Positions 1 to 64,000 of a stretch of DNA of 64,000 nt are shown one piece after another. Below the pieces are notes generated by a model that saw nothing but the letters and a program-made list of their open reading frames with translations, made no database searches and had not been told where the DNA came from. The position numbers and the translations under genes were made by a program. How positions within the stretch are numbered: the first letter of the stretch is position 1; each line of letters begins with the position of its first letter. Origin of the DNA: Anaeromyxobacter dehalogenans 2CP-C (GTDB lineage Bacteria; Myxococcota; Myxococcia; Myxococcales; Anaeromyxobacteraceae); NCBI RefSeq assembly GCF_000013385.1, contig NC_007760.1:3384001-3448000 (forward strand), read 5' to 3'.

Positions 1-316
1 CCGCGGCGGCGCGCTCGAGGGCCTCGCGGGCCACCTCCGCCGGCGGGAGCCGGCGCTTGCCCTTCACCGCGCGCGAGCTGGTGCCGACCACCCAGGCGCA
101 GTCGGCCACCGCCTCGTCGAGCGTGCGCACCAGCCGCGGCCGGTCGAGCAGCTCCCCGGCGTGCACCGCCACGCGCCGCATGGCCGCGAAGTCGTGCGTG
201 CCCAGCTCGGCGATGGCCCAGTCGTCGGCGCCGAAGTTCTTCATGGCGCGCGCCACCGCGCCGAGGTTCTCGGGGTTGCGGGGGCGCAGCAGCACCAGGC
301 GGACGGGAAGGCGCAT
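1..316 (-). CDS. TrmJ/SpoU-type RNA 2'-O-methyltransferase, N-terminal part only
   Basis: The reverse strand opens with an ATG at 316 and reads off the left edge, so only about 105 N-terminal residues are visible. The start is followed by the block LVLLRPRNPENLGAVARAMK, the SPOUT (TrmH/TrmJ) N-terminal signature in which an Asn-containing loop binds the ribose substrate. TrmJ-family enzymes 2'-O-methylate tRNA at position 32; other SpoU enzymes act on rRNA, and the visible part cannot separate them. The SAM-binding trefoil knot lies outside the window. Another ATG at 326 is out of frame. The gene is divergent from the TRIC-like gene at 368. Confidence 0.8.
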   Translation of the reverse strand, partial: MRLPVRLVLLRPRNPENLGAVARAMKNFGADDWAIAELGTHDFAAMRRVAVHAGELLDRPRLVRTLDEAVADCAWVVGTSSRAVKGKRRLPPAEVAREALERAAA

Positions 317-367
317 CGCGGCGCATGCTACCGCGCCGGCCCGGTCCGGCCGTGCTAAAGGAGGCGC

Positions 368-1036
368 GTGCCCCACGCCGCGCGGTTCCTCGAGAACCCC
401 TTCCAGCTCCACATCACGTTCGACCTCGCCGCGACGTTCCTGTTCGCGGTGACCGGCGCGCTGGCCGCGATCTCGAGGCGGTACGACTTCGTGGGCGTGC
501 TGGTGCTCGCCTTCGTCACCGGGCTGGGCGGCGCGCTGCTCCGCGACGGCCTGTTCCTCCAGTTCGGCCCGCCGGCGGTCGTGACCGACGGCCGGTACCT
601 GGTGGCGGTGGCGCTGGGCGCGGCCACCGGCGTCTTCTTCGGCAAGCGCCTGCACCGGTTCCAGATCCCCTTCCTGCTCGCCGACGCGGTGGCACTCGGG
701 ACCTACGGCGTGGTCGGCGCCAACAAGTCGATCGCGGCGGGCCTGCCGATGCTGACGGCCCTCCTGGTCGGCGCGGTGAACGCGGTGGGCGGCGGCCTGC
801 TCCGCGATCTGCTGGTGCACGACGTGCCGCTCGTGTTCAGGCCGGGAGAGTTCTACGCGCTCGCCGCCATGGCGGGCGAGCTCGTGTTCATCGGCCTCAC
901 CCGCGGCGCCGGGCTGCCCGGCACGCTGTCGGCGCTCATCGCGATCGCCGCCGCCTTCGCGGTCCGGATCCTCTCGGTGTGGCTGGGCTGGCGGACCGAG
1001 GCGCTGTCGGGCGAGGACGGGACAGGCGAGCGGTAG
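368..1036 (+). CDS. TRIC/UPF0126 (YicG-like) membrane protein
   Basis: A 222-residue polytopic membrane protein with about seven hydrophobic segments arranged as two similar halves. Each half carries the family's Gly-rich signature before an Arg-Asp: GLGGALLRD near residue 53 and VGGGLLRD near residue 140. The family is the prokaryotic TRIC-type cation channel group (formerly UPF0126), trimeric channels of the inner membrane; the ion and physiological role are not known here. GTG start chosen because aaaggaggcg sits just upstream. Length matches the family (about 200-215). The short charged C-terminal tail is extra. Confidence 0.85.
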   Translation: MPHAARFLENPFQLHITFDLAATFLFAVTGALAAISRRYDFVGVLVLAFVTGLGGALLRDGLFLQFGPPAVVTDGRYLVAVALGAATGVFFGKRLHRFQIPFLLADAVALGTYGVVGANKSIAAGLPMLTALLVGAVNAVGGGLLRDLLVHDVPLVFRPGEFYALAAMAGELVFIGLTRGAGLPGTLSALIAIAAAFAVRILSVWLGWRTEALSGEDGTGER

Positions 1037-1125
1037 CTTCCTTGCCGCGGGTCAAGGCCGACCCGGCAGGGCTTCCCTTAAGGTGCGCCCTCCGAGGATC
1101 TCCACCCCGCGCTCCAGGAGCCTTC

Positions 1126-1695
1126 ATGACGCTCGTCCGCAGCCTGCTCGTCGCCGCCCTCGCCCTCGCCGTCCCGTTCGCCGCCCGCGCCGCGGGCGGC
1201 CACGACAGCGTGGGCTGCGGCGGCTGCCACTCGATCCACACCGCCAAGGGCAAGATCATCTTCGCGGTCACGCCGAACACCAAGGCGCTCGATCCCAAGA
1301 CCAAGCAGCCGTACTCCGGCACCACCGCGCTCTGCCTCGCCTGCCACGCCGACTCCAAGGACGGCGGCCAGGGCTACGCGCCGGTGTCGGGCCACATGAG
1401 CCACCCGTACGGCGTCGCCAGCGTGAACCCGAAGGTCGCGAAGGTGCCGGGCGAGCTGCTGCGCGACGGGCGCTTCGAGTGCATCGGCTGCCACGATCCG
1501 CACCCGTCCAACCCGAACTACAAGTACCTCCGCGTGGACACGGCCAAGGGCCAGCAGATGGACGCGTTCTGCGGCGTGTGCCACCCGGGCAAGGCCGACG
1601 CGGCCACGGTGAAGCAGGCGGCGATCTTCAACTCGATGGACGAGTCCGGCGCGAAGCGCGCCGCCGCGCCCGCGCCGGCCCCCGCCAGGAAGTAG
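1126..1695 (+). CDS. Periplasmic tetraheme c-type cytochrome
   Basis: 189 residues. An N-terminal signal peptide (residues 1-22, ending ARA-AGG) is followed by four CXXCH heme-attachment motifs: CGGCH, CLACH, CIGCH and CGVCH. Additional His residues (for example GHMSHP) could serve as distal ligands. The C-terminus is an Ala/Pro-rich tail. It probably carries electrons in the periplasm or on the outer face, as in dissimilatory metal or nitrogen-oxide respiration; partner and substrate are not evident because the neighbours are unrelated. ATG at 1126 is preceded by caggag. The longer open frame upstream overlaps the TRIC gene and is not coding. Confidence 0.9.
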   Translation: MTLVRSLLVAALALAVPFAARAAGGHDSVGCGGCHSIHTAKGKIIFAVTPNTKALDPKTKQPYSGTTALCLACHADSKDGGQGYAPVSGHMSHPYGVASVNPKVAKVPGELLRDGRFECIGCHDPHPSNPNYKYLRVDTAKGQQMDAFCGVCHPGKADAATVKQAAIFNSMDESGAKRAAAPAPAPARK

Positions 1696-1767
1696 CGGGA
1701 TCCACGCTCGCCGCCGACCGTGGCCTCGCGCCGCGGGCGGCGGTGCCGTCTCCGGCGCCGGCGGGGC

Positions 1768-3882
1768 TCACCGCGCGACCGCGACCGCGGCGCGCGGCCG
1801 CCAGATCTCGAGCATCCCGCGCGGCGCCGAGAGCCACACCGGCTCGTAGCGCGCCGCGAGGTCCGCCGCGAGCGCGGCACCGCACGGCGTCTCCAGCAGC
1901 TCGCGCGTCGCGCCCCACACCAGCACGTAGTCGAGCCGCCCCAGCCGCCGCGCCCCGCGCAGATCCACGCAGGGCGGGACGCCCTCCATCCGCCCCAGCG
2001 ATCCCGCGATGACGTGGAACGGGTTCCGGCCGGCGGGGAAGCGCACCGGGCAGTGGTCGGTGTTGGCCTGGCTGTTCTTGAGGTCCACGCCGCCGCGCGC
2101 CGCCACGATCCAGCCGGTCGCGTGCAGGAAGGGCTTGATGCGGTAGCCCATGCGCCGCCCGTGCGCGTCCTGCGGCCCGTACGGCGAGAGCGCCAGCGGC
2201 AGCATCACCCGCCCCTCCTCCACCGCCGCGGACGCCGAGGCGTACTCCTCGAGGTAGGCCGAGAGCTGCCGCTGCTTGTCGAGCCGGACCCCGAGCGCGA
2301 CCACCGCGATGGCCGCGAGCGCGACCGCGGCGCGCCGCGCCGGGGCACCCGGGCCCGCGGACGCGGCCCCGAGCCAGGCCGCGACGCACAGGAGCGCGAG
2401 CAGCGCCATCCGGTCCGACACGTGCGCGCCGGCCGCCACCACGTCGGGCACGGCGAAGTACAGGAGCACGAACGCGGCGGCGGCGACGAGCCACCCGTCG
2501 TGCGCGAGGAGCCGCACCCCGCGCCCGGCGCGGACCAGCGCCGCGTGCACCACGGCCACCGCCAGCACCAGCATCACGGCCATGGCGAGCGGCAGCTCGC
2601 GCCGGTCGATGGAGACGAGCGAGTACCCGGCGGCGAGCTTCGCCGCCAGCTCCGGCAGCGGGATCCGCGCCGCGACCCGGTCGCGGTGCGCCAGCAGCCA
2701 GGCCCCGAGCAGCAGCAGGCCCGGCGCCGCCGCGGCCAGCCCCGCCGCGGCGCGCCGCGCGTACGCCGCCGCCACCCGGCGCCGCCGGGCGGGGTGGCGG
2801 CGCGCGCGGGCGAGCGAGCGGGCCGCCCGCAGGCCGAGCACGGCGCCCGCGAAGAGGAGCGCGCCGGCGAACGCGACCGAGTGCGCGAGGTAGAGCAGCA
2901 GCGACAGGACCGCGAGCGCCGCGAAGCGCCCGGGCCCGAGCCGGCCGCGGGTGCGCAGCCAGAACCCCGCCGCCAGGAACGCGAGCGCGACCCCGTAGCA
3001 GAAGTTCCAGAAGCCCATGTGGAACGGGTAGGCGTGCACGAACGGGAAGACGGCCAGCGCGGCCCACCAGCCGCGGGCGCCGCGCGGGAGCACCGCGCGG
3101 AACGAGATCGGCAGCAGCACGGTGTAGCCGCTCAGCACCAGCTTCTCGGCGGTCAGCGGCGACACGATCGACAGCAGCGGCGCGAGCAGCGCCTGCGTCA
3201 GCCAGTTGGGCTGCGCGCCCCAGTTCGCCTCGTAGTAGCCGCGGAGCAGCGGCGAGGCGCCGTGGTGGAGCAGCGCGAGCACGTTCTCGACGTGCAGCGG
3301 CCCGTCCTGGGTGGGGAAGTAGCGGACCAGCCAGATGGGCAGCACGTGCAGCGCGACGAGCGCGCCGAACAGCACCGCCGGGAGCAGGGCCCGCCCGCGC
3401 GCGCCGGCCTCCGGCCCGCGCACCGCCGCGCCCGCGCCGGCCCAGGCCCACCGCGCGCTGCCCGCCCAGCTCCAGGCGAACGCGAGCGCGATGCCGGCCG
3501 CCTGCGCCGGCAGGCGCAGCGGCCCGAGCGACGGCCGTCCGAGCGCGTGGCGCGCGAGCAGCGCCAGCGCCGCGAACGTGGCGAGCTGGATGGCGACGCC
3601 GACGAGGCTCACCGCGTGGTAGCGGCCGAGCCGCGCGAGCCGCCCGCGCCCGCCGCGGCGATCGCGAAAGGTGATCGCGTCGTGCAGCAGGAAGTTGGAG
3701 AGGACGCTCGCCTCGATGGCGACCGCCGACGCGGCCACCTCGGGCACCCCGAGCCCCTGCGCCAGGACGTGCAGGACGGCCAGGTTCACCACCACGCCGC
3801 TGCCGCCCACCGCCGCGAACCGCGCCAGGCGGCCCGCGCCGGGCGCACCCGTCCCGTCCTCGATCCTCGAGCCGAACCTCAT
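1768..3882 (-). CDS. GtrA domain fused to a GT-C-like polytopic glycosyltransferase
   Basis: 704 residues. The first 130 or so residues form a GtrA-like four-helix domain: RFAAVGGSGVVVNL near residue 23 and SNFLLHDAITFRD near residue 65, the latter equivalent to the usual NFLLNRxxTF. GtrA proteins are thought to flip polyprenyl-linked sugars. The remaining 570 residues hold about ten membrane segments with a large first loop containing YFPTQDGPLHVE; an acidic residue in that loop is typical of GT-C enzymes that use lipid-linked sugars. I infer a flippase-transferase fusion for envelope glycan modification. ATG at 3882 is chosen over GTG at 3903 because gaggggaagg precedes it. It is the last gene of its strand before the cytochrome. 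Confidence 0.7.
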   Translation of the reverse strand: MRFGSRIEDGTGAPGAGRLARFAAVGGSGVVVNLAVLHVLAQGLGVPEVAASAVAIEASVLSNFLLHDAITFRDRRGGRGRLARLGRYHAVSLVGVAIQLATFAALALLARHALGRPSLGPLRLPAQAAGIALAFAWSWAGSARWAWAGAGAAVRGPEAGARGRALLPAVLFGALVALHVLPIWLVRYFPTQDGPLHVENVLALLHHGASPLLRGYYEANWGAQPNWLTQALLAPLLSIVSPLTAEKLVLSGYTVLLPISFRAVLPRGARGWWAALAVFPFVHAYPFHMGFWNFCYGVALAFLAAGFWLRTRGRLGPGRFAALAVLSLLLYLAHSVAFAGALLFAGAVLGLRAARSLARARRHPARRRRVAAAYARRAAAGLAAAAPGLLLLGAWLLAHRDRVAARIPLPELAAKLAAGYSLVSIDRRELPLAMAVMLVLAVAVVHAALVRAGRGVRLLAHDGWLVAAAAFVLLYFAVPDVVAAGAHVSDRMALLALLCVAAWLGAASAGPGAPARRAAVALAAIAVVALGVRLDKQRQLSAYLEEYASASAAVEEGRVMLPLALSPYGPQDAHGRRMGYRIKPFLHATGWIVAARGGVDLKNSQANTDHCPVRFPAGRNPFHVIAGSLGRMEGVPPCVDLRGARRLGRLDYVLVWGATRELLETPCGAALAADLAARYEPVWLSAPRGMLEIWRPRAAVAVAR

Positions 3883-4044
3883 CGGGCCTTCCCCTCTCGG
3901 CACTCACGCTGCGGAGCCGTGCCGGCGGGGGCATCCCGCCACGGGTGGAAGGGCCCAACGGAGGTTGCACGGGCGGCCGTACGCCTCGCGCGGGCACCAC
4001 GCCCCGCGCGCGGGGCGCGGCGGCGCCGCGCGGGTCGTTCACGA

Positions 4045-4392
4045 TCAGTTCAGGTACCGCGGACGCGCCGCGGCCGGGGCGGGCGGCGCCTCGGCGCCGG
4101 CGAGCTCCAGCCCCTGCCGCGTGAGCAGGTACCGCACGGTCCCGCTCCCGCGCTCGGTGTCGAGCTTCGCCTCGAACGCAGGCCCGGTGATGGCGCCGAG
4201 CTGGAGCGTCTTCTTGAGGTTCACGATGCGGCCGCTGGCCAGATCGCCTGCCACCGGGCCGGTCGCGGCGTCGCGCCGGTAGAGGTCGAGCGCGCCCTCG
4301 TGCAGCGTCGCGGCGAGCGAGGGCGAGAGCGGGATCGAGGAGAAAAGGACCGAGATGAGGGTCCAGTGCGGCGGGGGCGCCTCGGAGGCCAT
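4045..4392 (-). CDS. Hypothetical protein, 115 residues
   Basis: A small soluble-looking protein starting at ATG 4392 (MASEAPPPHW). The region LARDL-like and NLKKTLQLGA near residue 55 suggests helical segments, and a Pro/Ala-rich tail ends in RPRYLN. No family recognised. Codon use is like its neighbours and the frame has no competing long ORF with better start, but the ribosome site is weak, so existence is moderately supported. It lies about 160 bp upstream of the GtrA fusion on the same strand, and diverges from the membrane protein at 4606. Confidence 0.5.
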   Translation of the reverse strand: MASEAPPPHWTLISVLFSSIPLSPSLAATLHEGALDLYRRDAATGPVAGDLASGRIVNLKKTLQLGAITGPAFEAKLDTERGSGTVRYLLTRQGLELAGAEAPPAPAAARPRYLN

Positions 4393-4605
4393 CCGAACGA
4401 TTGTAACCGAGCGGGCCTGCGCGCGCCCGCGCGAGCCATGTGCGAGCGACGTACGGATGCGGGATGCGCGCGGCACGCCAGGAGGTATTGCATGGGGGAG
4501 CGAAACCGGCGCCGAGGTGGGGCGCAGGGCGGCGCGAGGCCCACGCAGGGAGGAGCCGGCGCCCGCCGGCATGCTTACCCACCGGGCATACGGAGGGACC
4601 AGACC

Positions 4606-6063
4606 GTGATCGAGGATCGTCCGCACCGCCCCGCTGCCGAGCCGCTGACGCCCGGCGCGCTGCCCCGGCGCCTGCGCGGCTGGTTCGGCATGTCCGAGGA
4701 GCCGCCCCTCCGCCCGGCCCGGCCGGCGCGCCTCGACATCGTCCGCCGGAGCTGGGCCGCCGCCTACTGGCAGGCGCGCGTCTCGGTGCGCGCCGGCGTC
4801 CCGCTCGACGACTACCTGCGCTCGCGCCTGGCGCGCTACTCCGCGGCGCTGCCCGTGCCGCGCGCGCAGCTCCCGCTCTCCGTCGAGGTCGAGGACGGGG
4901 AGATCCTGGTCGGCGAGGCCGCCCCGGAGCGCCGGCCGGCGGAGCCGCCGGCGGACGGCGACGCCTGGCTCGCCGCGCTGGTGCACGTGGAGGGCCCGGC
5001 CGTGCGCCAGGAGGTCGCGGAGCTGGAGATCCGCCTCGCCTCGATCGAGGTGGACGCGGACGCCGCGCGCCGCCGCGACGAGGAGCTGTCGCGCCGCCTC
5101 GCCGCCGACGTCGCGGCCGGGACCGTGTGCGCGCCGCCGCAGGTGGAGGCCACCGCCGAGCAGCTCGGGCGTCCCCCGGTGTCGAGCGCCGCGCCGCAGG
5201 CCGGCCTGCGCGCGTTCGCGACCGCGTCGATCGCGGCCGAGACCTGGCAGATCGCGCTGCCGCTGCTGCGCGCGGCCGGGGTGGACCCCGCCACGCTGGG
5301 CGCCTCCGCGGCGCGCAAGCCCGCGGAGACCGCGTTCGCGTTCGCGTTCGCGCTGGGCATCGCCGGCGCGCTGCTGGCGCTGGCCTGGGCGGGCTTCGAC
5401 GCCGCCTCGGTGCTCGCCTCGGGCGAGCAGGACCGGGCGCGCCGCCGCTACTCCGCCGCCGGCGCCGCCGGCGCCGCGCTGCTCTCCATCGGGCTCGCCG
5501 CGGCGGTCGCCGCGCTGCCGGGCGGGATCGGCGGGCTGCCGCCGGCCGTCTCCACGCTGCTGCTCGCCTCGGTGCCGGTGGGCGCAGCCCTGGCGCTCCG
5601 CGCCGCGCGCTCGCTGGCCACGCGCCGCGGGCTCGAGCTCACCGACGCGCTGGAGTGGGATCGCACCCGGGCCCGCGCGCTCGCCGATCGCGCGCGCCGC
5701 CTGGAGGAGCTGGACTGGGCGGAGGCCGAGGAGCACGACCTCGAGCGCGAGCGCGAGGCCGCCCGCCGGCGCCTGCGGACCATCGGCGCGCGCGCCGCCG
5801 CCGCCGACCGCCTCGCGTCCGAGCCGCTCCGCCGCCGCCGCGCCGAGCTGTCGCGGGTGGCGCAGAGCCTGGTGAGCGCGCTCGAGCTCGACCGCTACGA
5901 GTTCCTGCGCCAGGCCGCCGCGCGCGGCGCCACCGACCTCATCGCCCCGCGACGCCGCCGCGCCGGCGGGGACGGCCGCCGCGCCGAGCCGCCGCGGCCC
6001 GACGCCACGCCGGCGGCGCCGGTCGCGGTGCCCGTGCCGGAGGGCGGCCGCCTGGCGTCGTGA
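4606..6063 (+). CDS. Membrane protein of unknown family (paralogue A)
   Basis: 485 residues from GTG 4606, preceded by cggaggga. Layout: N-terminal soluble part with VRAGVPLDDYLRSRLARYSA near residue 67; an Ala/Arg/Glu-rich helical stretch; the block EATAEQLGRPPV near residue 180; a central hydrophobic region (about residues 200-345) with probably four membrane helices; then a charged coiled-coil region and ALELDRYEFLRQAAA near residue 430; Pro-rich tail. The gene at 10208 shares all these blocks in the same order, so the two are paralogues. I do not recognise the family and assign no function. The two helical charged arms around a membrane core suggest a scaffold or envelope-associated role, which is speculation. 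Confidence 0.75.
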   Translation: MIEDRPHRPAAEPLTPGALPRRLRGWFGMSEEPPLRPARPARLDIVRRSWAAAYWQARVSVRAGVPLDDYLRSRLARYSAALPVPRAQLPLSVEVEDGEILVGEAAPERRPAEPPADGDAWLAALVHVEGPAVRQEVAELEIRLASIEVDADAARRRDEELSRRLAADVAAGTVCAPPQVEATAEQLGRPPVSSAAPQAGLRAFATASIAAETWQIALPLLRAAGVDPATLGASAARKPAETAFAFAFALGIAGALLALAWAGFDAASVLASGEQDRARRRYSAAGAAGAALLSIGLAAAVAALPGGIGGLPPAVSTLLLASVPVGAALALRAARSLATRRGLELTDALEWDRTRARALADRARRLEELDWAEAEEHDLEREREAARRRLRTIGARAAAADRLASEPLRRRRAELSRVAQSLVSALELDRYEFLRQAAARGATDLIAPRRRRAGGDGRRAEPPRPDATPAAPVAVPVPEGGRLAS

Positions 6064-6083
6064 GCCGGGCGCAGGCCCGTCTC

Positions 6084-6218
6084 CAGCGCGGCGAAGCCGC
6101 GCCCGCGGGGACCTCGCGCGGACCCGCGACAGCGGGCGCGCGAGGTCACGGGACCCGCGCAGCAAGGCGGGGCCCCGCGGAGCTCCGCTCCGTGGGGCGC
6201 GGCGCAGCCCCGTCCGAT
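6084..6218 (+). repeat. Hairpin-rich intergenic element, long copy
   Basis: The gap between the 4606 gene and rsmE contains three inverted repeats: GCGCGGC/GCCGCGC with a GAA loop at 6086-6102; an 11-bp perfect stem GACCTCGCGCG/CGCGCGAGGTC at 6110-6120 and 6137-6147; and GGGGC/GCCCC within the block at 6191-6214. The first and last modules recur between 9561 and 9626, where the middle part is missing. The last 24-nt block differs at one position between copies. This may be a dispersed REP-type element; it could also act as a terminator for the upstream gene. Confidence 0.6.
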
Positions 6219-6254
6219 TGACATTCGGGCATCGCTCGGACACCGTCCGCGCGC

Positions 6255-7016
6255 GTGAACCTCCTGTTGCTCGAGCCCGGAGAGCTCTCCGCCGGCGGCA
6301 CCGCCCGGCTGGCCGGGCGGCGCGCGCGCCACGTGCTGGAGGTGCTGCGCGCCGGCGCCGGCGACCGGATCCAGGCCGGCGTGGTCGGCGGGCGCATGGG
6401 CGAGGCGGAGATCCTCTCCGCGGCGCCGGACGAGGTGGTGATCGCGGCGCGGCTCGACCGGGAGCCGCCGCCGCCCGCGCCGGTGGCGCTCCTGCTCGCC
6501 CTGCCCCGTCCGAAGATCCTGCGCAAGGTGCTGCAGGCGGCCGCGTCGATGGGCGTGAAGCGGCTGGTGCTGCTCGGCAGCTACCGCGTGGAGAAGAGCT
6601 ACTTCGCCTCCCCGCTGCTCGCGCCCGAGGCCCTGCGCGAGCAGTTCCTGCTCGGCCTGGAGCAGGGGCGCGACACGATCCTCCCCGAGGTGGAGCTGCA
6701 CCGGTTCTTCAAGCCGTTCGTGGAGGACCTGCTCGACGCGCGCTTCCCGGAGCGCGACCGGCTGCTCGCGCACCCCGCCGGCGCGGCGCCCCTGGAGGCG
6801 CTCGCGCCGGCGGGCGCGCGCGCCGCGCTCGCCATCGGCCCGGAGGGCGGGTGGACGCCGTACGAGGCCGCCGCGCTGCGCGACCGCGGGTTCGCCGCGA
6901 TCACGCTGGGCCCCCGCGTGCTGCGCGTGGACGCGGCGGTCCCGTACGCCGTCGGCCAGGCCGAGCTCTGGCTGCGGTCGTCGTCCGCTAGGGCCTCGCC
7001 TCGTACACCACGTTGA
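6255..7016 (+). CDS. rsmE: 16S rRNA m3U1498 methyltransferase RsmE
   Basis: 253 residues, close to the usual 240-250. N-terminal PUA-like RNA-binding domain (RRARHVLEVLRAGAGD near residue 24), then a SPOUT methyltransferase domain. Diagnostic C-terminal motifs are GPEGGWTPYE near residue 196 and LGPRVLRVDAAV near residue 220, which build the trefoil-knot SAM site. It methylates N3 of U1498 in 16S rRNA in the assembled small subunit. GTG at 6255; ribosome site is weak. The last 29 bp overlap the 3' end of the convergent methyltransferase gene. Confidence 0.93.
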   Translation: MNLLLLEPGELSAGGTARLAGRRARHVLEVLRAGAGDRIQAGVVGGRMGEAEILSAAPDEVVIAARLDREPPPPAPVALLLALPRPKILRKVLQAAASMGVKRLVLLGSYRVEKSYFASPLLAPEALREQFLLGLEQGRDTILPEVELHRFFKPFVEDLLDARFPERDRLLAHPAGAAPLEALAPAGARAALAIGPEGGWTPYEAAALRDRGFAAITLGPRVLRVDAAVPYAVGQAELWLRSSSARASPRTPR

Positions 7017-8043
7017 ACGGGGTCTCGGTGGCGCGCCGGAACGTCCGGAAGCCCGCCTCGGCCACCACCGCCCGGATCCGCGCCTCGCCGGCCTGGGCCC
7101 CCAGGCACGCGCCCACCTCCTGCGCGCGGGACGCGGGCGTGCAGATCATCGTGGACGCGCAGTAGAACACCCGGCCCACCGGGTTCAGGTTCTTCTCGAC
7201 CTGATCGTTCGCGTACGGCTCCACGATCATCCAGCTCCCGCCCGGCTTCAGCATCTCCTTCACGTGGGCCGCCGCGCCGGCGGGATCGCCCATGTCGTGC
7301 AGGCAGTCGAAGCAGGCGACCAGGTCGTACGGCTCGCCGTGGAAGTCCTTCGCGGTCGCCACCTGGAAGCTCGCGTTCGCCAGCTTGCGACGGGTCGCCG
7401 CGCGGCGCGCCGTCCCGATCGACGGGCCGTGGTAGTCGAACCCGACGAACGTGGAGCGCGGGAACGCCTCCGCCATCAGCACGGTGGAGGCGCCGTGGCC
7501 GCACCCGACGTCGGCGACGCGCGCCCCCGCGCGCAGCTTCGGCTCGACCCCTTCCAGCGCCGGCAGCCACTCGCCCACCAGGTGCGCGGCGTAGTTCGGC
7601 CGGAAGAAGCGCTCGGTGCCCTCGAACAGGGACGCGTCGTGCTCGTCCCAGCCCACCCCGTCGCCGGTGCGGAACGCCTCCACCAGCTTGGGCGTGTCCT
7701 TCACCACCGAGCTGATGATCTGGAACGCGCCGGGGATGTACGCGGGGCTGTCCTCCATCGCGAGCGCGAACGCCTGCTCGTCCGGGAGCGTGAAGGTGCC
7801 CGCGCTCGCGTCGTACTCCACGAAGCCGCCCGCCGCCTGCGCGCACAGCCACTCGCGCACGTAGCGCGCGTCGGTGTGGGTCTTCTCCGCGAGCGCCGCC
7901 GGCGTCATGGGACCGGCCGACGCCATCGCCTTGTACAGCCCCAGCTGCTCCCCGACGATGACCAGCGCCGCGTTCATCGCGGCGCCCATCTCGCCGAGCA
8001 CCTTGCCCATGAACTGGTTCAGCCTGTCCTCGTTCAGCTGCAT
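6988..8043 (-). CDS. SAM-dependent methyltransferase with winged-helix N-terminal domain
   Basis: 351 residues. Residues 1-110 form a dimerisation/winged-helix domain of the small-molecule O-methyltransferase type (AALVIVGEQLGLYKAM). A class I methyltransferase domain follows, with SAM motif ADVGCGHGAST near residue 180, acidic motif VGFDYHG near residue 203, and LVACFDCLHDMGDP near residue 250. Overall it resembles mycobacterial Rv2258c-type enzymes; the substrate is unknown. ATG 8043 chosen over GTG 8055 because ggagg lies directly upstream of it. Tail-to-tail overlap with rsmE (29 bp). Confidence 0.85.
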   Translation of the reverse strand: MQLNEDRLNQFMGKVLGEMGAAMNAALVIVGEQLGLYKAMASAGPMTPAALAEKTHTDARYVREWLCAQAAGGFVEYDASAGTFTLPDEQAFALAMEDSPAYIPGAFQIISSVVKDTPKLVEAFRTGDGVGWDEHDASLFEGTERFFRPNYAAHLVGEWLPALEGVEPKLRAGARVADVGCGHGASTVLMAEAFPRSTFVGFDYHGPSIGTARRAATRRKLANASFQVATAKDFHGEPYDLVACFDCLHDMGDPAGAAAHVKEMLKPGGSWMIVEPYANDQVEKNLNPVGRVFYCASTMICTPASRAQEVGACLGAQAGEARIRAVVAEAGFRTFRRATETPFNVVYEARP

Positions 8044-8368
8044 CGGATCCTCCACGTGTCCGCCTGGGCCGAGGCGCCCGGCGGAGCGTGATCGAGGAGC
8101 GGAGACGCGGGCCGGCGGTGCCCGCCAACCTCACGGGCTCGCGGACCGGGGACCACGGGAAGGCGGGGTGAAAGACGACCCTTGCGCCCTGGAGCTGGAA
8201 GCGGCCGGGCGGGTGAGCGGAGCGCGCTCCCGCGCGGACGAGGGTCGCCACGCGGGGCTGCGCGGCGGCGCGAATCCCCTCCCGGGGCCGCACGGGCCGC
8301 CGGCGATCGCGTAAGCTCATCGACCTCCTCTCCCCAGGCCGGCCGCGCGCCGGCGCCACGAGGTCCCC
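8044..8368. other. Divergent intergenic region without a gene
   Basis: About 325 bp separate the divergent methyltransferase (minus) and aminotransferase (plus) genes, so at least two promoters must lie here. No small gene, RNA or convincing -35/-10 pair stands out; the most AT-rich spot is gcgtaagctcatcg near 8306. The aminotransferase leader ends in cacgaggtcccc before its ATG. Confidence 0.5.
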
Positions 8369-9556
8369 ATGAGCACCCCCGTCGTCTCCGAGCTGGCGCC
8401 TCCGCTGCGCCTGCTCCTCGGCCCCGGCCCCAGCATGGTCCACCCGCGCGTGCTCCGCGCCATGTCCACCCCGCTGCTCGGCCACCTCGACCCGAAGTTC
8501 CTGGAGATCATGAACGAGGTGCAGGCGCAGCTCCGCGCCGTGTTCCGCACCGAGAACCCGTTCACCATCGCGGTGTCGGGCACGGGCTCGGCAGGCATGG
8601 AGGCGGCGCTCGTCAACCTGCTCGAGCCGGGCGACACCGCCGTGGTGGTGGTGGCCGGCGTGTTCGGCGGCCGCATGGCCGACATCGTGGGCCGCTGCGG
8701 CGCACGGCTGGTGAAGATCGAGGTGCCCTGGGGCGAGGTCTGCGATCCGGCGCGCATCGAGGAGGCGCTGAAGAGGGAGGGCAAGGTGAAGGTGGTGGCC
8801 CTGGTCCACGCCGAGACCTCCACCGGCGCGCACCAGCCGCTCGAGGGCCTGGGCGCCCTGTGCCACGCGCACGGCGCGCTGCTGGTCGCGGACACCGTCA
8901 CCTCGCTGGGCGGCGTGCCGGTCGAGGTGGACGCGTGGGGCGTGGACGCGTGCTACTCCGGCACGCAGAAGTGCCTGTCGTGCCCGCCGGGCCTGGCGCC
9001 GCTCACGCTGTCGCCGCGGGCGCTCGAGGCGGTGAAGGCGCGCAAGACCAAGGTGCAGAGCTGGTACCTCGACGCCGGGATGGTGGCGGACTACTGGGCC
9101 GAGGGGAAGCGCGTGTACCACCACACCGCCCCCATCTCGATGGTGTACGCGCTGCGCGAGTCGCTGCGCCTGGTGCTGGAGGAGGGGCTCGAGGCGCGCT
9201 TCGCGCGGCACCGCCGCCACTCCGCCGCGCTCATGGCCGGCGTCGCCGCGCTCGGGTTCGAGCCGCAGGCCCAGGAGGGCCACCGCCTGCCCTCGCTGAA
9301 CTGCATCAAGGTGCCGGCGGGCGTGGACGAGGCGGCGGCGCGCAAGAGCCTGCTCGCCGACCACTCCATCGAGATCGGCGGCGGCCTCGGCCCGCTCGCG
9401 GGCAAGGTGTGGCGCATCGGGCTCATGGGCGAGTCGGCCCGGCAGGAGAACGTGCTCGCCGTGCTCGCCGCGATCGAGCAGGCGCTCGCGAAGCAGGGCA
9501 AGCTCGCCCGCACCGGCGCGTCGCTCGCCGCCGCGCTCGAGTCGTACGCGAGGTAG
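8369..9556 (+). CDS. Class V aminotransferase (alanine-glyoxylate / serine-pyruvate type)
   Basis: 395 residues, full length for fold-type I class V PLP enzymes. Motifs: [14 protein letters not shown] near residue 15, [10 protein letters not shown] near 70, the substrate-side block [12 protein letters not shown] near 148, [10 protein letters not shown] near 172, and the PLP Schiff-base lysine in [12 protein letters not shown] at Lys201. It would transfer an amino group between alanine or serine and glyoxylate or pyruvate; which pair cannot be read from sequence. A glyoxylate-consuming role would fit with the glyoxylate-shunt fusion 4 kb away, but that is inference. gagg precedes the ATG. Confidence 0.88.
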
Positions 9557-9560
9557 GCGT

Positions 9561-9626
9561 CAGCGCGGCAGCGCCGCGCCCGCGACGGGCTCGGGGCCCG
9601 TGGGGCGGGGCGCAGCCCCGTCGGAT
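9561..9626 (+). repeat. Hairpin intergenic element, short copy
   Basis: Directly after the aminotransferase stop: GCGCGGC/GCCGCGC (9563-9579, 3-nt loop) then the 24-nt block at 9599-9622, which matches 6191-6214 with one mismatch, ending GGAT. It sits between convergent genes and may double as a terminator. Compared with the copy at 6084-6218 it lacks the middle 11-bp stem. Confidence 0.6.
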
Positions 9627-10033
9627 CACCCGTGAACGAGGGTGGGCCCCGGCACGCGCGCCAGCCAGCGGCCCACGAGCTCGAGGAGCGGCCCCTCCGC
9701 GAACGGCTTGCGGATCGCGACGTCCGCGCCGGCCTCGAGCAGCGCGCGGTCCGCGCCGGCCACGCCGGAGAGCCCGATGATGGGCATGGTCCGCAGCCGC
9801 GGGTCGGGCGAGGCGCGGAACACGCGGATGAGGTCGCTGCCCCTCATCCCGGGCATCACCTCGTCCACCACGCACAGGTCCGGCGGGTCGAAGCGCGCCA
9901 CGTCGAGGGCGCTCTCGGCCGAGTCGGCCGCGAGCGCGACGTAGCCGCCCGACTCGAGCGCCTGCGCCAGGAGCGTGCGCAGGATCTCGTTGTCGTCGAC
10001 CACCAGGATCCGGTGTGGAGCCGGTGCGTCCAT
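9626..10033 (-). CDS. Single-domain response regulator (receiver only)
   Basis: 135 residues consisting of one CheY-like receiver domain. Acidic pocket Asp13-Asp14, phospho-acceptor Asp57 (CVVDEVMPGM), conserved Ser89 (GLSG) and Lys109 (RKPF) are all present, so it should be phosphorylatable. There is no DNA-binding or enzymatic output domain and no histidine kinase nearby, so it probably passes phosphate or binds a partner. Its coding end touches the short repeat copy. Ribosome site weak (taggttgcctac before ATG). Confidence 0.9.
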   Translation of the reverse strand: MDAPAPHRILVVDDNEILRTLLAQALESGGYVALAADSAESALDVARFDPPDLCVVDEVMPGMRGSDLIRVFRASPDPRLRTMPIIGLSGVAGADRALLEAGADVAIRKPFAEGPLLELVGRWLARVPGPTLVHG

Positions 10034-10207
10034 GTAGGCAACCTAGCCCCCTCGCTCGCGCCGCAGCTATCCCGTGGCCCGGCGACGGGGCATCGCGGGG
10101 CCGGCGCCGGGCCCCCTCGTCCGATGCCGCCCCGCCGGTACCGCTGGCCCGCCCCCGGCCGCCTCCCTAGGTTCCGCGAGGACAGGGGTCGAGGAGGCGA
10201 GCGCGCG

Positions 10208-11611
10208 ATGCGTGGAGCAGGGGTGATCGCAGGCTGGGGCGGGGGCGCAGCAGGGCTTCGCAGGCTGCTGGACGGACTGGGCGACGCGGTCCGGTCGCTC
10301 CGCCCCGCGAGACCCGGGCCCGGCCGCCCGGGATCCTCCGCGCGGGCGCCGCGCCTGCCCCGATCGCGGCTGGGGACGGCCCTCGAGGCGCGCCTGGCGG
10401 TGCGCGCGGGCGTGCGGCTCGAGGACTTCCTCCGCTATCGGCTGGCGCGCTACGCGGCCCGCCTGCCGGTCCCGCTGGAGGCGCTCCCGGTGGTCGTGGA
10501 CGTGGACGGCGGCGAGCCGGTGGTGCGCGCGCGCCCGCAGCCGTCGTCGGCGCTGGGCGCGATGCCGGCGGGGCGCGGGGGCGAGCCGCGCTGGGTGCGC
10601 ACGCTGGTGCAGCGCGAGGGCGCCGGGGCCCTGCGCGAGATCCGCGATCACGAGGCCGCGCTCGACGCCCTGGCGGAGCGCGCCGCGGCGGCGCGCGAGC
10701 GGATCGAGACCGCCTCGCGCACGCTCGCGGAGGACCTGGCCCGCGGCGCGATCACGGCGCCGGTGGAGATCGAGGCCACCGCCGAGCAGCTCGGGCGCCC
10801 CCCGGTGCCCCCGCCGTTCCCGGTGATGGCGCTGCGCGGCGCGGCGCTCGCGCTCCTGCTCGCCGAGACCTGGCGGCTGGCGCGCCCGGTCCTGGGCGCG
10901 GCGGGACTCTCCGTGGACGATCTCCCCGGGGCGCTGCAGCGCGCGCCGCTCGCCGCCGGGCTCTCGCTCGCGTTCGCGGCCGGCGCGGCGGGCGCGGTGC
11001 TGGCGCTGCTGGGCGTCGCGGTGCGCCGCGCGCTCGAGGTCGCGGACGGCGCCGCGGCCGCGCGGCGGGGGATCCTGCTGGGCATCGGCGCCGCGGGCTC
11101 GGCCGCGCTCGCCGCGGCGGTCGCGGCGTCGGGCGCCGCGCCCGGACGCTGGACGGAGGCGGTGCTGCTGCTCGCGGTGCCGCTCGCGGCGGTGGCGTGC
11201 CTGCGCGAGGCTTCCCAGCGCGCGGCGACCCGCGACGCGGCCGAGGCGGCGGCGCTGGAGTGGGACCGCGAGCGGACGCGCGACATGGTGGAGCGCGGCC
11301 GGCGCGCGGGGGTGGTCGCCGAGGCCGAGGCGGCGCTGGCGCGGGTGGAGGCGGAGCGCGAGGAGGTGCGGCGGCGGCTGCGGGCGCTGGAGCGGCGGGC
11401 GGTGGAGGCCGACGAGGCGGACGAGCGCGCGGCCCGGGCCGAGACGCAGCGCCTGGAGCGGCTCTCCGAGGCGCTCGCCGGGGCGCTCGAGCTGGACCGC
11501 TACGCGTACCTGCGCCGCGCCGCGGCGGGGACGCGCGGCGCCGCGGAGCGCCCCGCCGCCCGGCCCATCCTGCTGGAGCGCGCGGCGGAGCGGCTGGAGG
11601 TGGCGGGCTAG
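10208..11611 (+). CDS. Membrane protein of unknown family (paralogue B)
   Basis: 467 residues from ATG 10208, with gaggaggcg upstream. Same architecture as the 4606 gene: VRAGVRLEDFLRYRLARYAA near residue 65, EATAEQLGRPPV near 193, a central hydrophobic region of about four helices (around 205-345), LEWDRERTRDM, a long charged coiled coil, and ALELDRYAYLRRAAA near 430. The shared blocks in shared order mark a duplication, though overall divergence is considerable. Function unknown. It ends 28 bp before the convergent regulator gene. Confidence 0.75.
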   Translation: MRGAGVIAGWGGGAAGLRRLLDGLGDAVRSLRPARPGPGRPGSSARAPRLPRSRLGTALEARLAVRAGVRLEDFLRYRLARYAARLPVPLEALPVVVDVDGGEPVVRARPQPSSALGAMPAGRGGEPRWVRTLVQREGAGALREIRDHEAALDALAERAAAARERIETASRTLAEDLARGAITAPVEIEATAEQLGRPPVPPPFPVMALRGAALALLLAETWRLARPVLGAAGLSVDDLPGALQRAPLAAGLSLAFAAGAAGAVLALLGVAVRRALEVADGAAAARRGILLGIGAAGSAALAAAVAASGAAPGRWTEAVLLLAVPLAAVACLREASQRAATRDAAEAAALEWDRERTRDMVERGRRAGVVAEAEAALARVEAEREEVRRRLRALERRAVEADEADERAARAETQRLERLSEALAGALELDRYAYLRRAAAGTRGAAERPAARPILLERAAERLEVAG

Positions 11612-11638
11612 CGGCGGAGCCCGGGCCGGGGCCGCCGG

Positions 11639-13072
11639 TCAGCGGTCCTCGACCGGCGCGTAGAACGAGACGCCCCGGACGTCCGCGTTCACCTTGAGCG
11701 GATGCTGCAGCGGCGGGAACGCCCGCTGCTCGCAGTCCATCCGCTCGCACAGCCGGCAGGTCAGGCCCACCGGCACCACCGCCTCGCGCGCCCCGAGGTT
11801 CACGCCGTCGGCGTAGACCAGCTCGCGGGCGCGCGTGGCCTCGCACCCCATCGCGATGGCGAGCACCGAGCGCGGCGCGTGGAACCCGCCGCCCTCGCGG
11901 TTCACGGTGCGCGCGATCCAGAAGTAGGTCGCGCCGTCGGGCATCTGCGAGAGCTGCGTGCGGACCAGGCCCGGCGTGGTGAACGCCTCGAACAGGTTCC
12001 AGCGCGGGCAGGCGCCGGAGAAGCGGGCGAAGCGGAGCCCGGAGGCGGAGAACCGCTTCGAGATGTTGCCGGCGATGTCCACGCGGACGAGGTGGAAGGG
12101 GACGCCCTCCGCGCCGGGCCGCCGCAGCGTGGTGAGCCGGTGGCACACCTGCTCGAAGCTGGTGCGGAACCGGTGGCCGAGCAGGTCGAGGTCGTAGCGC
12201 TCGGCGCGCGCCTGCTCGAGGAACGGCCCGTAGGGCATGAGCACCGCCGCGGCGAAGTAGTTCGCGAGCGCGACGCGGGCGAGCGCGCGCGACGAGTCGC
12301 TGGTGAGGTGCGGGTCGGCCACGAAGCGATCGAGCACGTCCGCCTGCGTGAGCAGGCCGATCTGGTAGGCGAGCTGGAAGTTGCGGCTCCCGCGGCGGAG
12401 CAGCTCGGAGAGGTGGAGGACCTTCGCCTCGGGGTCGTAGCGGCGCATGGCGCCGCGCGCCTCGGCGGTGTGGACGATCCGCACGGTCACGCCGAGCTGG
12501 CCGAGGAAGCGCACCAGGCTCGTGTACAGGTAGTCCGGGTCGAGGCGCGCCTCGCGCCAGAGCGCCTCGCTCCCCGCCTCCAGCTCCGGGAAGTGGTTCA
12601 TGTGGCGCTGGACGAGGTCCGAGACCTCCTCGGTGGGCAGGTGCGAGGAGTCCACGCCGTCGAGGTCGCCGTCGGACAGCGTCGCGGCGAGCGTGTCGGA
12701 CGCCTCGCGGGCGGCACGGTACGCCTGGTAGAGCGACAGGACCGCGCGGGCGGCCGTGGGCGAGGACGAGGCGAGGTCCCGCACCTCCGCGTTGGTGACG
12801 TCGTGCGGCTCGAACAGCGGATCCCCGAACACCTCCATCAGGTCGGCCACCACGCGCGCGTGGTGCTCGGTCGAGAGCGACTTGAGGTCGAGCTCGAACA
12901 GGTCCGCGAGCTTGATGAGCAGCTGCGCGGGGAGCGGCCGCCGGTGGTGCTCGATGAGGTTCAGGTAGCTCGCCGAGATGCCCAGCCGATCGGCGAGCTG
13001 GGCCTGGGTGAGGTTGCGCTGGCGCCGGAGCGCCCGGACCTTCGCGCCGAGGTGCTGGCCGGGCTCGCGCAT
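11639..13072 (-). CDS. ScfR/RamB-type XRE regulator of acetate/propionate metabolism
   Basis: 477 residues. Residues 8-65 form an XRE helix-turn-helix (LTQAQLADRLGISASYLNLI). The middle resembles the M78/IrrE-like domain but the HExxH metal site is absent (NFQLAYQIGLL instead). The C-terminal ScfR (DUF2083) domain ends with CRLCERMDCEQRAFPPLQ, a Cys motif typical of this family. Members such as RamB control glyoxylate-cycle and propionate genes in response to acyl-CoA. It is divergent from the malate synthase-isocitrate lyase fusion, its obvious target. ATG 13072 chosen because gaggaggcgg is just upstream; a longer frame to 13216 lacks one. Confidence 0.85.
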   Translation of the reverse strand: MREPGQHLGAKVRALRRQRNLTQAQLADRLGISASYLNLIEHHRRPLPAQLLIKLADLFELDLKSLSTEHHARVVADLMEVFGDPLFEPHDVTNAEVRDLASSSPTAARAVLSLYQAYRAAREASDTLAATLSDGDLDGVDSSHLPTEEVSDLVQRHMNHFPELEAGSEALWREARLDPDYLYTSLVRFLGQLGVTVRIVHTAEARGAMRRYDPEAKVLHLSELLRRGSRNFQLAYQIGLLTQADVLDRFVADPHLTSDSSRALARVALANYFAAAVLMPYGPFLEQARAERYDLDLLGHRFRTSFEQVCHRLTTLRRPGAEGVPFHLVRVDIAGNISKRFSASGLRFARFSGACPRWNLFEAFTTPGLVRTQLSQMPDGATYFWIARTVNREGGGFHAPRSVLAIAMGCEATRARELVYADGVNLGAREAVVPVGLTCRLCERMDCEQRAFPPLQHPLKVNADVRGVSFYAPVEDR

Positions 13073-13212
13073 GTCCGCCTCCTCGCCACCGCGCGCGCCG
13101 CACGGGGCGCCGTTCCCGCGCCGGGTCGGGCGCGGAGGGGCGCGGCCTGGGCCGGCTGGCTGCCGGGCGGCCGGGCGTGGCCTCGCGAACATCATGGCGC
13201 AGCACGCCATTT

Positions 13213-13230
13213 TCAAGCTTTACGGCTTGA
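13213..13230. promoter_or_regulatory. Inverted repeat between the ScfR-type regulator and the glyoxylate fusion gene
   Basis: TCAAGC-N6-GCTTGA, perfect arms, lies 141 bp upstream of the regulator start and 111 bp upstream of the fusion gene, in a locally AT-richer stretch. Position and symmetry suit an operator, possibly autoregulatory for the ScfR-type protein. No binding evidence can be given from sequence alone. Confidence 0.35.
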
Positions 13231-13291
13231 CCGCTACCCATTGACAACGCGCCGACAGCTTAACTGTTCGGAATCACAGCAGCTATTGTGT

Positions 13292-13305
13292 TTGATCCAA
13301 ATCAC
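13292..13305 (+). promoter_or_regulatory. FNR/CRP-family-like box upstream of the glyoxylate fusion gene
   Basis: TTGAT-CCAA-ATCAC matches the FNR half-site consensus TTGAT-N4-ATCAA at nine of ten defined positions, 35 bp before the ATG. A plausible -10 (TATTGT, 13284-13289) with TTAACT 18 bp before it would put the box at the transcription start, suggesting repression. Single site; chance match cannot be excluded, though such AT-rich sequence is rare in this window. Confidence 0.4.
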
Positions 13306-13340
13306 GATAACGATTCCGGGGCACAGGAGGAACACACACG

Positions 13341-16676
<3,336 letters not shown>

Positions 16677-16694
16677 CGCCCGGGGTCCCTCCGC

Positions 16695-16727
16695 CCGCTC
16701 CCTCCCGGCCCACGCGGGAGGGAGCGG
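16695..16727 (+). terminator. Terminator-like hairpin after the glyoxylate fusion gene
   Basis: A perfect 13-bp stem (CCGCTCCCTCCCG with its complement CGGGAGGGAGCGG) around a 7-nt loop begins 18 bp after the stop codon. No U tract follows, as is common in very GC-rich genomes, so it may slow polymerase or protect the 3' end. Confidence 0.6.
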
Positions 16728-16845
16728 CGCGCCGCCTCGAGGTCCGCTGCGCTCCGCACGGCCGGCCGCTCCCCTGCGGCCCCGCGCTGGTCGGTGCGCC
16801 AACGAGGCCCCGCCGTTCCGGCCGGAATCGGTTACGTTGTCGGGC

Positions 16846-18069
16846 GTGCTCGATCCCACCAGAGCGGGCGAGGCGCTCGCACCGGAGCTCGTGGTCGGCG
16901 TCCCCGCGGAGCCGGATCGGCTGGCGGCGAGCGAATCGGCGCAGGCGCTCCAGGCCGCGCTGCGCGCCGCCTACCCGTCCCGGCCGGCCGTCGCCGTGGT
17001 GCTCACGGGCGACCCCCGCGGCGCGGCGCCGCCCGGCGAGCTGCTGGTGCCCGCCTCCCCGGACGGCGAGCCCCCGGCGGTCTACACCGGCAGTCACGAC
17101 GGCCTGGAGGCGGCCCTGCCCACGTTGCTCGAGGTGGAGCTGTCGCTCGGCGCGCCCGCCTGCGCCCTGCTGGAGCCCATGCCTCGCCCGGCGGATCCGG
17201 CCTGGATCCGCCAGCTGCTCGACCCCGTCCTCGACGGCACCTTCGACCTCGTCGCGCCGGCGTACGCCCGCGGCCGCTTCGACGGCGTGCTGGTCACCGG
17301 CGTGGTGTACCCGCTCACCCGCGCCCTGTTCGGCCAGCGCCTGCGGCAGCCGCTCGGGCGCGAGGTGGTGGTCTCGCGCGCGCTCGCCGAGCGCCTCCTC
17401 GCCGACGGCGCCTGGCGCAGCGACCCGTCCAGCGCCGCCGCGGATCTCTGGGTCATCGCGAAGGCCGCCGCGCACGAGACGCGCATCGCGCAGGTGTACC
17501 TGGGGCCGCGCACGCGCCCGCCGCCGCAGCCCGCCGACGTCTCGCAGGCGGTCGCGCGCGTCCTCGGGACGGTGTTCCAGGACATGGCGCTGCACGCGCC
17601 CCGCTGGCAGCGCGTGCGCGGCTCGCGCCCGGTCCCGACGTTCGGCGAGGAGCACCTCCCCGGCGAGCCGAACCCGCCGCCCGCGCCCGGCCCGCTCGTG
17701 TCGGCCTTCGGGCTGGGCTGGCAGGACCTCCGCGCGCTCTGGGGCGCGGTGCTGCCGCCCCAGACGATGCTGGCCCTCCAGCGCATCCCCCGCGATCCGC
17801 CCGAGTCGTTCCGCATGCCCGACGCGGTCTGGGCCCGGGTGGTCTACGACTTCGCGGTGGGCTGGCGCGTGAAGATCATGGATCGGGAGCAGCTGCTGCG
17901 GTCGATGACGCCCCTGTACCTGGGCTGGGTCGCGAGCTTCGTGAACGAGGTGGGCGGGCTGGGGCGGCCGGAGACGGAGGCGCGGGTGGAACGGCTGTGC
18001 GAGGCGTTCGAGGCGGAGAAGCCCTACCTCATCTCGAGGTGGCGCTGGCCGGACCGCTTCACGCCCTAG
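16846..18069 (+). CDS. Glycosyltransferase-like protein (GT2/mannosylglycerate-synthase type)
   Basis: About 407 residues. The block DLVAPAYARGRFDGVLVTGVV near residue 140 and YPLTRALFGQRLRQPLG after it resemble bacterial GT-A enzymes related to glucosyl-/mannosyl-glycerate synthases, where the matching region follows a metal-binding DxD. Here the place where DxD is expected reads LLEPMPRPADP, so the classical motif seems lost. No membrane segments. Start is uncertain: TTG 16837 and GTG 16846 are both in frame and neither has a good ribosome site. Its stop is 8 bp before the next gene, and the set continues with malQ, suggesting a sugar/compatible-solute operon. Confidence 0.55.
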   Translation: MLDPTRAGEALAPELVVGVPAEPDRLAASESAQALQAALRAAYPSRPAVAVVLTGDPRGAAPPGELLVPASPDGEPPAVYTGSHDGLEAALPTLLEVELSLGAPACALLEPMPRPADPAWIRQLLDPVLDGTFDLVAPAYARGRFDGVLVTGVVYPLTRALFGQRLRQPLGREVVVSRALAERLLADGAWRSDPSSAAADLWVIAKAAAHETRIAQVYLGPRTRPPPQPADVSQAVARVLGTVFQDMALHAPRWQRVRGSRPVPTFGEEHLPGEPNPPPAPGPLVSAFGLGWQDLRALWGAVLPPQTMLALQRIPRDPPESFRMPDAVWARVVYDFAVGWRVKIMDREQLLRSMTPLYLGWVASFVNEVGGLGRPETEARVERLCEAFEAEKPYLISRWRWPDRFTP

Positions 18070-18077
18070 GAGGCGCC

Positions 18078-18800
18078 ATGTGGGAGCGCGTATCGCAGGT
18101 GCTGGCGGAGGCGTTCGGGCGGCTGGGGGCTGCGCTCGCCGCGGACCTGCCGGCGCTCGTGGCCATGGTGGTGGTGCTGGCAGGCGGCGTGGCGCTCGCG
18201 TTCGCGGTCCGGGCCGGGCTGCGCCGGCTCCTCGCCCGGGTGGGGCTCGACCGCCGGGCGCGGGAGTGGGGGCTCACCACCGGGCGCGGGCTCGAGCCGC
18301 AGCACGAGCCCTCCTGGCTGGTGGCGCGGGGCACGTTCTGGTTCCTGCTGCTGCTCTCGGTGGCGCTCGCCCTCGACGTCCTGGGCGCCGCCACCACCAC
18401 CGCGGTCGGTCACTCGCTGCTCGCGTTCCTGCCGCGCCTGGTGGTCGGCGCGGTGGTGCTCCTCGTCGGCGTGGGCGCGGCGCGCTTCCTCGAGCGGAGC
18501 GTGCTCATCGGCGCGGTCAACCTCGGGATCCGGCAGGCGCGCCCGCTGTCGCTCGCGGTGAAGTGGTTCGTGCTCGTGCTCGCGGCGGCCATGGCGCTCG
18601 AGCACGTCGGCGTCGGCGGCGGCCTGCCCACGCTGGCCTTCGGCATCGTCCTCGGCGGCCTGGTGCTCACCGCGTCGCTGGCGCTCGGCCTGGGCGCGCG
18701 CGACGCCGTCTCCCGCGCCCTGGACCGGCAGCTCCCGGCCGAGGGGCCGCGCGCCGACGAGGACTCGCGCGAGACCCAGCGGCGCATCCAGCACCTCTAG
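18078..18800 (+). CDS. Conserved TM-helix (MscS/CmpX-related) membrane protein
   Basis: 240 residues with about five hydrophobic helices (around 22-45, 88-108, 115-140, 155-175, 185-210). The pair of helices with FLPRLVVGAVVLLVGVG near residue 114 and LPTLAFGIVLGGLVLTASL near 180 resembles the conserved TM-helix repeat of CmpX-type mechanosensitive channel relatives. It lacks a cytoplasmic MscS beta domain, so channel activity is uncertain. taggaggcgcc precedes the ATG. It lies between the glycosyltransferase and malQ with 8-bp gaps, so all three are probably cotranscribed; a link to osmotic adaptation is plausible. Confidence 0.65.
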   Translation: MWERVSQVLAEAFGRLGAALAADLPALVAMVVVLAGGVALAFAVRAGLRRLLARVGLDRRAREWGLTTGRGLEPQHEPSWLVARGTFWFLLLLSVALALDVLGAATTTAVGHSLLAFLPRLVVGAVVLLVGVGAARFLERSVLIGAVNLGIRQARPLSLAVKWFVLVLAAAMALEHVGVGGGLPTLAFGIVLGGLVLTASLALGLGARDAVSRALDRQLPAEGPRADEDSRETQRRIQHL

Positions 18801-18808
18801 GGCCCCCG

Positions 18809-20365
18809 ATGCGCGATCGCCGCTCCGGCCTCCTGCTCCACCCGACCTCGCTGCCCGGCCCCCACGGCGCGGGCGACCTCGGCGCCGCGGCCCACCGCTT
18901 CGCCGGGTGGCTCGCCGACGCCGGCCAGCGCCTCTGGCAGGTGCTGCCGCTGGGCCCGACCGGCTTCGGCGACTCCCCCTACCAGGCGCTCTCCTCGCAC
19001 GCCGGGAACCCGCTGCTGGTGTCGCTGGAGGTCCTCCGCAACGAGGGCTGGCTGGACGACGCCGACCTCTCGGGCGCGCCGGCCGGCGAGCCGGGCCGGG
19101 CCGACCTGCACGCCGCGCTGGAGTGGAAGCGCGAGCGGCTGGCGCGCGCGGCGCGGGCGTTCCGGGCGGGGGCGGACGGGGAGCGCGCCGCGGAGCTGGA
19201 GGACTTCCGCGCCCGCGAGGCGGGCTGGCTGGAGGACTGGGCGCTGTTCGCGGCCCTGAAGGCGGCGCACGGGGGGCGGCCCTGGACGGCGTGGCCGGCG
19301 CCGCTCGCCCGGCGCGAGCGGGCCGCGCTGGAGTCGGCGCGGGCGCGCTTCGCGCACGAGGTGTTCGCCGAGGTGTTCGCGCAGTTCGCGTTCCACCGGC
19401 AGTGGGCGGCGCTGCGCGCGCGCTGCCGCGCGCTCGGGATCGAGCTGATGGGCGACCTGCCCATCTACGTGGCCCACGACTCGGCCGAGGTGTGGGCCCG
19501 GCCGGAGCTGTTCCGGCTCGACGCGGCCGGCGAGCCCGCCGCGGTGGCCGGCGTCCCGCCCGACTACTTCAGCGCCACCGGCCAGCGCTGGGGGAACCCG
19601 CTCTACGACTGGGAGGCGGTGGCGCGCGAGGGCTGGCGCTTCTGGATCGAGCGCGTGCGCGGCACGCTCGCGCTGGTGGACCGGATCCGGCTCGACCACT
19701 TCCGCGGCTTCGAGGCGTACTGGGAGATCCCCGCCGGCGCGCCCACCGCCGAGCGCGGCCGCTGGGTGCCCGGCCCCGGCGCGCGCCTGTTCGAGGCGCT
19801 CCTCCGCGCGCTCGGTCCGCTGCCGTTCGTGGCCGAGAACCTGGGCGTCATCACGCCGGAGGTGGAGGCGCTCCGGCGGCGCTTCGGCCTCCCGGGGATG
19901 GCCATCCTGCAGTTCGCGTTCGGGGACGACCCGCAGGCGCCGACCTTCCAGCCGCACAACTACGCGCCGGACCTCGTCGCCTACACCGGGACGCACGACA
20001 ACGACACGGTGGCGGGCTGGTGGGGGGGCGGCGCGGGCGACAGCGTGCGGACGGCCGAGGCGGTGGCGCGGGAGAAGGCGTTCGCGCTCGAGTACCTGGG
20101 GGTGGACGGCCGCGACGTGCCGGGCGCGATGATCCGCGCGGTGCTCGCCTCGGTGGCGGACACGGCCGTGTTCCCGCTCCAGGACGCGCTGGGGCTCGGC
20201 TCGGAGGCGCGCATGAACACGCCCGCCACCCTGGGCGGCAACTGGCGCTGGCGCGTGCGCGAGGAGGCGCTCGACGCGGCGCTGGCGGCGCGGCTGCGGC
20301 GGCTCGCTGCGGTGTACGGGCGCGCCCCCGCTCAGGCGGGCTTGCGCAGCTCGAACCAGAAGTAG
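18809..20365 (+). CDS. malQ: 4-alpha-glucanotransferase (amylomaltase) MalQ
   Basis: 518 residues, the normal size for a GH77 enzyme. It opens with [19 protein letters not shown]. Catalytic residues are visible: nucleophile Asp in [11 protein letters not shown], acid/base Glu in [10 protein letters not shown], and stabilising Asp in GTHDNDT; GDSPYQ and EARMNTP are further family marks. It disproportionates alpha-1,4-glucans, moving maltooligosaccharide units between chains in the cytoplasm. Third gene of the probable operon from 16846. The last 34 bp overlap the convergent treS-like gene. Confidence 0.93.
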
Positions 20366-21993
20366 CCGTAGGGCGCGAGCGTGAGCGCGTAGGGCTGCCG
20401 CCCGATGCGCGGGAACTCGGTGTAGCCGACCATCTCCACCGGCACGTAGCCCTCGAGGTGGGAGAGGTCGAGCTGCGCCGGCTGCGCGAAGCGCGACACG
20501 TTCGCCACGCACAGGATCACGTCCTCGTCGTGGCGGCGCACGTAGGCGAGGACCTTGCGGTTCTGCACCGGCAGGAACTCCATGGTGCCCCGCCCGAACG
20601 CCCGGAACAGCTTGCGCAGCGCGATGGTGTTGCGCATCCAGTGCAGCAGCGAGGAGGGGTCGCGGAGCTGGGCCTCGACGTTCACCGCCTGGTAGCCGTA
20701 CACCGCGTCGGAGATGGGCGCGGAGTAGAGCCGGCCGGGGTCGGCGCGGGAGAAGCCGGCGTTGCGGTCCGGGCTCCACTGCATGGGCGTGCGCACGCCG
20801 TTGCGGTCGTGCAGGTAGATGTTGTCGCCCATGCCGAGCTCGTCGCCGTAGTAGACGATGGGCGTCCCGGGGAAGGAGAACAGGAGCGAGTTGAGCAGCT
20901 CCATGCGCCGGCGGCTGTTGTCCACCAGCGGCGCGAGGCGGCGCCGGATCCCGACGTTCAGCTTCATGCGCGGATCCTGGCTGTACGCGAGGTACATGTA
21001 GTCGCGCTCGTCGGCGGTCACCATCTCCAGCGTCAGCTCGTCGTGGTTGCGCAGGAACAGCGCCCACTGGCAGGTGTCCGGGATGGCCGGGGTGCGCCGC
21101 ATGATCTCGACGATCGGCTCCACGTCCTCGAGCCGCAGCGCCATGAAGATGCGCGGCATGAGCGGGAAGTGGAACGCCATGTGGCACTCGTCGCCCTCGC
21201 CGAAGTAGGGGCGCACGTCGGCCGGCCACTGGTTCGCCTCGGCGAGCAGCATGCGCCCGGGGAAGTGCTGGTCCACGTAGGCCCGGATCTTCCGGATGAC
21301 CTCGTGCGTGCCGGGCAGGTTCTCGCAGCTCGTCCCGTCCTGCTCGATCAGGTACGGCACCGCGTCGAGCCGGAAGCCGTCCACGCCCATCTCCGCCCAG
21401 AAGCGCAGCGCGTCCAGCACCTCGCCCAGCACCACCGCGTTCTCGAAGTTGAGGTCCGGCTGGTGCGAGAAGAAGCGGTGCCAGTAGTACTGCTTGGCCT
21501 CGGGGTCCCAGGTCCAGTTCGACTTCTCGGTGTCGGTGAAGATGATGCGGGCGTCGCGGTAGCGCTCGTCGGTGTCGCTCCACACGTAGTAGGCGCGCTC
21601 CGGGGAGCCGGCCGGCGCGCGGCGCGCCCGCTGGAACCAGGGGTGCTGGTCGGAGGTGTGGTTCACCACCAGCTCCACCACCACCCGGATGCCGCGGGCG
21701 TGGGCCGCCGCGACCAGCTGGCGGAAGTCGTCCACCGTGCCGTAGTCGGGGTGGATGCCCTTGTAGTCGGCGATGTCGTAGCCGTCGTCGCGCAGCGGCG
21801 ACGGGAAGAACGGCAGCAGCCACAGGCAGGTGATGCCGAGGTCCTGGAGGTAGTCGAGCTTCTCCACGAGCCCGCGCAGGTCGCCCACGCCGTCGCCGTT
21901 GGAGTCGTAGAACGACTTCACGTGCGTCTCGTAGATGACCGCGTCCTTGAACCAGAGCGGATCGACCGCCCGCCTGCGCTGCGAGATCGCCAT
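20332..21993 (-). CDS. treS: Trehalose synthase (maltose alpha-D-glucosyltransferase) TreS
   Basis: 553 residues, GH13 family. Motif order: [17 protein letters not shown] near residue 70, [13 protein letters not shown] near 112, nucleophile Asp in [10 protein letters not shown], acid/base Glu in LLAEANQWP, and the third acid in [12 protein letters not shown]; ends with an all-beta domain C. The HPDYGT and AEANQWP patterns are characteristic of TreS, which interconverts maltose and trehalose. No maltokinase domain is fused. ATG 21993 is preceded by ggggaggcac. Together with malQ it implies turnover of glucan, maltose and trehalose. Confidence 0.9.
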
Positions 21994-22192
21994 GTGCCTC
22001 CCCGGGCCGCGCGGGCCCGCGAGTCCGTGACACGAGTCCGTAAGGTACATCCGGACCGCCCTCCCCGCGCGGAGCATGCGCGCGCGGCGCCCCTCCGGGC
22101 CGGCCCGGCGCCTGCGCGCCGCCGCGCGCCGGCGGCGGGCCGTGCGACGGCGGGTCCTGCGCTGCGAGGGGCGTTCCACGCCGCCCGGCCGC

Positions 22193-22768
22193 ATGCGCAG
22201 CGTACGGCCGGTGGCGGGCGCGGCGGTCGGGCGGGCGGGGAGGCTCCGGGGGGCGGGCGCGGCGGTGGCCGCGGCCGCGGCGCTCCTGTCGCTCGCCGCC
22301 TGCGATCCCTGGCACTGCTCGTTCGAGAGCCACGGCGCCTGCGTCGAGTTCGAGTCGCCGCCCGCCGACCTGGAGGCGGCCAGGGCCAGGATGGACCGCC
22401 TGCTCGAGCTCGAGCTGCCGTTCTGGGATCTTCACTCGCTGTCCGGCTGGCGGATCCAGTACCGCGACACCACCGAGTACGTCTGCTACCTCGCCACCCG
22501 CAACGAGGGCTGCACCGACTACATCCAGCACACGCTGTCGCTGCACGTGCCCGAGGACTCGGGCGGCTGCTTCGAGGCGGCCGAGCTGCTGCACGAGCTC
22601 GGGCACTACAAGCTGGGCGACCCGACCCACTCGAACCCCCGGTGGAAGGACGTCGAGGCGGCGTTCGCCGGGATCGTCTGGGACCGGCCCGACGCGCCCG
22701 CGGAGTGCCGCGCGCGCTACAAGGCCATCTACGAGGGCATGTGGGTGGTGGGGACCGACGCGCTGTGA
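22193..22768 (+). CDS. Lipoprotein with HExxH zinc-protease-like motif
   Basis: 191 residues. Positively charged N-terminus, hydrophobic helix and lipobox LAAC give a lipoprotein signal (Cys near residue 37), followed by a small secreted domain rich in Cys (CHC..C, CY, GCTDY, GGC). [14 protein letters not shown] carries HExxH, the zinc-binding motif of gluzincins/metzincins, with GDPTH further on as possible third-ligand region. I do not recognise a named family. An upstream frame reaches 22076 but its Arg-rich start looks non-coding, so ATG 22193 is chosen; the ribosome site is weak. Confidence 0.65.
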
Positions 22769-22888
22769 GGTCGCCACGGCCCGGGCTGACGCGGTGCGCC
22801 GCGGCCACCGGCCCCCACCAGGCGCGCTCCGACGCGGGATGCGCGGCGCCCGCGGCCGGTTAGGGCATCCTTTCACAAGGAGGCGCCG

Positions 22889-23308
22889 ATGGCGTCGATC
22901 CACAAGCACGTGACCCGCGAGATGGTGTCCCTCGAGGCGACCGCGCCGATCCGCGAGGCGGCGCGCCTCATGTCGGAGCGCAAGATCGGCTCGGTCGCGG
23001 TCCGCGACGGCGGCCGGATCGTCGGCCTGGTGACCGAGCGCGACCTCGTCGCGACGGTGCTCGCGCGCGGCGCCGACGCGAACCACCCCATGCGCGAGGC
23101 GATGCGCCAGGGGCTCCCCCGCGTCTCCACCAGCGCCAGCGAGGTGGAGGTGGCCGGGCTGATGCGCGACCACACCACCCGCCACCTGCTCGTCGAGGAG
23201 GGCGGCCAGGTGGTGGGCGTGGTGTCCATGCGCGACATCATCCAGCTCATGCTCGACGAGAAGCAGTTCCTCATCGAGCAGCTGCAGACGTACATCGACG
23301 GCCGCTGA
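22889..23308 (+). CDS. Tandem CBS-domain protein
   Basis: 139 residues made of two CBS motifs (about 8-60 and 75-130), each with the usual ending GLVTERDL and GVVSMRDI. Such stand-alone proteins bind adenine nucleotides and modulate partners or sense energy state; the partner is unknown. caaggaggcgcc precedes the ATG. It lies 157 bp upstream of the transhydrogenase operon, separated by what looks like a promoter region. Confidence 0.9.
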   Translation: MASIHKHVTREMVSLEATAPIREAARLMSERKIGSVAVRDGGRIVGLVTERDLVATVLARGADANHPMREAMRQGLPRVSTSASEVEVAGLMRDHTTRHLLVEEGGQVVGVVSMRDIIQLMLDEKQFLIEQLQTYIDGR

Positions 23309-23427
23309 CCCACCGGCGCCGCGGTGCGCGACCGCGCGCAGCCGTTCACGGACCGTCAATATGCCGGCGGCGGGCCCCGGCTCGCCTTGCGGGTATTCCC
23401 CGCGTGGGGCCTTCTATTGCCCACGTC

Positions 23428-23442
23428 CGGGGGATACCCCCG
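23428..23442. promoter_or_regulatory. Palindrome in the pntAA leader
   Basis: CGGGGG-ATA-CCCCCG lies 23 bp before the pntAA ATG, close to a TTCTATTG stretch that could be a -10. It might be an operator or a leader hairpin; no known regulator motif is recognised. Confidence 0.25.
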
Positions 23443-23465
23443 TTGGACCGAGGTCAACGACGACG

Positions 23466-24563
23466 ATGCGCATCGCGGTGCTACGTGAGGCGGCGCCCGG
23501 AGAACGCCGGGTCGCCCTGGTCCCCGAGAACGTCACACGATTGGTGAAGCAGGGCCACGAGGTCCGCGTGGAGCGCGGCGCGGGCGAGGCCGCCGGCTTC
23601 CCCGACGAGGCCTATGCCGCGGCCGGCGCGCAGGTGGGCGACGCGGGCGCCACGCTCGACGGCGCGCGCGTGGTCGCGGCGGTGCAGCGGCCCTCCGAGG
23701 CGCAGGTGGAGCGGCTCCCGCCCGGCGCGCTGCTCGTCGGCCTGCTCGCGCCGCACGCCGCCGGGCCGCTCCTCGAGCGGCTCGCGGCCCGTGGCGTGGA
23801 CGCGATGGCGATGGAGAAGGTCCCGCGCACCACGCGGGCCCAGTCGATGGACGCGCTCTCGTCGCAGGCCACGCTGGCCGGCTACAAGGCCGTGCTGGTC
23901 GGCGCGGGCGCCCTCCCCCGGATCCTGCCCATGATGACCACCGCGGCCGGCACGCTCGCGCCCGCGAAGGCGTTCGTGGTCGGCGCCGGCGTGGCCGGGC
24001 TGCAGGCGATCGCCACCGCGCGGCGCCTCGGCGCGGTGGTGTCCGCGTTCGACGTGCGGCCGGTCGTGAAGGAGCAGGTGCAGTCGCTCGGCGCCGCGTT
24101 CGTGGAGGTGCCCGCGGTCGCCGCGGAGGGCACCGGCGGCTACGCCAAGGAGCTGGGCCAGTCCGAGCAGGAGCGCGTCCTCGCCGCCGTCGCCGGCCAC
24201 GTGAAGGACATGGACCTCGTGATCACCACCGCGCAGATCCCGGGCCGGCCGGCGCCGCGGCTGATCACCGCCGCCATGGTCCGCTCCATGCGGCCCGGGT
24301 CGGTGGTGGTGGACCTGGCCGCGGAGACCGGGGGCAACTGCGAGCTGACGCGCGCCGGCGAGACGGTGGTGGACGCCGGCGTCTCCGTGATCGGCGCGGT
24401 CGCCCTCCCGTCCACCGTGCCGTTCCACGCCAGCCAGATGTACGGCCGCAACGTGGTCACGCTGCTCGCCCACCTGTTCAAGGACGGCAAGGCGGACCTC
24501 GACGCGCAGGAGGAGATCGCCGCCGCCATGCTGGTGGTGCACGGCGGGAAGGTGCGGGCCTGA
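23466..24563 (+). CDS. pntAA: NAD(P) transhydrogenase alpha subunit, part 1 (NAD-binding)
   Basis: 365 residues forming domain I of proton-translocating transhydrogenase, related to alanine dehydrogenase. It starts MRIAVLREAAPGE, with RVALVPENV near residue 16, RTTRAQSMDALSSQA near 120, and the NAD Rossmann motif VVGAGVAGLQAIATARRLGA near 173. It accepts hydride from NADH and passes it to NADP in PntB. The membrane part of alpha is encoded separately by the next gene, 3 bp away, the split arrangement seen in many alpha- and deltaproteobacteria. Confidence 0.95.
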   Translation: MRIAVLREAAPGERRVALVPENVTRLVKQGHEVRVERGAGEAAGFPDEAYAAAGAQVGDAGATLDGARVVAAVQRPSEAQVERLPPGALLVGLLAPHAAGPLLERLAARGVDAMAMEKVPRTTRAQSMDALSSQATLAGYKAVLVGAGALPRILPMMTTAAGTLAPAKAFVVGAGVAGLQAIATARRLGAVVSAFDVRPVVKEQVQSLGAAFVEVPAVAAEGTGGYAKELGQSEQERVLAAVAGHVKDMDLVITTAQIPGRPAPRLITAAMVRSMRPGSVVVDLAAETGGNCELTRAGETVVDAGVSVIGAVALPSTVPFHASQMYGRNVVTLLAHLFKDGKADLDAQEEIAAAMLVVHGGKVRA

Positions 24564-24566
24564 CCC

Positions 24567-24866
24567 ATGCTCGAGCTCATCCAGATCTACGTCTTCGTCC
24601 TCGCCGGCTTCGTCGGGTTCTTCGTCATCACCCGCGTCCCGGCGCTGCTGCACACCCCGCTCATGTCGGCCACGAACGCCATCAGCGCCATCTCGCTGGT
24701 GGGCTCGCTGGTGATGGCCGGGGCGGAGCGCGGGCTGCTCGCGAACGTGCTCGGCTTCGTGGCGGTCACCTCGGCCACCATCAACGTGGTGGGCGGCTTC
24801 ATCATCACCGACCGCATGCTCAAGATGTTCAAGCGCGCCGACCGGGCGGGAGGCCAGAAGAAGTGA
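24567..24866 (+). CDS. pntAB: NAD(P) transhydrogenase alpha subunit, part 2 (membrane)
   Basis: 99 residues with three or four membrane helices (YVFVLAGFVGFFVI near residue 8; TNAISAISLVGSLVM near 36; SATINVVGGFIITDRML near 68). This is the small domain II piece of the proton channel. TNAISA and GGFIITDRML are family hallmarks. Its last codons overlap the start of pntB. Confidence 0.94.
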   Translation: MLELIQIYVFVLAGFVGFFVITRVPALLHTPLMSATNAISAISLVGSLVMAGAERGLLANVLGFVAVTSATINVVGGFIITDRMLKMFKRADRAGGQKK

Positions 24867-26257
24867 GCCCGCGCACGCTGTTCATCGAGGCGGCGTACCT
24901 CGCCGCGTCGATCCTCTTCATCCTCGGCCTCCGCAGCCTCACCATCCCGGACAAGGCCCGGCGCGGCATGCAGCTCGCGGCGCTCGGCATGCTGCTCGCC
25001 ATCGTGGGCACCCTGGTGCACCACGAGGTCGTCCACTACGGGTGGATCCTGGCGGGCCTGGCGCTCGGCTCGGCCATCGGCTACCCGCTGGGCGTCTACG
25101 TGCCCATGACCGCGATGCCGCAGCGCATCGCGATCTCGCACATGTTCGGCGCGGTCGCCGCCACGCTGGTCGGCGTCGCCGAGTACTGGCACCTCGGCAA
25201 CGGGGCCGAGGTGGGCCGGGGCACCATGGCGGCGCTGGGGTTCGAGGTGCTGTTCGGCGCCCTCACCATCACCGGCAGCTTCATGGCGTTCGGCAAGCTG
25301 CAGGAGCTGCTCCCGTCGCGCCCGCTCACCTTCCCCGGCCAGAACGTCGTCTCGATCGCCATGTTCGCGGCGGCGCTGGGGCTGTTCTGCTGGCTGGTCT
25401 ACGACCCGGGGGCCCACCCGGCCGCCTTCTACGCGATGGTGGCGCTGGGGCTGGCGTTCGGGATCTCGCTGGTGCTCCCCATCGGCGGCGCCGACATGCC
25501 GGTGGTCATCTCCCTGCTCAACTCCTACGCCGGCCTGGCCTCGTCCGCGACCGGCTTCGCCATCGGCAACAACGTGCTCATCATCGCCGGCGCGCTCGAC
25601 GGCGCCTCGGGCTTCATCCTCTCGATCATCATGAGCCGGGCCATGAACCGCTCGTTCACGAACGTCCTGTTCGGCGCGTTCGGCTCGGCGCCGCCGCCGT
25701 CGGCCAAGACCGCCCACGGGCTCACCGTCCGCTCCATCACGCCCGAGGACGCCGCCATCCAGCTCGCGTTCGCGCGGCTGGTGATCGTGGTCCCGGGCTA
25801 CGGCATGGCGGTGGCGCAGGCGCAGCACCAGGTGCGGGAGCTCGCCCAGCTCGTCGAGAAGAACGGCGGCACCGTGCTCTACGCCATCCACCCGGTGGCG
25901 GGCCGCATGCCGGGGCACATGAACGTGCTGCTCGCCGAGGCGGACATCCCCTACGACAAGCTCAAGGAGATGGACGAGATCAACGACGAGTTCCAGAACG
26001 CCGACGTGGCCCTGGTGATCGGCGCGAACGACGTGGTGAACCCCGCCGCGCGCAACGACCGCTCCTCGCCCATCTACGGCATGCCCATCCTCGACGTGGA
26101 CCGGGCCAAGCACGTGATCGTGCTGAAGCGCTCGATGAACCCGGGCTTCGCCGGGATCGAGAACGAGCTGTTCTACGCCGAGAACACCTCGATGCTGTTC
26201 GGCGACGCGAAGGCCTCGCTCGCGAAGCTGGTGCACGAGGTGAAGCAGCAGTCCTGA
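24863..26257 (+). CDS. pntB: NAD(P) transhydrogenase beta subunit
   Basis: 464 residues. The N-terminal half carries about nine membrane helices of domain II, including ADMPVVISLLNSYAGLA near residue 210; the C-terminal NADP-binding domain III has VVPGYGMAVAQAQHQVREL near 308 and GANDVVNPAA near 392. With PntAA and PntAB it uses the proton gradient to make NADPH from NADH. GTG start at 24863 overlaps the pntAB stop (GTGA). Operon end is followed by a hairpin at 26283. Confidence 0.95.
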   Translation: MSPRTLFIEAAYLAASILFILGLRSLTIPDKARRGMQLAALGMLLAIVGTLVHHEVVHYGWILAGLALGSAIGYPLGVYVPMTAMPQRIAISHMFGAVAATLVGVAEYWHLGNGAEVGRGTMAALGFEVLFGALTITGSFMAFGKLQELLPSRPLTFPGQNVVSIAMFAAALGLFCWLVYDPGAHPAAFYAMVALGLAFGISLVLPIGGADMPVVISLLNSYAGLASSATGFAIGNNVLIIAGALDGASGFILSIIMSRAMNRSFTNVLFGAFGSAPPPSAKTAHGLTVRSITPEDAAIQLAFARLVIVVPGYGMAVAQAQHQVRELAQLVEKNGGTVLYAIHPVAGRMPGHMNVLLAEADIPYDKLKEMDEINDEFQNADVALVIGANDVVNPAARNDRSSPIYGMPILDVDRAKHVIVLKRSMNPGFAGIENELFYAENTSMLFGDAKASLAKLVHEVKQQS

Positions 26258-26282
26258 GGCGCCGGGCGGCGCCGAAGGGACG

Positions 26283-26316
26283 GCACGGGCCCCGCGCACG
26301 CGCGCGAGGCCCGTGC
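26283..26316. terminator. Hairpin between convergent pntB and the 26332 gene
   Basis: A 9-bp perfect stem GCACGGGCC/GGCCCGTGC with a 16-nt GC-rich loop lies 25 bp after pntB and 15 bp past the opposite gene end. It could terminate from both sides; there is no U tract on either strand. Confidence 0.5.
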
Positions 26317-26331
26317 TGCCTCCGGGCGACG

Positions 26332-26811
26332 TTACTTGTTCGAGTCGGCCTTCACCTCGATCGCCATGGGCTTGTCGCCCTTGAGGTTGAAGGACGCCTT
26401 CACGTCCTGGCCGGGCTTGAGCTGCGAGAGCCGGGCGGTGTTGCCGTCCAGCTCCACCTTGGTGTTCCGGTCGCAGTGCAGCGTCGCGGTGGTCGCGTCG
26501 TCGCGATCGAGCGTGATGCTGGTCCCCGAGACCTTGGAGATCTTGCCCTTGATGTCGAAGTCGCTCTTCGACATCGCGTCCCGCTGGTGCTCGGCCTGCG
26601 GCGAGTTCTGGTGCATGCCGGGCTCGTTCGCGCTGCCGGTGCCGGTCTGGTCGCGCGTCCACTGCCCGGCGCGATCGGCCGAGTTCTTCGTGTCCCGCGC
26701 GGCCGCCTGCCCGGCCTCCTTGGTCTCCTCCTTGGTGCTGCCCAGGCGGTCGTTCGCCGCCGCCGTCCCGGCGAGCAGGAGCGCGCCCATCAACACTGCC
26801 AGTTTACGCAT
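26332..26811 (-). CDS. Secreted small hypothetical protein
   Basis: 159 residues. Signal peptide 1-19 (LLLAGTAAA-ND), then a hydrophilic region rich in Lys, Glu and Asp (GSTKEETKEAGQAAARD), and a C-terminal beta-type domain (DIKGKISKVSGTSITLDRD onward) that resembles small periplasmic beta-barrel domains such as DUF5666-like folds. Likely periplasmic. No enzymatic motif. ATG 26811 follows caggaggggacc, a strong ribosome site suggesting high expression. Confidence 0.75.
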   Translation of the reverse strand: MRKLAVLMGALLLAGTAAANDRLGSTKEETKEAGQAAARDTKNSADRAGQWTRDQTGTGSANEPGMHQNSPQAEHQRDAMSKSDFDIKGKISKVSGTSITLDRDDATTATLHCDRNTKVELDGNTARLSQLKPGQDVKASFNLKGDKPMAIEVKADSNK

Positions 26812-26940
26812 GGTCCCCTCCTGGCGGGCGTCTGCCCGTCCGACGCAGAAGGTAGGCACGCGTCCGGACGGGCGCGACGCGCCGCGGCGGCGTGGGAGGA
26901 GGCGAGCGTCCGGGGGCCGGGCGGCGGGCGGCGCGGCCGC

Positions 26941-28581
26941 TCAGGCGGTCTCGATGGAGGCCGCCTGCTGCAGCCCCAGCTCCTGGATGGCGGTCTCGCG
27001 CATCTTGTACTTCTGGACCTTGCCCGAGACGGTCATCGGGAAGCCGTCCACGAACTTGTAGTACCGCGGGATCTTGTAGGTCGCGATCTTGCCCTTGCAG
27101 TAGGCGCGGATCTCCTCGCCGGTCAGCGAGACCCCGGGCCGCAGCTTCACCCACGCCATCAGCTCCTCGCCGTACTTCACGTCCGGCACGCCGATCACCT
27201 GCACGTCGGAGACGCCCGGGATCGTGTACAGGAACTCCTCCACCTCGCGCGGGAAGATGTTCTCGCCGCCGCGCAGCACCATGTCCTTGATGCGGCCGAC
27301 GATCTTCACGTAGCCGTGCTCGTCGATGGTGGCGAGGTCCCCGGTGTGCATCCAGCGGCCGTCGTCGATGGCGCCGCGGGTGGCGTGCGGGTCGTTCCAG
27401 TAGCCGAGCATCACCGAGTAGCCGCGGGTGCACAGCTCGCCGGGCGTCCCCCGCGGCATCACGCGGCCGGTGGTGGGGTCCACGATCTTGATCTCCACGT
27501 GCGGGTGGACCTGCCCGACGGTGGTGACCCGCTTCTCGATGGGATCGTCGGTCCGCGACTGCGTGGACACCGGCGAGGTCTCGGTCATGCCGTAGCAGAT
27601 GGTGACCTCCGGCATGTGCATGTCCTTCTGCACCCGCTTCATCACCTCGATCGGGCAGGGCGAGCCGGCCATGACGCCGGTGCGCAGGGAGGAGAAGTCG
27701 AAGGTGTGGAACTCGGGGTGGTCGAGCTCCGCGATGAACATCGTCGGCACGCCGTACAGGGACGTGCACCGCTCCTGCTGCACGGTGCGCATCACCGTGA
27801 CCGGGTCGAAGTTGTCGAGCGGGATCACGATGGCGGAGCCGTGGCTGGTGGCGGCCAGGTTCCCGATCACCATCCCGAAGCAGTGGTAGAAGGGCACCGG
27901 CAGGCAGACCCGGTCGGCCTCGCGGTAGCCGAGGTACTCCCCGATGAAGAAGCCGTTGTTGAGCAGGTTGTGGTGCGAGAGCGTCGCGCCCTTCGGGAAC
28001 CCGGTGGTGCCGCTGGTGTACTGGATGTTGATGGGCTCGTCGAACTGCAGGTCGCGCTCGAGCCGGGTCAGCTCCTGCTCGGAGAGGCGCAGCGCGTCGT
28101 GCTTGAGCGCGCTCCACTCGTCGTCGATCACCAGCGTGTGCCGCAGCTCCGGGCAGCGCAGCCGCACCTCGCGCACCATGGCCACGTAGTCGGCGTTCCG
28201 GAACGTGCGGGACAGCGCCAGCATCGAGACGCCGGACTGCTTCAGCGCGTACTCCAGCTCGTGCACGCGGTAGGCGGGGTTGACCGTCACCATGACGGCC
28301 CCGATGCGCGCGGTGGCGTACTGCCAGATCACCCACTCGTACCGGTTCGGCGCCCAGATGCCGACGCGGTCGCCCTTCTTGACGCCGCGGACCAGCAGCC
28401 CGCGCGCGACCAGCGACGTCTCCTCCCAGAACTGCCGGTACGTGGCGCGGTAGCCCTGGTACACCGACACCAGCGCCTCGCGATCCGGGAAGCGCTCCAC
28501 CGTGCGGCGCAGGTTCTCGCCGATGGTCTCGCCGAGGAGCGGCGTGGTGGACGGCCCGCTGACGTAGGACGGTGCGCTCAA
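26941..28581 (-). CDS. AMP-forming acyl-CoA synthetase (fatty-acid--CoA ligase)
   Basis: 546 residues of the ANL superfamily. P-loop [16 protein letters not shown] near residue 186, A5 motif [11 protein letters not shown] near 320, A7 [11 protein letters not shown] near 405, A8 hinge [16 protein letters not shown] near 422, and catalytic Lys in [11 protein letters not shown] near 522. It activates a carboxylic acid with ATP and joins it to CoA; sequence style suggests medium/long-chain substrates. TTG start at 28581 is chosen because ggaggcagatcc lies just upstream and no ATG/GTG start nearby fits. Confidence 0.92.
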
Positions 28582-28700
28582 GGATCTGCCTCCGGTGGGA
28601 AACGGGGGCGGAATCCTAGACGCGCGCGGGCCCGCGGGGAAGGGTGTGCGTGCGCGACGCCGCGCGTCAGCGGCGATCGGCGCCGCGCCGCGGGGCGCGG

Positions 28701-29669
28701 CTAGGGCTCGAGCACCAGCGAGCCGGTGGTGGCGCGGGCCTCCAGCGCGCGGTGCGCCTCGGCCGCCTGCGCCAGCGGCAGCGCCCGGCCGACCTCCACC
28801 TTCACCGCCCCGCTGCCGACCACCTCGAGCAGCTCGGCGGCGCTGCGCTCCAGGTCGGCGCGGCGCGCCACGTAGGTGAACACGCTCGGCCGCGTGAGGA
28901 ACAGCGAGCCCTTGCGCGAGAGCAGCAGCGGATCGACCGGCGGCACCGGCCCGGAGGCGTTGCCGAACGTGACCATCATGCCGAGCGGCCGCAGGCAGTC
29001 GATCGAGCCGGCGAAGGTGGTCTTCCCGACCGAGTCGTACACCACCGGCACGCCCTCGCCGCCGGTGAGCTCCCGCACCCGCGCCACGAAGTCCTCGCGC
29101 GTGTACACGACGACGTGGTCGCAGCCGTGGGCGCGCGCCAGCGCCGCCTTCTCGTCGCTGCCCACCGTGCCGATCACGGTCGCGCCGAGCGCCTTCAGCC
29201 ACTGGATCGCGATGAGCCCCACCCCGCCCGCGGCCGCGTGCCACAGGACCGTGTCGCCCGCCTTCACCGGGTAGGTGCGCCGGATGAGCACCTGCGCGGT
29301 GAGCCCCTTCAGCATCGCGCCAGCGGCGGTGCGATCGGAGATCGCGTCGGGCAGGCGCACCAGCCGGTCCGCCGGCACCACCCGCGCCTCGGCGTAGCAG
29401 CCCGGCCCGCCCACGAACGCGACGCGATCGCCCGGGCGGACGTGGTCCACCCCCGCCCCCACCGCCTCCACCCGCCCCGCCGCCTCGACGCCCAGGCCGG
29501 CCGGGAGCTGCATGGGGTACAGGCCGGAGCGGTGGTACACGTCCACGAAGTTCACGCCCGCGGCGCCGATGCGGAGCCGGGCCTCGCCCGGCCCGGGATC
29601 ACCGACCGTCACCTCTTCCAGCTTCAGGACCTCGGGGCCGCCGTGCTCGTGGAACCGGATCGCGCGCAT
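28701..29669 (-). CDS. qor: NADPH:quinone oxidoreductase (zeta-crystallin type)
   Basis: 322 residues of the medium-chain dehydrogenase family without the zinc ligands of alcohol dehydrogenases. [15 protein letters not shown] begins the protein; [13 protein letters not shown] near residue 40 and the NADPH motif [20 protein letters not shown] near 143 match QOR. It would reduce quinones or enones with NADPH. It is 120 bp upstream of the acyl-CoA ligase on the same strand, so cotranscription is possible. Confidence 0.9.
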
Positions 29670-29775
29670 GCGTCCGTCCTAACCCGCCCGGCGCGCGTTC
29701 GCACCGCCCGGTTCGCCGCAGGCAGGGCGGCCAGGCGGGCAGGCGCGGGCGGGGCGGCGTGCCGAGATTCGGCCC

Positions 29776-31020
29776 GTGCGCACCGCCCTCCCCGCCGTGC
29801 TCGCCCTCTCGCTCGCCTGCGGAGGGGGCGGCCCCGCTCCCGCGCCGCCGCCCTCCGCCCAGCCGGCACCGGACCCGGCGCCGGTGCCGCCCTCCGCCGC
29901 CCCGTCCGCGGCCCTCACCATCGAGCGGCTGGACGCGGCCGGCGAGTGCGCCGGCCTGGTGCCGGAGGGCGCGCCCGAGCCGGTGCCCATCTCGCGCAGC
30001 GCGCCGGCCGGCGCGACCTGCGGCGCCGCGCTGTCCGACGGAACCGGGCAGGTGGCCGCCTCCGCGCGCGACGGCAGGGGCGCGAGCTGGCAGGTGTTCG
30101 ACGCGGCCGGCGCGCCCGGCGGGACGTTCCGGGCCTGGCCGCTCCTGGCGCAGCCCTCCGGCTGGCTCGGCGGCGTGCAGGACGACGCGGCTCCGGGCGG
30201 CCCGGCGGTGCGCGTCGTCGCCCTCGCCCCCGACGGCGTCCCCGCGCGCGCCGAGACCGTCTCCGGCGACCCGGCGCAGGCGCTGCTCCGCGGCTGGAGC
30301 CTGGCCGGCGATCCCTCCGGCGGCGCGCTCGCGCTGGTGGCAGACACCGCCGTGGCCGGCAACCACTGGAGCATCCTCCACGCGCAGCGCCTCGACGCCG
30401 CCGGCGCGCCGCGCTGGAGCGCTCCGCCCCGCTTCGGCGCGCGCAGCGAGCCCGACGTGACGTTCCTGGTGGGCGGCGTCTCGCGCGGCGGCGAGGCGCT
30501 CGCGGTGTGGCAGCGGTCCGCCTGGGTGGACGTCGCCTGGCTCGGCGGCGACGGCGGCGTGCTCGCCGCCGCCGAGCTGGTGGAGCGCTCGAGCGACCTG
30601 ACGGGCTCGGAGGCGCCGCGGCACGAGCTCGAGCTGGTGCCGCTGCTCGACGGCGCGCTCGCGCTCCGCGCCGACGGCGCGTTCCGGCGCGCCTACCCGC
30701 GGCTCGCGACCGCCAGCGCGCCGCTCCCCGGCTGGCTGGCCGGCCGCGCCGCCTGGACGCTGCGCTTCACCCGCGGCAACGCCGGCTACGCGCTGCTGCC
30801 GCCGCCCGGCGAGGCCGCGGACGACTGCGCCCAGGCGATCGAGCTGCGCGCGCCGTCGGGGCGCCTGTGCGGGCGGATCTGGCTGCGACGACCCGGCGCC
30901 GGCGCCTGCACCACCGGCGCGGTGGACCAGGGCTGGGACGGGACGGTGGCGCAGCAGGACGCGCAGGGGGCCTGCAGCTGGCGCGTCTGGCCGCGGCTCC
31001 TCAGCGCAGCGACGCCATGA
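29776..31020 (+). CDS. Predicted outer-membrane or periplasmic lipoprotein, unknown function
   Basis: 414 residues. Short signal with lipobox LSLAC (Cys at residue 15), then GGGG, a Pro/Ala-rich spacer (about 20-47), then a domain of repeated short beta-type units (for example LDAAGAPRW, LGGDGGVLAAAEL) resembling a beta-propeller-like layout with Trp/Gly turns, and a Cys-containing C-terminus. No family recognised. GTG start; ribosome site weak. The last 20 bp overlap the convergent korB-type gene. Confidence 0.65.
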   Translation: MRTALPAVLALSLACGGGGPAPAPPPSAQPAPDPAPVPPSAAPSAALTIERLDAAGECAGLVPEGAPEPVPISRSAPAGATCGAALSDGTGQVAASARDGRGASWQVFDAAGAPGGTFRAWPLLAQPSGWLGGVQDDAAPGGPAVRVVALAPDGVPARAETVSGDPAQALLRGWSLAGDPSGGALALVADTAVAGNHWSILHAQRLDAAGAPRWSAPPRFGARSEPDVTFLVGGVSRGGEALAVWQRSAWVDVAWLGGDGGVLAAAELVERSSDLTGSEAPRHELELVPLLDGALALRADGAFRRAYPRLATASAPLPGWLAGRAAWTLRFTRGNAGYALLPPPGEAADDCAQAIELRAPSGRLCGRIWLRRPGAGACTTGAVDQGWDGTVAQQDAQGACSWRVWPRLLSAATP

Positions 31021-32050
31021 TCCCCTCGAGCACCGCCGGCGGCGGCCGCACCCGCGCCTCCGGCAGCGTCGCCAGCGGCGCGTCCACCATCCGGAGCTGG
31101 TCCGTCAGCGAGGCCGCCTTCGCGTCCACGAAGAACAGGCCGGTCAGGACCTCGCCGCGCGCGGACGCCTCCATCAGCCGCGCCACCGCGCGGGCGCGGT
31201 CGCGCGGATCGAACCCCTCCTCCAGCTTCCGCAGCCGCAGGTGCGCGCCGTCGTGCAGCTCGACGTCCACCGTGGTGCCGGGGTCGTAGTCCACCGCCAC
31301 CTCCTCGTACGCCGGCACGTACGACAGCTCCTGCAGCGGCGCGTCGTGCTCCTTCACGTAGGCGAACGAGCGCGTCGAGCCCTCGTGGTCGTTGAAGGTG
31401 ACGCAGGGCGAGAGCACGTCGAGCATGGCGGTGCCGCGGTGCGAGATGGCCGCCTTGAGCATGGCCGAGAGCTGGCGCTTGTCGCCGGAGAACGAGCGGC
31501 CGACGAAGGTGGCGCCGAGCTGGATCGCGAGCGCGCAGGTGTCGATGGGCGGCAGCTCGTTCGCGACGCCGCTCTTCAGGCGCGAGCCGACGTCGGCGGT
31601 GGCGGAGAACTGGCCCTTGGTGAGGCCGTACACGCCGTTGTCCTCGATGACGTAGAGGATGGGCAGGTTGCGCCGCATGAGGTGCGCGAACTGCCCGATG
31701 CCGATGGAGGCGGTGTCGCCGTCGCCGGACACGCCCACCCCGACGAGCGTCCGGTTCGCGAGCAGCGCGCCGGTCGCGACCGCCGGCATGCGCCCGTGCA
31801 CGGCGTTGAACGCGTGCGAGCGGCTCATGAAGTAGGCGGGGGTCTTGGACGAGCAGCCGATGCCGGAGAACTTGGCCACCCGCTCCGGCGGGACGCCCAG
31901 GTCGAACATGGCCTCGAGCAGCCGCTCGGAGATGGAGTTGTGGCCGCAGCCGGCGCACAGGGTGGTCTTGCCGCCCTTGTAGTCCGCGAGCGCGAGGCCG
32001 AGGCGGTTCTGCCGCGCGGCGGCGCCGCCGGGGGGAACGGGAGCGGCCAT
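31001..32050 (-). CDS. korB: 2-oxoacid:ferredoxin oxidoreductase, beta subunit
   Basis: 349 residues. Cluster/TPP motifs: LCAGCGHN near residue 31, SGIGCSSKTP near 62 and LSPCVTFND near 208, the Cys set that holds a 4Fe-4S cluster in OFOR beta subunits, and TPP motif GDGDTASIG near 109 ending in EDNGVYGLTKG. With the alpha subunit it oxidises a 2-oxoacid (probably 2-oxoglutarate) to acyl-CoA and CO2 with ferredoxin, or the reverse. It follows the alpha gene directly; ATG 32050 is used, GTG 32056 overlapping the alpha stop is an alternative. Confidence 0.9.
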   Translation of the reverse strand: MAAPVPPGGAAARQNRLGLALADYKGGKTTLCAGCGHNSISERLLEAMFDLGVPPERVAKFSGIGCSSKTPAYFMSRSHAFNAVHGRMPAVATGALLANRTLVGVGVSGDGDTASIGIGQFAHLMRRNLPILYVIEDNGVYGLTKGQFSATADVGSRLKSGVANELPPIDTCALAIQLGATFVGRSFSGDKRQLSAMLKAAISHRGTAMLDVLSPCVTFNDHEGSTRSFAYVKEHDAPLQELSYVPAYEEVAVDYDPGTTVDVELHDGAHLRLRKLEEGFDPRDRARAVARLMEASARGEVLTGLFFVDAKAASLTDQLRMVDAPLATLPEARVRPPPAVLEGIMASLR

Positions 32051-32052
32051 GG

Positions 32053-33891
32053 TCACCTCGCCTCCTTCGCGAGCAGCTCGTCGGTCACCGAGCGCGCGTC
32101 CAGCGGGAGCCCGTGCACGTGGGCGATGCCGCGCAGCCGCGGCACCAGCTCGGTGGGGAGATCCAGCTTCAGCAGCGCGGCGAGCTGGCCGTCGCGGTTC
32201 TGCTCCACCACGTAGACCCGGTCGTGCGCGCGCACGAACGCCTCCACCTCGCGCGAGAACGGGTAGGCGCGGACGCGCAGGTAGTCGGTGTCGAGGCCCG
32301 CCTCGGCCGCGAGCTGCGCGCGCGCCTCCAGGATGGCCGGGTGCGAGGAGCCGTAGGCGACGATGCCCACCGGCGCCTTCCCGCCGCCGTGCCGCTCCGG
32401 CGCCGGAAGGATCGCCCGCGCCCCGTCGAGCTTCCGCGCCAGCCGCGCCATGTTCTCCTCGAACACGGCCGGGCTCTCGCTGTAGGCCGAGGCGTCGTCG
32501 TGGCCGGTGCCGCGGGTGAAGTACGCGGCGCGCGGGTGATCGGTCCCGGGCAGCGTGCGCCAGCCGATCCCGTCGCCGTCCACGTCGCGGTAGCGGGCGA
32601 AGCCGCCGAGGCGGTCGAGGTCCTCCTTCGAGAGCACCTTGCCGCGGTCGAGGGGGCGGTCGGGGTACGGGAACGGGTCCGCCATCCAGTTGTTCATCCC
32701 GAGGTCGAGATCGGTCATCACGAACACCGGGGTCTGCAGCCGCTCGGCGACGTCGAACGCCTCCACGCCCATCGAGAAGCACTCCTCGACGGAGCCCGGG
32801 AACAGCAGCACGTGCTGCGTGTCGCCGTGCGAGAGGAACGCGGTGGAGAGCACGTCCCCCTGCGACGTGCGGGTGGGCAGCCCGGTGGACGGCCCGACGC
32901 GCTGCACGTCGAAGATCACCACCGGGATCTCGGCGTAGTAGGCGAGCCCCACGAACTCGGCCATGAGCGACAGGCCCGGCCCGGCGCTCGCCGTCATGGC
33001 GCGCGCGCCGGCCCAGCCGGCGCCGATGGCCATGCCCACCGCGGCCAGCTCGTCCTCGGCCTGGACGACCGCGTAGGTGGCCCGGCCGTCGGCGTCCACG
33101 CGGTGCTCGCGGAGGTGCCCGATGAGCGTCTCGACGAGCGAGGACGAGGGCGTGATCGGGTACCAGGCCACCACGGTCACGCCGGCGAACAGCGCCCCGA
33201 GCGCCGCCGCCGAGTTCCCGTCCACGATGAGCTTCCCCGCGGTCGCGTCCATGCGCCGGACCGACAGGCGGTCGCGCTTCTCCAGCGCCCCGGCGTGCTC
33301 GAAGCCGGCGCGCGCCGCGGCCACGTTCAGCTCGCGCGCCTTCGCCTTCTGCCCGAAGACGCGCCCGATGGCGCGCTCGACCTCGGCGAGCTCGATGCCG
33401 AGCAGCCGCGCCAGGACGCCCACGTACGCCATGTTCCGGAGGAGCTTGCGGAGCCGGGCCTCGCTCGCGACGGGCGCGACCACCTCGTCGAACGGGACCG
33501 GGTAGAACACCAGGTCGTCGCGCAGCGAGGCGAGGCCGAGCGGCGCGTCGTAGACCACCGCCGCGCCCGGCGAGAGCGCGCGCACGTCCTCGCGCGCGGT
33601 CTCCGGGTTCATCGCCACGAGCAGGTCGATCTCCTTCTTGCGCGCGACCCAGCCGTCCTTCGAGGCCCGGACCGTGTACCAGGTCGGAAGCCCCGCGATG
33701 TTGGAGGGGAACAGGTTCTTGCCCGAGACCGGGATGCCCATCTGGAAGAGCGCGCGCAGCAGGACGGTGTTGGAGCTCTGCGAGCCCGAGCCGTTCGCGG
33801 TGGCGACCTGGATGGAAAAATCGTTGACGAGCGGGGATGCGGCCGCGCGGCCGCCCCCCGCCTTCGCCGCTGCAGTGGTGTGCTCGAGCAT
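32053..33891 (-). CDS. korA: 2-oxoacid:ferredoxin oxidoreductase, fused gamma-alpha subunit
   Basis: 612 residues. The first 190 or so are a gamma domain (IQVATANGSGSQSSNTVLLR near 26). The rest is the alpha subunit: WYPITPSSSLVETL near 237 is the substrate-binding hallmark, and PTRTSQGDVLSTAFLSHGD near 333 is conserved. The gamma-alpha fusion with a two-gene operon is the usual layout for bacterial 2-oxoglutarate/acetate-type OFORs. Substrate cannot be fixed from sequence; 2-oxoglutarate is most likely. ATG 33891 is preceded by ccggagc; the longer frame to 33972 starts with a Pro/Arg-rich unlikely leader. Confidence 0.9.
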   Translation of the reverse strand: MLEHTTAAAKAGGGRAAASPLVNDFSIQVATANGSGSQSSNTVLLRALFQMGIPVSGKNLFPSNIAGLPTWYTVRASKDGWVARKKEIDLLVAMNPETAREDVRALSPGAAVVYDAPLGLASLRDDLVFYPVPFDEVVAPVASEARLRKLLRNMAYVGVLARLLGIELAEVERAIGRVFGQKAKARELNVAAARAGFEHAGALEKRDRLSVRRMDATAGKLIVDGNSAAALGALFAGVTVVAWYPITPSSSLVETLIGHLREHRVDADGRATYAVVQAEDELAAVGMAIGAGWAGARAMTASAGPGLSLMAEFVGLAYYAEIPVVIFDVQRVGPSTGLPTRTSQGDVLSTAFLSHGDTQHVLLFPGSVEECFSMGVEAFDVAERLQTPVFVMTDLDLGMNNWMADPFPYPDRPLDRGKVLSKEDLDRLGGFARYRDVDGDGIGWRTLPGTDHPRAAYFTRGTGHDDASAYSESPAVFEENMARLARKLDGARAILPAPERHGGGKAPVGIVAYGSSHPAILEARAQLAAEAGLDTDYLRVRAYPFSREVEAFVRAHDRVYVVEQNRDGQLAALLKLDLPTELVPRLRGIAHVHGLPLDARSVTDELLAKEAR

Positions 33892-34136
33892 GGCGCTCCG
33901 GGTGCACGAGGGTGACGGACCGGAGATAACGGGGCGCGGCAGCCGCGCCAGCCAGCCCCCGGGTCGGTCCACGTCGGCGCCCCGCGCGGGCGTCCCTTGC
34001 CCGCGTCACGCGTGACCGTGCCGGCCTACTGGCCCCCCGGCCAGGACCCCCGGCGCCCGCTCGACCGGCGCACCGCGTCCGGGCATTCCTGCGCGGCCCC
34101 GTGCCCGCACCTCGCGGGCGGGCCGAGAGGACCACC

Positions 34137-35813
34137 GTGATCCGTTTGCACCTCAGGACCTTCACCTCCCTCGCCTGCGCGCTCGCGCTCGCCGCCTGCT
34201 CGGGCGGCGACGGCGGCAGCCCCTCCGCCGCGATCCCGGCGATCGGCGCGCGCGGCGGCACCGGCCGCACCGGCGCCGGCGGCGCCGGCGGCGCGTTCAT
34301 CGTGTCCGTCACGCCGGGCGGCGGCGCCGTGGTCCACCCCGGCGTCGCGCCGCCCGGGCTCGCGATCCCGACGGTGCCCGCGCCCGACCTGGGCGAGAAC
34401 CCGCGGACCATCGCCGCCGACACGGCGCTCGCGCCGGTCGCGGGTGAGCTCCTGGGCGACGACGGCGCGAACCCGGCGACGGGCCTCTGGGTGAAGGCCG
34501 GGGCGACGCTCACGCTGGATCCGGGCGAGTCCTTCGAGGCGTACGTCGAGGTGAGCGGCGCGATCCGCGTGGACGGCACGATCAGGCCCCCCGTCCTCGA
34601 GGCCGATCAGTCCACCGCGGCGATCTCGCTCCGGGCCGCGGCGCTGCACGTGTCCCCGGGCGGCCGGATCGACGGCACGCCCCCCGACTCGGCCGCCGAC
34701 GGCCTCGCGTCGGGCGGCGTGATGGTGCGCGTCTCGGGCGCCATCGTGAACGCCGGCGCCATCGTCGCGCGCGGCGGCCGCGGCCTGTCCGGCGGCCACG
34801 CCGGCGAGCTGGACCTCGCCACCGCCAATGGACCCGTGGTGAACTCCGGGATCATCGACGGGTCCGGCGGCGAGGGCACCGACGGGTCCGGCGGCTACGC
34901 GATCGCCGCGTCGCTGTGGGGCAACTGGGGCGAGGGCGGCACCTGCGACGCCCACAACACCGGCCGCATCCTCGCGCGCGGCGGCGACGGCACCAGCGGC
35001 GGCGGCGACGGCGGGTACGTGTACCTGTCCGGCTGCAGCGTGGGCGACACGTTCAGCGCCGGCGAGCTGGACGCGTCGGGCGGCGCCGCGACCGTGGACG
35101 GGCCCGGCGGTGGCGCCGCGGCGGTGGACCTCGAGGCCTCCGACGGACGTGCGCTCGCGATCGGCCTGCTGCGGGCGCGCGGCGGGCGCGCGCAGAGCGG
35201 GCCCGGCGGCCCCGGCGGCGCGGTGGACGTGTACGCCACCGGCTCGACCGACGCGGTGCGCGCGGTGGTGCTCGCCCAGCTCGACGCGGGCGGCGGCGAC
35301 GGCACCGTGGGCGGCGACGCCGGCGCGGTGGTGGTGAGGCAGGAGGGCTTCGCCGACGGCGACGTGCGGGTCGAGGTGGGGACCGGCGCGGTGGACGCGA
35401 GCGGCGGCGACGGCGCGGACGGCGGCGGGAACGGCGGCTGGATCGGCGTGGACGGCGCGAGCGTGCCGACGCTGGCGGCGGCCGCGCCGGTGGCCGCGGA
35501 CGGCATCCGGATGGAGGCCGCGCTGCGCGCCGCCGGGGGCGCCGGCGGCGCCGGCGAGGGCGGCGTGGGCGGCCACGTCCAGCTGGCGGGCTCGCAGGTG
35601 GCCTGCGGCGCGGTGACCGTGGACGGCGGCGCGTCGGCCGCGATGGCGGGCGGCATCGGCGGGTCCGTCGAGCTGCTCTCCTCCACCGCGCCGACCCTGG
35701 TCACGGCGCCGCTCACCGCGCGCGGCGGCGCGGGCACGCCGGCCGGCGCTGCCGGCGCGGTGACGATCGACGGCGAGGGGAAGACGCTGGACGGGGGCGT
35801 GTACCGGCCGTAG
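34137..35813 (+). CDS. Glycine-rich repetitive lipoprotein
   Basis: 558 residues. Lipobox LAAC (Cys at residue 20) follows a signal helix. From about residue 140 onward the protein is a run of short, similar units rich in Gly, Ala and Asp (for example SGGEGTDGSGG, GGDGTSGGGDGGY, DASGGDGADGGG) alternating with hydrophobic beta segments such as AIVNAGAIVARGG. This looks like a parallel beta-helix/adhesin-type surface protein; not a known enzyme. No Cys beyond a few. GTG 34137 chosen since gagagg precedes it. Confidence 0.75.
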   Translation: MIRLHLRTFTSLACALALAACSGGDGGSPSAAIPAIGARGGTGRTGAGGAGGAFIVSVTPGGGAVVHPGVAPPGLAIPTVPAPDLGENPRTIAADTALAPVAGELLGDDGANPATGLWVKAGATLTLDPGESFEAYVEVSGAIRVDGTIRPPVLEADQSTAAISLRAAALHVSPGGRIDGTPPDSAADGLASGGVMVRVSGAIVNAGAIVARGGRGLSGGHAGELDLATANGPVVNSGIIDGSGGEGTDGSGGYAIAASLWGNWGEGGTCDAHNTGRILARGGDGTSGGGDGGYVYLSGCSVGDTFSAGELDASGGAATVDGPGGGAAAVDLEASDGRALAIGLLRARGGRAQSGPGGPGGAVDVYATGSTDAVRAVVLAQLDAGGGDGTVGGDAGAVVVRQEGFADGDVRVEVGTGAVDASGGDGADGGGNGGWIGVDGASVPTLAAAAPVAADGIRMEAALRAAGGAGGAGEGGVGGHVQLAGSQVACGAVTVDGGASAAMAGGIGGSVELLSSTAPTLVTAPLTARGGAGTPAGAAGAVTIDGEGKTLDGGVYRP

Positions 35814-35826
35814 TGCACGGACGGGG

Positions 35827-35861
35827 GTGAGGGGCGGCTCCGCGCGGGGGCCGCCCCTCAC
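35827..35861. terminator. Strong hairpin between the lipoprotein and pyc
   Basis: A perfect 12-bp stem (GTGAGGGGCGGC and its complement) with an 11-nt loop lies between two convergent genes, 13 bp after the lipoprotein stop and 30 bp past the pyc stop. It probably terminates both. Confidence 0.65.
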
Positions 35862-35891
35862 GTCTTCACCGGCGCGGCGGGCGGGCGCGCG

Positions 35892-38800
35892 TCAGCCGAG
35901 GACGACGAGCAGGTCCTCCTTCTCGACCTTGTCGCCCTCCTTGAAGCGGACCTCGGCGACGCGGCAGTCGCCCTTCGCCTTGACGTTCGTCTCCATCTTC
36001 ATCGCCTCGGTGACGAGCAGGACCGCGCCGGCCTTCACCTCGTCGCCCGGCTTCACGTTCACCTTCAGCACCTTGCCCGGCATGGGCGCGCCCACGTGCG
36101 CCGGGTTGCCGCGCTCGGCCTTCACGCGGGCCGCGGAGGCCTGCGTGGCCGACTGATCGCGCACGTTGATGGTGCGCCCCTCCCCGTTCAGCTCGAAGAT
36201 CAGGTCGCGGGTGCCGTCCTTCTCGAGCTTGCCGATCGAGACCAGCTTCACGATGAGCGTCTTGCCCGGCTCGATCTCGATGCTGGTCTCCTGGCCCGGC
36301 TCGAGGCCCCAGAAGAACACCGGCGTCGGGACGACCGAGGTGTCGGAGAACGTCTCGCGGTGGCGCGAGAGCTCCGGCCAGACGTTCGGGTAGAGCAGCC
36401 AGGACACGAGCGCCCTGTCGTCCACCGGGTGCCCCACCCGCTCCGCCGCCTTGCGCCGCTCCAGCTCGAGGTCGGCCGGCTCGAGCAGCTCCCCGGGCCG
36501 GCAGGTGATGGGCTCCTGCCCGCGCAGGATGACCTCGCGGAGCCGCTCCGGGAACCCGCCGTGCAGCTGGCCCAGCATGCCGCGGGCGAGCCCCACCACC
36601 GACTCCGGGAACGCGAGGTCGTTCGCCTTCTCGGTGAACAGGTCCTCCGGCTCGAGCCCGTTCTTCACCAGGAACATGGCCATGTCGCCGACGACCTTCG
36701 ACGACGGCGTCACCTTCACGATGTCCCCGAACAGCAGGTTCACCTTCCGGTACATGTCCTTGCACTCCTCCCACCGGTCGAGGAGGCCGAGCCCGGCCAC
36801 CTGCGGCTTGTAGTTGGAGTACTGGCCGCCCGGGATCTCGTGCCGGTAGACCTCGGCGGTCCCGCTCTTGAGCCCCGACTCGAACGGCGCGTACCAGTCC
36901 CGCACCGTCTCCCAGTAGCTCGCGAGCTGCTGCAGCCCGTCGCGATCGAGCTTCGGGTCCCAGGCGCTCCCCTCCAGCACCGCCGCGAGCGAGTTCAGGT
37001 TCGGCTGCGCGGTGAGGCCGGAGAGCGGCGACAGCGCCGCGTCCACCACGTCCACCCCGGCCTTGGTCGCCTCGAGCAGCGTGGCGGAGGCCACGCCGGA
37101 GGTGTCGTGGGTGTGGAGGTGCACCGGCAGGCCCACCGCGTCCTTGAGCGCCTTCACCAGCCTCGCGGCGGCGAACGGCTTCAGCAGGCCCGCCATGTCC
37201 TTCACGGCGAGGAAGTGGGCGCCCATCCGCTCCAGCTCCTTCGCGAGCTTCACGTAGTAGTCGAGCGGGTACTTGTCGCGCCGCGGGTCGTCGATGTCGC
37301 CGGTGTAGCAGACGGCCGCCTCGCAGACCTTGCCCTGCCGGCGCACCGCCTCCATGGCGACCTGCATGCCCCGGGTCCAGTTCAGCGCGTCGAACACGCG
37401 GAACACGTCCACGCCGGAGCGGGCCGCCTCCTCCACGAAGCGCTCGACCACGTTGTCCGGGTAGTTCGTGTAGCCGACCGCGTTCGAGCCGCGGAGCAGC
37501 ATCTGGAACAGGACGTTCGGGATCTCCTTGCGCAGCTTGTGGAGCCGCTCCCACGGGTCCTCGCGCAGGAAGCGCATGGCGACGTCGAAGGTGGCCCCGC
37601 CCCACATCTCCAGCGAGAACAGCCCGGCCCCGAGCACGCTCGTCGCGGGCGCGACGCGGAGCATGTCGTGCGTGCGCACGCGGGTGGCGAGCAGCGACTG
37701 GTGCGCGTCGCGGAGCGTGGTGTCGGTGAACAGCAGCCGCTTCTCGGCGAGCACCCAGCGCGCCAGCCCCTCGGGCCCGCGCTCCAGCAGGATGTCGCGG
37801 GTGCCCTTCGGGCGCGGCCGCGACAGGTCCACCCGGGGCACGCGCGGCTCGCGGATCTCGGCGGGCCGGGTGGCGCGCGACACGCCGGGCGAGCCGTTCA
37901 CGGTCACGTCGGCGAGGTAGCGCAGGAGCTTGGTGCCGCGGTCCTTCCGCTCCGACCGCGCCAGCAGCTCGGGGTGGGCCTCGATGAAGGAGGTGTCGCA
38001 GCGGCCGGTCAGGAACACCGGGTGGCGCATCACGTTCTCGAGGAACGCGATGTTGGTCTTCACCCCGCGTACGCGGAACTCCTGCAGGGAGCGGTCCATG
38101 ACGTGCGCCGCGGCGTCGAGCGTCAGGCCCCAGGTGGTGATCTTCACCAGCAGCGAGTCGTAGTGGGGCGTGATCACCGCGCCGCCGAACGCCGAGCCGG
38201 CGTCGAGCCGGACGCCGAAGCCGCCCGGCGAGCGGTACGCCTTCAGCACGCCGTAGTCGGGCGCGAAGCCGTTCTGCGGGTCCTCGGTGGTGATGCGGCA
38301 CTGCACCGCGAAGCCGCGCCGCTGCACGTCCTGCTGCCGCGCGATGCCGATCTCCGGGTCGGAGAGGCGCTTGCCCTGCGCCACCAGGATCTGCGCCTGC
38401 ACCAGGTTCCGGCCGGTGATGCTCTCGGTGACGGTGTGCTCGACCTGGATGCGCGGGTTGACCTCGATGAAGTAGTGGTGCCCCTGCTGATCGACCAGGA
38501 ACTCCACCGTGCCGGCGTTCCGGTAGCTCACCGACCGCGCGATCTTCAGCGCGTCGCCGCAGATGGCCTCGCGCTGCGCCTCGGTGAGCGCGAGCGACGG
38601 CGCGAACTCGACCACCTTCTGGTGGCGGCGCTGGATGGAGCAGTCGCGCTCGAACAGGTGGACGAGGTTGCCGTGGTGGTCGCCCAGCACCTGGACCTCG
38701 ATGTGCTTGGGGCGCTCGATGTAGCGCTCCAGGAACACCGCCGCGTTGCCGAACGCGGCGCGGGCCTCGCTGCGCGCCGAGACCAGCCCCTCCAGCAGCT

Positions 38801-39338
38801 CCTTCTGGCTGCGCGCCACGCGCATGCCGCGGCCGCCGCCGCCGGCGCTCGCCTTGACGATGATGGGGTAGCCGTGCTGCTTCGCGAAGATGAGCGCCTC
38901 CTCGTCGTGGAGGATGGGCTCGGGGGTGCCGGGGACCACCGGCACGCCGGCGGCCTGCGCGGCCTTGCGCCCGGCCACCTTGTCGCCCAGCTTGCGCTGC
39001 ATCTCGGAGGTCGGGCCGACGAACGCGATGCCGGCCCGCTCGCAGGCCTCGGAGAACTCCGGGTTCTCGGAGAGGAAGCCGTAGCCCGGGTGGATCGCGT
39101 CCACCTCCAGCCGCCTCGCCAGCTCCACGATCTCCTCGATGCCGAGGTAGGCGTCGATGGGCGGCTTGCCCTTGCCGACGAGGTACGCCTCGTCGGCCTT
39201 GTAGCGGTGCAGCGAGAGGCGGTCCTCCTCCGAGTAGATGGCGATGGTCTGGATGCCGAGCTCGGTGCAGGCTCGGAAGATCCGGATCGCGATCTCGCCG
39301 CGGTTCGCGGCCATCACGCGCTTGAACGGGATCGTCAT
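35892..39338 (-). CDS. pyc: Pyruvate carboxylase
   Basis: 1148 residues, typical full-length single-chain PYC. N-terminal biotin carboxylase (MAANRGEIAIRIFRA near residue 9, ATP-grasp GGGGRGMRVA near 165, EVNPRIQVEHTVTE near 290), carboxyltransferase (LLFTDTTLRDAHQSLLATR near 560), allosteric region, then biotin carboxyl carrier with AMKMET, biotinyl Lys1114. It makes oxaloacetate from pyruvate, bicarbonate and ATP, replenishing the TCA cycle. ATG 39338; ccggagcccg precedes it. Downstream is the hairpin at 35827. Confidence 0.97.
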   Translation of the reverse strand: MTIPFKRVMAANRGEIAIRIFRACTELGIQTIAIYSEEDRLSLHRYKADEAYLVGKGKPPIDAYLGIEEIVELARRLEVDAIHPGYGFLSENPEFSEACERAGIAFVGPTSEMQRKLGDKVAGRKAAQAAGVPVVPGTPEPILHDEEALIFAKQHGYPIIVKASAGGGGRGMRVARSQKELLEGLVSARSEARAAFGNAAVFLERYIERPKHIEVQVLGDHHGNLVHLFERDCSIQRRHQKVVEFAPSLALTEAQREAICGDALKIARSVSYRNAGTVEFLVDQQGHHYFIEVNPRIQVEHTVTESITGRNLVQAQILVAQGKRLSDPEIGIARQQDVQRRGFAVQCRITTEDPQNGFAPDYGVLKAYRSPGGFGVRLDAGSAFGGAVITPHYDSLLVKITTWGLTLDAAAHVMDRSLQEFRVRGVKTNIAFLENVMRHPVFLTGRCDTSFIEAHPELLARSERKDRGTKLLRYLADVTVNGSPGVSRATRPAEIREPRVPRVDLSRPRPKGTRDILLERGPEGLARWVLAEKRLLFTDTTLRDAHQSLLATRVRTHDMLRVAPATSVLGAGLFSLEMWGGATFDVAMRFLREDPWERLHKLRKEIPNVLFQMLLRGSNAVGYTNYPDNVVERFVEEAARSGVDVFRVFDALNWTRGMQVAMEAVRRQGKVCEAAVCYTGDIDDPRRDKYPLDYYVKLAKELERMGAHFLAVKDMAGLLKPFAAARLVKALKDAVGLPVHLHTHDTSGVASATLLEATKAGVDVVDAALSPLSGLTAQPNLNSLAAVLEGSAWDPKLDRDGLQQLASYWETVRDWYAPFESGLKSGTAEVYRHEIPGGQYSNYKPQVAGLGLLDRWEECKDMYRKVNLLFGDIVKVTPSSKVVGDMAMFLVKNGLEPEDLFTEKANDLAFPESVVGLARGMLGQLHGGFPERLREVILRGQEPITCRPGELLEPADLELERRKAAERVGHPVDDRALVSWLLYPNVWPELSRHRETFSDTSVVPTPVFFWGLEPGQETSIEIEPGKTLIVKLVSIGKLEKDGTRDLIFELNGEGRTINVRDQSATQASAARVKAERGNPAHVGAPMPGKVLKVNVKPGDEVKAGAVLLVTEAMKMETNVKAKGDCRVAEVRFKEGDKVEKEDLLVVLG

Positions 39339-39648
39339 GTCGGGCTCCGGGACGACGAAGCGGCGCGCGCACGCGGGGCGCGCGCCGTTGGCGAGGTGGA
39401 GAGTCGATGGCGATCGCCGTCCGCTCTGGGGCGGGCGAGGAACGGGGCGTCGAGGATCAAGTCGGGCGTCACGGGCTCGGCTCGGTCCAGCGGTTCGGCG
39501 TCGGGCTGGGAAGTGGAGCACAGCCTGCCGCACCGTGTCGAGGGGGCGCGGCAGGGCGGCGCGTGATTCTCCGGTCGGCGACCGGAGCGGTCCACGAGAC
39601 GGACGGTGAAGCGGCCGCGCCGGGGCCGGCGGCGTCGCGCGCGCTCCG
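39339..39648. other. Intergenic region upstream of pyc
   Basis: About 310 bp between pyc and the first hemerythrin gene on the same strand. It must hold the pyc promoter, which I cannot pinpoint. It also holds an 8-bp hairpin at 39569-39587. No gene is evident; open frames here are GC-driven. Confidence 0.5.
39569..39587 (-). terminator. Hairpin downstream of the hemerythrin pair
   Basis: CTCCGGTC-GGC-GACCGGAG is a perfect 8-bp stem with a 3-nt loop, 61 bp past the stop of the 39649 gene. Position fits termination of the hemerythrin genes before pyc; no U tract follows. Confidence 0.4.
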
Positions 39649-40050
39649 CTAGCCGCGGGCCAGCAGGTAGCGCCCGAGCTCCTGGTCCACGCCGGCGATG
39701 TGCCGCCGGAGCCAGTCGGAGATCCAGTTGTGCAGCGTCAGCGCGGCGAGCGGGCTGGCGCCGCTGCGCTGGACCTCGCCCGCCAGCTCCTCGAAGTCGC
39801 GGCGGAACGCGTCGTGGGCGGCCTTGTGCGCGGCGTACTCCGGGAACCCGGCCGCCCGCATCTCCCGCTCCTCGGCCTCGAAGTGCTCGATCACGTAGTC
39901 GGCGAGGAACTCGAGCAGCGGCTGGACCTCGGTGCGGTCCCCGGCGCGCAGCGCCACGATCAGGCGCGCGGCCCGGCGGAACAGCTCCTGGTGCTGGGCG
40001 TCGATCTCGGCCACCCCCACCGAGAGCGACGGCGTCCACTCGATCACCAT
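39649..40050 (-). CDS. Bacteriohemerythrin (second of tandem pair)
   Basis: 133 residues from ATG 40050, the usual length. All seven diiron ligands are visible: His20, His56, Glu60, His75, His79, His117 and Asp122 (motifs QHQEL, HFEAEE, HKAAH, HIAGVD). Such proteins bind O2 reversibly at a non-heme diiron centre and can deliver, store or sense oxygen. Cytoplasmic, no signal. It is 61 bp downstream of a paralogue at 40112 with identical ligand numbering. The upstream extension to 40089 is less likely. Confidence 0.93.
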   Translation of the reverse strand: MVIEWTPSLSVGVAEIDAQHQELFRRAARLIVALRAGDRTEVQPLLEFLADYVIEHFEAEEREMRAAGFPEYAAHKAAHDAFRRDFEELAGEVQRSGASPLAALTLHNWISDWLRRHIAGVDQELGRYLLARG

Positions 40051-40111
40051 GGCGCGCCCAGTATCCCCGGTCCCCGCCGTCGCCGCCACGGCAACGGCGC
40101 CGCAGCCCGGC

Positions 40112-40513
40112 TCACCGGGTTCCCCGCAGGTGCCGCGCCAGGTGCGCGTCGGTCGCGCCGATGTGCGTGGCCAGCCAGTCGGCGATCCAGGTCTCCGCGC
40201 GCACCGCGATGGCGGCGGTCGGCCCGGCCCGCTCGAACAGCTCGCGCAGCGCGTGGTACTCGCGCACGAACCGGTCGTGGGAGGCCTTGTGCACGGTCAG
40301 CCCCGGGAACGCGGTCTCGGACATGATCCGCTCCTCGTCCGCGAAGTGCTCGACCACGTAGCTGCCCAGGAACTCGAACAGCGGCGCGACCTCGGCGCGA
40401 TCCCCGCGCGCCAGGGCCTGGACCAGCGACTCGTACCTGCGGAACAGCTCCTGATGCTGCCGGTCGATCACGTCGTGACCGAGCTCCAGCGCCGGGCTCC
40501 AGCGCGCGCCCAT
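40112..40513 (-). CDS. Bacteriohemerythrin (first of tandem pair)
   Basis: 133 residues. Ligands His20, His56, Glu60, His75, His79, His117 and Asp122 occupy the same positions as in the next gene, marking a tandem duplication with sequence divergence outside the core. Probable O2 binding. gaggggg precedes ATG 40513. Together with the hemerythrin-like tail on the glyoxylate enzyme, the window holds three such domains. Confidence 0.93.
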   Translation of the reverse strand: MGARWSPALELGHDVIDRQHQELFRRYESLVQALARGDRAEVAPLFEFLGSYVVEHFADEERIMSETAFPGLTVHKASHDRFVREYHALRELFERAGPTAAIAVRAETWIADWLATHIGATDAHLARHLRGTR

Positions 40514-40699
40514 CCGGTTTCCCCCTCGACTCCCCCGGGCGGCACAGTCCCCCGGGCGGCGCGTTGGGGGTAGTCCCTCGGCCCGGCGACCCCGCCCCCG
40601 TGTCCCCAGGCGTGCGCGCGCGCGAAAAGCTTGCCGGCTCCCCGGCGCGCGAGGTGGAGCCAACCCCGCGAAAAAGCAGGGGCTACGTCGAAGACGCGC

Positions 40700-40713
40700 G
40701 GCACGAAAGCTGC
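40700..40713 (+). promoter_or_regulatory. Possible sigma-54 (-24/-12) promoter
   Basis: CGGCACG-AAAG-CTGCT: GG and GC separated by exactly ten bases, matching TGGCACG-N4-TTGC at most positions. Transcription would start near 40725, ahead of the ATG at 40773 of the FAD/Fe-S gene. A single match, not proof; an enhancer-binding protein gene is not adjacent. Confidence 0.4.
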
Positions 40714-40772
40714 TATCTTCGCCAGCTCCGCTCCACATGGGGCCGTGGAACCCCTCCGAAGGCACCTCGACG

Positions 40773-43700
40773 ATGACGGCCAGCACCTCCCCCCGCGAGA
40801 TCCCGTTCAACTACACCTCGGCCGACGACCGCCAGGCCATCTCCCACCTGCTCGGTCCGCACGTCTGGCAGAAGCTCGAGGAGCTCCGCGGGCTGCGCGT
40901 CACCGGCCGCAGCGCGCGCCTGCTGATGCGGTTCTTCGGGGAGATCCTGATCCACCGGCGCAACCCCTTCCTGTTCCAGGAGCTGGTCGAGTCCCGCGCC
41001 CGGCGCCGCCGCTTCTTCTCGAACATCGAGACCGACCTCGGCCTGGTCGAGAAGAACGCCAGCGGCGAGGCCCGGGTGCTGGAGGTCCTCTCGGAGAGCC
41101 GCCAGCTGCTCGCCGCGTTCCGCCAGGAGGTGGACGGGACCCCGGAGCTGCGGCGCCGGCTGCAGCGCGAGCTGGGCGCGGTGGTGGGCAAGGACGCGGT
41201 GCTGTTCGACCCGTTCACGCTCGTGTCGCACGCCACCGACGCCACCGACTGGCGCCTGCACCTGCCGGTCGCGGTGGTGATGCCCGACGACGAGCGCCAG
41301 GTCGCGCCGGTGCTGGCGGGGATCGCGCGGCTGGGCCTCAAGGCCATCCCGCGCGGCGGGGGCACCGGCCTCACCGGCGGCGCCGTCCCGCTGCGGCCCG
41401 GCTGCGTGGTGGTGAACACCGAGAAGCTGAACCGGATCCGCGGCGTCTCGCAGCGCGACCTCACGCTGGCGGACGGCCGGACCGCGGCCGCGCAGGTGGT
41501 GGACCTCGAGGCCGGCGTGGTCACCGAGACGGCCATGGAGCACGCCGCCGCGCGCGGCCTGGTGTTCGCGACCGACCCCACCAGCGCCTGGGCCTGCACC
41601 ATCGGCGGCAACATCGCCGAGAACGCCGGCGGCAAGGACTGCGTGCAGTGGGGCACCTGCATCGACAACCTGATCTCCTGGCGGATGGCGATGCCGTCCG
41701 GCCGGCTCTGGACGGTCCGGCGCACCGATCACCAGCTCCGCAAGATCCTCCCGGAGGACACGGTCACCTTCGAGGTGACCGACCAGGACGGCGCGGTGGT
41801 GAAGACGGTCGCGCTGCGCGGCGCCGACGTCCGCAAGAAGGGGCTCTGGAAGGACATCACCAACAAGGCGCTGGGCGGCGTGCCGGGGCTGCAGAAGGAG
41901 GGCACCGACGGCGTCATCACCTCGGCGGAGTTCATCCTCTACCCCGAGTTCGAGGTGAAGCGGACGCTGTGCCTGGAGTTCTTCGGTCCGGACTTCGACG
42001 AGGCCTCCCGGGTGATCCTCCAGCTCGCCCGCGCGTTCCCGTTCCCGAACGACGGGAAGGAGACGCTCACCGCGCTGGAGCACTTCGACGACGAGTACGT
42101 CCGCGCCATCGACTACAAGGTGAAGGCCGCGCGGGCCGACACGCCGCGGGCGGTGCTGCTCATCGACGTGGTGGGCCACTCGGCCGAGGAGGCGGCGCGC
42201 GGCGTGGGCACCATCCGCGGGATCCTCGACGAGCACCCCAACACCGAGCTGTTCGAGGCGCGCGACGCGGCCGAGGGCAAGCGCTTCTGGGCCGACCGCA
42301 AGAAGCTGGGCGCCATCGCCCGGCGCACCAACGCGTTCAAGATGAACGAGGACATCGTCCTCCCGCTCGACCAGCTGGCCGGGTTCGCGCGGTTCGTCGA
42401 GGACATGAACGTGGAGGAGGAGCGGTACGCGCAGGGCCGGCTGGTGGACCGGGCCGAGGAGCTGCTGCGGACCACCGAGCCGCCGCGCGAGGACCCGGAG
42501 TGGCTCGCCGGCAAGATCCCCGCCGCGCTGGAGCGCTGCGCCCGCGCCCGCGACGCCATCACCCGCGCCGGCCCGAAGGACCTGCGCGCGCTGGCGCTGC
42601 TGGAGGACTTCCGCCGCGATCTCGCCAAGCTGATGCGCGGCTGGCCCGAGCTGACCCGCGCGGTGGACCGGGCGCACCAGGAGGTGCGCGACCGGCTGGT
42701 GGTGCTCGCGACGCACATGCACGCGGGCGACGGCAACGTCCACGTGAACATCCCGGTGCTGTCCAACGACCGCCCCATGCTGCGGCGGACCGAGCACGTG
42801 CTCGACGTGGTGATGGAGAAGGTCGTGTCGCTCGGGGGCGTGGTCTCCGGCGAGCACGGCATCGGCATCACCAAGCTGAAGTACCTGGAGCCCGAGCGCA
42901 TCGAGGAGCTGTCGGCGCACCGGCGCGACGTGGATCCCGGCGGGCTGATGAACCCGGGCAAGCTCGAGGACGTGGACGTGCTCGACCGCGTCTTCACGCC
43001 GTCGTTCAACCTCCTCGAGCTGGAGGCGCGCATCCTCCAGCACGGCCAGCTGGAGGAGCTGGCCCGCGCCATCGCGCACTGCGTCCGCTGCGGCAAGTGC
43101 AAGCCGGACTGCTGCGTGTACCACCCGGCGCGCGGCATGTTCTTCCACCCGCGCAACAAGAACCTGGCGATCGGCTCGCTGATCGAGGCGCTGCTCTACG
43201 ACGCCCAGCGCAAGCGCTCCACGCGCTTCGAGCTGCTGCGGTGGCTGGAGGAGGTCGCCGACCACTGCACCATCTGCCACAAGTGCCTGAAGCCCTGCCC
43301 GGTGGACATCGACTCGGGCAAGGTGTCGATCCTGGAGCGCGAGATCCTGGCGAGCTGGGGCTACAAGCGCTCCACCGCGGCGACGCGCGCCACGCTCGGC
43401 TACCTCGACAGCCGCTCGCCCGCCTACAACCGGGCGTTCCGCGCCACGGTGGTGCAGATCGGCGGCGCGCTGCAGCGGGCCGGCTGCGAGGTGACGGCGC
43501 CGTTCCAGCCGAAGGACGCCGCGCCGCGGCTCTACCCGCTCCAGCTCCTGCGCGCGCCCATGCCGCCGGCGCCGCCGGAGACGCTGCACGACGTGCTCCC
43601 CGCCTGCGAGCAGGACCAGGTGCTGGTGTTCGAGCCGGGCGGCGGCGCCGAGGCCGAGCGGACCGTGTTCTACTTCCCGGGCTGCGGCTCGGAGCGGCTC

Positions 43701-44414
43701 CAGTCGCACATCTCGATGGCCGCCATCCACGTGCTCACCGAGCTGCGCACGCGGGTGATCCTGCCGCCGCCGTTCATGTGCTGCGGGTTCCCGCAGAAGG
43801 TGAACGGGAAGGCGGACACCTACTCGCAGACGGTGCTGCGCGACACCATCCTGTTCAGCCAGATCCGCGACATGTTCGCGCACCTCCAGTTCGACGCCTG
43901 CATCGTGACCTGCGGCACCTGCCGCGAGGGGCTGGCGGAGATGGAGGCGGGGCGGATCTTCGGCGGGCGGCTGGTGGACGTGAGCCGCTACGCGCTGGAG
44001 CGCGGGCTGAAGCTCGAGGGGACCGGGGGCGACTTCCTGTACCACGCGCCCTGCCACGACTCGCTCGACGGCAAGGCGCAGGAGGTGCTGGTGAAGATCG
44101 GCGGGTTCGGCAAGGTCGAGGCCGTGCCGCACTGCTGCTCCGAGGCCGGCACGCTCACGCTCTCGCGGCCGGACATCACCGACGCCATGCTGCACCGGAA
44201 GCGCGCCGCGTTCGCCGAGGCGCTCGAGACCCGGCCCGGCGGCGCCACGGTGCTCACGAACTGCCCGTCGTGCGTCCAGGGCCTGGGCCGCAACGCGCCC
44301 ATGGGCGTCCAGCCGAAGCACCTCGCCATCGCGCTCGCCGAGCGGATGAGCGGCCCGGGCTGGCTGGAGCTGTTCCGGTCGAACGCCGCGCGCGCGCACG
44401 CCGTCCACTTCTGA
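40773..44414 (+). CDS. DUF3683-type FAD-binding and Fe-S oxidoreductase (D-lactate/glycolate dehydrogenase-like)
   Basis: 1213 residues. N-terminal DUF3683 domain (REIPFNYTSADDRQ). FAD-binding VAO domain with IPRGGGTGLTGGAVPL near residue 195 and STAHTHAGDG-type THMHAGDGNVHVN near 650, FAD-oxidase C region with SGEHGIGITKLKYL near 695. Then two 4Fe-4S motifs (first Cys 770 in CVRCGKCKPDC; second Cys 832 in CTICHKCLKPCP), and two CCG repeats (FPGCGSERLQS and APCHDSLDGK...HCCSEAG) as in GlcF/LldE/HdrB. It should oxidise a 2-hydroxyacid and pass electrons to the membrane pool. Exact substrate unknown. An in-frame ATG at 40737 also exists. Confidence 0.9.
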   Translation: MTASTSPREIPFNYTSADDRQAISHLLGPHVWQKLEELRGLRVTGRSARLLMRFFGEILIHRRNPFLFQELVESRARRRRFFSNIETDLGLVEKNASGEARVLEVLSESRQLLAAFRQEVDGTPELRRRLQRELGAVVGKDAVLFDPFTLVSHATDATDWRLHLPVAVVMPDDERQVAPVLAGIARLGLKAIPRGGGTGLTGGAVPLRPGCVVVNTEKLNRIRGVSQRDLTLADGRTAAAQVVDLEAGVVTETAMEHAAARGLVFATDPTSAWACTIGGNIAENAGGKDCVQWGTCIDNLISWRMAMPSGRLWTVRRTDHQLRKILPEDTVTFEVTDQDGAVVKTVALRGADVRKKGLWKDITNKALGGVPGLQKEGTDGVITSAEFILYPEFEVKRTLCLEFFGPDFDEASRVILQLARAFPFPNDGKETLTALEHFDDEYVRAIDYKVKAARADTPRAVLLIDVVGHSAEEAARGVGTIRGILDEHPNTELFEARDAAEGKRFWADRKKLGAIARRTNAFKMNEDIVLPLDQLAGFARFVEDMNVEEERYAQGRLVDRAEELLRTTEPPREDPEWLAGKIPAALERCARARDAITRAGPKDLRALALLEDFRRDLAKLMRGWPELTRAVDRAHQEVRDRLVVLATHMHAGDGNVHVNIPVLSNDRPMLRRTEHVLDVVMEKVVSLGGVVSGEHGIGITKLKYLEPERIEELSAHRRDVDPGGLMNPGKLEDVDVLDRVFTPSFNLLELEARILQHGQLEELARAIAHCVRCGKCKPDCCVYHPARGMFFHPRNKNLAIGSLIEALLYDAQRKRSTRFELLRWLEEVADHCTICHKCLKPCPVDIDSGKVSILEREILASWGYKRSTAATRATLGYLDSRSPAYNRAFRATVVQIGGALQRAGCEVTAPFQPKDAAPRLYPLQLLRAPMPPAPPETLHDVLPACEQDQVLVFEPGGGAEAERTVFYFPGCGSERLQSHISMAAIHVLTELRTRVILPPPFMCCGFPQKVNGKADTYSQTVLRDTILFSQIRDMFAHLQFDACIVTCGTCREGLAEMEAGRIFGGRLVDVSRYALERGLKLEGTGGDFLYHAPCHDSLDGKAQEVLVKIGGFGKVEAVPHCCSEAGTLTLSRPDITDAMLHRKRAAFAEALETRPGGATVLTNCPSCVQGLGRNAPMGVQPKHLAIALAERMSGPGWLELFRSNAARAHAVHF

Positions 44415-44426
44415 GGCCCCACCCTC

Positions 44427-44455
44427 CCCGCGCCGGCGCCCGGCACCGGCGCGGG
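44427..44455 (+). terminator. Hairpin after the FAD/Fe-S gene
   Basis: A perfect 10-bp stem (CCCGCGCCGG/CCGGCGCGGG) with a 9-nt loop, 12 bp after the stop codon. No U tract. Confidence 0.55.
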
Positions 44456-44492
44456 CGCGGGCGGGCGCGCGGCGCGCACTCACGCACGGTGA

Positions 44493-45983
<1,491 letters not shown>

Positions 45984-46415
45984 GTCGCTGAACGTAGGCG
46001 CATTGCTTGAGGGCCCGGCGGCGACGCCGGGCCCTTTCTGTTCTTTGGGCAATGAGGGCGCGACGGGGTCGGGGGCGGTGCTGATTGGCCGTGGGCGGGG
46101 GACGCGGGATCGGCTTGCGAGAAACCTGAGGGCGGAGCGTGGGGCGCGGGGACGCGTGCGGGGCGGCGAGGAGCGGGTCACCATCAGTGAACGCTTGCGG
46201 CCCAACGGGAACGATCTGCGGGCTTGACGGTGTCGGAGTGGAGAGCGGCTTGCGCGAGTGGAATCGCTGGGGCACAGGGCCCTGGTGCGCTCGCAGGGCG
46301 TGGCTGAAGCGCTGAAAAGCGAGCCGAGGGGTCGCGAGGCCCTCGTGGCGATCGCCGGTCCTGGGCCATTCTCGTGCGTTTTACGCAGGCGAGATCCGCG
46401 TGCGATGCTTCGTGC
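45984..46415. other. Intergenic region after gdhA
   Basis: About 430 bp, less GC-rich than the rest. Its first 60 bp hold the gdhA terminator. The rest holds no gene I can support and may contain the promoter of the HNH gene remnant (cttgacggtgtcgg near 46224 is a weak -35 candidate). Confidence 0.5.
46011..46046 (+). terminator. Intrinsic terminator of gdhA
   Basis: GGGCCCGGCG-GCGA-CGCCGGGCCC is a perfect 10-bp stem with a tetraloop, followed by tttctgttcttt. This is the only hairpin with a true U tract seen in the window. Confidence 0.9.
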
Positions 46416-47217
46416 ATGGACAACGCAGCCGAGTTCACGAAGCGTCTCGTTTCCCTGCTCCGCTCCGAGCGGCATGCCATGGCGGAGCTCCTCGTCGCGC
46501 TGGCGGAGTTCGACCGGCGGGGGCTGTGGCGGGCGCGGGGGCACACGTCGCTGTTCTCGTTCCTGCGGCGCGAGCTGGGGCTCTCGGCCGGCGCGGCGCA
46601 GTACCGGAAGACGGCGGCGGAGCTGGTCCAGCGCTACCCGGCGGTGGAGGACGCGCTCCGGGACGGCAAGCTGTGCCTGTCGTCGGTCTGCGAGCTGGCG
46701 AAGGTGGTGACGGCCGACAACTGCGCGGAGATCCTGCCGCGGTTCTACGGGCTGTCGAGCCGGGATGCGACGGAGGTGGCTGCTTCGATCCGGCCCGTGG
46801 AAAACCGGCCGCGGCGCGAGGTCATCGTGCCGGTGCGGGCGGTCTGCGGCAGGGGTCGCAGCTCGCAGTTCGACAGGCTCACTGCGAGCGGACTCTGAGT
46901 GGCCCGCGGGCTCGACCCGGGCGGGTGCACTTGGTTCGGGCGCCCGAAACAGAATCGGGTCCGCGGCAGGCGCCACCACCGTCGCCGGCGTGGGCCCGCG
47001 ACGGTGGGCGGTGCACCTTCGTCCTCGCGTCCGGCGAGGTCTGCGGCTCCACGCACCGGCTCGAGCTCGATCACGTCGTCCCGCGAGCCCGCGGCGGGGC
47101 TTCCACGGCGGGCAACCTCCGCATCCGCTGCCGTGGCCACAACCTCGAGGAGGCGCGGCGGATCCTCGGCGAACGCGTGGTGGACCCCTACGCCCCGCGG
47201 CGACGGGGCGGGTACGG
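46416..47217 (+). pseudogene. Broken HNH endonuclease gene
   Basis: ATG 46416 opens an intact N-terminal helical region (FTKRLVSLLRSERHAMAELL) of the kind that precedes HNH domains in multicopy families, ending at a stop at 46898. Downstream, in another frame from about 46988, lies a well-preserved HNH domain: ARDGGRCTF, LELDHVVPRARGG, TAGNLRIRC and GHN, with both catalytic His and the Asn. The middle linker seems lost or replaced, and the C-terminus runs on without a convincing end. A hairpin of REP type (46861-46889) sits at the break. Frameshift plus deletion or insertion is inferred; a sequencing error alone would not explain the missing middle. Confidence 0.75.
46861..46889. repeat. REP-like hairpin inside the broken HNH gene
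   Basis: GCTCGCAG-TTCGACAGGCTCA-CTGCGAGC: perfect 8-bp arms around a 13-nt loop. TTCGACAGGCTCA is the core seen in short interspersed repeats of many proteobacteria, so this is probably a dispersed element. It coincides with the point where the reading frame of the HNH gene is lost. Confidence 0.55.
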
Positions 47218-47218
47218 C

Positions 47219-48427
47219 CTACCGGCGCGGCAGCGTGATCGGCACCTCGATCCGCACGGGCTCGCCCTCGAACCGCGGGAACGCCATCTGGCGCGCGGCG
47301 GCCTTCAGGCAGGCGCCGAGCTCGGTGGACCCGATCGTCACGTCGTCGAACGTCGGGTAGGTGGCGGCGCCGGCGGGCGTGATGGCGACGCGCAGGTTCA
47401 CGGTCCGTCCATCCAGCGCCAGCCCGCGGCCGGGCCGGGCCTCGGCGAGGCACGCGTCGAACCGGGGACGCGAGGTCGCGATCACCTGCTGGATGCGCTC
47501 GGGGGTGAGGCTGCCGGACGCCTCGCCGGCGTCGGCGGCGGGGGCTGATGCCGGCGCCCGGGATGGGCGTTGGGGCTCGGCGGCGGGGCGGGCGGATTCG
47601 GGCGCGGGCGCGGTTGCGGGGGCCTCGGTGCCGGGTGCGGCTGCCGCGCCGGGCGGAGGTTGCGGCGTGACGGGCGCCGGGGCGGGCGACGCGGGAGCGG
47701 CCTCGGGGGCCTTCGCGGCGGGCGCGCTCGCGGGGGCGGGCGGACGGGACGGCGCGGTGCGCCCGGTCCCACGCCACACGGCCACGGCGACGATGCCGAG
47801 CATCACCAGCACGCCGAGCCCGATGAGCTTCAGCGGCGCGCCGCGCTGCTCGGTGGGTGGCCGGGGGAGGTCGGGGACGCGCGGCGTGGGCAGCGGCGGC
47901 GCTGCGGGCTGGGGCGGCGGCGCGGGCAGCTCCCCGCTCGCCTCGTCGCCGGAGGGCGGCGGGCCGGAGCGCGGGCCGCGGGCGAGCGGCAGGCCGGTGC
48001 CGTCCCCGAGCGACCCCTCCTCGAACAGATCGACGTAGCCGGCGTCGGCGGGCTCGGGCTCGGCGCGCGGGGCGGGAGGCGGCACCGCGAGGGCGGGCGG
48101 CCCGGCGTTCGCCCCGGACGGCTCCGGGAGCAGCGGCTCCAGCGGCGGCGCCTCGAGCGGGGGGAGAGGCTCGGGCGCGGGGTCGGCCGGCGGCTGGGGA
48201 GGGATCTCCACGGCCGTGACGGTCGGCACCGGCGTGGGCGCGGGCGGCGGCGCGGGAGCGACGGCGGCGCGGCGGGGGGGCGGCGCGCTGGCCGGGGCGT
48301 CGGCGGCCGGGCCCTTCAGCACGATGACGTGCCCGCAGGCGCGGCACTTGAGCTTGTACACGCGGCCCGGGATGGGCGTGTCCGCGGTCGCGTACCGCTT
48401 GCCGCACCGGTCGCAGGAGAATTTCAC
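47219..48427 (-). CDS. MJ0042 zinc-ribbon membrane protein with TonB/AgmX-like C-terminus
   Basis: 402 residues. N-terminal zinc ribbon (CDRCGKRY...LKCRACGH, four Cys) of the MJ0042 type common in Myxococcota. A long Pro/Ala-rich stretch (about 45-205) and one membrane helix (LIGLGVLVMLGIVAVAVW near 207) lead to another Pro/Ala linker and a C-terminal domain (ESARP onward; TSRPRFDACLAEA, VNLRVAITPAG, CLKAAARQMAFPRFEG) like the periplasmic energiser-type domains of AgmX/TonB proteins. It probably spans the inner membrane with the ribbon inside. GTG start at 48427. It lies just after the broken HNH gene, tail to tail. Confidence 0.75.
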   Translation of the reverse strand: MKFSCDRCGKRYATADTPIPGRVYKLKCRACGHVIVLKGPAADAPASAPPPRRAAVAPAPPPAPTPVPTVTAVEIPPQPPADPAPEPLPPLEAPPLEPLLPEPSGANAGPPALAVPPPAPRAEPEPADAGYVDLFEEGSLGDGTGLPLARGPRSGPPPSGDEASGELPAPPPQPAAPPLPTPRVPDLPRPPTEQRGAPLKLIGLGVLVMLGIVAVAVWRGTGRTAPSRPPAPASAPAAKAPEAAPASPAPAPVTPQPPPGAAAAPGTEAPATAPAPESARPAAEPQRPSRAPASAPAADAGEASGSLTPERIQQVIATSRPRFDACLAEARPGRGLALDGRTVNLRVAITPAGAATYPTFDDVTIGSTELGACLKAAARQMAFPRFEGEPVRIEVPITLPRR

Positions 48428-48508
48428 GCGCGGATCCTACCGGCGCGGTCGCGCGCGGCGCAAGCAACGGTCCCTGTCGCTTGCCCGCGGGACCGCGGGC
48501 GCCCCGGG

Positions 48509-49918
48509 CTACCCCTCGCCTTCCTGCCGCACCATGACGCCCGCCCCGACCACCTCCCCGGCCACGGACACCGCGAACCAGGTCGCCCGGAAGCGCCGCG
48601 TCGCACCCGGCTCCGAGGGCAGCTCACCGACCACAACCTCCTCGAACGCCCCCCCGCCCTCCACGACGCGGCCGAACGCCGCGGCGAGCTGCGCGCCGGG
48701 CAGGCCGGGCAGGAGCTCGGCGGGCTTGCGCCCGAGGTGCGCCTCGACCGGCAGGCCGTTCAGCCGCGCGAGCCGGCCGTTCACGCGCACGTACCGCATG
48801 GCGCGATCGAGCAGCCCGAGCCCCACCGGCAGCGACGCGAACATCGCGTCCAGCGTGGCCGCGCTCCACTGCGCCTCCCTCCGGATCCGCTCGGCCGCCT
48901 CGTACAGCCGCGCGCGCTCGAGCGCCTGCGCGCACGGCACGGCGAGCATGCGGACGAACAGCCGATCGTCGGGGTCGAAGCGGTGCGGCCCCGGGAACGC
49001 GATCGAGATCGCGCCGAGCGGCTCGCCGCGCGCGAGGAGCGGGACCACGGCCCACGCGCCCTCCCCCCGCGCCCGCCGACCGGCCTCGAGGTTCGGGAAG
49101 CTGGCGTCGATCGCCTCGGGCGTCTCGAGCCACAGCGCCTTCCCGCTGCGCACGACGTCGGCGGCCGGCGCGGGGGCCCCGGGGGCGTCCGGCTCCGCCT
49201 CCGGGTCCGGCCCGTGCCGCGCCACGCGCACCAGCCGGTCCGGCGCCTCGAGCGCGTGCAGCTCGCCGGCGACCGCGCCGATGGCCGCGAGCCCGCGGAA
49301 CGCCGCGTCCGCGACGGCGCCAGGCGTGGCCGCGCCAGAGAGCGACGCGGTCGTGGAGAAGATCTGCCGGAGCCGCTCGGCCTGCCTCCGCTGCGCCTCG
49401 TGCAGGCGGGCCCGCTCCATCGAGAGCCCGCACTGCGTGGCCACCGCGGTGACGAGCGCGCGCTCCTCCGCCTCGAAGGCGCGGGGCTCGTCGAAGCGGA
49501 GCGCGAGCGTGCCGCGCGAGCGGTCGGTCGCGAGCGGGATGGCGGCGAACGCGCCGGGCAGGTCGGCGCCGTCCGCCGGGCCGAGCCCGGGGAAGCGATC
49601 GCGCAGCTCGGCGCCGGTGCGCACCCACACCGCGGCGGCGGTGCGGTACGCGTCGGCGCTGGGGAGCCGCTCGTCCGCGCGGATCACGCGGCGGCGCGTC
49701 GCGAACGCCGGGTCCAGCCCCACCGCGTGCACCAGCTCCAGCTCGCCCGGCGCGCGCTCCCAGAAGATCGCCGCGGCGCTCGCGCGGAGCAGCGGCAGCG
49801 CGAGGCGCTCCAGCGCGCCGGCCACGGCGTTGGACGACGCCGCGGCGCCCAGGGCGGCGGTCACCTCCTGCAGGCGCTCCAGCCGCTCCAGCCGGAGCCG
49901 GTCCTGTGATGGACGCAC
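48509..49918 (-). CDS. GAF-GAF-PAS sensor without output domain
   Basis: 469 residues. Two GAF domains (about 15-165 and 175-330; WLETPEAIDASFPNLEAG near 270 is a clear GAF segment) followed by a PAS domain (LDAMFASLPVGLGLLDRAMRYV near 350; ARLNGLP near 375). The gene stops right after the PAS, where a histidine kinase or GGDEF would be expected. It may work with a separate kinase, or be a truncated kinase. GTG start with gggaggggg upstream. The next gene downstream is the MJ0042 protein, 81 bp away. Confidence 0.8.
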   Translation of the reverse strand: MRPSQDRLRLERLERLQEVTAALGAAASSNAVAGALERLALPLLRASAAAIFWERAPGELELVHAVGLDPAFATRRRVIRADERLPSADAYRTAAAVWVRTGAELRDRFPGLGPADGADLPGAFAAIPLATDRSRGTLALRFDEPRAFEAEERALVTAVATQCGLSMERARLHEAQRRQAERLRQIFSTTASLSGAATPGAVADAAFRGLAAIGAVAGELHALEAPDRLVRVARHGPDPEAEPDAPGAPAPAADVVRSGKALWLETPEAIDASFPNLEAGRRARGEGAWAVVPLLARGEPLGAISIAFPGPHRFDPDDRLFVRMLAVPCAQALERARLYEAAERIRREAQWSAATLDAMFASLPVGLGLLDRAMRYVRVNGRLARLNGLPVEAHLGRKPAELLPGLPGAQLAAAFGRVVEGGGAFEEVVVGELPSEPGATRRFRATWFAVSVAGEVVGAGVMVRQEGEG

Positions 49919-50053
49919 CGTGAATCCCCCTCCCGCCGAGCCCCCACCCTTAGCAGGCTCTCCCGGGGCCGATGCGGTTCCTTTCGGGCGCGCGCAGAGG
50001 GGGCGTCCGGCCCTGGCGCTGCCCCGCCCTCCGTCCCGCGTTATCGGCTCAGC

Positions 50054-51733
50054 ATGACCGACTTCCTCCAGGATCCCCCGGTCCTGCCGCACGCCTTCGA
50101 CGCCGACCCGCTCCTGCAGGAGTACCTCGCGAGGACGCTGCCGCCCGACGTGCTGTCCGCGATCTCCCCGGAGCTGCGCGAGCTGGGCGCGCTCGCCTCC
50201 GGCCCGCTCGCAGCGCAGCAGCTCGCGGAGCGCCTGGTGGAGCCCACGCTGGTGCAGTGGGATCCCTGGGGTCGGCGCGTGGATCGCATCGAGCCGACGC
50301 CGCTGTGGCGCGAGGCGGCCCGGCTCGCCGCGCGCCACGGGCTGGTGGCCGCGGCCTACGAGCGGCGCCACGGCCCGCACTCGCGCGTGCACCAGCTGGC
50401 GATGGTGTACCTGCTCGAGCCGTCCATGGACGTGTACGCGTGCCCGCTCGCCATGACCGACGGGGCGGCGCGCACGCTGCTCGACCTCGCCCCGCGGGCG
50501 CTGGTGGAGCGGGCCGTCCCGCGGCTCACCTCGCGCGACCCGGCGCGCATGTGGACGAGCGGACAGTGGATGACCGAGCGGGCCGGCGGCTCGGACGTGT
50601 CGGGCACGGAGACCGTGGCCCGCCGCGACGGCGAGGCGTTCCGGCTCTGGGGCACGAAGTGGTTCAGCTCCGCCACCACCGCCGAGATGGCGCTCGCCCT
50701 GGCGCGGCCCGAGGGCAACCCGCCGGGCTCGGCGGGCCTGGCCCTGTTCTACCTGGAGACGCGCGGGCCGGACGGCGCCTCCAACGGGATCCTCGTGAAC
50801 CGGCTGAAGGACAAGCTCGGGACGCGCAAGCTCCCCACCGCCGAGCTGACGCTGGAGGGGGCGCTCGCGCAGCCGGTGGCGGGGACGTCCGGCGGCGTCC
50901 GCGCGATCACCCCCATGCTGAACGTGACCCGCACCTGGAACGCGCTCGTCGCGGCCGCGTACATGGCGCGCGCGGTGGCGCTGGCCCGCGACTACGCGGG
51001 GCGGCGGCGCGCCTTCGGGACGCCGCTGCGGGCGCGCCCGCTCCACGCCGACACGCTGGCAGGGCTCGAGGCCGAGCGCGAGGCCGGGTTCCTGCTCGCG
51101 TTCCGCGCGGTGGAGCTGCTCGGCCGCGCCGAGGCGGGCGAGGCCGACCCGGGCGCGCGGGCGCTGCTCCGCGCGGTGACGCCGCTCGCGAAGCTCACCA
51201 CCGGCAAGCAGGCGGTGGCGGTCGCCTCGGACGCGGTGGAGGCGTTCGGCGGCGCCGGCTACGTGGAGGACACCGGCCTGCCGCGGCTGCTGCGCGACGC
51301 GCAGGTGCTGCCGATCTGGGAGGGGACCACCAACGTCCTCGCGCTCGAGGCGCAGCGCGCGCTCGCGGCGGAGGGCGCGGCCGAGGCGCTCGCGGCGGAG
51401 ATCCAGGAGCGGCTCTCGCAGGCGCGCGACCCGTCGCTCCGCCCGGCGGTGCAGGCGGCCACCGGCGCGCTGGCCCGGGCGCGGGCGGCGCTCGCGGGAG
51501 GCGACGCGCCGGAGCTGCGGGAGGCGGGCGCGCGCCGCCTGGCGCTCACGCTCGGGCGGACGCTCGCGCTCGCCCACCTCGCCGCGCACGCGCAGTGGGC
51601 GCTCGACGCCGGGCGCGGCCGGCGCGCGGCGGCCGCGGCGCGGCGCTTCGCCCGCAACGGGGTGGACCTGCTCGGCCCCGCCGGCGAGGACCTGGAGGAC
51701 TCGGCGCTGCTCGTCGCCGCGACGGACGCCTGA
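50054..51733 (+). CDS. AidB-like acyl-CoA dehydrogenase
   Basis: 559 residues. The block SGQWMTERAGGSDVSGTET near residue 175 is the FAD/substrate signature of the AidB subgroup; TKWFSSAT near 207 and WEGTTNVLALEAQRAL near 424 (base-containing loop) follow. These proteins have an acyl-CoA dehydrogenase fold; AidB itself binds DNA and is induced by alkylation, whereas many relatives are of unknown activity. Length matches AidB (540-560). No operon partner on this strand. ATG at 50054; ribosome site weak. Confidence 0.85.
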   Translation: MTDFLQDPPVLPHAFDADPLLQEYLARTLPPDVLSAISPELRELGALASGPLAAQQLAERLVEPTLVQWDPWGRRVDRIEPTPLWREAARLAARHGLVAAAYERRHGPHSRVHQLAMVYLLEPSMDVYACPLAMTDGAARTLLDLAPRALVERAVPRLTSRDPARMWTSGQWMTERAGGSDVSGTETVARRDGEAFRLWGTKWFSSATTAEMALALARPEGNPPGSAGLALFYLETRGPDGASNGILVNRLKDKLGTRKLPTAELTLEGALAQPVAGTSGGVRAITPMLNVTRTWNALVAAAYMARAVALARDYAGRRRAFGTPLRARPLHADTLAGLEAEREAGFLLAFRAVELLGRAEAGEADPGARALLRAVTPLAKLTTGKQAVAVASDAVEAFGGAGYVEDTGLPRLLRDAQVLPIWEGTTNVLALEAQRALAAEGAAEALAAEIQERLSQARDPSLRPAVQAATGALARARAALAGGDAPELREAGARRLALTLGRTLALAHLAAHAQWALDAGRGRRAAAAARRFARNGVDLLGPAGEDLEDSALLVAATDA

Positions 51734-51735
51734 CG

Positions 51736-53145
51736 CTACTCCATCGCGGCGCCGGGCTGGCCGGCGGCGGCGGCGGCGTCCTGCAGCACCACCGTCTTCA
51801 GGTTGACGAACTCGCGGATGCCCTCGCGCGCCAGCTCGCGCCCGTACCCCGAGCGCTTCACGCCGCCGAACGGCAGCCGCGGGTCCGAGGCGACCATCGC
51901 GTTCACGAACGTCGCGCCCGCCTCCAGCTCGTCCACGAAGCGGTCGCGCTCGGCCGGCTCGCGGGTCCAGACGCTCGAGCCCAGGCCGAACGGCACGTCG
52001 TTCGCGATCGAGATCGCCTGGTCGAGGTTGCGCGCGCGGAACAGCAGCGCCACCGGGCCGAAGATCTCCTCGCGGTAGGACGGCGAGGTGGGCGGCACGT
52101 CGGCGATCACCGTGGGCGGGTAGTAGAAGCCCGGGCCGCCCGCCGGCGCGCCGCCGAGCAGGAGCCGGCCCCCCGCCTTCACCGCGGCGTCCACCTGCTC
52201 CGAGAGCTTCTTCAGCTCCGCCTCGCTCACCACCGGGCCGACGTCGGTGCCCGCGTCGAGCGGATCCCCCACCTTCAGCGCGGCCATGCGCCTCACGAAC
52301 GCCTGCTCGAACCGGTCGTAGACGGCCTCGTGGACCACGAAGCGCTTCGCGGCGATGCAGGACTGGCCGTTGTTGATGGTGCGGGCGGTGACCGCGGTGG
52401 CGACCGCCGCGTCCAGGTCGGCGGACGGCATCACCACGAACGCGTCGCTGCCGCCCAGCTCCAGCACGGTCTTCTTGATCACCCGGCCCGCCGCGGACGC
52501 CACGGCGCTGCCCGCGCCCTCGCTGCCGGTGAGGGTGGCCGCCGCGATGCGCGGGTCCTCCACGACGCGCTGCACGCGCGACGAGCCCACGAGCAGCGTC
52601 TGGAAGCAGCCCTCCGGGAACCCGGCCTCGCGGAACACCGCCTCGATGGCGAGCGCCGACTGCGGCACGTTGGAGGCGTGCTTCAGCACGCCGACGTTGC
52701 CGGCCATGAGCGCCGGGGCGGCGAAGCGGAACACCTGCCAGAAGGGGAAGTTCCAGGGCATCACCGCCAGCACCGGCCCGACGGGCAGGCACCGGGTGAA
52801 CGACCGCGCCGCGCTCGAGGGGAGCACCTCGTCGGCCAGGAACCGCTCCGCGTGCTCGGCGTAGAAGCGGCAGACCCAGGCGCACTTCTCGGCCTCGGCC
52901 ACCGCCGAGCGGAGCGTCTTGCCCATCTCGAGCGTCATGGTCCGGCCGAGCGCGTCCTTGCGCGCCTCCAGGACCTCGGCGGCGCGGCGCATGCGCTGCG
53001 CGCGCTCGGCGATCGGGACCCGGCGCCAGGACCGGAACGTCGCGGCGGCGAGCGCGAGCCGCCGCTCCAGCTCGGCGTCCGTGATCTCGTCGAAGCGGGC
53101 GAGCACCTCACCGGTGGCGGGGTTCACCGACGACATGGTGGCCAT
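51736..53145 (-). CDS. NAD(P)-dependent aldehyde dehydrogenase (succinate-semialdehyde type)
   Basis: 469 residues. MPWNFPFWQVFR near residue 125, TGSEGAGSAVASAAG near 202, catalytic Glu in LELGGSDAF near 223 and catalytic Cys in NNGQSCIAAKRF near 255, and EEIFGPVAL near 355. NNGQSCIAAKRF is typical of the succinate-semialdehyde/short-chain group, so a Sad/GabD-type role is likely but not proven. ggaagggacgccc precedes ATG 53145. Its stop lies 2 bp from the convergent acyl-CoA dehydrogenase stop. Confidence 0.9.
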   Translation of the reverse strand: MATMSSVNPATGEVLARFDEITDAELERRLALAAATFRSWRRVPIAERAQRMRRAAEVLEARKDALGRTMTLEMGKTLRSAVAEAEKCAWVCRFYAEHAERFLADEVLPSSAARSFTRCLPVGPVLAVMPWNFPFWQVFRFAAPALMAGNVGVLKHASNVPQSALAIEAVFREAGFPEGCFQTLLVGSSRVQRVVEDPRIAAATLTGSEGAGSAVASAAGRVIKKTVLELGGSDAFVVMPSADLDAAVATAVTARTINNGQSCIAAKRFVVHEAVYDRFEQAFVRRMAALKVGDPLDAGTDVGPVVSEAELKKLSEQVDAAVKAGGRLLLGGAPAGGPGFYYPPTVIADVPPTSPSYREEIFGPVALLFRARNLDQAISIANDVPFGLGSSVWTREPAERDRFVDELEAGATFVNAMVASDPRLPFGGVKRSGYGRELAREGIREFVNLKTVVLQDAAAAAGQPGAAME

Positions 53146-53197
53146 GGGCGTCCCTTCCTTTCGTGGAGCGTGCGGCGCGGATGGTAATGTGGCGCGG

Positions 53198-53875
53198 ATG
53201 CCCACAGATACCACGCCAGCGGGCCACCGGCCGCCCGGCGAGGCGTCCGGCGGGCGGGGCACCGGCGACCGCGCCTGGACGACGGCGGCGGTGCTCGCGG
53301 CGCTGGGCTGGGCGCTGCTGGTGGCGGCGAGCCCGCCCCGCTTCTTCTCCTGGGCCACGCCACTCGCCGTCGCCTGGATGGCCCTGTCCCTCGCCGGCGC
53401 GCCGCCGGGGCTGCGGGCCAGGCTGCGTCCGCGCGGCACCGACGTGCTGCTGGGCCTCGCCGTGGCGGGCGTGCTCTACGCCGGGGCGCGCGCGTTCCTG
53501 TGGGCGGGCTGCGGCGGGGCCACCGACGCGCTGTGCGCGCCCACCGCCGCCATCTTCGAGCGGTTCCGCACCCGCGCGCTCGGGCCCGGGCTGGCGCTCG
53601 CGCTCGCCGTCGCGCCGGCCGAGGAGGCGTTCTGGCGTGGGCTGGTGCAGGCGCGGCTCACCCCGCGGCTCGGGCCGGCGCGGGCCGTGGCGGCCGCGAC
53701 GGCGCTCGCCGCCGCGCTCGCGCTCGCGACCGGCGAGGGGTTGCTCGCGCTCGCCGCGCTGCCCACCTACGCAGCGTGGGGCGCGCTGGCGGCCTGGCGG
53801 GGCAGCCTGGTGCCGGCGCTCGTGTCCCACGCGGTCTGGAGCGTGCTCATCGCGAGCGTGGCTCCCCCGGGCTGA
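53198..53875 (+). CDS. CPBP-family intramembrane metalloprotease
   Basis: 225 residues with about six hydrophobic segments. Motif PAEEAFWRGLVQARL near residue 145 (EExxxR) and SHAVWSVL near 213 carry the Glu and His residues of the CPBP/Abi (Rce1-like) superfamily, which cleave CAAX-like or regulated substrates in membranes. Substrate unknown. The ribosome site is poor, so the start (ATG 53198) is uncertain. The last 29 bp overlap the convergent SDR gene. Confidence 0.75.
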   Translation: MPTDTTPAGHRPPGEASGGRGTGDRAWTTAAVLAALGWALLVAASPPRFFSWATPLAVAWMALSLAGAPPGLRARLRPRGTDVLLGLAVAGVLYAGARAFLWAGCGGATDALCAPTAAIFERFRTRALGPGLALALAVAPAEEAFWRGLVQARLTPRLGPARAVAAATALAAALALATGEGLLALAALPTYAAWGALAAWRGSLVPALVSHAVWSVLIASVAPPG

Positions 53876-54854
53876 CCGGCCCGAGCCGCGGCGCGCAGCG
53901 GTCCACCAGCGCCTCCTCGAGCGCCGCCATCGCGCCCCGCAGCCCCTCTCCGGCGGGCTCGCCGGCCAGCGCGCGGCGCGCGGCCTCGTCGAACGGCAAC
54001 GGCGCGGGCAGCCCGGCGAGCTGCCAGAAGCGGGCATCGCGCGGAAGGAGGTCGGTCGCCAGCCCCTGCACCAGCTCGCGCACCACCCGCCAGTCCGCGC
54101 CGGAGATCAGCTTCAGCCAGAGCATGGAGACGCGCGGCACCGGCAGCGGCACGCGGGCGGCGGGCAGGCGCCGCCCGCGGAGCGCCGCCACCCGCTCCAG
54201 GATCTCCCGCACCTCCAGCACGTCCGGGCCGGGCAGGTCGTGAACCGCGCTCGCCGGCAGCGGCAGGTCGATCCCGGCCACCAGCGCGCCCACCACGTCG
54301 CCGATCCAGACCGGGCAGGTGCGCGAACGGGCCCACGCCGGCAGCAGCATGACCGGCAGGCGCATCGCCAGGTCGCGCACCACCTGCCACGAGGCGCTGC
54401 CCGCGCCCACGATCATCGACGCGCGCAGCTCCAGGGCGGGCACGCGCCCGGCGCGCAGCACCTCCCCGACCGCGAGGCGGCTGGCGAGGTGCCGGGAGGG
54501 CGTTCCCTGCGGCGCGACGCCGCCCAGGTACACGATGCGCCCCGTCCCGGCCCGCGCCGCCGCCCGCACGAAGCCGGCGGCGGTGCGGCGCTCCTCCTCG
54601 ACGTAGTCTCCCCGGCCCGCGGCCATCCCGTGCACCAGGAAGTACGCCGCGTCCACGCCCTCCAGCGCGCGCTCGAGGTCGTCCGGCCGCCGGACGTCCA
54701 CCGCCATCCAGTCCACCGTCCCGCCCGGCCCGGCGCGGCGGCGGCGACTCGTGGCGCGGACCCGGTGCCCGGCCGCGGCGAGCGCCGGCACCAGCGCGCT
54801 CCCCACGAAGCCGGTCGCCCCGGTCACCAGCACGGTGCGTTGGACTGGGCGCAT
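53847..54854 (-). CDS. NAD(P)-dependent epimerase/SDR-like protein
   Basis: 335 residues. Rossmann motif VTGATGFVGSALVPALAAAGH near residue 10, DVDAAYFLVHGM near 67 and VYLGGVAP near 108 match atypical SDR proteins of the NmrA/epimerase type (often annotated as NAD-dependent epimerase or DUF2867-related). The catalytic YxxxK pair is not clearly present, so a binding or reductase role is open. ggaaggatgctcgg precedes ATG 54854. Overlaps the CPBP gene at its end; 65 bp downstream of the photolyase, possibly the same transcript. Confidence 0.75.
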   Translation of the reverse strand: MRPVQRTVLVTGATGFVGSALVPALAAAGHRVRATSRRRRAGPGGTVDWMAVDVRRPDDLERALEGVDAAYFLVHGMAAGRGDYVEEERRTAAGFVRAAARAGTGRIVYLGGVAPQGTPSRHLASRLAVGEVLRAGRVPALELRASMIVGAGSASWQVVRDLAMRLPVMLLPAWARSRTCPVWIGDVVGALVAGIDLPLPASAVHDLPGPDVLEVREILERVAALRGRRLPAARVPLPVPRVSMLWLKLISGADWRVVRELVQGLATDLLPRDARFWQLAGLPAPLPFDEAARRALAGEPAGEGLRGAMAALEEALVDRCAPRLGPVSPGEPRSR

Positions 54855-54919
54855 CCGAGCATCCTTCCGCCCCGCGACCGGCCCGCGCCACTCCCGTCGG
54901 GAGGGGTGCCGCGCGGCGT

Positions 54920-56392
54920 TCACGGTCCGTGGCGCTCCAGGTACCGGCGCACCGGCCACTTCCGGGCGGTGTTCGCGGAGGACATGTATCGGACGGTGCC
55001 GAACACCGGCCGCTCCGGCCCCCAGGGCCGGTCGTAGCGGCCGAGGCACCAGGCGATGCCCGCGACCGAGTTCGGGTCGCGGCCGTCCAGCGCGTGGCGG
55101 TCGTTCAGCTCGAGCAGGGTCGCGTGCGCCTCCTCCGGCGTCGCGCTCCACTCCAGGATCTTCTTCCCCCAGAGCATCCGGAGATACCCGTGCACCACGC
55201 CCTCCCGCAGGAGCTGGCGCTGCGCCGCGTTCCAGAGCGGGTCGTGCGTCTCGGCGGCCTCCAGCGCCGCCCGCGCGTAGACCGCCGGCCGCGGGTCGGC
55301 GGCGTGCCGGGCCAGGGTGGCGCGCGCCCAGGCCGGGAGGGACGCGTACGCGCGGTGCTCCGGGACGTGCGCGCAGGTGACGAAGGCCAGCTCGCGCCAG
55401 GTGAGGAGCTGATCGAGGAACGCCTCGGCGGAGGCGGACAGTCCCCACCAGCCGGCGCGCGCGCCGCGGGCCGGCGCGGCCACCGGCGGCGGGGTCCAGC
55501 CCTCCCGCCGCAGCACCGCCCGCAGGATCTCGAAGCTGCCGAGGTGGCCGAAGTGGAGCCAGGGCGAGAGCCCGCTCGCGCCGCGCGCCTCGTCCGGCGC
55601 GTTCCGGCGCTCGGCGTAGGCGTCCAGCCCGTCGCGGAGGAACGCGGAGAGCCGGCGACGGGCCGCGACGCTCCCGCCGCGGCCGGCGGGCGGGACGCGG
55701 TGGTCGATGGGCAGCGCGGCGGCGAGCGCGGCCGGGCGAGCCAGCTCCGCGGCGCGGGCGGCCGGCCAGCGCCGCCGGATCTCCGCCGGCACCGAGGCGC
55801 CGCCCGGCGGCGGCACGCCCGCGAGCGGGTCCTCCGCCGGCAGCCGATCCAGCCAGGCGGGCAGCGCGCGCTGGAGGTGGCGGCGGTAGGCGTGCGCGGT
55901 GGGGAAGTCCTTGCCGGCGAGCCGGAACGGCACCACGCAGCTCGCGTCCACCGCCTCCAGGCGCACGTCGAGGCGCGCCGCCGCCGCGCCGATCGCCGCG
56001 GCGGGAAAGCCGGTGGGGAAGTCGTCCGCGATGACGGCGCAGGCGCGCGCCGCGAGCGCGTCGAGCAGCCCGTCGCCCTCCCCGGCGCGCCGCTCCACCC
56101 ACGGGTGGTAGAGCGCGCGCCCGGCGAGCGCCGCGGCGTTGTCGCGCATGCCCTCCAGCAGGAACGCGTGCAGCCGGTCGCTCGCGTGCGGGTAGCCGCA
56201 GCGCAGCGGCTCGAGCACCAGCACCGGCCGCCCCAGCGCGCGCCCCAGCTCCGCCGCGCGCTCCAGCGCCGGGTTGGAGCGGGTCCGCCGCGCGCTCGTC
56301 ATCCAGTGCAGCACGAACGCCCGCTCCGGCCGCAGCGGCGCGGCGTTCAGGGCGCGGATCCGCTCCGCGGGGACGGGCACGCCGCGGCTCAC
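54920..56392 (-). CDS. phr: Class II deoxyribodipyrimidine photolyase
   Basis: 490 residues. C-terminal class II hallmarks: WGKKILEWS near residue 410, NDRHALDGRDPNSVAGIAW near 431 and RPVFGTVRYMS near 461, which bind FAD and the DNA lesion. It repairs cyclobutane pyrimidine dimers using blue light. GTG 56392 overlaps the stop of the upstream YbgA-like gene (GTGA), so the two are translationally coupled. Confidence 0.92.
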   Translation of the reverse strand: MSRGVPVPAERIRALNAAPLRPERAFVLHWMTSARRTRSNPALERAAELGRALGRPVLVLEPLRCGYPHASDRLHAFLLEGMRDNAAALAGRALYHPWVERRAGEGDGLLDALAARACAVIADDFPTGFPAAAIGAAAARLDVRLEAVDASCVVPFRLAGKDFPTAHAYRRHLQRALPAWLDRLPAEDPLAGVPPPGGASVPAEIRRRWPAARAAELARPAALAAALPIDHRVPPAGRGGSVAARRRLSAFLRDGLDAYAERRNAPDEARGASGLSPWLHFGHLGSFEILRAVLRREGWTPPPVAAPARGARAGWWGLSASAEAFLDQLLTWRELAFVTCAHVPEHRAYASLPAWARATLARHAADPRPAVYARAALEAAETHDPLWNAAQRQLLREGVVHGYLRMLWGKKILEWSATPEEAHATLLELNDRHALDGRDPNSVAGIAWCLGRYDRPWGPERPVFGTVRYMSSANTARKWPVRRYLERHGP

Positions 56393-57348
56393 GCGTGGTT
56401 CCGGAGCATCAGCTCCTTGGGATCGGGGTCGAGGTACACCTGGCCGGCGAGGTACTCCAGGCCCTGGCTGCGCACGTGGTGCCGGAGCAGCGTGAGCGGC
56501 ACGATGCGCGGCACCAGCCCGCGCCCGAAGTCGGCGATGCTCTCCTCCAGCTCCTTGCGGTCCGCCGCGGGGAGCCGGTCGCGGAGGTAGCCGGCCGCGT
56601 GCTGCAGCACGTTCACGTGGCGGCCGCGGGTGGCGGGCACCTTCAGCGCCGCCATGAGGCCGGCGCCGTACGCCTCGACCTCGGCGCGGATCGTCCCCTT
56701 GCGCAGGCCGCCCACCCGCGCGCCCAGCGCCCGGTACGCGGCGGGGCTGTGCGCGAGCAGCGTCAGCTTGTGCGCAGTGTGGAACGCCACCAGCGCGCCG
56801 CGGGTCATGCCGGCGGCCACGGCCTCCTTCCAGCGCGCGTACGCGAACACGCGCTCCACGAACCCCTCGCGCAGCACCGGGTCGTTCAGCCGCCCCTCCT
56901 CCTCCACCGGCAGGAGCGGGAACGCCTCCATCAGCACGCGCGCGAACGCGCCCACCCCCTCGCGCCGCGGCGGACCGCCCTTCGGCGGGTGGACGCGCAC
57001 GCGCTCCATGCCGCAGGACGGCGAGTCCTTCTTCGTCACGTAGCCGGAGAGGTCCTCGCGGGCGAGCTCCGCCACGCGCCGCTCCGCGAAGCGGCGCATG
57101 GCCTCGGTGTGGTCCAGCCCGCTCCGCTCGGCCACCAGCGACGGGGCCGCGGACCGGCCCACCAGGCGGATGGGCTCGCGCGGCACCCCCAGGCCCAGCT
57201 CCAGCTCCGGGCACACCGGCACCCATTCGACGAACGGCCCCAGCACGTCCGTGAGGAACGCGTCGCGCTTGTGCTGGCCGTCGTAGCGGACCTGCTGGCC
57301 GAGCAGGCAGGACGAGACGCCGATGCGGAGCTTCGGGCGGGCCGCCAT
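56389..57348 (-). CDS. DUF523-DUF1722 (YbgA-like) protein
   Basis: 319 residues. N-terminal DUF523 with IGVSSCLLGQQVRYDG near residue 9 and KKDSPSCGMERVRV near 107 (conserved Cys pairs), then DUF1722 (about 185-310; HTAHKLTLLAHSP near 192). In E. coli, ybgA precedes the photolyase gene, and here the same order recurs with a class II enzyme and a 4-bp overlap; a role in photoreactivation or redox support is inferred. Confidence 0.88.
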   Translation of the reverse strand: MAARPKLRIGVSSCLLGQQVRYDGQHKRDAFLTDVLGPFVEWVPVCPELELGLGVPREPIRLVGRSAAPSLVAERSGLDHTEAMRRFAERRVAELAREDLSGYVTKKDSPSCGMERVRVHPPKGGPPRREGVGAFARVLMEAFPLLPVEEEGRLNDPVLREGFVERVFAYARWKEAVAAGMTRGALVAFHTAHKLTLLAHSPAAYRALGARVGGLRKGTIRAEVEAYGAGLMAALKVPATRGRHVNVLQHAAGYLRDRLPAADRKELEESIADFGRGLVPRIVPLTLLRHHVRSQGLEYLAGQVYLDPDPKELMLRNHA

Positions 57349-57426
57349 GCGCAGAGCCTAGACCAGGTGATGCTCCGCCGCACCGGCCGCGGCGCGCGTG
57401 CGCCGCCCGGGGGAGGCGGCGCTGCG

Positions 57427-57792
57427 TCACCAGAGCCAGGTGGCCGGGTTCGGCACGGGCTGGCGCTGGTCCAGCCACTTCAGGCCCTTGACGCAGCGGA
57501 TCACCAGCCAGACCGCCACGAACAGCAGGATGAGCGCGCCGATCCCCACGATCGTGAGCAAGCCCCCCACCACGGCGTAGAGCAGGCCGATCCAGAACGT
57601 CCGGATCTGGAACCGGTAGTGCGTGCGCAGCCCTTCGGGCGCGTCGCCCTCGTTGACGTACGCCATCACCACGCCGATGAGCGTGGTGATGCCCGCCGCG
57701 AACGACAGGAGGTACAGCACGTAGACGATCTTGGCGGTGGACTCGGTGTTGCGGGTGGCGGCGGGCGTCGGGGCGGGCGCGGTCGGTTCCAT
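57427..57792 (-). CDS. COG3671/DUF4870-like membrane protein
   Basis: 121 residues with three hydrophobic helices (YVLYLLSFAAGITTLIGVVM near 24, WIGLLYAVVGGLLTIVGIGALILLFVAVW near 67 in two helices). RTHYRFQIRTFWIGL and NPATWLW near the end are family features. A conserved inner-membrane protein of unknown function. Ahead of it lies a small gap and then the YbgA-like gene; it may be an independent gene. Confidence 0.75.
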   Translation of the reverse strand: MEPTAPAPTPAATRNTESTAKIVYVLYLLSFAAGITTLIGVVMAYVNEGDAPEGLRTHYRFQIRTFWIGLLYAVVGGLLTIVGIGALILLFVAVWLVIRCVKGLKWLDQRQPVPNPATWLW

Positions 57793-57883
57793 GGCGTGGG
57801 GTCCGGGCCGGAGGGCCGCGGGGGCGCGGGATTGTAGCCCGGTTCGCGCCGGTGCGGTGACGCCGGACGGGCGCGGCCGGCGG

Positions 57884-58900
57884 TCACGCCTCCCGGCGGC
57901 CGATCAGGATCCCCGCGGCCAGGCCGGCGACCAGGGCGGTCAGGCCCCCCACCCGGCGCCGCCTGGGCGGTGCGCGCAAGGGGGCCGGGGCGACCCGGGC
58001 CGGCCCGTCGGGCGCGGAGGCGCGCGCCACCGGGCCGATCCCGGTGTCCTGCATGGACTTCGCGCCCTCGCGCTTCCCCTCGGGCGAGCGGTGCTCGATG
58101 AGCGCGTTGATCTCCGCCCCCACCAGCAGGACCAGGGAGGAGATCCACATCCAGAACAGCAGCACGATGACGCCGGCGATCGAGCCGTAGGTCTTGTCGT
58201 AGTGGCCGAAGTTCGCGACGTACTTGCCGAACCCCCACGAGGCGAGCACCCAGAGCACCACCCCGAACACCGAGCCAGGGGTGATGAACTTGAACTGCTG
58301 CTCCACGTCGGGCAGCACGTAGTAGAGCAGGGCCCACAGGGACATCATGACCAGCGCCGCGAACGGGAGGCGAAGCCAGAGGATGGCCGCCCCCGCGCTC
58401 CCGCCGATGGCGTTCGCGATCGGCTCGGTGGCCACGGCGGCGACCGCGCCCGCCAGCGCGAGCACCCCCGCCACCACGGTCATGAGCAGCGCGATGGCCC
58501 GCACCTTCCAGAACGGCCGCGACTCCTTGACGTCGTAGGCGGTGTTCAGGGAGCGCATGAGCGCGAGCGTGGCCCCCGAGGCGGCCCAGAGCGCGCCGAG
58601 CGCGCCGAAGCCGAGCAGCGTGACGTTCTGCTGCGCGCCCAGCTGCTGGATGCGATCCCCGACGATCTTCGTGACCTCGCCCGGCGCCACCTGCGCGAGC
58701 TGGTGCACCAGCGCCTGCGCCTGGGCCGGGGTGATCACCACGCTCGCGAGCGCCACCAGGAACAGCAGGAACGGGAACAGCGCCAGCACGCCGTAGTAGG
58801 TGACCGTGGCGGCCAGGTCGGTGACGTTGTCGTGGCCGAGCTCCTGGTAGAGCCCCTTGCCGAACTCCTTCCAGCTCATGCCGTTGCCGGGCAGCCGCAT
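57884..58900 (-). CDS. YihY/BrkB-family membrane protein
   Basis: 338 residues. DLAATVTYYGVLALFPFLLF near residue 28, LWAASGATLALMRSLNTAYDV near 105 and GSIAGVIVLLFWMWISSLVLL near 235 are typical; six membrane helices are expected. These proteins were once called RNase BN but are membrane proteins of unknown function. The Arg/Pro-rich C-terminal tail (after residue 290) ends in a further hydrophobic stretch. ATG 58900; a second Met at residue 8 is possible. Confidence 0.85.
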   Translation of the reverse strand: MRLPGNGMSWKEFGKGLYQELGHDNVTDLAATVTYYGVLALFPFLLFLVALASVVITPAQAQALVHQLAQVAPGEVTKIVGDRIQQLGAQQNVTLLGFGALGALWAASGATLALMRSLNTAYDVKESRPFWKVRAIALLMTVVAGVLALAGAVAAVATEPIANAIGGSAGAAILWLRLPFAALVMMSLWALLYYVLPDVEQQFKFITPGSVFGVVLWVLASWGFGKYVANFGHYDKTYGSIAGVIVLLFWMWISSLVLLVGAEINALIEHRSPEGKREGAKSMQDTGIGPVARASAPDGPARVAPAPLRAPPRRRRVGGLTALVAGLAAGILIGRREA

Positions 58901-59031
58901 GCCGATCCCCCCCGCCCGCTGAAGATGGTCACGCGGGTGGAGGACGCGGGGCCGGCCCCGCGCGCTGCGGGCGGGGGAGCGGGCGCGCGGGCCACGGGCG
59001 GACGGGTGGCCGCCGTGCCCGGCCCGGCGCC

Positions 59032-59175
59032 TCAGCGCCGCCGGCCGCGCGCGGTCTCCACCAGGTACCAGACGCCGAGCACGACCAGCATCGGCACGAT
59101 GAGCCGCGGCTGGCGCGCCACGACCGCGATCACCACCGCGAGCAGGAGCGCGAGCGGCCAGCTGATGCGAACCAT
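59032..59175 (-). CDS. Small membrane protein, 47 residues
   Basis: Starts ATG 59175 with WPLALLLAVVIAVVARQPRL (one helix), then a second hydrophobic stretch VPMLVVLGVWYLV and the tail ARGRRR. taggatg lies 8 bp upstream, in keeping with a ribosome site; an in-frame ATG at 59184 is an alternative. It sits 55 bp downstream of the second Hsp70 gene on the same strand. No family recognised; too short for certainty. Confidence 0.5.
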   Translation of the reverse strand: MVRISWPLALLLAVVIAVVARQPRLIVPMLVVLGVWYLVETARGRRR

Positions 59176-59230
59176 GGCGCGCATCCTACCCCGGAGGCGG
59201 GCCGGCGGGCGGGCCTCCGGCCGATCCCGC

Positions 59231-62008
59231 TCATCCCTCCTCGTCGCCGGCCAGGCGGAGCCCGGCCGGCAGGCTCTCGCCGAAGATGCGCTGCTCCACC
59301 TCGGCGCTCGCCTCCACCACCTCCCGCACCAGCCGCGCCTGCTCGTCCGGGACCCCGGCCGCCGCGAGCGCGGCCAGCGCCCGCGCGCGCGCGGCGTCGC
59401 CCACGTCGCGGGCGCGATCGCCGCTGCGGCGCGCCAGCTGGGCGAGCGCGAACGCGACCTCGCGCGGCGGCGCGGCCGCGAGCAGCCGGTCGATCCAGGC
59501 CTCGGCGGCGGCGGGCGGGACCACCTGGTGCACGCTGGCGTGGAACGGGACGCGCGCGCCCAGCCGGCCCAGCGCCCAGAGCAGGTGCGGCGCCGGCCCC
59601 TCCGCCTCGGCGCGCGCGAGCAGCCACCCGCCGAGCTCCTCCTTCTCGGCCGGATCGACCCGCTCCAGGCTGCCGGCGAGCCGGACCATCTCGTCCTCCG
59701 CCATGGGCCGGACCCCGGCCACCTTCGGCGGCGGGCGGCGCGGGTCGCGCGGCCGGAGGAACGGGCGCACCGTCTCGAGCAGCCGTCGCTGCGCGCCGGC
59801 GTCGAGGCCGCCGGCGATGCGCCGCCAGGTGATCCACCACGCCGCCCACGCGCGCGCGTCGCCCTGGTACTGCAGCCCCTCCCCGAACGCCTTCCACGTC
59901 TCCGCGGCCCGCCAGGCGTCGAGCGGCGCGCCGAAGCCGGGGCGCAGGCAGAAGCCGGTGAGCTGGAGCCAGGCGCGCTCGTGGTCGGCGCTGCGGCGCC
60001 GCCGCCCGCGCCCGGCGTGCAGCGCCGCCCACAGGTCTCGCACGACCGGGGTGGACCAGCCGTCGCGCGGGCCGAGCACCTTCTCCAGCGCGCGGAAGAG
60101 GCCCTTCACCTCCTTGCGCTCCACCGCCGCCTTCTTGCCGAAGAACAGCTCGACGAGCGCGCGCGCCTCCTCCAGCCGGCGCGGCACGGCGGACGTCTCG
60201 GCAGGGCGGTCCGGCCCGCCCGCCTCGGCGGCGCCCGCCGCCGCCCGCAGCGAGAACTCGAGGCGCCAGCGCGCGTCGCGGTCGGTGGCGGCGCACCAGA
60301 GCTCGAGCGTCCCGATCTCGGTCAGCACCGCCTCGAGGCGCACCGGCACCTCGGCGTCGCCCTGGCCTGGCGCCGAGAGGACGGTCTCGACGGGCGGCAG
60401 CGGCACCAGGTCCTCGCCCGGCTCCACCACGTCGCCGGGCCCCTCCAGCCGCGGCGCCGAGGACGCGAGCAGCGCGAACCGGACCGGCCGCCCCAGCGCC
60501 AGCCGGAAGGTGCGCGGCACGGCGACGCGCGTGCCCTCCTCGGCGTGCCGCGGCACCACGCAGAGCGCCCGCTCGCCCTCGGGCGCGGCGATGCCGACGT
60601 AGAACGCCCGCGGGGTGCCGCCGCCGATGCGCAGGCCCACGCCGCGCCGCGCCAGGGCCGAGAGCGCCGCGCCGCGCGCCACGGCGAGGTCGAGCGCGGG
60701 GCTCGCGAGCGCGCGCACCGGGGGCGCGCCGGGGAACAGCGCGGACACCGCCTCGGCGAGCCGCGCGCGCACCTCCGGCGCGGCGAAGGTGCCGCCGTTG
60801 AGGAGCACCGCGTCCGGCCGCGCCTGCCCGCCCGCGGCGGCGCCCGCCTCGGCCGCGTGCAGGGCCAGGAACGCGGCCACGTGGCGGGTGACCGCGGGGT
60901 CCGGCTCGTAGGGCAGCCCCAGCTCCGCCAGCCCGGCGGTGCGCGGCGCGCGCCGCGGGCGATCCCCCGGGGCCACGCTCGGGAAGAAGCCGTCCAGCAC
61001 CAGCGCCCGGACCTCCTCGCGCGACAGCTCCGCCGACACCGCGCCCGCGACCAGGCGGCTCCCCGGCCCGGCCACCGCCACCGGGACGCGCTCCGGGCCG
61101 CCGGCCGCGAGCAGCCGCTCCTTCGCGAGCCGGCAGGCCTGCACCAGCGCGCCGAAGCGCGCCGGCTCCAGCCGGCCGCCCAGCCGTCCCTCCACCGCGC
61201 GCGCCAGCGCCAGGTCCACGTTGTCGCCGCCGAGCAGCAGGTGGTCGCCCACCGCGATGCGGGTGAGCGCGGGCCGCCCGTCGCGCACCTCGGCGCGCAC
61301 CAGCGTGAGATCGGTCGTCCCGCCGCCCACGTCCACCACCAGCACCAGCGCGGCGCCCTCGCCGCCCGGGAGGCCCAGCGCCGCGCCCAGGTCGGCGCGG
61401 TGGCGCGAGGCCCAGTCGTGGAACGCGGCCTGCGGCTCCTCCACCAGCGCCGCGCGCGGCAGCCCGGCCTCGCGCGCCGCCGCGAGCGTGAGCTCGCGCG
61501 CGGCGGCGTCGAACGACGCGGGCACCGCCAGCGTCAGGTCCTGCTCGGCCAGCGGGGCGCCGGGGTGGGCGGCCTCCCAGGCGTCGCGCAGGTGGCCGAG
61601 GTACAGCGCCGACGCGGCCACCGGCGAGAGCCGCGGCACGCCCTCCGGCGCGCCCCAGGGCAGGATCGGCGCGGTGCGGTCGGCGCGCGGGTTCGCGAGC
61701 CAGCTCTTCGCCGAGGCCACCAGCCGCCCCGGCACCCGGGCGCCCTGCTCGCGCGCCAGCTCGCCCACCACGATGGCGCGCTCGCCCCAGGGCAGCCGGG
61801 TGGCGGCTGGCGGCAGCTCCGGGCCGGGCAGGTACGCCGAGGAGGGCAGCAACCGCCGCGCCTCGACCTCGCCCGGCCGGACCAGCTGCGGGATCGTGAG
61901 CGCCTCGACGGCCTCGGCGAGATCGCCCTCGCGCGCGAGGTCCACCGAGGCGAGCGCGGAGTTGACCGTGCCGAGATCGATGCCGACGACGTGGCGCGGG
62001 CCGGGCAT
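59231..62008 (-). CDS. Hsp70-family protein with DUF3731-type C-terminal extension
   Basis: 925 residues. N-terminal ATPase domain: GIDLGTVNSALAS near residue 9 (phosphate 1), VVDVGGGTTDLTL near 229 (phosphate 2), and NGGTFAAPEVR near 407 (adenosine). The canonical DnaK substrate domain is absent; the last 300 or so residues are a mostly alpha-helical domain (EKVLGPRDGWSTP, RPFLRPRDPRRPPP) resembling DUF3731, which goes with such Hsp70s. ATPase activity likely; client unknown. Second of a tandem pair, 11 bp after the previous gene. Confidence 0.88.
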   Translation of the reverse strand: MPGPRHVVGIDLGTVNSALASVDLAREGDLAEAVEALTIPQLVRPGEVEARRLLPSSAYLPGPELPPAATRLPWGERAIVVGELAREQGARVPGRLVASAKSWLANPRADRTAPILPWGAPEGVPRLSPVAASALYLGHLRDAWEAAHPGAPLAEQDLTLAVPASFDAAARELTLAAAREAGLPRAALVEEPQAAFHDWASRHRADLGAALGLPGGEGAALVLVVDVGGGTTDLTLVRAEVRDGRPALTRIAVGDHLLLGGDNVDLALARAVEGRLGGRLEPARFGALVQACRLAKERLLAAGGPERVPVAVAGPGSRLVAGAVSAELSREEVRALVLDGFFPSVAPGDRPRRAPRTAGLAELGLPYEPDPAVTRHVAAFLALHAAEAGAAAGGQARPDAVLLNGGTFAAPEVRARLAEAVSALFPGAPPVRALASPALDLAVARGAALSALARRGVGLRIGGGTPRAFYVGIAAPEGERALCVVPRHAEEGTRVAVPRTFRLALGRPVRFALLASSAPRLEGPGDVVEPGEDLVPLPPVETVLSAPGQGDAEVPVRLEAVLTEIGTLELWCAATDRDARWRLEFSLRAAAGAAEAGGPDRPAETSAVPRRLEEARALVELFFGKKAAVERKEVKGLFRALEKVLGPRDGWSTPVVRDLWAALHAGRGRRRRSADHERAWLQLTGFCLRPGFGAPLDAWRAAETWKAFGEGLQYQGDARAWAAWWITWRRIAGGLDAGAQRRLLETVRPFLRPRDPRRPPPKVAGVRPMAEDEMVRLAGSLERVDPAEKEELGGWLLARAEAEGPAPHLLWALGRLGARVPFHASVHQVVPPAAAEAWIDRLLAAAPPREVAFALAQLARRSGDRARDVGDAARARALAALAAAGVPDEQARLVREVVEASAEVEQRIFGESLPAGLRLAGDEEG

Positions 62009-62019
62009 GGCGCGCCGGA

Positions 62020-63915
62020 TCAGGCGGGCGGGGCCGCCGGCGCCTGCTCGCCGCCGGCGCCCGGCGCCTGGCGCAGGTTCCACTCCAGCGACCACCGCTC
62101 GTCGGGGCCGACGCACTCCAGCTCCAGCGTGCCGATCTCGGTGACGTGCGCGTGCAGCCGCACCGGCACCACCTCGCCCGCCGGGCGGGTGCCGGCCGCG
62201 ATGGTCGCGGTCACCGGCGGCCCCTCCTCCAGCGACCCGGCGTCCTCCACCACGTCGCCGGGCCGGTCCTCGCGCCGCACCGAGGAGCTGAACAGGCGGA
62301 AGTCCACCGGCTCGCCCACGATGAGCCCGAGCGGCTCGCCCGGCAGCTCCGCGCGCGTGCCCTCCTCCATGCCCATGGGCGCGAGGCACACCGCCCGGAG
62401 CGGCGGCGCGACGCCCGGCACCGCCGGCATCGACGCCTCCACGCCCACGTAGTACGCGCGCGAGGTGCCGCCGCGGATCCGGATCCCGTGGCCGGCGCGG
62501 ACGCGGCCGTACACCGCCGCGCCGCGCGCCACCGCCAGGTCGAGATCGGCGGCCGGGAGCACGCGAGGGGGCGGCGCGCCCTCGCCGGCGAGCCAGCCCG
62601 CCAGCACCTCCACCACGCGCGCGGCGAGCGGCGCCGCCTTCATGACGCCGCCGTTGAAGAGCACCGCGGTGGGGTGGAGGAACGCGCCGCCCGCCAGCGG
62701 GACCTCGGCGTGGCCGCCCGAGCCCAGCGCGGCGCGGTGGCGGGCGAGGAACGCTGCGAGGTGGCGGGTGATGCCCGGGTCCGCGGCGTACGGCAGGCCG
62801 AGCGTGGTGAGCGCGGCGCGGCGCGGCGCCTGCGGCCGGGCGGCCGCGTCCACGCGGGGGAAGAAGCCGTCGGTGAGCACCGCCTCCAGCTCGGCGCGGC
62901 GGAGCGCGGTGCGCAGCGCGCCGCCCACCAGCGACGACCCGCGCCCGGGGATGGCCACCGGCAGCTCCTCGAGCGACGGATCCGCGAACATGGCCTCCTT
63001 GGCGCGCCGGGCGGAGTGCCCGAGCGCGAGCAGCTGCCAGCGATCCAGCGTGCGCCCCTCGCGCTCGAGGCTGCCGGCGAGCGCGTGCGCGAGCGCGAGG
63101 TCCATGTTGTCGCCGCCGAGCAGGATGTGGTCGCCCACCGCGACGCGCTCGAGGCCCAGGTCGCCGCCGCGGTCCACCACCGCGACCAGCGAGAGGTCGG
63201 TGGTGCCGCCGCCCACGTCCACCACCAGCACCAGGTCGCCGGGGCGGACCGCCTTCCGCCACCCCTCGCCCATCGCCTCCACCCAGGCGTAGAGCGCGGC
63301 CTGCGGCTCCTCCAGCAGCACCACCTGCGGGAGGCCGGCGAGGCGCGCCGCCTCGACCGTCAGCTCGCGCGCCACCGCATCGAACGAGGCCGGGACGGTC
63401 AGCGTGACCCGCTGCGCCGCGAGCGCGCGGGCGGGATCGCCGGCGGCCACCTCGCGATCCCAGGCCGCGCGCAGGTGCGCGAGGTAGCGCGCGGCGGCCT
63501 CCACCGGCGAGACGCGCGGGACCTCCGGCGGGGCGGCCGCCGGGAGCGTCGCGGCCCGCCGGTCGAGCGTGGGGTGCGAGAGCCAGCTCTTCGCGGACGA
63601 CACCAGGCGGATGGGCGTCTGCGCGCCCAGGTCGCGCGCCAGCTCGCCCACGATCTCCGCCCCCGCGTCCGCCGCCCCGCCCTGCGCCCACGGCAGGGCG
63701 GCCGCGCCGGGCGGCAGCTCGGCCGGGTGCGGGAGGTACAGGAACGACGGGAGGAGCGGGCGCGCCTCCACCTCGCCCGGCCGGACGAGCTGCGGGACCG
63801 CGAGCGGCTCCGCGCGCCCGCCGTCCGGCCCCGGGCCGGCCTCCACCGCGCACCACGCGATGGCGCAGTTGGTGGTGCCGAGGTCGATCCCGACCGCGAG
63901 CGGCGCGTCCGCCAT
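62020..63915 (-). CDS. Hsp70-family protein (first of tandem pair)
   Basis: 631 residues. Actin-like ATPase motifs: GIDLGTTNCAIAW near residue 9, VVDVGGGTTDLSL near 232 and NGGVMKAAPLA near 410. About 130 residues follow the ATPase domain, with a small beta-type region but without a classical DnaK lid. It shares VPQLVRPGEVEAR, VPASFDA and EEPQAAL blocks with the next gene, so the two arose by duplication. gaggaacggctg precedes the ATG 63915. Confidence 0.88.
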   Translation of the reverse strand: MADAPLAVGIDLGTTNCAIAWCAVEAGPGPDGGRAEPLAVPQLVRPGEVEARPLLPSFLYLPHPAELPPGAAALPWAQGGAADAGAEIVGELARDLGAQTPIRLVSSAKSWLSHPTLDRRAATLPAAAPPEVPRVSPVEAAARYLAHLRAAWDREVAAGDPARALAAQRVTLTVPASFDAVARELTVEAARLAGLPQVVLLEEPQAALYAWVEAMGEGWRKAVRPGDLVLVVDVGGGTTDLSLVAVVDRGGDLGLERVAVGDHILLGGDNMDLALAHALAGSLEREGRTLDRWQLLALGHSARRAKEAMFADPSLEELPVAIPGRGSSLVGGALRTALRRAELEAVLTDGFFPRVDAAARPQAPRRAALTTLGLPYAADPGITRHLAAFLARHRAALGSGGHAEVPLAGGAFLHPTAVLFNGGVMKAAPLAARVVEVLAGWLAGEGAPPPRVLPAADLDLAVARGAAVYGRVRAGHGIRIRGGTSRAYYVGVEASMPAVPGVAPPLRAVCLAPMGMEEGTRAELPGEPLGLIVGEPVDFRLFSSSVRREDRPGDVVEDAGSLEEGPPVTATIAAGTRPAGEVVPVRLHAHVTEIGTLELECVGPDERWSLEWNLRQAPGAGGEQAPAAPPA

Positions 63916-63925
63916 CAGCCGTTCC

Positions 63926-64000
63926 TCACAGCTCGACCTCGGCCGGCGCCACGACGGTCAGGTCCTTGCCGTCCGGCGGCGGCGGCAGCTTCACCTCGCG
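63926..64000 (-). CDS. C-terminal end of a probable DUF2760 protein
   Basis: Only 24 codons are visible, ending LPPPPDGKDLTVVAPAEVEL then TGA at 63926, 10 bp before the Hsp70 ATG. A Pro-rich run followed by a hydrophobic tail fits the end of DUF2760 proteins, which commonly precede this kind of Hsp70 pair; the assignment leans on that context. Confidence 0.45.
   Translation of the reverse strand, partial: REVKLPPPPDGKDLTVVAPAEVEL

Follow-up and report, generated by a model that had tools for sequence, protein, structure and literature searches.

The glyoxylate-shunt gene aceBA of Anaeromyxobacter dehalogenans 2CP-C appears, on balance, to have a composite promoter, at which an ScfR-family regulator would exert acyl-CoA control and an FNR-type protein would impose a veto when oxygen is absent. 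The locus lies in the window, the whole 64-kb stretch of DNA that was analysed (3,384,001–3,448,000 of the 5,013,479-bp genome, labelled G000). The aceBA gene (13341–16676, plus strand) encodes a 1111-residue fusion of malate synthase (TIGR01344, 841 bits), isocitrate lyase (PRK15063, 758 bits) and a hemerythrin tail (PF01814, E 3.7e-12, residues 989–1103). The gene for the regulator (11639–13072, minus strand, start codon at 13072) is divergent from it across an intergenic region of 269 bp. This region, in which the initial annotation had placed its two sites, holds both a direct-repeat array (13210–13246, plus strand), the proposed ScfR operator, and an FNR box, TTGATCCAAATCAC (13292–13305), which has the nine of ten consensus bases that the annotation had counted. 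A ribosome-binding sequence, AGGAGGA (13325–13331, plus strand), follows the box and implies a leadered mRNA.

The regulator, a RamB/PrpR-like protein with a helix-turn-helix, an IrrE/GAF-like region and an ScfRs C-terminal domain, is of the ScfR type that had been assigned to it: PF09856 matches at E 4e-66, over its cut-off, PF06114 at 1.8e-23 and an N-terminal HTH_31 at 1.5e-11, and it matches the structure of PrpR from Mycobacterium tuberculosis (6cyy) at E 1.8e-85. The C-X2-C-X4-C cluster motif of the clade is present, TCRLCERMDC aligning with GCKICNRTSC of PrpR. The NCBIfam RamB equivalog (NF038139) gives 450 bits over the full profile, which is below its 700-bit cut-off and leaves the protein outside the equivalog. 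The locus has the features of class-2 RamB, namely repeated TKACA-like boxes upstream of the glyoxylate genes and a divergent ramB gene, with a box spacing that is not identical. Three genomes (G014–G016) have ScfR, lack aceBA and have no array beside the ScfR gene, where ScfR must therefore act on something else. ScfR genes that likewise stand apart from any aceBA or array (L150, L151 and L152) have transporter-like genes next to them.

The array reads TTTTCA-N3-TTTACG-N2-TTGACC-N8-TTGACA, with units beginning at 13210, 13219, 13227 and 13241 and a possible extra unit, CCGACA, at 13252. The corresponding three-unit pattern is TTKACA-N3-TTKACA-N2-TTKACA, from which the array in the window differs at 3 of 18 positions. 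With a threshold of at most 4 mismatches, the pattern stands upstream of aceB or aceA at 19 of the 21 loci where an ScfR gene is divergent, against none of the 68 that lack one (89 loci, L012 being left out as the same locus as L090), and on the reverse strand of the ScfR loci it is found in 0 of 21. The two ScfR loci that miss the pattern, L024 and that of G005 (L158), are each 5 mismatches away from it. Some of the sequences later counted had served to define the pattern in the first place, and the members of the family are not independent; among the ScfR loci that had not been inspected before its first form (L021, L024, L029, L038, L061, L065, L076 and L155), seven of eight pass. The matches span Myxococcota, one Acidobacteria genome (L061), Kordiimonadales (L021 and L029) and unclassified MAGs. 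Elsewhere in the A. dehalogenans genome no further array was found, that of the window being the sole match at 3 mismatches or fewer (control 0). A related, stricter pattern gave six matches in 24 family genomes, five at the aceBA promoter and one in G009, a genome without ScfR, where it precedes a gene read as nuoA and was taken as a chance match. Facing scfR on the minus strand, TTGAAA-N17-GATGTT was seen by eye at 13213–13240; read in that way, its -35 element would fall in the first array unit and would allow scfR to repress itself.

In its class the proposed operator matches that of RamB in Paracoccus denitrificans Pd1222, with a layout that differs in detail. As described in the available part of PMC10370305, the gene for that RamB is divergent from those for malate synthase and isocitrate lyase, and two boxes 18 bp apart are needed: mutation of either box abolishes expression on acetate, and mutation of both abolishes RamB binding. 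The 14-bp boxes, TGACAAACCTTACA and TGACAATACTGACT, were cut in the present analysis from the oligonucleotide table of the same partly available paper, by its stated 17-bp flanks and 18-bp spacer, and each is a pair of TKACA-like units 9 bp apart. To the extent covered by this source, both systems have an ScfR gene that is divergent from the shunt genes and, upstream of the start, repeated TKACA-like units at a 9-bp interval (here units 1 and 2). The second box of P. denitrificans starts 32 bp on, whereas the third and fourth units here stand at +17 and +31, and its malate synthase and isocitrate lyase are separate, whereas here the two enzymes are fused, end in a hemerythrin tail and are preceded by an FNR box. 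The word 'oxygen' is absent from the main text of PMC10370305. Also comparable are PrpR/RamB of M. tuberculosis and RamB of Corynebacterium glutamicum, which belong to the same protein family; the consulted portions of PMC6765138 and PMC4448153 describe PrpR as a CoA-binding protein with the C-X2-C-X4-C cluster motif, and several RamB targets of C. glutamicum that are also under the CRP/FNR-type regulator GlxR. In these portions the sites differ from the present ones in being TTTGCAAA-like and partly palindromic, and GlxR responds to cAMP, not to oxygen.

The FNR box is the only site with at most one mismatch in the window (shuffled mean 0.03, with one site in 3 of 100 shuffles). The sequence before the shunt gene was readable in 14 family genomes, and the box is kept with at most one mismatch in 11 of them (G000, G001, G002, G004, G005, G006, G008, G017, G018, G019 and G021), is two mismatches off in G010, and is absent from G003 and G012. 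In G018 (L093) and G019 (L155) the promoter with ScfR, array and FNR box precedes isocitrate lyase alone, neither the fusion nor aceB. Outside the family, none of 12 ScfR loci has the box at this stringency within the 330-bp range (88 loci scanned); that of L003 stands at -364, beyond the range and apparently inside the regulator gene. In the 11 promoters that have both elements, the distance from the start of the array to the start of the box is 82 bp in nine, 81 in G005 and 92 in G010, near-fixed although the distance from box to ATG varies. This spacing suggests that both regulators would act on the same polymerase-bound promoter. Identity among six representatives (G005, G006, G001, G018, G004, G010 and G012 being excluded) is 91% in the FNR half-sites against 50% in the N4 between them, and 81% in the array units against 45% in the array gaps; background 10-mers between the elements have a mean of 48% and a maximum of 64%. 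The ScfR gene and the array are lost together. G004, a 100% complete genome, has neither and keeps the FNR box, the conserved sequence resuming at GGTATTG immediately before it, and G003 has no ScfR, array or box.

FNR oxygen sensors have four cysteines, three of them N-terminal and one in the sensory domain, besides an E-x-x-S-R recognition helix. The same arrangement is found in one protein of A. dehalogenans (G000:C1:1541163-1541813, minus strand), which has a C-X2-C-X9-C N-terminus, C100 in the sensory domain and the recognition helix ETLSR. The spacing of the N-terminal cysteines differs from that of Escherichia coli FNR. Orthologs were found in 21 of 24 family genomes and in all 16 good ones, and all 21 keep ETLSR and six cysteines (C10, C13, C23, C37, C78 and C100). 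By its residues the protein is thus FNR-like, without being a member of the enterobacterial Fnr subfamily. No FNR-type gene was found in the 80% complete assembly of G012, which has lost the box and kept ScfR and the array. The whole A. dehalogenans genome has 21 FNR-like sites with at most one mismatch, against 3 for a reversed-pattern control. Besides the aceBA box, six of them precede genes that fit an FNR regulon, namely those for a NiFe hydrogenase, three multihaem c cytochromes, a molybdopterin oxidoreductase and pyruvate:ferredoxin oxidoreductase (PFOR); at the remaining 14 no anaerobic gene is evident, six of these sites (L114, L116, L120, L121, L124 and L163) being inside open reading frames. 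A molybdopterin oxidoreductase beside an FNR-like site (L123:1-1384, minus strand) is split into an open reading frame for the Fe4S4 part and one for the molybdopterin part, and may have a selenocysteine codon.

Where these sites belong can be read in several ways. The initial annotation had described an inverted repeat here, and TCAAGCTTTACGGCTTGA (TCAAGC-N6-GCTTGA, 13213–13230) is indeed a perfect 6+6 repeat, which overlies repeat units 1–3. That this palindrome is itself the operator, of ScfR or of another regulator, is so improbable that it was rejected. Its arms are fully complementary only in G000 and its nearest relative, G006, 2 of 12 related promoters, while in the other ten, 2 to 5 of the 6 arm positions are non-complementary and the direct repeats persist; over all 12 promoters, the repeats have 0–3 mismatches at 18 positions except in G005, which has 5. 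Perfect 6-bp arm pairs with loops of 3–10 are moreover frequent, with 647 in the window; the intergenic region has 4 against a shuffled mean of 0.94. Alignment of related genomes, which the annotation had named as the check, therefore bears out the FNR box and not the palindromy, and the conserved element is the direct-repeat array, on present alignments locally palindromic in this strain by happenstance. It is also very unlikely, if slightly less so, that the box serves the divergent scfR gene instead of aceBA. The two genes share the intergenic region in which the box sits, but G004, without an ScfR gene, retains the box 38.5 bp before aceBA, and G012 has ScfR and no box. A reader other than an oxygen-sensing FNR, such as a nitric-oxide sensor of the Crp/Fnr kind, is unlikely, though it deserves more weight than either of these. 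Some relatives encode extra Crp/Fnr proteins with ESxSR helices, the NCBIfam Fnr model (PRK11161) gives the FNR-type protein just 21.5 bits against a cut-off of 228, and its best PDB match is DNR. However, two proteins of A. dehalogenans exceed the HTH_Crp_2 cut-off, the comparison of putative readers being confined to these two and leaving out the longer cNMP-binding L171, L172, L173 and L175; the second lacks an E-x-x-S-R helix, an FNR query gives one match across the genome, and the six cysteines are retained in every ortholog. Oxygen-sensing FNR remains the preferred reader.

The direction of FNR control depends on where transcription starts. A scan found no consensus sigma-70 promoter in this region. 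Conservation points to a candidate core promoter A, TTAACT (13260–13265)-N18-TATTGT (13284–13289), on the plus strand, which is kept in G012, where the box is missing; an alternative candidate B, TTGTGT (13286–13291)-N17-AACGAT (13309–13314), on the same strand, would have the FNR box in its spacer. The two were compared by hand, both are weaker than consensus and neither is established; A is preferred because in G017 B would leave only some 9 nt ahead of the ATG. Across the family the centre of the box lies 31.5–42.5 bp before the ATG (42.5 in G000, 31.5 in G017), with the Shine-Dalgarno sequence between box and ATG in G000 and all or nearly all relatives, which is too close for FNR to activate a leadered mRNA. 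In E. coli, according to the accessible part of the literature, 19 of 23 FNR-activated promoters have the site at -41.5 ± 4, and repressing sites range to positions that overlap +1. With a class II site, transcription would begin at the first base of the coding sequence or within it. Any ordinary leadered mRNA would put the box between promoter and +1, the position of a repressor, and FNR would probably repress aceBA rather than activate it. Activation in anoxia, with the box as a class II site for a start that coincides with the ATG or narrowly precedes it, has a small chance of being right, a shade better than that of a different reader. The G000 distance would be near the class II distance if the mRNA were almost leaderless, and the six other FNR-like sites named above stand before genes for which activation by FNR would be expected. 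Against it stand the widespread ribosome-binding sequence, the E. coli distances and G017, where the start would have to be about 10 bp into the gene.

With repression as the preferred direction, the promoter would work as follows. ScfR of the RamB kind would bind the array, upstream of the core promoter, and adjust aceBA transcription by acyl-CoA, probably activating it during growth on acetate or fatty acids. FNR, active only without oxygen, would bind the box, overlapping the core promoter or the start site, and block transcription. The outcome would be an acyl-CoA AND NOT anoxia gate, with the shunt made on acetate in air and off without oxygen. Dual control by acyl-CoA and oxygen had been proposed in the initial annotation and we infer it with good support, since the box is conserved, the genome has a gene for an FNR-type protein and an ScfR operator can be recognised; as to the sense of the oxygen control, the position of the box would fit repression rather than activation. 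The hemerythrin tail, which had been taken as a sign of oxygen control, does exist, but its occurrence does not follow that of the box: the fusion of G003 matches through the tail (query residues 8–1111) at a promoter with neither box nor array, so tail and box are not tied.

In anoxia, acetyl-CoA would instead be carboxylated to pyruvate by PFOR, which has matches in all 24 family genomes, one of them partial (TIGR02176, 1773 bits). This enzyme can carboxylate acetyl-CoA without oxygen, so repression of the shunt in anoxia would cost little. Its gene has an FNR-like site, TTGATTCTCGTCAA, 74 bp before its start and outside the window (L113:1501-1514; G000:C1:244996-245009). Among nine genus genomes this site has at most one mismatch in three (G000, G001 and G006), two in G002 and three in G003 and G007, and is absent from G004, G005 and G008. 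Reciprocal FNR control of PFOR was therefore dropped as a general feature, the site being kept only in the closest relatives, where it is a lead. Tentatively, and with clearly less confidence than for the promoter itself, an FNR repressor site may have been added in the Anaeromyxobacteraceae to an older ScfR shunt promoter, at a fixed 82-bp register, to give the gate at one promoter; together with the reciprocal PFOR site of A. dehalogenans and its nearest relatives and with the oxygen-binding hemerythrin tail, oxygen might then choose between two routes of acetate assimilation at the level of both gene and protein. The window itself contains a second 2-oxoacid:ferredoxin oxidoreductase (POR_N, 1.2e-50), at about 32710–33231 on the minus strand.

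Lowering of the shunt at low oxygen has precedents with other regulators. In E. coli, aceBAK is lowered at low oxygen by ArcA, a two-component regulator and not FNR. In Brucella suis, isocitrate lyase is likewise lowered at low oxygen, by RegA, which again is a two-component regulator and not FNR, according to the available text of PMC5435760. The FNR-repressed ndh and fnr promoters of E. coli, in the part of PMC3688515 that was accessible, have an TTGATnnnnATCAA box that lies close to the start site or covers it and are repressed without oxygen, as the present one would be, and differ in that a fixed distance couples the box here to an ScfR operator; no glyoxylate-shunt gene was found among the FNR-repressed promoters in that part. 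The kind of operator and FNR repression are each already known. A fused shunt gene that has both an ScfR operator and, at a fixed distance from it, an FNR box was not found described in the literature searched, to which most subscription papers do not belong and in which the comparison was made with the available portions of PMC10370305, PMC6765138, PMC3688515, PMC4448153, PMC2330069 and PMC5435760. The proposal gives a concrete and testable oxygen switch, by which a facultatively anaerobic, acetate-using soil bacterium would select either the glyoxylate shunt or a reductive route. It also widens the range of the P. denitrificans RamB operator to Myxococcota, one Acidobacteria genome and further lineages, in the form of a searchable sequence pattern. 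Downstream of the fusion, an open reading frame of 410 residues (16837–18069) has no Pfam or NCBIfam match, and a similar one stands at the equivalent place in G004 (L156:7029-8294).
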